Part shown: in pieces, positions 1 through 24,601 of the stretch | Layout of the letters: the number at the start of each line of letters is the position of its first letter | Numbering within the stretch: the first letter of the stretch is position 1 | Assembly: GCA_028716025.1 (NCBI GenBank) | Contig: JAQUQP010000007.1 | Span: 1 to 24,601 of the forward strand | DNA from: a bacterium | GTDB lineage: Bacteria > UBA6262 | Length of the DNA: 24,601 nt | Direction: 5' to 3' | Program-made: the position numbers and the translations under genes | Notes under the pieces: generated by a model | The model's input: only the letters and a program-made list of their open reading frames with translations | What the model was told of the DNA's origin: nothing | Databases searched by the model: none

Positions 1-642
1 CGCCATTATAACAGCTACCGGCCCTCTATATTTAGAGATATTATTCACACTGTCGTATTTATCTTTTACCAGCAATCCGGCTGAGCTTGAAATTGAAGGA
101 GATAGTTTGTCTTTAGCTACGTTGGTGAGATTATCCCAGGGGGTGAGCATTATAACTCCTCTGGCGGAAACATCTGCATCGCCAGCCAGAGCGGCAACAA
201 CCCAGCAACCCATTGATTCGCCCCAAAGATATATTGGATCGCCAAATTGTTCCTTGGCTAGCTTTACCAATTTTTTTGCCCCAAAAACGATATTGCTTTC
301 AGTCATTTTACCAGGTTTCCCGCCATATCCGGGATATTCTGCCAATATCACCCGATAACCGGATTTCTCCAATGCATCAATATAGTATTTCCTAAAGACT
401 GCGGGCCCGGCATTACCATGAAAAATAATTATCGTTCCTTTATAGGAGAACTGTTTGGTCGCAGACATTATGCCCAGATAGTAAGATGAATCTTGTGGCC
501 ATAGCACCATATCATTGCCAAGCACTGCCTGCCTAATATCCTGGAATTGGAACTGGCCGGGATAGTAAAGTATTTTCCGCTGGATATCGCATCCAGTAAA
601 GAGTAATAAAGCAATAGGTAATAATTTTAGTAAATATTTCAT
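1..642 (-). CDS. Alpha/beta-hydrolase lipoprotein, C-terminus cut by window edge
   Basis: This open frame starts with ATG at 642 and stays open to base 1, giving 214 codons with no stop, so the 3' end lies outside the window. The N-terminus is a lipoprotein signal: basic start, hydrophobic stretch, then lipobox LFTG-C with Cys near residue 18. HGNAG (about residue 75) matches the oxyanion-hole loop and GESMG (about residue 140) the nucleophile elbow with catalytic Ser. This is the Bem46/serine aminopeptidase-like branch of alpha/beta hydrolases. The acid and His of the triad would lie past the edge. Its ATG overlaps the TGA of the radical SAM gene (ATGA), so it is probably translationally coupled as the last visible gene of the lipid operon. 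The substrate is unknown; a lipid or ester hydrolase at the membrane is an inference from context. Confidence 0.85.
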   Translation of the reverse strand, partial: MKYLLKLLPIALLLFTGCDIQRKILYYPGQFQFQDIRQAVLGNDMVLWPQDSSYYLGIMSATKQFSYKGTIIIFHGNAGPAVFRKYYIDALEKSGYRVILAEYPGYGGKPGKMTESNIVFGAKKLVKLAKEQFGDPIYLWGESMGCWVVAALAGDADVSARGVIMLTPWDNLTNVAKDKLSPSISSSAGLLVKDKYDSVNNISKYRGPVAVIMA

Positions 643-2042
643 ATAGCTTCTCTTCTCTTTACCAAACAGGGGAAAGACTTCATAATAAATTTGAAGAAGC
701 TCATTTCTTCCACGAATGGATTTCTGCCAACAATGTGTTCCCGGATATTGTCATATCTGTAGGTAAGATTGAGTTTTAAGCCAAGCAATGCCGGCATGAG
801 GCCAAGCCGTAAAAAGCTTTTCATAAAACGGAACAGTATCCTGTCTAAACGATAGAATTCGTGATATAGCCAATCTGCTCCTGCCTGCAACTCTTCAGAA
901 GTCATATTCTTAGGGCAAAAAACGCAATGCCTAAAATCATAATGCGCCCAACAATGATCAAAGATCCGGCCATCGTGCGTATATTCCTCAAATATAGAAG
1001 TCCCAGGCAGTGGCGTAAAGATATTCACTTGCACCGCATCTATTTCCGCCTGTAGTAAAAATCTGAGCATGTTTTCGAAAACATCAGTTTTATCTTGGTC
1101 CAACCCGACAATAATACCGGCAATGATCCCAATTCCGGCAGTTCTTATCTTATTGATCTTTTCCAGATACTGACTTCTTTCATTAAAGGTCTTCTCTATT
1201 TTTTCAAGATTTCCCTCATTCAATGTTTCTATGCCGATAAATAATCCTTTGCAACCAGCTTGGGCAGCTAAAGAAAGCAATTCCTGGTCATCAGCTATTT
1301 TTAACGAGCACTGGCTGACCCATCTTTTTTTTAATGGTACCATAGCCCGGAATAATTGCTTGGCAAATTCTGGTTCTGAAATAATATTATCATCTACAAA
1401 GATAAAATTCTTGGGGACAGTTTTCAATTCTTCCATAACTGCCTCTTTTAATTTCCGGCGATAGGTATTGCGATGAAACGCGGTAATTGAGCAATACTTG
1501 CAGGAATGGGCACATCCCCGGCCAGTTTGTATAGCATAAGTGGTAGCATAATATTTTTTATTGCGGTTGATCAAATCATTCCTGGGAATGGGTGACATCT
1601 TCAGGTCACAGAGACTGTCATGGCGATAGACCTTTTTAATTGCCCCTTTTCCTATATCGCCTATGAACTCCTGCCACAGGCCTTCGGCATCGCCCACAAT
1701 AACGCTGTCAAAGTGTTCTTTCACTTCATCAGTACAGAAAGTCGGATGGTATCCGCCGGCCACAATGATTTTTCTTCTTTTCCTGAACTCTGCAGCTAGG
1801 TCATAAGCTCTTTCAGCCAAGGCGGTCATGAAAGAGATACCGACTACATCAGCGTCTGTGTTAAAATCCAGCTTTTCCACGTTCTCATCACAGATATCCA
1901 CTTGGTGCTCAGATGGGGTCAAAGCAGCAACAATGGTTAAAGGTAAAACACTGAATCTTAACATATTCCTTTTTGGAACTGCTTCCTGCTCGTTCTTTAT
2001 CCTTACTTTTTCACCTGCCGGTTGTACCAAAAGGATCTTCAT
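639..2042 (-). CDS. B12-binding-domain radical SAM protein
   Basis: A 467-residue protein. Residues 1-135 resemble a cobalamin-binding Rossmann-like domain (ADVVGIS, IIVAGGYHP, VIVGDAEGLW). I see no DxHxxG motif, which is common in this class and would leave B12 without a His ligand. The radical SAM 4Fe-4S motif CxxxCxxC is Cys177, Cys181 and Cys184, in the usual RGCxxxCxYC setting. FVDDN, GIET and PLPGT are typical TIM-barrel elements, and the C-terminal third looks like the DUF4070-type extension. Relatives methylate unactivated carbons or do other radical chemistry on lipids and natural products; the substrate here cannot be read from sequence. The start has a good Shine-Dalgarno (AGGGGG, 7 nt away) and overlaps the end of aas by 32 nt. 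The neighbours suggest a membrane-lipid substrate, as inference only. Confidence 0.88.
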   Translation of the reverse strand: MKILLVQPAGEKVRIKNEQEAVPKRNMLRFSVLPLTIVAALTPSEHQVDICDENVEKLDFNTDADVVGISFMTALAERAYDLAAEFRKRRKIIVAGGYHPTFCTDEVKEHFDSVIVGDAEGLWQEFIGDIGKGAIKKVYRHDSLCDLKMSPIPRNDLINRNKKYYATTYAIQTGRGCAHSCKYCSITAFHRNTYRRKLKEAVMEELKTVPKNFIFVDDNIISEPEFAKQLFRAMVPLKKRWVSQCSLKIADDQELLSLAAQAGCKGLFIGIETLNEGNLEKIEKTFNERSQYLEKINKIRTAGIGIIAGIIVGLDQDKTDVFENMLRFLLQAEIDAVQVNIFTPLPGTSIFEEYTHDGRIFDHCWAHYDFRHCVFCPKNMTSEELQAGADWLYHEFYRLDRILFRFMKSFLRLGLMPALLGLKLNLTYRYDNIREHIVGRNPFVEEMSFFKFIMKSFPCLVKRREAI

Positions 2043-4230
2043 TTTTATTCCCCCTGTTAAACCAAACTGACTTACATAATTCCTTCAATTTTACATAATC
2101 CACTTTGCCGGTGCCAAGCTTGGGTATCTCTTTCAATAACTGTACTTCCCGCGGATGGGCCAGCTCTGAGAAGCCTTTTTCTTTCAGTTTTTCCCGGATA
2201 TCTTTAAGCTCTATTTTCTGGCTATTGACCACTGCGATCAATTTTTCACCCTTCTTTTCATCTGCTACGGCCATTATGGCAATCTCTTTTCTTTCACCGA
2301 ATGCTCCGGCTAAAGCATCTTCGATAGCCGTGAGAGAGACCATTTCTCCGCTAATCTTGGCAAACCTCTTCATTCTCCCGACTATCTTCAAGAAGCCGGT
2401 TTCCATAGTTTCCACGATGTCACCGGTGTCATACCATCCCTGGTCTTCAATCAGATATTTATGATTAGCTTTTTCATTTTTCAGGTAGCCTTTCATTATA
2501 TTTGGACCTTTTACATATAACCGGCCTAATTTACCGCTTTTATTATCTATGCCCTCTACTGGCACCAGTTTATAGTCTATACCCGGCAAAACCTTACCTA
2601 CTGAACCATATTCATATTCCAAAGGACTATTAATGCTGATAACAGGGGCACATTCAGTGGCACCATAACCGCTCATTACCCTGATACCATAGGTTTCCAC
2701 ATATTTATTGAATACTGTTTCAGTCAAGGCCTCGGCCCCGCAGAAAATGTAACGCATAGCGTAGAAATCATAAGGATTAGCTTTTTTGCTGAATCCATTA
2801 AGGAAAGTGTTCGTACCGAGCAGTATGGTACAGTTCTGGTCATAGGCGATCTCAGGGATTACCCGGTAATGCAATGGGCTGACATATAAAAATACTCTGG
2901 CACCCCTGAATAAAGGCAGTAAAGTCCCTACGGTTAAGCCAAAACTATGAAATATGGGTAAAGCATTCAATACAAAGTCAGTATCCCGAAAATCGATCTT
3001 GGACATTGCCTGATAAATATTGGAAATGATATTTTCATGGGTCAAGCATACTCCTTTAGGCACGCCTTCAGAGCCTGAGGTGAACAATAGCAGAGCCGTA
3101 TTTTTAGACTCTTTATCAATAAATTTATAAGCACTCCTGGTGACTTTAGTCTTGCTATATGCTCTCAATTTATCCAAAAAACTGATTTGGCTTGGCAAAT
3201 CCTCAATATATACCACTTTCTTCCCGGCAAAAGTCACCGGATCAAGCTTGATCTTCGCCAAAAACTCTCTGGACGAGATAATAGTATTTATATCAGCCAG
3301 CTCCAGGGTTTGCTTGATCACTACCGGGCCACTGGAATAATTAAGAAAAGCAGGCACTTTTTTAGCTAACTGCAAGCCAAAGAACATTAAGACAGTAGAA
3401 GTAAGATTTGGCAGCAATATCCCGATATTTTCTTCTTTAAAACCGGCAAAATAATCTTGTAATAGAAAAGCTCTTAACAGAGCTTCTTTATAACTGACTT
3501 CTTTACGGGTAATATCCTTAAATGCCATCCGATTCCCGTTTTCTTGGCAAAGCTCAATGAACTTACTAGCCAGGGTAGCTGGTTTATTATGAGCGGCAAA
3601 ACATATATCTGTTAACATATGATAAATAGCACGGGCAGCTTCTTTCTTTTTGAGTTTATTAGGTAGGTGGCCTACCTCGATCGGTGGTTGAACTTTGCCT
3701 ATGGTAACAGTTAAAGGAGCAAGTAAATTTCTTCTACCTTTAGTCAGGGAGGTTACAGTCAATTCGGCATTCTTGATATATATTGGAAGTATTTTAGCTC
3801 CGGTTTTATAGGCAATAAACCCAGTGCCTTCATATATTTTCATTATACTGCCTGTCGTGGTCCTGCGCCCTTCCGGGAAAACCAACAGATGAGTACCTTT
3901 GTTCACTACCCCGATCACCTCTTTTAAGGCGTAGGAATTCAAAGGATCGATCTGATAAGTATAATCATTATCCATGAATGGCTTTAGATATGGAATCTGT
4001 GCTGTAACCCGGTCCACCAGCACCTTAAAGGCTAGAGGTAAAAATGACCAAAGAAGCGGCCCATCCAGTAAACTGGCATGATTAGCAATAATGATCAGCC
4101 TGCCGGGAGCCTTGGGAATATTCTCCAAACCTTCAATTTTAATGTTATGGACCAGGCGGAAATAACCCCGGAAATAAAGCTTTACAATTTTTTCAATGCT
4201 GATCTTAACCAGAGAACGTTTATCAGGCAC
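2011..4230 (-). CDS. aas: Bifunctional acyltransferase / acyl-ACP synthetase (Aas-like)
   Basis: A 739-residue two-domain protein; E. coli Aas is about 719. Residues 1-205 form a PlsC-like acyltransferase with NHASLLD (His51, Asp56: the HX4D motif) and FPEGRR (118-123). Residues 215-739 form an AMP-binding synthetase with P-loop LLFTSGSEGVPKG (381-393), GYGATE (521-526), YDTGD (about 600-604) and C-terminal GTGK with the likely catalytic Lys699. The family activates fatty acids to acyl-ACP and re-acylates lysophospholipids, mainly lyso-PE, at the inner membrane. The start codon is GTG with GGAGG 6 nt upstream, and it overlaps the lplT end by 49 nt. In Gammaproteobacteria lplT and aas form the same couple, so the pair supports the call. 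The exact acyl acceptor here is unproven. Confidence 0.9.
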   Translation of the reverse strand: MPDKRSLVKISIEKIVKLYFRGYFRLVHNIKIEGLENIPKAPGRLIIIANHASLLDGPLLWSFLPLAFKVLVDRVTAQIPYLKPFMDNDYTYQIDPLNSYALKEVIGVVNKGTHLLVFPEGRRTTTGSIMKIYEGTGFIAYKTGAKILPIYIKNAELTVTSLTKGRRNLLAPLTVTIGKVQPPIEVGHLPNKLKKKEAARAIYHMLTDICFAAHNKPATLASKFIELCQENGNRMAFKDITRKEVSYKEALLRAFLLQDYFAGFKEENIGILLPNLTSTVLMFFGLQLAKKVPAFLNYSSGPVVIKQTLELADINTIISSREFLAKIKLDPVTFAGKKVVYIEDLPSQISFLDKLRAYSKTKVTRSAYKFIDKESKNTALLLFTSGSEGVPKGVCLTHENIISNIYQAMSKIDFRDTDFVLNALPIFHSFGLTVGTLLPLFRGARVFLYVSPLHYRVIPEIAYDQNCTILLGTNTFLNGFSKKANPYDFYAMRYIFCGAEALTETVFNKYVETYGIRVMSGYGATECAPVISINSPLEYEYGSVGKVLPGIDYKLVPVEGIDNKSGKLGRLYVKGPNIMKGYLKNEKANHKYLIEDQGWYDTGDIVETMETGFLKIVGRMKRFAKISGEMVSLTAIEDALAGAFGERKEIAIMAVADEKKGEKLIAVVNSQKIELKDIREKLKEKGFSELAHPREVQLLKEIPKLGTGKVDYVKLKELCKSVWFNRGNKNEDPFGTTGR

Positions 4231-5387
4231 AGGAAACCTCCAATTGAAAGAAAAGTGATGATCGAAGACACTGAAATCTTATTGAAATACCAGAAAATCC
4301 CCGCACTTATCAGCATCGATCCGTTTTCCAGGAAATTCTGGATAGCAATGATTTTACCAATGTTCCGTAGATCGGCTTTAGCCTGGATAGCTGCATTAAG
4401 CGGGATCATAAAAAGCCCGCCAAAAATACCTAATACTACCAATTCAACCATCATAAGGTAATAATTACAGTATCCCAATACCATTAGCAGTACTGCCAAT
4501 CCCATACTTAATCCGAATATCCAGGATTGTCTAACCTGTCCGGTCTTAAATTTTTTGCCAGCCAGAAAACTGCCAATAATTATACCTATGCTGAGCCATA
4601 AGGCTAACAAGGCTATAGCAGTAGCTGTTTCCAGTTTGACCACATACTGGCCCCAAGTTTGTAAATTAAGCTTTACAAAAGAGGCTGAAAGCCAAAATAT
4701 TGTAGTACCCAGCATTGGGATAAGAAGATACCGGTTACTAAATACATCTTTCATAGAGCCCTGGAAATCTTTTACGGCAGCGATTAGTTTTTCATCTTTA
4801 TGGCAGATATTGGATTCATCCATAAGAACATTGAATAAAACCGCACCAAAATAAACCAGGCACAATATAATATAACTAGCCTTATCTCCTAAATTATCAA
4901 TTAGTAGTCCACCGCCAATAATGCCAATAAGAATCGAAAAGATAGTAGTCATTTCCACGGCAGCATTGGCTTTGACCAGCTCTTCTTCGCTTTTCAATTC
5001 AGGAATGATGCCATATTTAGCCGGTGAATATATCGCCGCGCCCAGTCCTACTATTAAATAAGATATAACTAACAGATTATGACCAGTCACCAGACCGGCT
5101 AATCCAACAAAACAACCTACGGCTTTGACTAAATTAGCCATGATCAACACCCGTCTTTTAGTAAAATGGTCAGATATCCAACCTAAACCCGGAGCAAATA
5201 ATACATAAGGAAGGAAAAGGCAATTAGCATATAGAGCAGAAGCCACACCGAATTCAAGCAAAGTGATTTGGCTGGTCTTGACCAGAACTAACAAAATCCC
5301 CATGATCACAGAGTACACCGCATTATCGCCAAAAGCGCTTAGGGACTGAGCTATTAGCAGGACATTGAAAGTTTTCTTTTTATTCAT
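4182..5387 (-). CDS. lplT: Lysophospholipid transporter LplT (MFS)
   Basis: A 401-residue, very hydrophobic MFS permease, close to E. coli LplT (397). The N-terminus reads LLIAQSLSAFGDNA, and the loop after TM2 carries the MFS motif A equivalent GWISDHFTKRR (69-79). YSPAKYGIIPEL is typical of the LplT branch. About 10-12 membrane segments can be drawn. Known LplT flips lysophospholipids across the inner membrane for re-acylation by Aas, and aas follows immediately with a 49-nt overlap. Its ATG overlaps the marR-type stop (ATGA, 5384-5387), so regulator and transporter are coupled. No disruption is seen. Family membership is firm; the transported species is inferred from the aas partner. Confidence 0.9.
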   Translation of the reverse strand: MNKKKTFNVLLIAQSLSAFGDNAVYSVIMGILLVLVKTSQITLLEFGVASALYANCLFLPYVLFAPGLGWISDHFTKRRVLIMANLVKAVGCFVGLAGLVTGHNLLVISYLIVGLGAAIYSPAKYGIIPELKSEEELVKANAAVEMTTIFSILIGIIGGGLLIDNLGDKASYIILCLVYFGAVLFNVLMDESNICHKDEKLIAAVKDFQGSMKDVFSNRYLLIPMLGTTIFWLSASFVKLNLQTWGQYVVKLETATAIALLALWLSIGIIIGSFLAGKKFKTGQVRQSWIFGLSMGLAVLLMVLGYCNYYLMMVELVVLGIFGGLFMIPLNAAIQAKADLRNIGKIIAIQNFLENGSMLISAGIFWYFNKISVSSIITFLSIGGFLCLINVLWLRSALKKL

Positions 5388-5854
5388 TTCAAAACCGCCT
5401 GTTTTCTTATTTTTTCCAGACTACTAATAAGGTCGTTGATCTCTTTCTTCCCGAAATTACCAAATATTTTATTTACTTCCTTAAAATATTCTGGCTCCAA
5501 GCGTGACAGTAATTCCAATCCTATAGAGGTTATGGCAATAAGATTTACCCTCCGATCAGTGGGATGACTCCCCCGCTTAACAAATCCGCCCTTTTCCAGC
5601 CGGTCTATCAATCCAGTTATGTCAGCCCTATTAACAAACAACCGTTTACTTAAGTCTACTTGGGATAGTTTTTGTTGTTTGGAATACTTTAATTGCATTA
5701 GGACGTTAAATTGGGCATCAGTGATCTCAGATTTACTGAAAAATTTATATGAGAGCTTAGAGAATATAGTACCGGTATATACTATGTTAAGTAAGCACTC
5801 ATGCTCTATAGTTTCTATTGGTTGGTCCAGCCCTAATTCTTCTCTTAAACTCAT
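5384..5854 (-). CDS. MarR-family transcriptional regulator
   Basis: A 156-residue protein with the usual MarR length and order: N-terminal dimerisation helix, then winged helix-turn-helix around residues 55-115. LSQVDLSKRLFVNRADITGL covers the recognition-helix region, and the wing is HPTDRRVN, with the DRR signature of MarR proteins. It starts with ATG behind a strong Shine-Dalgarno (AGGAGGG) and is the first gene of the lipid operon, so it probably autoregulates and controls lplT-aas and the genes after them. Such regulators often respond to fatty acids, phenolics or other amphipathic ligands. Ligand and operator are not shown by the sequence, though a near-palindrome overlaps its -10 element. 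Confidence 0.9.
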   Translation of the reverse strand: MSLREELGLDQPIETIEHECLLNIVYTGTIFSKLSYKFFSKSEITDAQFNVLMQLKYSKQQKLSQVDLSKRLFVNRADITGLIDRLEKGGFVKRGSHPTDRRVNLIAITSIGLELLSRLEPEYFKEVNKIFGNFGKKEINDLISSLEKIRKQAVLK

Positions 5855-5882
5855 ATTCCCTCCTATCTACTGTTTATCTATT

Positions 5883-5912
5883 AACTGTTTCTATATATAT
5901 AATATATCAGTT
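5883..5912. promoter_or_regulatory. Imperfect palindrome over the -10, candidate MarR operator
   Basis: AACTG at 5883-5887 is mirrored by CAGTT at 5908-5912 around an AT-rich core of alternating T and A that covers the -10 element. MarR proteins often bind such AT-rich dyads over their own promoter. The flanks inside the outer 5-bp arms are only partly symmetric, so this is a candidate from position and partial symmetry. Confidence 0.35.
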
Positions 5913-5927
5913 ATCTTATTTTGTCAA
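5899..5927 (-). promoter_or_regulatory. Sigma70-like promoter of the marR-lplT-aas operon
   Basis: Read on the minus strand, a perfect -35 TTGACA (5927-5922) is followed after exactly 17 nt by TATTAT (5904-5899, 5 of 6 to consensus). It lies 45-73 bp upstream of the marR-type ATG and just downstream of the terminator that closes the previous transcription unit. This makes it the best promoter in the window. Confidence 0.75.
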
Positions 5928-5947
5928 GCTCTTTTTTTAATTATTAG

Positions 5948-5984
5948 AAAAAAGAAAAGGAGAAACTGTTTAGTTTCTCCTTTT
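5948..5984 (-). terminator. Rho-independent terminator after the PilZ gene
   Basis: A perfect 13-bp stem (5955-5967 with 5972-5984) has a 4-nt loop. On the minus strand it is followed by C and six T residues (5953-5948). It lies 36 nt past the PilZ stop and immediately before the marR-type promoter, so it probably marks the end of the T2SS/PilZ transcription unit. Confidence 0.85.
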
Positions 5985-6020
5985 AGTTGGTATTCGCTCA
6001 CTTGTAGCTTTAATGGAATT

Positions 6021-6407
6021 TTAGAACTGGAAAACGTTCCCTTTTTTATTTTGGATCAAGATAAAACTACGTAATGCGGTTAACTCCATAGCTTTAATAG
6101 AGTTAAAGGTCACCCCCACTAAATAACACTTCTCTTCCGGCTGTAGCAGACACCAGACAACCTTAGCCGTACTGCGTAAACTAATGTTCAATAATCCCGG
6201 CAGTTTAAAATGGAGCGCCAATTCGGTATTTTCGTTGAGGGGAATAGGGCTTTTCAGACAAGCTCCTTTTTCACTCAAGTTAATAAAACTGCAGGTTTCG
6301 GCACATTCTGAACCACCGGAAGCCTGGCATTTTATTTCTCCAGTCCCTTCAAATTTAATGCGTAGTGCCTGCCGGCGTTCAGAACCGGTATAGACTTCAT
6401 TAATCAT
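6021..6407 (-). CDS. PilZ-domain protein, candidate cyclic-di-GMP receptor
   Basis: A 128-residue single-domain protein. The RxxxR motif is present as RRQALR (Arg12 and Arg16) and the second ligand motif (D/N)xSxxG as NLSEKG (43-48); VVW and VGVTF fit the PilZ beta-barrel strands. These residues bind cyclic-di-GMP in characterised PilZ domains, so binding is plausible. No membrane segment or extra domain is seen. It starts 70 nt after the secretin stop with GAGG 8 nt before ATG, and I see no terminator in that gap, so it is probably the last gene of the T2SS operon. A role in controlling secretion or the adjacent glycosyltransferase is inference. Confidence 0.85.
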   Translation of the reverse strand: MINEVYTGSERRQALRIKFEGTGEIKCQASGGSECAETCSFINLSEKGACLKSPIPLNENTELALHFKLPGLLNISLRSTAKVVWCLLQPEEKCYLVGVTFNSIKAMELTALRSFILIQNKKGNVFQF

Positions 6408-6477
6408 GTGGCTTACCTCGCTTTTATCAAACTAAGATATTCACTTCCTGTACGATTCTCTCTTTATGATCTGTTAG

Positions 6478-8655
6478 TTATTTTGGGCTCATCCTTTCCT
6501 CTGCTTTTTTTATGTACTTTTCCGCTTTTAGAGCTATTTTATCCTTAGGATTGATTTCTATCACTTTTTTCCATTTATCAATCGCTCCCTGATAATCACC
6601 CTTTTTATAAGCGATCTGCCCTTCTTCAAAATACTCTTTAGCTGTTAACCGATTGGGAGTTGTCTTGATACTGATCTTGCTTTCCTGTTCCCTGGTCATT
6701 TTTTCAGCTTCTATTGAGGAAGTAACCACATATGGCGTAATAAAGACCATTAATTCTGTTTTTTCCTTGGTCAATCCCTGTTTCTTAAACAACCAGCCCA
6801 GAATGGGAATGTCTCCCAATAACGGTATCTTGCTGTCAGAATACGAATCATCATCCTTGATCAGACCGCCGATGACTACGGTTTGTCCATCTTGAACCAC
6901 TACTTTGGTTTTAGCTTCACGATCAGCCAGTATAGGCGCATTCAATTCCGCGTTAGTTCCTAAGATCTTTTTAATGCTGAGAGATACATCCAAGGCTACG
7001 TCTTTAGCCGTGTTAATAAGCGGAGTGACTTTTAATTCTATAGATATATTTTTATAATCATACGTTTTTACGGTTTGGAGCTTTCCTGCTTCGTCCGTGA
7101 CAAAATGTACTTCTTTCAAAATGGGGACTTCTTCTCCCACTTTAATTATCGCTTCCTGATTATTACTGGCCAGCACATGCGGTGTGGAAAGGATATTCAC
7201 CTTTTGGTCCGTAGCCAATGCCTGCAATAAAGCGGAAACGGAATTATCACTCTTCAAAACCGAATATTTAAGACCGTCACCGATAAAATTACCCACCCCA
7301 AAATTTTGCTGTAAAGTTCCTGACATCTTTGGATTATTTTCTCCCCAACCCTGGGTATAGGACCATTCCACGCCAAGTTTATTCTCTTTGGTCAGGCTTA
7401 CTTCCACCATCAGAGCCTTAATGAGCACTTGCGCCGTCCGCACATCCAATTTCTCAAGAATACGCTGGATCCGGGGATAATTCTGGTTAGCCGTGGTAAT
7501 GATCAGGCTATTAGTGCGGTCATCAATGACTACGTTAAAACCGCCATCGATCACTGAATTAGTTCCCGGCTTAAGCATTTCATTTAGTATTTTAGCAATA
7601 TCGGCAGCCTTGGAATTCTGCAGGGAAAATACTTTGGTATTATCATTGGCCGTAGCTGTTTCCCGGTCCAACTTAAGGGCCAAGTCCTTAACCACAGCGA
7701 GATTATTTTGTGTCGTTATCACGATGAGGGCATGCAACCGATTGTCCGGAATGATCTCCAGGTAATTAACGATGCGGGGTTTAGAGGTCAACAAGATCGC
7801 TTTAATTTTAGCCGCTAACGCATTTTCCTCGCTATTCTGTAAACTGATAATATCGATCTTTATCCTGTCGCCATAGATAGCCACATCGATATTCTCCAGG
7901 ACTTTAAGGATCTTCTTGATATTGGAGCCAACATCCGTCAATATAAGCGAATTGGTCCGTTCATCAACGACCACATTGCCATTGCGTGAAATAAGCGGCT
8001 GCAGATCATTTTTCACTTCATTAGCGACAATATACTTTAAAGGTATGATCTGGGTAACAACCCGGTCATCGCCCACCTGTACCGACTGATTTGTTCTGAT
8101 CTCAATGCTCTTCTGGGCAGCTTCGGTTTGGGTCACCACTTTTACCATGTTCTCATAACGGACCATGGTCAATCCTTTTATTTCCAAGATCGACTGCAGC
8201 ATATCCATAGCCTCATCTACCGGAATACGCTTATTACTGATCACGGTCACGTTCCCGCGCACATTATCACCTAAAATAAAAGTAAGCCCGGTCACATCGC
8301 TAAAAAACTTCAAGACCAGGCTGATATCTGTATTCTGGAAATTTAAAGCAATAAGTTGCTGTTCTTTTTCCGGTTTTGCCAGCGCTGGAGCAGCTATAGG
8401 CGGTGCAGGAGTTATAGGTGCTGTAGGAGCCGCTTCTGGAACAAGTGGTGTAATGGGAATAAATGGCGGCTGGCTCTTTATCGGTTCTGGCTGTGCCAGG
8501 TCAGTAGCCTCCGCAGGTTTTTCAATGATCGGGGGTACAGTCAGCTTACCTGGATCAAAATTAGGATCGGCGGCTGATAAGGGTATAACCAGAAATAGAG
8601 TGGTCATTATAGTGATCGTACTTATTATTATGGATATGTTCTTTAAAAGTCTCAA
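6478..8655 (-). CDS. gspD: Type II secretion secretin GspD with C-terminal TPR-like tail
   Basis: A 725-residue outer-membrane secretin. It has a signal peptide (about 1-29), a Pro/Ala-rich linker (about 50-97), an N0 domain (101-170), three N1-type repeats (about 201-265, 267-335, 341-405) and the secretin core (about 430-655). The core contains VGEEVPIL, VVIGGLI, and PLLGDIPILGWLF close to the gate and lip. Residues 677-722 add a TPR-like helical pair (YFEEGQIAYKKGDYQGAI) in place of a classical pilotin-binding S-domain. The start codon is TTG, chosen because AGGAGG lies 8 nt upstream and the nearby ATG runs into a stop at once. It is the last gsp gene. The linker is unusually long, and the TPR tail is the odd part. 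Confidence 0.93.
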   Translation of the reverse strand: MRLLKNISIIISTITIMTTLFLVIPLSAADPNFDPGKLTVPPIIEKPAEATDLAQPEPIKSQPPFIPITPLVPEAAPTAPITPAPPIAAPALAKPEKEQQLIALNFQNTDISLVLKFFSDVTGLTFILGDNVRGNVTVISNKRIPVDEAMDMLQSILEIKGLTMVRYENMVKVVTQTEAAQKSIEIRTNQSVQVGDDRVVTQIIPLKYIVANEVKNDLQPLISRNGNVVVDERTNSLILTDVGSNIKKILKVLENIDVAIYGDRIKIDIISLQNSEENALAAKIKAILLTSKPRIVNYLEIIPDNRLHALIVITTQNNLAVVKDLALKLDRETATANDNTKVFSLQNSKAADIAKILNEMLKPGTNSVIDGGFNVVIDDRTNSLIITTANQNYPRIQRILEKLDVRTAQVLIKALMVEVSLTKENKLGVEWSYTQGWGENNPKMSGTLQQNFGVGNFIGDGLKYSVLKSDNSVSALLQALATDQKVNILSTPHVLASNNQEAIIKVGEEVPILKEVHFVTDEAGKLQTVKTYDYKNISIELKVTPLINTAKDVALDVSLSIKKILGTNAELNAPILADREAKTKVVVQDGQTVVIGGLIKDDDSYSDSKIPLLGDIPILGWLFKKQGLTKEKTELMVFITPYVVTSSIEAEKMTREQESKISIKTTPNRLTAKEYFEEGQIAYKKGDYQGAIDKWKKVIEINPKDKIALKAEKYIKKAEERMSPK

Positions 8656-8663
8656 TGCTGTTT

Positions 8664-8669
8664 CCTCCT
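8664..8669 (-). promoter_or_regulatory. Ribosome binding site fixing the TTG start of gspD
   Basis: On the minus strand a perfect AGGAGG lies 8 nt before TTG at 8655. An ATG just upstream of it reads into a TGA within a few codons, so TTG is the workable start. Confidence 0.75.
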
Positions 8670-8677
8670 CATATGTC

Positions 8678-9148
8678 TTACCGTATGCTTTTAATTCTTA
8701 ATGTTATCTGGAATTTATTTTCATAATCAAGATATACTGTTTGCGTTTTTTCATCTATGCTGACGATCTTAGCCCCATTCAGTTCATCCCCTGCTTTGTA
8801 ACTCCCCCCGATTCCGCTCTTCTGGTCGGTGATCAGAGCAGAGGTATCAGTACCGTTAAAAACAACACCGCTTAATAACAAGTTTTGCGATAGTTCAATT
8901 TTCTTGTTTTCAATAGCCCGCAGTTCTTCTGCTTTACGGCGTTCTTCCTCTATCCTTTTCTGTTCTTCCAGCCTATTCTTTTCTTGATCTCCCTCATTAA
9001 CTGATTTAATAGTGTTTGCTTCCCAAAGAGGCCTAAACATATTCCTCTGTATTATTATACCATAAGAAGAGTATGGCTTGCCATAAAGAACAGTGGCCAG
9101 GAAGAGAAAAAATACAAAAACCAAAAATAAGCGCCGGTAGGTATGCAT
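8678..9148 (-). CDS. gspC: GspC/PilP-like inner-membrane protein with HR domain
   Basis: A 156-residue bitopic protein. One N-terminal membrane segment (about 6-23) is followed by QRNMFRPLW, the conserved start of the periplasmic part in GspC/PilP proteins. A charged coiled coil rich in Glu, Arg and Lys follows (about 52-88), then a homology-region beta-domain (about 90-150) with LLLSGVVF, AGDELNG and VSIDEK. In the T2SS this domain contacts the N0 domain of GspD, whose gene comes next (22-nt gap). No PDZ or second coiled coil follows, so it is shorter than proteobacterial GspC and closer to PilP in architecture. The call rests on the HR-like strand pattern and gene order. Confidence 0.75.
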   Translation of the reverse strand: MHTYRRLFLVFVFFLFLATVLYGKPYSSYGIIIQRNMFRPLWEANTIKSVNEGDQEKNRLEEQKRIEEERRKAEELRAIENKKIELSQNLLLSGVVFNGTDTSALITDQKSGIGGSYKAGDELNGAKIVSIDEKTQTVYLDYENKFQITLRIKSIR

Positions 9149-9157
9149 TAAACCATC

Positions 9158-9688
9158 CTATTTTTCTATATACATGGTTGAAGCTACGACCTGGATCTTC
9201 AGCGGATCTGGATTATCAATACTATTGTCCACCTGTAAGCTTTCGATCCGCATCAGATTTCGCCCATTAGCCAGCTCATATAAAAATCTAACCAAACCAC
9301 TAATGTCAGCTTCCATGTTTATCTGTGCTTCCAGTACTTGGTACCCTTCCGCCTGCTTGACGGGTAAAGGAGTAATGCTATTGATCTTCCTGATCCCGTT
9401 ATCCCGGGCGACTTTTTCAATTTTAACAATGAACCGGGAAGCATATTCATCAATGGCTCCTTGAGCCGGTAAAAGATTTTTTAAACGAGAATAATCATTT
9501 TCCAAAGTCTCTTTTTTCGCCAGGAGCCCTTTGCTTTTGATCAAAAGCTGTTGTTTCGCCCGGAGGGTTGTATCAATCCTCCGCCAGAACTTGAAATATG
9601 GTTCCACAGCAAAAACATACAACAAGGTGATCCCGATGAGAATCACGCAGAACAAGAGAACAATTTTTTCCCGTTTTTGCAGGATCAT
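9158..9688 (-). CDS. gspM: GspM/PilO-like platform protein
   Basis: A 176-residue bitopic protein. A membrane segment (about 9-28) is followed by EPYFKFWRRIDTTL, a coiled coil (about 40-75), and a small alpha/beta domain with the pattern of PilO/GspM ferredoxin-like folds (LPVKQAEGY, ISGLVRFLYEL, RIESLQV). In type IV pili PilO pairs with PilN; GspM likewise pairs with GspL. The gene overlaps the gspL stop by 4 nt (ATGA), so translation is coupled. It ends in TAG, which shows that TAG is an ordinary stop in this genome. Sequence alone fits PilO at least as well as GspM; the operon decides the name. Confidence 0.8.
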   Translation of the reverse strand: MILQKREKIVLLFCVILIGITLLYVFAVEPYFKFWRRIDTTLRAKQQLLIKSKGLLAKKETLENDYSRLKNLLPAQGAIDEYASRFIVKIEKVARDNGIRKINSITPLPVKQAEGYQVLEAQINMEADISGLVRFLYELANGRNLMRIESLQVDNSIDNPDPLKIQVVASTMYIEK

Positions 9689-11223
9689 TCGGTTATGGTT
9701 TCCTTTAATTGGCAGTCTATTGCAAATTCTATCAGGTTTTGATTGCCATACCGCGCTTCTCTTGATTCCTTCATGGCTACTTTACCAAAATAACGGGTTT
9801 GATCAAGCTGCAAAACAAACCTGGTAACTGCCTCATAAGATTTGGTTTTGCCGCGGATAATTACCTGCCCCTGAGAATCATATACTAAATGATCGATATA
9901 TATTTCCGGCGTCGCGGCCAGGGAGAGTTGTCTTAATCCTTCCAGTATTTGTGTACGGTCATCCAGCCAACCGCTATAGAGTTCGGTTTTTTTCTGTAAG
10001 TCCCTGGTTAGTTCAACCTCATTTTTTAATGCTGCCAATTCAAGATCGATCTCCCTGATCTGTTTTTTCTTATCGGATATTTTCAAGTAACTTATCCCGG
10101 TCAAATAAACTAAAAACAATCCAATGATCAAGGCCAAGGTAAAAATTATTTTCTTTTGTTTGGCCACAGACCTGTTGTCCAGTATCTCTGGAGGCAATAG
10201 ATTTATATCTACCGGCGCTTTTTCAGCCCCTTGTGCAGCCAATCCCAGAGCCACCTGGAATGATACTTCCTTTTCTTGCACTCCAGGGTCTGCACCTAAA
10301 AAACTCACCGGGATATTCAGTTTTTGCTCCAGGAATTCTTTCAAACCCGGTAGTTGACTGCCACCGCCGCTCAATAATAGTCTGGATATTTCCTTTTTTT
10401 TGCTTTCCAACCGGAAAGAGTCTAACGACTGATTGATCTCATGCAGTAACTTTTCTCCCCACTTTTTGCCCGTTTCTCGCAGTTTTGGGTTGTCAAAAAC
10501 CGGTTCTTCCTTCTTTAGCCGTTCACTCTCCTCAGGATTCACCGCTAATGCTTTTTGCAGCATCTGGCTCAGAGTCGCTCCGCCAACCGGAGCACTACGG
10601 GTAAACCGCAATGCTCCCCCGCTAACAATGCCAATTTCCATAGTATGTGCGCCGATTTCGATAATCGTGCTTGTTTCCAAGTCATCTTTAAACAACTGTT
10701 TGAACCGGCTATATAAACCAAAAGAGCTTAAGCCGATCAGAGTGACTTTCAGTCCGGCGGCGCTGAGTATCTTCAACTGTTCATCGATAATATCCCGTCT
10801 TACCATGACCACGGCTATATTACTGTTAGTTTCCTGGTCTTCAATTTCATAATCGATGATCTGGCTGGAGATTACTACTTTACCTAAAGATGCCGGTACA
10901 TGCTTTTCTACTTCAAAAGGCAGCATTTTACTTATTTCATCTTTATCAACTGATGGCAATTTTATGAATTTTACGATCGCGGAATTACGGTTAATACCCA
11001 GGACTACCCCGGTTTTGACGCTGTATTTCGCTCCGGCGAAGAACTCCCGTAAAAAGGCGATAGTAAAATCCAGGCGTTCCTGCTCATTCGGCTGCATAGA
11101 CAAAGGGATTTCTTTCTTCACTGTCTGCCATACGGCCCAGCCCTTGGAAGTCTTCTTCAGCTGAACAATCTTTATTGATGTTGTACCCAGATCCAGGCTG
11201 GTTAATATCCTTGTTCCAAACAT
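9685..11223 (-). CDS. gspL: GspL-type PilM-PilN fusion protein
   Basis: A 512-residue protein with two parts. Residues 1-325 form a PilM-like actin-fold ATPase domain (LTSLDLGTTSIKIV at the N-terminus; LSGGGSQLPGL, 284-294). Next come VDINLLPPE (338-346), the N-terminal motif of PilN, a membrane segment (about 358-380), a coiled coil and a periplasmic ferredoxin-like domain (about 435-505). In T4P systems PilM binds the cytoplasmic INLLP tail of PilN in trans; here both are in one chain, as in GspL. GspL links the ATPase GspE to the pseudopilus assembly site. Its ATG directly abuts the gspK stop with no spacer and it overlaps gspM by 4 nt. Confidence 0.87.
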   Translation of the reverse strand: MFGTRILTSLDLGTTSIKIVQLKKTSKGWAVWQTVKKEIPLSMQPNEQERLDFTIAFLREFFAGAKYSVKTGVVLGINRNSAIVKFIKLPSVDKDEISKMLPFEVEKHVPASLGKVVISSQIIDYEIEDQETNSNIAVVMVRRDIIDEQLKILSAAGLKVTLIGLSSFGLYSRFKQLFKDDLETSTIIEIGAHTMEIGIVSGGALRFTRSAPVGGATLSQMLQKALAVNPEESERLKKEEPVFDNPKLRETGKKWGEKLLHEINQSLDSFRLESKKKEISRLLLSGGGSQLPGLKEFLEQKLNIPVSFLGADPGVQEKEVSFQVALGLAAQGAEKAPVDINLLPPEILDNRSVAKQKKIIFTLALIIGLFLVYLTGISYLKISDKKKQIREIDLELAALKNEVELTRDLQKKTELYSGWLDDRTQILEGLRQLSLAATPEIYIDHLVYDSQGQVIIRGKTKSYEAVTRFVLQLDQTRYFGKVAMKESREARYGNQNLIEFAIDCQLKETITE

Positions 11224-12066
11224 TTAATCCTCTTGCCAGTATTTTATTTCTATCCCCTTGCTGTCCGGATCAAAAAAAAGGTATGCTGTTACCTTGTTAT
11301 AAGTTTGGCCATAAGAAGCGGTACAAACCGCTTGAAAATTTTCCGCCTGGTAACAAAGTAAGTCTTTGATCTGATTCAGCACTGACCCATCAATGATCTG
11401 AGTTATTGTCTGTTCATTTATATATTGATCATCTGACGTTCCATACATTCGATCCTGGCCCAACCGGTATTCTATAATACTCTGGGCCTGTTTTTCCGTC
11501 ATGCCGGGTAACGCTTTCAACAGTTCCAAGGGGGCGGTATTGACATTGATCTTGCCATTACTGCGAATACTGGCGATGGTTTCGACCTTGGCCACTATTT
11601 CTTCAGTAATATCCCCGCTTAGTAACAACTCCCTCATAGTTTCCAGTTTCCGCCCAGCCTGCCGGAATTGAAAGACAAAGCGCAAGACAGCGTCGCTATT
11701 AGCAAAACCAAAACTAGCAAATACTTTTTCTAGAAGATTTTTGGAAGCGCTATTAAGATTAACTTTCCCTTCTTCATTAGTCAGGCGCACTTCATATTCC
11801 CCGCCGCCAATCTCCCCCTTAAAGGACCGAAGATATGTTTCAGGAAAAGTTTCATCTTTAAGATGACGTTCCTTTTCTTCATAAATTGAACCGATCATCC
11901 GTTCAATACCGCTTCTGGAAATAGCCCGGGTCTGACATTCACGATAACGGTAATTGCTGATCCTAGCTTGCAGCCGGGCTACATAGACCACCCCCCCGAT
12001 CACCACTTCCAGGATCACCATTATCCACAACACCACTATTAAAGCAATGCCTCGGGTATTTTTCAT
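11224..12066 (-). CDS. gspK: Minor pseudopilin GspK
   Basis: A 280-residue pseudopilin with a very short leader (MKNTRG) and the prepilin peptidase site between Gly6 and Ile7, followed by the hydrophobic helix IALIVVLWIM. Position +5 of the mature protein is Val, not Glu; lack of Glu5 is characteristic of GspK, which caps the pseudopilus tip with GspI and GspJ. The middle carries helix-hairpin-helix-like stretches (VNLNSASKNLLEKVF and VNTAPLELLKALPGM) known from the GspK insert domain. No clear Shine-Dalgarno precedes the ATG; a weak internal promoter-like pair (TTGCCT, 17 nt, TAATAT) lies in the 41-nt gap before it. The stop abuts the gspL ATG. Confidence 0.9.
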   Translation of the reverse strand: MKNTRGIALIVVLWIMVILEVVIGGVVYVARLQARISNYRYRECQTRAISRSGIERMIGSIYEEKERHLKDETFPETYLRSFKGEIGGGEYEVRLTNEEGKVNLNSASKNLLEKVFASFGFANSDAVLRFVFQFRQAGRKLETMRELLLSGDITEEIVAKVETIASIRSNGKINVNTAPLELLKALPGMTEKQAQSIIEYRLGQDRMYGTSDDQYINEQTITQIIDGSVLNQIKDLLCYQAENFQAVCTASYGQTYNKVTAYLFFDPDSKGIEIKYWQED

Positions 12067-12107
12067 AAACTATATATTAACATAAAACCCAGGATCAGGC
12101 AAGTGCC

Positions 12108-13766
12108 TTACTCTAGAGATCTGCTGATCAGAATCAGTAAGACGATGTTCAAGAAGAAAGGCAAGTAGAGCAGTTTATTCAACGCCCGGCTCTCCAAATC
12201 TCTTTCCAGCACTAAGGGATTCAGCACCAGGCTAAGGCCTATGATCAGGGCCCAGATATTAGCGGTGGTATAGGTAAGGTATATCATATATAGTCCAAAC
12301 AGGACTTCCAGGAAAATAATCCTTTTTTCCCGATAAGACTCGATATGCGCTATTTCACCAGTCACCAGGAATTGAGCTTTTTTAGTAACTACATATTCGA
12401 TAAAATCCACCGATGACACCACTACCGTAGCAAGGCAGATATAAGTAAAAACGACCAGATAGCGTACCATATAGGCCGGTTTCTTGAACAGATCGATCAC
12501 TACCGGCCATAACTGGGCAGTGGAAGTGATCAACATGATCAGCAGAAAATCAAAAGTCCAATACACCTTATACTGGATATGAACTATAAAATCCAGGAAA
12601 TTTGCCGGATTGACCGGATAGATCAAATGTACGGGGATATTAAGTTTGAAAATATTCTGGCTATAAGGCAATATTATGGCGGCTACGATAATATAAGTTA
12701 AAAAAGGCAAAGCCAGCAACAAACTGCCGGCGGAAACAAAGACATCAATTTTTTCCACCCAGCTGATATTTTTGCCTTTTAGGAACGCCGGGAAATACTT
12801 TTCCAGATACTCAGCCGCCCCCTTAGACCAGCGGTTATTGCGTTTTCTCATCCGTTTATAGGTCAAAGGGAACTCTTCATAACAATATACATCCCTGGCA
12901 AAAACGCCCTGATAATCCTTTTCACGCAAGAAAGAAGAAAAAGCCAGGTCCTCGCTGGCGACTTCCGGAAATCCGCCTATCTCCTTCCAGGCACTGGTCC
13001 TGACTACGGCCCCATGGCCATAAAACATCATGAATCCGTATTGTTCTTTTACCGGGACATAATGATTCCAGTGCAAATCGGTATTGAAGGAAAAGATCCT
13101 GGCAAATTCACTCGCCTGTTTTGGATTGGCTTTCTGGTTAGCCTGGACAAAAGCGATCTTTTTATCCAAAAAGAAATAAGGTATCAATTTTTCCAGGAAA
13201 TCTTCCGGGAAAATACTATCAGCGTCACTAACAGCGAAATATTCATATCTATTCCCTATCTGTAGGAGAGCCTGATTGAGATTCCCGGCTTTAAATCCCC
13301 GGTTATTTTCCCGGCGCATTAGTTTAAGCCGGGGATGAGCAGAGACAAAACCGTCGATCTTTGTCCGGATTCCTGCATCAGAGGAATCATCTAATATATA
13401 TACATCAAAATTATTATAGGTTTGTTTTAAGCAGGATTCCAGCGCCGTCTCCTGGAAATCATCTTTAGTAGTATATAATATTGCTGCCGGAGGCTTTATT
13501 TTCAGGACTGGCAACTCATATTGCGGCGCTTTTACCAGGAAATAGGAATAAAAAGTAAAAATCGCATGATACAAACCATAGAACCAGAATAAGTTCAAAC
13601 AGAGGATAAAGACCGTAATACCCGCTTCTGATATTATATTGGACTGGTAAAAAGCCGGGTCATACAGCTTGATATCAAAATATATACAGATCAGTGCCCA
13701 GGTTATGAATAGACTCATATACAGGCTATTTTTTTTCTGAAACAATTCTTTCCCGGTATTAGACAA
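12108..13766 (-). CDS. Membrane family-2 glycosyltransferase inside the T2SS operon
   Basis: A 552-residue processive-type GT2. Two N-terminal membrane segments (about 16-34 and 48-76) precede a GT-A domain (about 90-315) with Asp126-Asp127, DAD (181-183), SEDLAF (Glu272-Asp273) and RNNRW (309-313). The last is the QxxRW position of cellulose-synthase-like enzymes with Arg in place of Gln. Several membrane segments follow (about 345-540). Layout and motifs are like beta-glucan/cellulose synthase-type polymerases; donor sugar and product are unknown. The start is TTG with GAGG 8 nt upstream; the first ATG is codon 17. It sits between gspJ and gspK with gaps of 36 and 41 nt on the same strand, so it is probably co-transcribed. 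No PilZ domain is fused, but a separate PilZ gene closes the operon. Confidence 0.85.
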   Translation of the reverse strand: MSNTGKELFQKKNSLYMSLFITWALICIYFDIKLYDPAFYQSNIISEAGITVFILCLNLFWFYGLYHAIFTFYSYFLVKAPQYELPVLKIKPPAAILYTTKDDFQETALESCLKQTYNNFDVYILDDSSDAGIRTKIDGFVSAHPRLKLMRRENNRGFKAGNLNQALLQIGNRYEYFAVSDADSIFPEDFLEKLIPYFFLDKKIAFVQANQKANPKQASEFARIFSFNTDLHWNHYVPVKEQYGFMMFYGHGAVVRTSAWKEIGGFPEVASEDLAFSSFLREKDYQGVFARDVYCYEEFPLTYKRMRKRNNRWSKGAAEYLEKYFPAFLKGKNISWVEKIDVFVSAGSLLLALPFLTYIIVAAIILPYSQNIFKLNIPVHLIYPVNPANFLDFIVHIQYKVYWTFDFLLIMLITSTAQLWPVVIDLFKKPAYMVRYLVVFTYICLATVVVSSVDFIEYVVTKKAQFLVTGEIAHIESYREKRIIFLEVLFGLYMIYLTYTTANIWALIIGLSLVLNPLVLERDLESRALNKLLYLPFFLNIVLLILISRSLE

Positions 13767-13802
13767 TTAGTGGACCTCAATATTCACGAATATTATTCAA
13801 TT

Positions 13803-14414
13803 TCAGAACTGTTTTCTGCTAAAAACAGGACTAATGACCTCTAAACTAAGCTCTTCCGGATCATGCATGTCAGCACTTTTCACCAGGACGGTTACCTTTA
13901 CGCTTTGCGGTAATTTTCTGCTTATTTCCGAATCCCATTCGCTGGACCACTGACCGTCGTTAAAATAGCTAAAACCAAGGTCTGTTATCAAAGGAGTTAC
14001 CAGTGTGTTGTGAGCTTCCGTTGGTAGCCCTTTTACCAGTCCTTCAGGTAATTTTTCTTCCTGGATCAATCCGTCCTGAAGATAATATCTCACTACGACC
14101 ATACCGATCTTCCTCATCTCAACATGCGAGCCAATATAACTGGTAGTAAAGGTTATTTGGTCTTTACTTCCTTTCAGGTAGCTGAAAGCGCCACGCAGGT
14201 CAGAACTAATTATATCCAGTGCTACTTGGGCGTTTTGATATAGTTCGATCTTGTCCTGCAGATTACGGGAATTATTCAATGCGGTCCGGTAGGTAAAATA
14301 CACCGTACTGATCACTAGCGACAATATTACACTGGCGATAAGCATCTCCACCAGGGTAAATCCCTGTTCATTTTTTAGCTTGCAGCATTTCAACAAGGAC
14401 ATCTTTTTTTTCAT
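13803..14414 (-). CDS. gspJ: Minor pseudopilin GspJ
   Basis: A 203-residue type IV pilin-like protein. The leader ends NEQG and is cut before FTLVEMLIASVIL (Phe+1, Glu+5), with the hydrophobic alpha-helix next. ALDIISSDLRGAF just after the helix is typical of GspJ, and the rest is a beta-rich globular domain. The start overlaps gspI by 47 nt. The 5' region is AAA-rich with only a weak ribosome site, so ATG at 14414 or ATG at 14402 could be used; either gives a workable leader. Known GspJ binds GspI and GspK to form the pseudopilus tip. The name comes from the helix-proximal motif plus order H-I-J-K. Confidence 0.85.
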   Translation of the reverse strand: MKKKMSLLKCCKLKNEQGFTLVEMLIASVILSLVISTVYFTYRTALNNSRNLQDKIELYQNAQVALDIISSDLRGAFSYLKGSKDQITFTTSYIGSHVEMRKIGMVVVRYYLQDGLIQEEKLPEGLVKGLPTEAHNTLVTPLITDLGFSYFNDGQWSSEWDSEISRKLPQSVKVTVLVKSADMHDPEELSLEVISPVFSRKQF

Positions 14415-14730
14415 TATTTTCCAACCATTGTATTTTTAAACTTAGCTTATCCACATGTTCAAAAGCAGGCTGGGCGTCCATCTCCCAGGTAAAATCAGGG
14501 TCGGTATCACCAAAGTCACCATGGTTGGTACCATAAACATACGAACCAGGCCGTATTTGCGCTAATTTACTTTCAGCTAGAGTTTTCGCTTTGATCATTT
14601 TCAATGACCGGGAGGTTGTTCTTAATGCTGCGCTCATTGATTGGATCAGAACAACCATTCCTAATGATAAGATAGCTAAAGCTACCAATATTTCGATCAA
14701 CATAAAGCCCTGTTGGTTATTATTTTTCAT
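14368..14730 (-). CDS. gspI: Minor pseudopilin GspI
   Basis: A 120-residue pseudopilin, the usual small size for GspI. The leader MKNNNQQG is followed by FMLIEILVALAILSLG (Glu+5), then a helix with SMSAALRTTSRS and KTLAESKLAQI, the Ala-rich ending typical of GspI. A short beta domain (about 65-120) follows. The ATG lies inside the end of gspH (11-nt overlap) with no obvious Shine-Dalgarno, so coupling to gspH translation is likely. It also overlaps gspJ. GspI is thought to start tip-complex assembly with J and K. Confidence 0.87.
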   Translation of the reverse strand: MKNNNQQGFMLIEILVALAILSLGMVVLIQSMSAALRTTSRSLKMIKAKTLAESKLAQIRPGSYVYGTNHGDFGDTDPDFTWEMDAQPAFEHVDKLSLKIQWLENNEKKDVLVEMLQAKK

Positions 14731-15301
14731 GATCTAATACCGTCACTTGTCCGGTTAAACCGGAAAAAACTATGGTATATACGCTACCTTTGGTATCAGC
14801 TAAATATATATAGGCACTTTCACCTAATCCAGTGGGAAACATGGTGATATCTGGAGGTATGGCCCTTTTAAAAGTGATCCCATCCGGCAGGTTTTTTTCT
14901 TTAAGCAGGGCAGTGTTTATTTTGTTGAAGCTTGACAGCCTATTACCGTACTCCTGTTTTTCCAGCCAATAAGTTCCGTCATAGACGTCAAAATGCGCCC
15001 GATACCTTACCCCCTCGCTTATTGACGCCTGATAAGCATAGCGCAGCATCCAGGTGACAGTCTGTACGGAACTCTTAAGTTTAGAATCAAGATATATCTT
15101 ACTAAACGTAGGCATAGCCAGTAAAACCAAAACCATCATTATTGACATTATCATAGCTAATTCTATAAGGGTAAATCCCGTTAGAGAATTTCGTTTTCTA
15201 ACAGGATGAGTTGCTGGCAAATTAAAACCGATAGTTTTCTCTAACAGGGTAAAGCCCTTACTTTTGTTTCTCCGTCCAATTGCCAATATCATCCTCTCCA
15301 C
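14720..15301 (-). CDS. gspH: Minor pseudopilin GspH with duplicated prepilin motif
   Basis: A 193-residue pseudopilin. Two prepilin motifs are present: KSKG-FTLLEKTIGFN (Gly16) and SLTG-FTLIELAMIM (Gly42). Only the second is followed by the membrane helix (about 43-65), so it should be the working cleavage site; the first is followed by polar and proline-containing sequence. The C-terminal domain is beta-rich, with VFSGLTGQV near the end as in GspH/FimT. The annotated start is GTG at 15301; ATG at 15292 (codon 4) is equally possible and better placed for GGAG/GAGG. The 5' end overlaps gspG by 44 nt. The 26 codons between the motifs match an inverted-repeat segment described separately. Deleting them leaves a normal leader. 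GspH is the link between GspG and the I-J-K tip. Confidence 0.85.
   Translation of the reverse strand: MERMILAIGRRNKSKGFTLLEKTIGFNLPATHPVRKRNSLTGFTLIELAMIMSIMMVLVLLAMPTFSKIYLDSKLKSSVQTVTWMLRYAYQASISEGVRYRAHFDVYDGTYWLEKQEYGNRLSSFNKINTALLKEKNLPDGITFKRAIPPDITMFPTGLGESAYIYLADTKGSVYTIVFSGLTGQVTVLDHEK
15168..15257. repeat. Palindromic insertion-like element inside gspH
   Basis: Inverted ends CCCGTTAGAGAA (15177-15188) and TTCTCTAACAGGG (15237-15249) match at 11 of 12 positions with one GT-type mismatch. A third, shortened copy of the end (TTTTCTAACAGGA, 15194-15206) lies inside and can pair with the first as a local hairpin. The element is bracketed by an imperfect direct repeat, AGGGTAAA(T/G)CCC, at 15168-15179 and 15246-15257. 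The repeat copies are 78 bp (26 codons) apart, so the gspH frame is kept. This resembles in-frame palindromic elements such as those in Rickettsia. A short tandem duplication is the alternative. Confidence 0.6.
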
Positions 15302-15683
15302 CCTCTACCCCATTCGGGCCGAAACTGTACAAGTCATAATCATTATTATGTTTCCCGGGAGCGCTATAGACATACGCATTTCCCCAGGGATCAAGAGATA
15401 CGTCTTTTTTTAGATACGGGCCATTCCATTTTTTTATATTACCGGGATTGGTCAATAGGGCTTTCAATCCTTCCGCAGTTGTAGGATAACGGCCGCAGTC
15501 CAACTCAAAAGCATCCAGTCCCATGCCTACTGTTTCAATTTGCAGGCGAGTGGCAGAAACCCTGGCCTGCTCAGTCCTGCCGGTCAATCGCGGCAGGACC
15601 ACCGTGACTAGGATACTGATTATAACCACGACGAGCATTATTTCAATTAACGTAAAACCTTTTTTGCTATTGATATAGCGCAT
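15258..15683 (-). CDS. gspG: Major pseudopilin GspG
   Basis: A 141-residue major pseudopilin. The leader MRYINSKKG is cut before FTLIEIMLVVVIISIL (Glu+5). DCGRYPTTAEGLKALL, GPYLKKDVSLDPWGNAYVY and YSFGPNGVEGGEDDIGNW are the conserved GspG core, including the calcium-binding loop near the C-terminus. It is the main subunit of the pseudopilus, which is assembled by GspE and GspF. A good Shine-Dalgarno (GGAG, 7 nt) precedes the ATG, 18 nt after the gspF stop. Its stop (TAA, 15260-15258) lies just at the outer border of the repeat found in gspH. This is the most secure pseudopilin call. Confidence 0.96.
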   Translation of the reverse strand: MRYINSKKGFTLIEIMLVVVIISILVTVVLPRLTGRTEQARVSATRLQIETVGMGLDAFELDCGRYPTTAEGLKALLTNPGNIKKWNGPYLKKDVSLDPWGNAYVYSAPGKHNNDYDLYSFGPNGVEGGEDDIGNWTEKQK

Positions 15684-15701
15684 TACTTTCTCCTATGTTG
15701 A

Positions 15702-16907
15702 CTATTTTATCGCTCCGCTGATCTCAAAGATCGGCAATAGCATGGCCAGGACAATAAAACCAACGACCAATCCCATAAGCAAGATCACCACCGGCTCCAG
15801 TAGTCCGGTTACGGTCTTCAGCATATTTTCGACCTTCATTTCGTAAGTATCGGCGACACGCTGTAAGGATTGCTCCAAACTGCCGACTTCCTGTCCAGCA
15901 GCGATCAGGTCACTTACCACCGGCGGGAAGATGAGGCTTCTGGATAAAGGCTCAACCAAGCCCTTACCTGACTTGATCTCAGTATAAAGCCGATCTATCT
16001 CCGCACTGACTAAAGTGTTCCCTACCGCCTTTTTAGCAATTTCTAGAGCAGTGATCATGGGTATGCCATTGGTAAGTAAAACCCCCAAAGTGCGGGTAAA
16101 TCTCACTACCATTTCATATCTAATGATCTTACCTACGATAAAGACATTCAGCTTTAGTTTATCAAACCAAAGACTTCCTTGCGGGGTTTTGATATATCTT
16201 TGAAACCAAACCGCGAGAAAAATAACGCCTGGTATGTACAGGAACCACCAGTAAATAAAAAAATTACTAAGTCCCATCAATATACGGGTGGGCAGAGGTA
16301 AAACACTTTCCACATCCTTGAAAAGCAGGCTGAATTTGGGAATGACCATTATTAACAGGAATAGAATGGTAGCCGCGCCGACACAGAGCATAACCAGAGG
16401 ATACGCCATGGCTGTTTTTATTCTATCGACAAGGACCTGATCCTTTTCTTGGTAATTGGCTATACGTTCAAGACTGGCATCCAGCATGCCGCCGGATTCT
16501 CCGGCTTTAATCAGTCCGATATATAAGGAATCAAAGACTTCGGGATATTGACTTAAAGCTGTGGACAGGGACTGGCCTTTCTGAAGTTGGTCCTTGATCT
16601 CTCCGATCACTGTCTTGAGGCGTCTATTTTCAGTCTGTTTATAGGAAAGTTCCAGGGATTTAACCAGGGAAAGTCCGCCCTTCAGAGCATCCGCCAGTTG
16701 CCGATGAAAGATCACCAAGTCAGCCCGGCTTATTTTTGTTTTTAGATATCCCCGGCTGGCTTTTCGGCTTTTCTCTTCGATAATACTGACTGGGAAAAAC
16801 CCTTTTTCCTGTAAGTATTTGGCAACAGCTTTTTTGTTATCAGCTTCCAGGATATCGTTAACCACGGATCCGTCATTAGTTTTGGCTTTAAACTTATACA
16901 ATCCCAT
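15702..16907 (-). CDS. gspF: T2SS inner-membrane platform protein GspF
   Basis: A 401-residue polytopic protein of normal length. The N-terminus (MGLYKFKAKTNDGSVV) is the usual GspF/PilC opening. Two cytoplasmic helical-bundle domains repeat the same pattern: FHRQLADALKGGLSLVKSLE followed by LIKAGESGGML, and later FTRTLGVLLTNGIPMITALE followed by LIAAGQEVGSLE. Three membrane segments lie near 168-190, 215-235 and 370-395. It is the platform protein on which GspE acts. The ATG directly abuts the gspE stop with no spacer, indicating coupled translation. No anomaly is seen. Confidence 0.96.
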   Translation of the reverse strand: MGLYKFKAKTNDGSVVNDILEADNKKAVAKYLQEKGFFPVSIIEEKSRKASRGYLKTKISRADLVIFHRQLADALKGGLSLVKSLELSYKQTENRRLKTVIGEIKDQLQKGQSLSTALSQYPEVFDSLYIGLIKAGESGGMLDASLERIANYQEKDQVLVDRIKTAMAYPLVMLCVGAATILFLLIMVIPKFSLLFKDVESVLPLPTRILMGLSNFFIYWWFLYIPGVIFLAVWFQRYIKTPQGSLWFDKLKLNVFIVGKIIRYEMVVRFTRTLGVLLTNGIPMITALEIAKKAVGNTLVSAEIDRLYTEIKSGKGLVEPLSRSLIFPPVVSDLIAAGQEVGSLEQSLQRVADTYEMKVENMLKTVTGLLEPVVILLMGLVVGFIVLAMLLPIFEISGAIK

Positions 16908-18614
16908 TTACGTTACCCTGATCACTTCGTCGACGCTAGTTATACCTTGCGCTACTTTATTGAATCCGTCTATCGACAAGGTTCTCATACCCATATTTTT
17001 AGCTTTCTTCTTAATAACACTGACCGGTTCCTTTTCTACGATCAATCTTCTTATCTCATCATCAATGATCAGTAATTCATAAATCCCGGTCCGGCCCTTA
17101 TAACCCATGTAATTACATTCCGGGCACCCGGATGCGGAAGCTTTATATATTTCCTTATGGCGGACATCTTCCGGTTTTAATCCCAACTCTTTGATCAATT
17201 CATCTTCCAGCGAATACTTCACCCGGCATTTAAGACAAAGTTTGCGGACCAGTCTTTGTGCCAAAGCCGCTTCCACTGAAGAGGAAACCAGATAAGGAGG
17301 TATACCCATATCGATCAAACGGGTAATAGCCCCGCAAGCATCATTAGTATGCAAGGTGCTAAACACCAAATGCCCGGTCAAGGAAGCCCTGATAGCTATC
17401 TCTGCTGTTTCCGGGTCGCGAATCTCTCCCACCATGATAATGTTCGGGTCCTGGCGCAAAATCGACCTCAATCCTTCGGCAAAGGTCAAACCGATCTTGG
17501 GTTTTACCTGTATTTGGTTGATGCCTTTAAGTTGATATTCCACTGGGTCCTCAACAGTCACTATCATTTTATCTGTGGAATTTATGCGACTAAGGCCGGC
17601 ATATAAAGTGGTAGTTTTACCACTGCCGGTAGGACCAGTGACCAAAATAATTCCATGCGGCAGTTTGATCAACTTCTCTATCGCTTTCAAGTCGTCTTCT
17701 TCCACTCCCAGTTGTTCCAGTCCCAGCAGCACCCGGTTCCTGGGCAATATCCGCAGGTCTATACTTTCTCCCCAAATGGTCGGTATACTGGAAACACGGA
17801 TGTCTATCTCTTCCCCTTCCAAGCTCAGTCTGATGCGGCCATCCTGCGGTAAGCGTTTTTCCGCGATATTTAACTCAGCCATTATCTTAATGCGTGAAAC
17901 TATTGTGGCTTCAAATTGTTTGATCGTATCCGGGGCCGGTATTTCGTGCAGTACGCCATCAATACGGTAGCGTATGCGCAGGTCCTTTTCAAAAGGTTCT
18001 ATATGTATATCCGTGGCCCGGTTCTTATACGCATCAGTAATGATCTGGTTCACGAATTTTATGATCGAGACTTCATCCCCCCTGGCCTCTTTCTCAAAAT
18101 CCTTAAGTTCTTTCACTTTATGTTCAGCGGTACGCCCTTGTACCTGGGTTTCAATGATCTCTTCCATAGTGGCCGCGCCTATACCATAATATTCATGGAT
18201 AGCTTCTATGATCTCGTCTTCTTCGGCCACCATTATTTTGATATTGCTATTGATCAAAAGCCTTATTTCATCCTGCAAATGGATATCAAAAGGATCAGGC
18301 ATAGCGATAACTAGCACTCCGTCCTCTTCGCGCATCGGCAGGATCCTATGCTGGTAGGCGTAATTGGCCGGGATCTTCTTCACTACTTCCGGATCGATTT
18401 TTTCCTTATTCAATCTTATATAGGGAATATTGAGAACCTTGGACAGCGCGTTGAAAAGCTGGTCTTTTTTAACGTAACTCAACCGGAGCAGGATCTGGTC
18501 AAGTCTTTCTGCTGTCTCCTTTTTTATCTCGTTGGCATAAACCCACTGCTCCTGGTCAATAATTTTATCAGCCAGCAAAACATTTTTTAATTTTTCTTCC
18601 CATACTGTTACCAT
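16908..18614 (-). CDS. gspE: T2SS assembly ATPase GspE
   Basis: A 568-residue secretion ATPase. The N-terminal domain (about 1-135) is of the MshEN/T2SSE_N type, with a leucine-rich helical pattern (RLDQILLRLSYV) that only partly matches the cyclic-di-GMP-binding motif. The catalytic part has Walker A GPTGSGKT (327-334), Walker B IIMVGEIRD (392-400), the His box STLHTNDA (419-426) and a zinc site formed by Cys460, Cys463, Cys497 and Cys500. It powers pseudopilus assembly at the inner membrane with GspL and GspF. ATG at 18614 has AAGGAG 7 nt upstream. It is the first gsp gene, 28 nt after the preceding secreted-protein gene. Confidence 0.96.
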   Translation of the reverse strand: MVTVWEEKLKNVLLADKIIDQEQWVYANEIKKETAERLDQILLRLSYVKKDQLFNALSKVLNIPYIRLNKEKIDPEVVKKIPANYAYQHRILPMREEDGVLVIAMPDPFDIHLQDEIRLLINSNIKIMVAEEDEIIEAIHEYYGIGAATMEEIIETQVQGRTAEHKVKELKDFEKEARGDEVSIIKFVNQIITDAYKNRATDIHIEPFEKDLRIRYRIDGVLHEIPAPDTIKQFEATIVSRIKIMAELNIAEKRLPQDGRIRLSLEGEEIDIRVSSIPTIWGESIDLRILPRNRVLLGLEQLGVEEDDLKAIEKLIKLPHGIILVTGPTGSGKTTTLYAGLSRINSTDKMIVTVEDPVEYQLKGINQIQVKPKIGLTFAEGLRSILRQDPNIIMVGEIRDPETAEIAIRASLTGHLVFSTLHTNDACGAITRLIDMGIPPYLVSSSVEAALAQRLVRKLCLKCRVKYSLEDELIKELGLKPEDVRHKEIYKASASGCPECNYMGYKGRTGIYELLIIDDEIRRLIVEKEPVSVIKKKAKNMGMRTLSIDGFNKVAQGITSVDEVIRVT

Positions 18615-18642
18615 GGGCCAGCTCCTTAGAATTTTTTAGTAC

Positions 18643-20091
18643 CTATTCTTGCTTTCTGATCACAAAGTTATCTATATAGAAAAAGGCCCGGGGAGGATTT
18701 TTTCCCCTTTCCAGTTTCATGAATCCAGTACAGTCCCAGTTGGCCAGTTCCAAGTCTTGAACGATAAAATCATTGGTCCGGCCTTTCAACATTTCTCCCA
18801 GGTCTATCTTGGCGTGATGCCACTGGTCATCGGCCAGGATATCCCTGACCGCGCCTATTTTCTCCATATTTATATCCCAGTAGATCTTTTCATCATCAGT
18901 TAATACGATATCATACCACTTATTATTGACTTTAGCCAGAATATTAATTTTTACCCCCGGAGGTATTTTATAATCAAATTCCAGGATATTGTACTGGTTA
19001 GCATAATATGGTTTAGAGATCATACTGCAGGCAAAATTACCTTGATCCCCGCGATTGGTTAGTTTTAAGCACCTTGACCGGTCATGATATTGTTTGCGAT
19101 TCCGGTTCAATATGGCACCAGTCTTGAGGTAATCAGAATGCCATTCGCCAAGGTTCTGTTCAAAAGTATTTTCTATTAAAATCGCTGTATTCTCATCCCG
19201 GGGAGCGGCTTGCTCATTGATCTCGGCCTCATTCACTATTCTTTTATTCTCCAATACGGCATACAAGGCAAATTTATCCGGTATAGTATCCAGGGCAGCC
19301 CAGACAGAATCAGCGCTATTACTCAGATACGTTTTTAGCGGCTGCCATTTCTTTCTACCAGGATCATAATAATATATCTGCAGATTATGTTTATCCATAT
19401 CCGGGGACAATGAATAGTTTATCTGGAGTTTTGCCGGCCGGATAAATTTCGTCCCCGGTGGATTAAGCTCATATATTTTGCTGGCTAATCTTGTTTTACG
19501 CGGTAAGGGCAAATTCTGTACAGGTAAAGGCAAGAGGGACATAACCTCTACCGCCCGGTATAAGGAGTGTTCCGGAACGATAAATAATGCCTGTCCATCC
19601 GGGCTCCCCACTTGGCTATCTATAGAATTCAGTATGACCCTGCCGACTTCAACCATTATTTTATCTTCTACTCTCCGGCCTTTTTTATCCACTACTGTAA
19701 GCTTGAGGGTGTATATGCCGACAGGCAAGTCAACTTTATGATTACCATACTGGTATTCACTTAGACCTGTATCCCACATCCCCAGATTCCCAGGAATAGT
19801 TTTATCCAGGGAAAAATCTATTTTAAAAAAACCAAAACCTTCTTTAGCTTCTTTTGTGGAACTGGAAATAAAGACCCACTGGGTTGGATCCTCACCTGGC
19901 CCATACTCCAATTTATAACTTTGAAAATCTTGACCGCAAGCCATACCATAAATTGGCACATCTCCCCTGACCAGAGCGTATTTATAGGGGATAGTGATCT
20001 TGGCTACCAGGTTGTCCGGTAACGGTTTATCAGCCGCGAACAGGTAGAGCGGAATAAAAACAAAGCACCATAAAAATAGCATCTTTTTCAT
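18643..20091 (-). CDS. Secreted three-domain beta protein upstream of gspE
   Basis: A 482-residue protein with a signal peptide (about 1-20, ending LFAA). Residues 25-155 look Ig-like (YALVRGDVPIYG, LEYGPGEDPTQW, PVGIYTLKLTVVDKKGR). Residues 160-305 form a beta domain with INYSLSPDM and IYYYDPGRKKWQPL, reminiscent of ZU5-type modules. Residues 308-480 resemble a jelly-roll carbohydrate-binding or LamG-like domain (IENTFEQNLGEWHSD, LEFDYKIPPG, FYIDNFVIRK). No catalytic motif is recognised. It sits 28 nt upstream of gspE on the same strand and is probably co-transcribed with the T2SS, so it may be a substrate or a surface partner. It ends in TAG. The Shine-Dalgarno is AGGA, 8 nt from ATG. The function is unknown. 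Confidence 0.75.
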   Translation of the reverse strand: MKKMLFLWCFVFIPLYLFAADKPLPDNLVAKITIPYKYALVRGDVPIYGMACGQDFQSYKLEYGPGEDPTQWVFISSSTKEAKEGFGFFKIDFSLDKTIPGNLGMWDTGLSEYQYGNHKVDLPVGIYTLKLTVVDKKGRRVEDKIMVEVGRVILNSIDSQVGSPDGQALFIVPEHSLYRAVEVMSLLPLPVQNLPLPRKTRLASKIYELNPPGTKFIRPAKLQINYSLSPDMDKHNLQIYYYDPGRKKWQPLKTYLSNSADSVWAALDTIPDKFALYAVLENKRIVNEAEINEQAAPRDENTAILIENTFEQNLGEWHSDYLKTGAILNRNRKQYHDRSRCLKLTNRGDQGNFACSMISKPYYANQYNILEFDYKIPPGVKINILAKVNNKWYDIVLTDDEKIYWDINMEKIGAVRDILADDQWHHAKIDLGEMLKGRTNDFIVQDLELANWDCTGFMKLERGKNPPRAFFYIDNFVIRKQE

Positions 20092-20163
20092 TAGTCACAT
20101 CCTGTTATGATTAGCCATAAAACCAGCTATATATCTATACCAAAATATCAATATAAAAGCAAT
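20092..20163 (-). promoter_or_regulatory. AT-rich leader that may hold the T2SS operon promoter
   Basis: Between the putative terminator and the ATG at 20091, the minus strand shows TTGCTT, 17 nt, then TATAGA preceded by TGG (extended -10-like). The match is weak. The location upstream of the first gene of the run through gspE-D is what makes it a candidate. Confidence 0.3.
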
Positions 20164-20200
20164 GGGCTGGATAAGTAAAATTACTTTCTTATCTCAGCCC
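20164..20200 (-). terminator. Possible terminator after the 126-residue-repeat gene
   Basis: On the minus strand GGGCTG(A)GATAAG pairs with CTTATCCAGCCC around a 12-nt loop, with one bulged base, followed by ATTGCTTTTATATT. The hairpin lies about 30 nt past the stop at 20231. The T-rich tail is imperfect, so the call is moderate. If real, it separates the repeat-protein gene from the T2SS unit. Confidence 0.45.
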
Positions 20201-20230
20201 AAAATTGCTCATTACAAGATTAATTCCGGC

Positions 20231-21856
20231 TTATTTTATGGCCGCTGCCTTCTCCTGGCTGACTTTAGCCACCTTCCAGTACCAGCCGCGCGGATCCCAA
20301 CATTGCGCGTAACTATATTGGTTCATGATCGTATTGAACATTTCTTTGGCTTTGGCCGCGTCTCCCTGCTTCTGATAAGATTGACCCAAAATGTAATAGC
20401 AGGTAGCCACATCATTTAAAGCCCAATAATAAGGAGCAAATGTGCCTTTAGCGCATTCCTTTAATCCGGCTTGCATCTCAGCCGCTTTTTCTCCATACAA
20501 ATAGATCACTTTCTTGGTATAGAGCTCTACCCCTTTATAATCACCTTCATCCAGGGCTTTCCAGGCTTTTCCCGTCAAGGTAACCGAACGGTAATCCTCG
20601 TAATCATACTTGGTCCCGTAATTATCCAGTTTATCCTTGGCCACTTCAGCGACTTTCCAATGCCAGCCTTTAGGATCCCAACAGACGGCAAAACCAAGCT
20701 GGGCGGCTTTTTGTAACATGGCCTTAGCCAAATCATCCTTACCTTCCTGGAGGTACCTGTCTCCCAATATATAATAGGAGGTAGCTACATCATTTACAGC
20801 CCAGGCAGCTGATTCCGCGCCTTTCACCGGGAATGCGGTCAGACTACTCTTCATCTCGGTAGCTTTTTCTTCATATAAGTAAATGCATTTCTTGGCATAC
20901 AGCTCAACGCCTTTGGTATCTTTCTCTTTCAAAGCGTTCCAGCCCTTAGTAGTCAAGGTTAAAGAACTATAATCTTTAAAATCATATTTAGTCTTATAAT
21001 TGTCCAGTTTATCCTTAGCCACTTCGGCGACTTTCCAATACCAGCCGCGCGGATCCCAGCAAACCGCGAAACCAAGCTGGGAAGCTTTTTGATACATCTC
21101 TTTGGCTAATACATCATTGCCTTCCTGCATGTATTTCTCGCCCAGCATAAAGCAGCACGTGGCAACATCATTCATCGCCCAGGCTGTCGCTTCCGCGCCT
21201 TTGGCCTTAAAAGCGGTCAATTGGCCCTGCATCTTTTGCGCTTTGTCGCTGTAAAGAGCAAGGCACTTTCTGGCATAGAGTTCTACCCCTTTATAATCCT
21301 TAGCTTTGAGCGAATCCCAACTCTTCGTGGTCAGATTCTGGCTGGTATAATCCCCGTAATCATATGGGGTACCGATAGTTTTCAGTTTATCCTGGGCTAC
21401 CTCTTTAACATTCCAGTACCAGCCGCGCGGATCCCAGCAATAAGAATCCTTATATTTTTCCACGATCTGCTGATAATTGCTTTTCGCTTCTGTATCATTT
21501 CCTTCCTTACGTAATGATTCAGCTATTATAAAATGAGCAATAGCTACATCATTGAGATCATTCTTTTTGATCTTATTATACTTTTCCAGGACTACAGGAT
21601 CGCTATTATCAATAACCTTGGCCGCCAGGATACTTGACGCATCAAGATCGATGCTCTTCAGGCTTTCCAGCGCTTGTTGCTCTTGCACAGCTTTATCCTT
21701 CAAAGTATTAATACATATTTGCGCTTTGTTTTTAGCTTCGTTATAGTTCTTGCCACTGAGCGCCTGCCAGGCAGAATCAGTATCTTGATTAGCCATAGCT
21801 AAAGGGCTCAATAAAAACAAGAGTGCTACTGAAAACATTAGAACCTTTTTAAACAC
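20231..21856 (-). CDS. Secreted helical-repeat protein with four CWDPRGWYW units
   Basis: A 541-residue protein with a signal peptide (about 1-22, ending AMA). Four units of about 126 residues each end in CWDP(R/K)GW(Y/H)W followed by KVAEVAKDKL or a variant, with the Cys at 140, 266, 392 and 519. Units 2-4 also share a TxxxW...KGVELY(A/T)KK block and VNDVAT-YYILG, with TPR-like helices (YLQEGKDDLAKAMLQKA). Spacings between Cys residues are 126, 126 and 127. The pattern recalls TPR-type repeats in uncharacterised proteins of Omnitrophota-like genomes. No enzyme motif is visible; scaffold or binding roles are guesses. The start is GTG with AGGAGGG 5 nt away; ATG at codon 7 is the alternative. 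Unit 1 is the most diverged. It lies between two other exported proteins. Confidence 0.85.
   Translation of the reverse strand: MFKKVLMFSVALLFLLSPLAMANQDTDSAWQALSGKNYNEAKNKAQICINTLKDKAVQEQQALESLKSIDLDASSILAAKVIDNSDPVVLEKYNKIKKNDLNDVAIAHFIIAESLRKEGNDTEAKSNYQQIVEKYKDSYCWDPRGWYWNVKEVAQDKLKTIGTPYDYGDYTSQNLTTKSWDSLKAKDYKGVELYARKCLALYSDKAQKMQGQLTAFKAKGAEATAWAMNDVATCCFMLGEKYMQEGNDVLAKEMYQKASQLGFAVCWDPRGWYWKVAEVAKDKLDNYKTKYDFKDYSSLTLTTKGWNALKEKDTKGVELYAKKCIYLYEEKATEMKSSLTAFPVKGAESAAWAVNDVATSYYILGDRYLQEGKDDLAKAMLQKAAQLGFAVCWDPKGWHWKVAEVAKDKLDNYGTKYDYEDYRSVTLTGKAWKALDEGDYKGVELYTKKVIYLYGEKAAEMQAGLKECAKGTFAPYYWALNDVATCYYILGQSYQKQGDAAKAKEMFNTIMNQYSYAQCWDPRGWYWKVAKVSQEKAAAIK
20243..21379 (-). repeat. Three well-conserved 378-bp tandem coding repeats
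   Basis: The DNA encoding units 2-4 of the repeat protein recurs with a period of about 378 bp; a fourth, diverged copy lies further 5'. Near-identical stretches are seen around the CWDPRG codons, for example CAGCCGCGCGGATCCCA (plus strand) close to 20280, 21040 and 21420, with a modified copy near 20665. DNA-level similarity points to fairly recent duplication or gene conversion. Confidence 0.8.
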
Positions 21857-21861
21857 TTTTC

Positions 21862-21867
21862 CCTCCT
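21862..21867 (-). promoter_or_regulatory. Ribosome binding site for the GTG start at 21856
   Basis: On the minus strand AGGAGG lies 5 nt before GTG at 21856. This favours GTG over the in-frame ATG six codons later, which would sit too far away. Confidence 0.6.
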
Positions 21868-21891
21868 CTTAACTGATTTATAATTTAGGCT

Positions 21892-21921
21892 TTCCCGGGG
21901 ATCGTTTTCGATCCCCGGGAA
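21892..21921. terminator. Perfect 13-bp GC-rich hairpin between two exported-protein genes
   Basis: TTCCCGGGGATCG (21892-21904) is perfectly mirrored by 21909-21921 around a TTTT loop (AAAA on the minus strand). It lies 12 bp past the stop at 21934 and 35 bp before the next start. No T-run follows on either strand, so it is not a standard rho-independent terminator. It may still terminate, stabilise the mRNA 3' end, or be a dispersed palindrome. Confidence 0.5.
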
Positions 21922-21933
21922 TTCTTCCAATAT

Positions 21934-22167
21934 TTATTTTGTTTTACTCAAGAAACTCTTCAAAGCCGTTCTATCTTTACGGTCGCTAAGGATGAAAGTA
22001 GGATCGGTAAACACGAAATCACCAATCTCCACATCGTCAAGCCAAGCAGTATCACTACCGCTGCTGACACTGCCATCCTTTGTATAGCTCCACTTAAAGG
22101 TATGACTTCCTTCACCCAGATAGTAGTACGCCATACTCCAGTCCCATTCACCTGACCAATTACTTTG
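21934..22167 (-). pseudogene. 3' remainder of the FG-GAP protein gene after an in-frame TAG
   Basis: Reading on past TAG (22170-22168) in the same frame gives 77 more codons to a TAA at 21936-21934. They begin QSNWSGEWDWS and continue with YLGEGSHTFKWSY, SSGSDTAWLDDVEI and a polar tail ending FLSKTK. This completes the second jelly-roll repeat, aligning with WSGEVPWEKVAYFV and SSGSDTAWVDNVKI of the first. The segment is therefore the natural C-terminus of the upstream gene, not a separate gene. No sorting or anchor domain is recognised in the tail. Either the gene carries a nonsense mutation or the base call is wrong. Confidence 0.7.
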
Positions 22168-22836
22168 CTATATATCATCAATATAGAACCTCAGGTAATC
22201 CCAGTAGTATTCTGAAGAGACCTTAAACGCGAACTTAATAGCCTCGCCACCAGTAGTGATATTTCTGGTGAGCATAAGATCGCTTTGCTGGTTATCTGAA
22301 ATATCTCCGGATTGGGCACAATACGTACCACTAAAAGGATTGCTGGTCGTTACTGTCCAGTCAGCATTACCGGAGGTAGTGAATGGAGCCAACACTCCTG
22401 ATTCAAATCCGTTAAAGAAAGTCGGATATTTTTGTATCTTCACATTATCTACCCAAGCTGTATCACTACCGCTGCTGACGCTGCTATCCTTATAATAGAT
22501 CCAGGTAAAGTTATGAGCCCCAGCACTGACAAAATAGGCAACTTTTTCCCAGGGAACTTCTCCTGACCAATAAGCATACAGGTCATTGTCAATATAGAAT
22601 AGTAGATAATCCCAGCCGTATTCAGATGATACTTGCCTGGTGAAACTAATAGTCCCGCCTCCCGCAGGAACCACTCTGTTAATGGTCATATATGTTTGCT
22701 GATAATCATTGATATCCCCTGCTTGCGCGCTATATGTACCACTTGAAGCGGTAACTGAGGTAACAAACCAGTTGCTGTCTCCGCCAGTACTGAACGGATC
22801 CAGCGTAGCATCCTCAAAGCTGTCAAAGAAGAAAAG
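22022..22836 (-). repeat. Tandem duplication encoding two jelly-roll domains
   Basis: Two copies of about 400 bp (22432-22836 and 22022-22422) encode matching modules. Both have F(F/N)-SFE/GFES starts, AQ(A/S)GDI(N/S)D, SSEY(G/Y)WDYL, WSGE and SSGSDTAW(V/L)D. The DNA over the last motif is nearly identical (TATCACTACCGCTGCTGAC on the plus strand in both). The second copy holds the in-frame TAG. Confidence 0.75.
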
Positions 22837-24594
22837 GTCAGAACCTTTCATAGTGACATAAAGGTCTTTAACCACACCGTTATTGTACGTCAGAGTGATC
22901 TTGCCTGTTTGATCAGCAGTATAACCGGTATGATCAACAGTCACGGTAACATCAGTAACCTGGCTCCCGCTAATTGATCCACTGGTTGGAGACAGGCCTG
23001 TTATCCAAGGCTCACTCTCTGTAACCGACCAGGACAGAGAACCTTCACCAACATTGCTGACCTGGAATGTTCCGGTCGTGGTATCAGCTCCAATTTCCAC
23101 ATGTTCCGGTGTAACCTTGACGATCGGCGGCTGAGGATTCCGACCGATCATTAATACCACTTTAACATCCTCGCTGCGGTCACCTGAAGTTACAGTCACA
23201 TAGCCGGTATAGACACCATTATTCAATCCTGTCCGGTCTATATTTACAGTGATCTGAGCGTAGTTATTGTAAGCCAATCCAGTCCCGCTAGTCGGGGAAA
23301 TACTGGAAATCCAGGAGACATCCTCACTGGCTGTCCAGTCGATAGACTGGCCATCGATAGAAACGTTCTTAATATAGAAACTGGTACTGTTTTCAGTAGG
23401 ATCTTTTACAAGTAATTCATTGCTGGTAAGCACGTATTTTTTACCTAATACTACATAGGCCTGGCCAGCAACACTCTTGACTTCACTGTTATTCTCAAGA
23501 ACTGTAAAAAGATCACCATGACCGTCACCGTTAAAGTCTCCTGATATTAATGGCAGGAAACCCCAGCCATAAGCCGCGCAGCTATCATCAGCTCCTGTTT
23601 CTGCCAAGAAGCTGGCTTGGGCATCAGTAGCCAGATTAACCGTACTCCAACCGCTGCTCTTCCCAAGGTACACATAGCTTTCAGCAGGCTCAGTGCCTGA
23701 ATCAAAAACCGCGCCAGTGACTACTACTTCACTAATCCCGTCTTCGTTCATGTCCTTGGCAATATGCGCCCAGGCAGCTTGTTCCGGTGAACCATTCTTG
23801 TAGGGCAGATTCAGGGTAACATTAGCATCCGTAGGTATGGTCTTTTGCGCATTCCACTTGGTAGTACTGCCAAAAAGCAGATAATTGGAAGTACTGCCTG
23901 TAGACAGCAGCAGATCGGCACAACCGTCACCATTGACATCGCCGGCAGACATCCAGCCGACATTGATCTTATTGTAAGCTACGTTATTGGCTACGATGGG
24001 GATAGCTACGCTAAGGTTGTTATTAACATCCACATCCGAGCCCCATGCTGCTTCTTTTCCTGCTTTTCCATAGACCAGATATCTGTACCAGGTGCCGGAA
24101 CTAATAGGATACTCCAGATTACCCAGGACGATATCATCATAACCATCATTATCGAAATCTCCGGTTGTTATAACATCACACCATTGCCACCAGTTGTATC
24201 CTATCGCATTGGTCCTGAGACTGCTATACAAACGGGTAACATCAGAAAGGTATGTGCTCCCGCCGCCTGTGCCATAATCTATTCTCGGCAGGTCGTAAGC
24301 CATCACATAATCTTTGGCTAGATAGCTATCCCACTCACTTTGCTGTCTGCCCCAGATAATGTAGGCGCCCGGAGAATCACCATTATCAGATCCGACAACC
24401 AGATCTTCATATCCGTCATTATTGAAATCTCCAGAAGCGATCGCATCACCAAAATCATGCCAATAATAGCCATTGGCCCTGATAATTACGTCAGCCTCTC
24501 TTAGAGAATAATGCCTCCTCCAGCCATCAGCCGGTTTATAAAAGTAGATATAAATTGCCCCGGCGGCATTGTAAAAGCCATTATTTAATGGCTT
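22168..24594 (-). CDS. Large FG-GAP / BACON-like / jelly-roll surface protein, 5' partial
   Basis: The frame is open from the right edge to an in-frame TAG at 22170-22168; the first internal start is GTG at 24306, but FG-GAP coding continues upstream of it (GDFNNDGYEDLVVG, 24391-24432), so the N-terminus is missing. Five FG-GAP/VCBS-type calcium loops are visible: that one plus, counted from GTG, GDFDNDGYDD (49), GDVNGDGCAD (122), KDMNEDGISE (184) and GDFNGDGHGD (256). Two BACON-like Ig domains follow (about 311-387 and 396-487; WISSISPTSG and WITGLSPTSG), then two jelly-roll/MAM-like repeats (491-625 and 629 on). The second repeat is cut by TAG. Such proteins are exported and bind carbohydrate or other cells; a T2SS substrate role is inferred. 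The last bases at the edge (beyond about 24583) may be artefact. Confidence 0.75.
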   Translation of the reverse strand, partial: KPLNNGFYNAAGAIYIYFYKPADGWRRHYSLREADVIIRANGYYWHDFGDAIASGDFNNDGYEDLVVGSDNGDSPGAYIIWGRQQSEWDSYLAKDYVMAYDLPRIDYGTGGGSTYLSDVTRLYSSLRTNAIGYNWWQWCDVITTGDFDNDGYDDIVLGNLEYPISSGTWYRYLVYGKAGKEAAWGSDVDVNNNLSVAIPIVANNVAYNKINVGWMSAGDVNGDGCADLLLSTGSTSNYLLFGSTTKWNAQKTIPTDANVTLNLPYKNGSPEQAAWAHIAKDMNEDGISEVVVTGAVFDSGTEPAESYVYLGKSSGWSTVNLATDAQASFLAETGADDSCAAYGWGFLPLISGDFNGDGHGDLFTVLENNSEVKSVAGQAYVVLGKKYVLTSNELLVKDPTENSTSFYIKNVSIDGQSIDWTASEDVSWISSISPTSGTGLAYNNYAQITVNIDRTGLNNGVYTGYVTVTSGDRSEDVKVVLMIGRNPQPPIVKVTPEHVEIGADTTTGTFQVSNVGEGSLSWSVTESEPWITGLSPTSGSISGSQVTDVTVTVDHTGYTADQTGKITLTYNNGVVKDLYVTMKGSDLFFFDSFEDATLDPFSTGGDSNWFVTSVTASSGTYSAQAGDINDYQQTYMTINRVVPAGGGTISFTRQVSSEYGWDYLLFYIDNDLYAYWSGEVPWEKVAYFVSAGAHNFTWIYYKDSSVSSGSDTAWVDNVKIQKYPTFFNGFESGVLAPFTTSGNADWTVTTSNPFSGTYCAQSGDISDNQQSDLMLTRNITTGGEAIKFAFKVSSEYYWDYLRFYIDDI

Positions 24595-24601
24595 TTACAA
24601 T
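24568..24601. repeat. Perfect inverted repeat at the very end of the window
   Basis: ATTGTAAAAGCCATT (24568-24582) is mirrored exactly by 24587-24601 around a 4-nt loop. The repeat ends on the last base. FG-GAP coding on the minus strand reads sensibly through the inner arm, while the outer arm brings an in-frame stop. This suggests a fold-back at a contig end rather than a genomic element. Confidence 0.7.

Follow-up and report, generated by a model that had tools for sequence, protein, structure and literature searches.

The window, by which we mean the whole stretch of 24,601 nucleotides analysed here, includes a type II secretion cluster in which the minor pseudopilin gene gspH (positions 14720–15301) bears an insert; this gene and all features of it described below lie on the minus strand. 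The gene opens at GTG, an internal ATG (first base at 15292) corresponds to the start of gspH orthologues, and the N_methyl domain of the product occupies residues 42–63. As the original prediction held, the product contains two GFTL(L/I)E motifs that are 26 codons apart: an upstream copy, GFTLLE (15239–15256), and the retained prepilin cleavage motif, GFTLIE (15161–15178), which alone is followed by a hydrophobic helix. With the insert, the leader is 39 residues long when counted from the orthologue-supported start and 42 residues long when counted from the GTG.

The insert is a 74-bp palindromic element (15176–15249), and we consider it near certain that it is a copy, non-autonomous, of a mobile palindrome that is flanked by a 4-bp target-site duplication. 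Its ends read CCCYGTTAGAG/CTCTAACRGGG, and the 74 bp and the 4-bp duplication together make 78 bp, or 26 codons. Both copies of the duplication read TTTA on the gene strand (TAAA on the plus strand) and fall in Phe-Thr codons, those of GFTLLEK for the first copy (15250–15253) and those of GFTLIEL for the second (15172–15175). The left terminal inverted repeat (CCCTGTTAGAGAA, 15237–15249) encodes the T-L-L-E-K part of GFTLLEK, a motif composed of the original Gly-Phe-Thr and the left end of the element; the right terminal inverted repeat (TTCTCTAACGGGA, 15176–15188) codes for S-L-T-G and contributes the cleavage site’s new Gly. The inverted arms and internal third copy that had been noted from the sequence are both present: the arms CCCGTTAGAGAA/TTCTCTAACAGG (15177–15188 and 15237–15248; 12 nt) are 92% complementary, and the third copy lies at 15194–15205. 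The right part of the element is itself a nested 31-bp hairpin (15176–15206) that resembles the 29-bp elements of genome G420, and its peptide, PVRKRNSLTG, is the same as that in a prepilin insert from Planctomycetes (locus L081). Folded as single-stranded RNA, a 98-nt region reaches −27.8 kcal/mol (z = −4.5), a stability matched by 0 of 200 shuffles; by itself, the 68-nt core gives a weaker fold (z = −1.8), which 10 of 200 shuffles matched. The 12-bp imperfect repeat that was thought to bracket the element exists, as part of a 27-nt repeat (74% identical, 78-bp spacing), but only 4 bp of it are a true target duplication; the similarity beyond TTTA is the element’s own end (CCCTGTTAGAGAA) resembling prepilin codons. 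The element thus has the terminal inverted repeats and the fixed-length target duplication (4 bp; TTTA/TTTA in the window) of a MITE. The third MITE feature, many dispersed copies per genome, is seen in other genomes; the window itself holds one copy only.

A search of the gspH product against 5.8 billion proteins returned ten matches, one of which is the window’s own product called from the internal start. Four close full-length orthologues (P0002–P0005; 68–86% identical) lack the 26 residues and have a normal leader, MILAIGRK-xKRxK-GFTLIEL, much as had been expected once 78 bp were removed. The more distant P0007 also lacks the residues, and P0006 and P0008 begin past the region and are uninformative. 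One distant pilin, P0010, has an insert of its own, FTPLE...KRKSLTGFTLLE, which suggested that the repeat is general. In the phylum of G030, a gspH match was found in 15 of 294 genomes; the best-scoring one is 29% identical (a short, weaker one is 40% identical), and none was near enough for a comparison of empty sites at the DNA level.

A search of a genome collection for the pattern ACCCYGTTAGAG-50..80-CTCTAACRGG identified at least 118 genome stretches with these ends, in records assigned to Patescibacteria lineages, Omnitrophota, Elusimicrobia, Planctomycetota, WOR-3, Nitrospirota and others. In one scan of viral contigs, no stretch had the end pattern, and no Rfam family matched at the elements from 12 sources. 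Among the matches listed, 71 of 122 copies have exact 4-bp duplications, compared with 8.1 expected from shuffled flank pairs; the duplicated tetranucleotide is mostly TNNA and is preceded by G in 63 of the 122, and G directly follows the pattern in 113 of 122 copies with enough flank. Some genomes hold around 40 copies each. In G003 an 11-mer of the end occurs 77 times versus once for its reversed control, and a slightly wider 11-mer occurs 65 versus 3 times in G031 and 84 versus 2 times in G032; G005 (4 versus 2), G033 (4 versus 3) and G034 (2 versus 1) differ little from the reversed control. The phylum of G031 (a Kaiserbacteria record) was covered with 145 genomes, of which 45 contain one or more end matches and 15 contain five or more. 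Within the parts of the open-access literature covered here, including portions of PMC10969869, PMC12455944 and PMC1564403 (most subscription papers lie outside this scope), the palindrome family is not described. The family is large and apparently undescribed, and its tiny members occur in uncultured bacteria.

The abundance of copies in other genomes bears directly on whether anything mobile is involved. An old local duplication or template switching within gspH could have given rise to both the second motif and the inverted copies, and the 27-nt repeat at 78-bp spacing, 74% identical, fits such an origin. However, the same ends, duplication and target codon recur in records from many phyla, also in genes that do not encode pilins, and the insert is missing from the close gspH orthologues. 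These observations already contradict a purely local origin, which we regard as extremely improbable.

Hairpins of 28–31 bp with duplications also exist, several of them nested in larger copies; those found by listing pairs with equal flanks have duplications by selection. The G420 stretches that were read, not picked by their flanks, contain mostly copies of 29 bp with a variable middle, and two G420 hairpins (L200 and L201) have unequal flanks. The same 28-bp hairpin lies inside related larger copies at L064 (7713–7740) and L089 (5945–5972), flanked on both sides by CCAG in one and by CAAG in the other (same strand), such that both copies of the duplication have changed together. On contig C1 of G347, single ends among the matches listed are mostly on the minus strand in the early part and on the plus strand later, which suggests that end orientation is biased relative to replication. 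A 2dG-II riboswitch (L038, 2445–2517; Elusimicrobia) and a group I intron (L025, 336–607; Sungiibacteriota) lie near elements.

Copies commonly reside in protein-coding genes without closing them. Of 37 exact-end copies read in G003, 33 have an exact duplication and 34 have a length that, with 4 added, is divisible by three. Fifteen G003 frames of at least 237 codons pass through or into a copy; ten of these were scanned against Pfam and all matched, nine of them above the curated cut-off (GH38, NAD kinase, two histidine kinases, ArsP permease, trypsin, laccase, glycosyltransferase and response regulator). The first 118 loci yielded 139 outermost copies among the matches listed, and 75 with an exact duplication were analysed: 51 lie outside any frame of at least 200 codons, 11 lie inside such a frame and leave it intact, and 13 interrupt one, in 11 cases within around 20 codons of its start or end.

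Prepilin genes recur among the coding sites. Among the matches listed, 11 of 138 distinct places have the right end at prepilin Gly-Phe-Thr codons (two each in L002 and L006, and one each in L004, L025, L045, L052, L070, L081 and L099); places were counted on both strands (141 elements when counted on one strand), and this sample, drawn by end pattern from the at least 118 stretches, gives no unbiased prepilin share. Equal 4-bp flanks occur in 10 of the 11, a count that comes from the both-strand recount, and 9 of the 11 inserts are in frame and open (L052 and L099 contain a stop). By our criterion there are 25 prepilin sites, 16 with TTTA, versus 10,828 occurrences of TTTA on both strands of 851,747 bases, again in a sample drawn by element and hence not unbiased. 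A stronger test comes from the Omnitrophica genome G004, in which 15 exact end matches (diverged copies left out) resolve to ten sites, seven of them in prepilins, for which the binomial chance is 9 × 10⁻⁶ even if prepilins made up one tenth of the permitted sites. Residence in pilins is lineage-specific: no prepilin-site copy was found among the 37 read in G003, among 91 end matches on the 722-kb contig of G347 or in the nine G420 stretches read. Of the GspG relatives with a readable motif (117 of 120 listed), six have element-like leaders, including the query P0011; those of P0011, P0050 and P0120 read (T/I)PLE...SLTG and those of P0041, P0056 and P0070 end in SLT.

In G004, a pair of copies located in different pilin genes share 96% identity across 45 inner bases, and their pilin flanks are 57–58% alike; other G004 pilin pairs are 52–67% alike downstream, and the remaining copy pairs, at 49–71% identity inside, have diverged too far to be informative. 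G008 has two copies that share 96% identity, with 62% downstream, and a third that is 89–93% alike, with 60–70% downstream. For these pairwise comparisons the left end was picked by equal duplication. Elements that are 96% identical inside unrelated pilin flanks indicate that the element moved and not the gene. Pilin paralogues do lie close together in L006 and L286, an arrangement that would favour spread by recombination, through conversion of leader sequences, over transposition. Such spread would not leave 96%-identical elements in flanks no more alike than those of other pilin pairs, nor would it place the same family, with clean duplications, in unrelated enzymes; we judge it very unlikely. 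That the palindrome inserts at prepilin codons and moves from one pilin gene to another in some lineages, as the original prediction proposed, is therefore well supported.

The inserts may also do something for their hosts. A basic stretch and hairpin before the cleavage site could tune export or translation and be selected for this; basic residues precede SLTG (for example, PVRKRNSLTG and RKKRSLTG) in the window, L004, L006, L081 and L286, and prepilins hold seven of the ten exact-end sites of G004. Against such use, the inserts of L025 and L070 have few basic residues there, only 6 of 117 GspG relatives (query included) have element-like leaders, and prepilin leaders are usually basic anyway. 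We think it unlikely that the inserts are used rather than neutral.

One of the GspG relatives links the short palindromes to a gene. P0056 has an N-terminal GIY-YIG domain that reads through ..RFLSLTG in frame into GspG, and is apparently a full-length element inserted at prepilin codons. GIY-YIG frames also lie between ends in L035, L087, L092 (two), L203 and L293, and a G035 match lies exactly between two ends. A dedicated search of 30 genomes for GIY-YIG genes found matches in 28, and 30 loci were examined together with the earlier ones. Close relatives (at least 53% identity) comprise 23 rows from 19 distinct loci, and 12 further rows are below 53%; some close matches lie outside the 30 loci (for example, second copies in G428, G349 and G018). 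In 17 of the 19 close loci both ends are present (one mismatch allowed), 269–297 bp apart (in L203 an additional right end lies at 316), the exceptions being L343, with neither end, and L347, with the right end only. Flanks are equal in 7 of the 19, and the other 12 have unequal flanks or no end pair. The frame ends in ..LTG in 12 of the 19. Over all 35 rows, inverted ends with equal flanks occur in 11, whereas mismatched pairings gave 1.25 on average and 3 at most. The unequal flanks of L337, L338, L035, L341 and L087 are often TTTA/TTCA on the left and TGAA/TAAA/TAAT on the right; selection for a stop codon, or recombination, may account for the difference.

The place of the nuclease gene, of 80–90 codons within around 270–300 bp, is fixed across phyla: it starts 16–29 bp from the left end and reaches the right end. 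Sixteen columns, including Y..Y, Y.G, R, H and E, are invariant in 20 of 20 rows; the rows L343, L347 and L350 are without an end pair. Third codon positions hold 49% of codon differences (79 pairs), which suggests selection on the nuclease protein. All four element proteins scanned match PF01541 with 56–61 bits, and the solved relatives are 1zg2 (E = 6.5 × 10⁻⁶) and, weakly, 1ywl (E = 0.23). The sequences at L360 and L352, with GIY-YIG proteins below 53% identity, have inverted ends of a different sequence and equal flanks of 4 bp (CCCCGCCCTTCCT, 289 bp, TGAA; and CCAGGTAGTGAAA-like, 325 bp, TATG), and sister families with different ends may exist.

Among the loci examined, an end-flanked close GIY-YIG copy is present in 13 of the 30 genomes and was not found in 17. 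Among these 17, the copy-bearing genomes G003, G004, G006, G032 and G347 gave only proteins of 37–47% identity, the best loci of which are without ends, and in loci L305–L334 GIY-YIG frames were recognised in 14 of 30 (15 frames), none with matching ends and duplication. Across the 145 genomes, the 15 with five or more end matches have more GIY-YIG genes than the others (median of 8 versus 3; P = 2.6 × 10⁻⁶), and the correlation between GIY-YIG and end counts, in which unrelated GIY-YIG genes are included, is modest (Spearman, 0.31). As GIY-YIG genes of some kind occur in 143 of the 145 genomes, this association is not specific to the element subfamily.

The palindromes could instead be moved in trans by an ordinary transposase (of the DDE, HUH Y1 or integrase type), with the GIY-YIG gene as a passenger or captured homing gene. 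The combination of inverted ends and a constant 4-bp duplication, typical of DDE enzymes, fits here, 17 of the 30 genomes have no end-flanked close GIY-YIG copy among the loci examined, and Y1_Tnp is found in 24 of the 30 copy-bearing genomes. None of the tested transposase families is general, however, and in 24 loci examined (a subset of the matches) no facing end pair surrounds a transposase gene. The one insertion-sequence-sized pair opened in G347, of 918 bp with equal flanks, holds a pilin-like frame, and the position of the GIY-YIG gene is constant in records of different phyla. Mobilisation by an ordinary transposase is, on this evidence, doubtful, and we continue to favour the nuclease of the long copies.

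As candidate general mobilisers, the following families were rejected: IS1380-type PF13701 is above the cut-off in 1 of 30 copy-bearing genomes, DDE_Tnp_1 occurs in 11 of 30 genomes and rve in 3 of 14, and Y1_Tnp is unrelated to copy number (7 of 15 copy-rich genomes versus 60 of 130 others). The first loci contain 11 equal-flank pairs of at least 688 bp; in the five for which frames were listed (L006, L112, L016, L045 and L022) no transposase was recognised by eye, and L006 and L045 contain pilins. The two 292-bp equal-flank pairs of L092 are nuclease copies. The 722 kb of G347 include eight pairs of more than 250 bp with equal flanks. The 918-bp stretch of G347 (contig C1, 303267–304184), with inverted ends and TAAA on both sides, has its pilin-like frame (GMTLLETLIA) between two short copies and could be a composite unit that carries a pilin gene.

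Taken as a whole, gspH probably contains a non-autonomous copy of the palindrome that was moved by the nuclease of the long copies. The element inserted at TTTA, within the Gly-Phe-Thr codons of gspH, and these 4 bp were duplicated. The reading frame of gspH stays open because the element lacks a stop codon and, with the duplication counted in, has a length divisible by three. The right end (..CTCTAACGGG-) gives a new glycine codon beside TTTAC, such that GFT is rebuilt right before the membrane helix; only the leader is lengthened, with cleavage presumably at the rebuilt motif. Full-length members of around 270–300 bp carry a single GIY-YIG gene between the same ends, and we propose that these long copies are the autonomous parents of the short palindromes. 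The GIY-YIG nuclease, to which the physical link is strong, is the best available candidate for the mobilising enzyme; it would make a staggered cut in the target, and perhaps cuts at the ends, to move both long and short copies. The many prepilin copies of some lineages may be due to the resemblance of GGN-TTT-ACC to the preferred target, (G)TNNA(C), and to the little harm that insertion there would do.

In behaviour, these copies are like Rickettsia palindromic elements, short palindromic repeats that lie in frame in protein genes and add a tolerated peptide (as described in PMC10969869). The likeness is limited to in-frame residence in coding genes; the hosts are different, and the elements reported here are set apart by a 4-bp duplication, by defined repeats at their ends and by full-length copies that carry a nuclease gene. 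Similar to the bacterial MITEs Correia, ERIC and Nezha, they have terminal inverted repeats, a fixed-length duplication, many copies and no gene, and are presumably moved in trans. Where the partners of those MITEs are known, they are DDE-type insertion sequences, whereas the only full-length partner found here carries a GIY-YIG nuclease, and copies are as short as 28–29 bp. Dispersed short palindromes are also a feature of REP/REPIN sequences and their RAYT (Y1 HUH) enzymes. That system is not known to make a target duplication; here the duplication is clear and Y1_Tnp is not associated with copy number. Correia and ERIC are also named in PMC10969869. The catalytic domain (PF01541) is shared with GIY-YIG homing endonucleases of the I-TevI type and with free-standing GIY-YIG proteins (UPF0213). 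Homing enzymes recognise only the uninterrupted target and not their own mobile DNA (according to PMC1564403), whereas here the gene sits between end repeats that are common to many dispersed short copies. Penelope-like retroelements use a GIY-YIG domain for mobility (PMC1564403) and carry a reverse transcriptase, unlike the element described here, which is around 280 bp in length with a gene of 80–90 codons.

We lean towards regarding these sequences as a new class of transposable element, with inverted ends of 10–14 bp, a 4-bp target duplication, a length of around 280 bp and a single GIY-YIG nuclease of 80–90 residues as its transposase. Its frame often ends in ..LTG, with the stop lent by the flank, and short derivatives, down to 28–29 bp, would invade genes in frame; in some lineages these would be prepilin hoppers, with ends and target that mimic the codons of GFT(L/P)LE. 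We know of no autonomous transposon as small as around 280 bp, and no GIY-YIG enzyme is—to our knowledge—known as a transposase that acts on terminal repeats. The passages of PMC1564403 considered here describe none.

If the nuclease mobilises the elements, GIY-YIG would become one of the few chemistries able to mobilise elements with inverted ends, and the long copies would be the smallest self-coding transposons, down to around 280 bp. For annotation, stretches of FTPLE...SLTG or NPVR...SNGV in proteins from these groups can be derived from the element. The family, known from records of Patescibacteria, Omnitrophota, Elusimicrobia, Planctomycetota and others, offers a testable case of selfish DNA that survives in needed genes, landing where the processing signal of the host is re-formed and the extra peptide would be removed.
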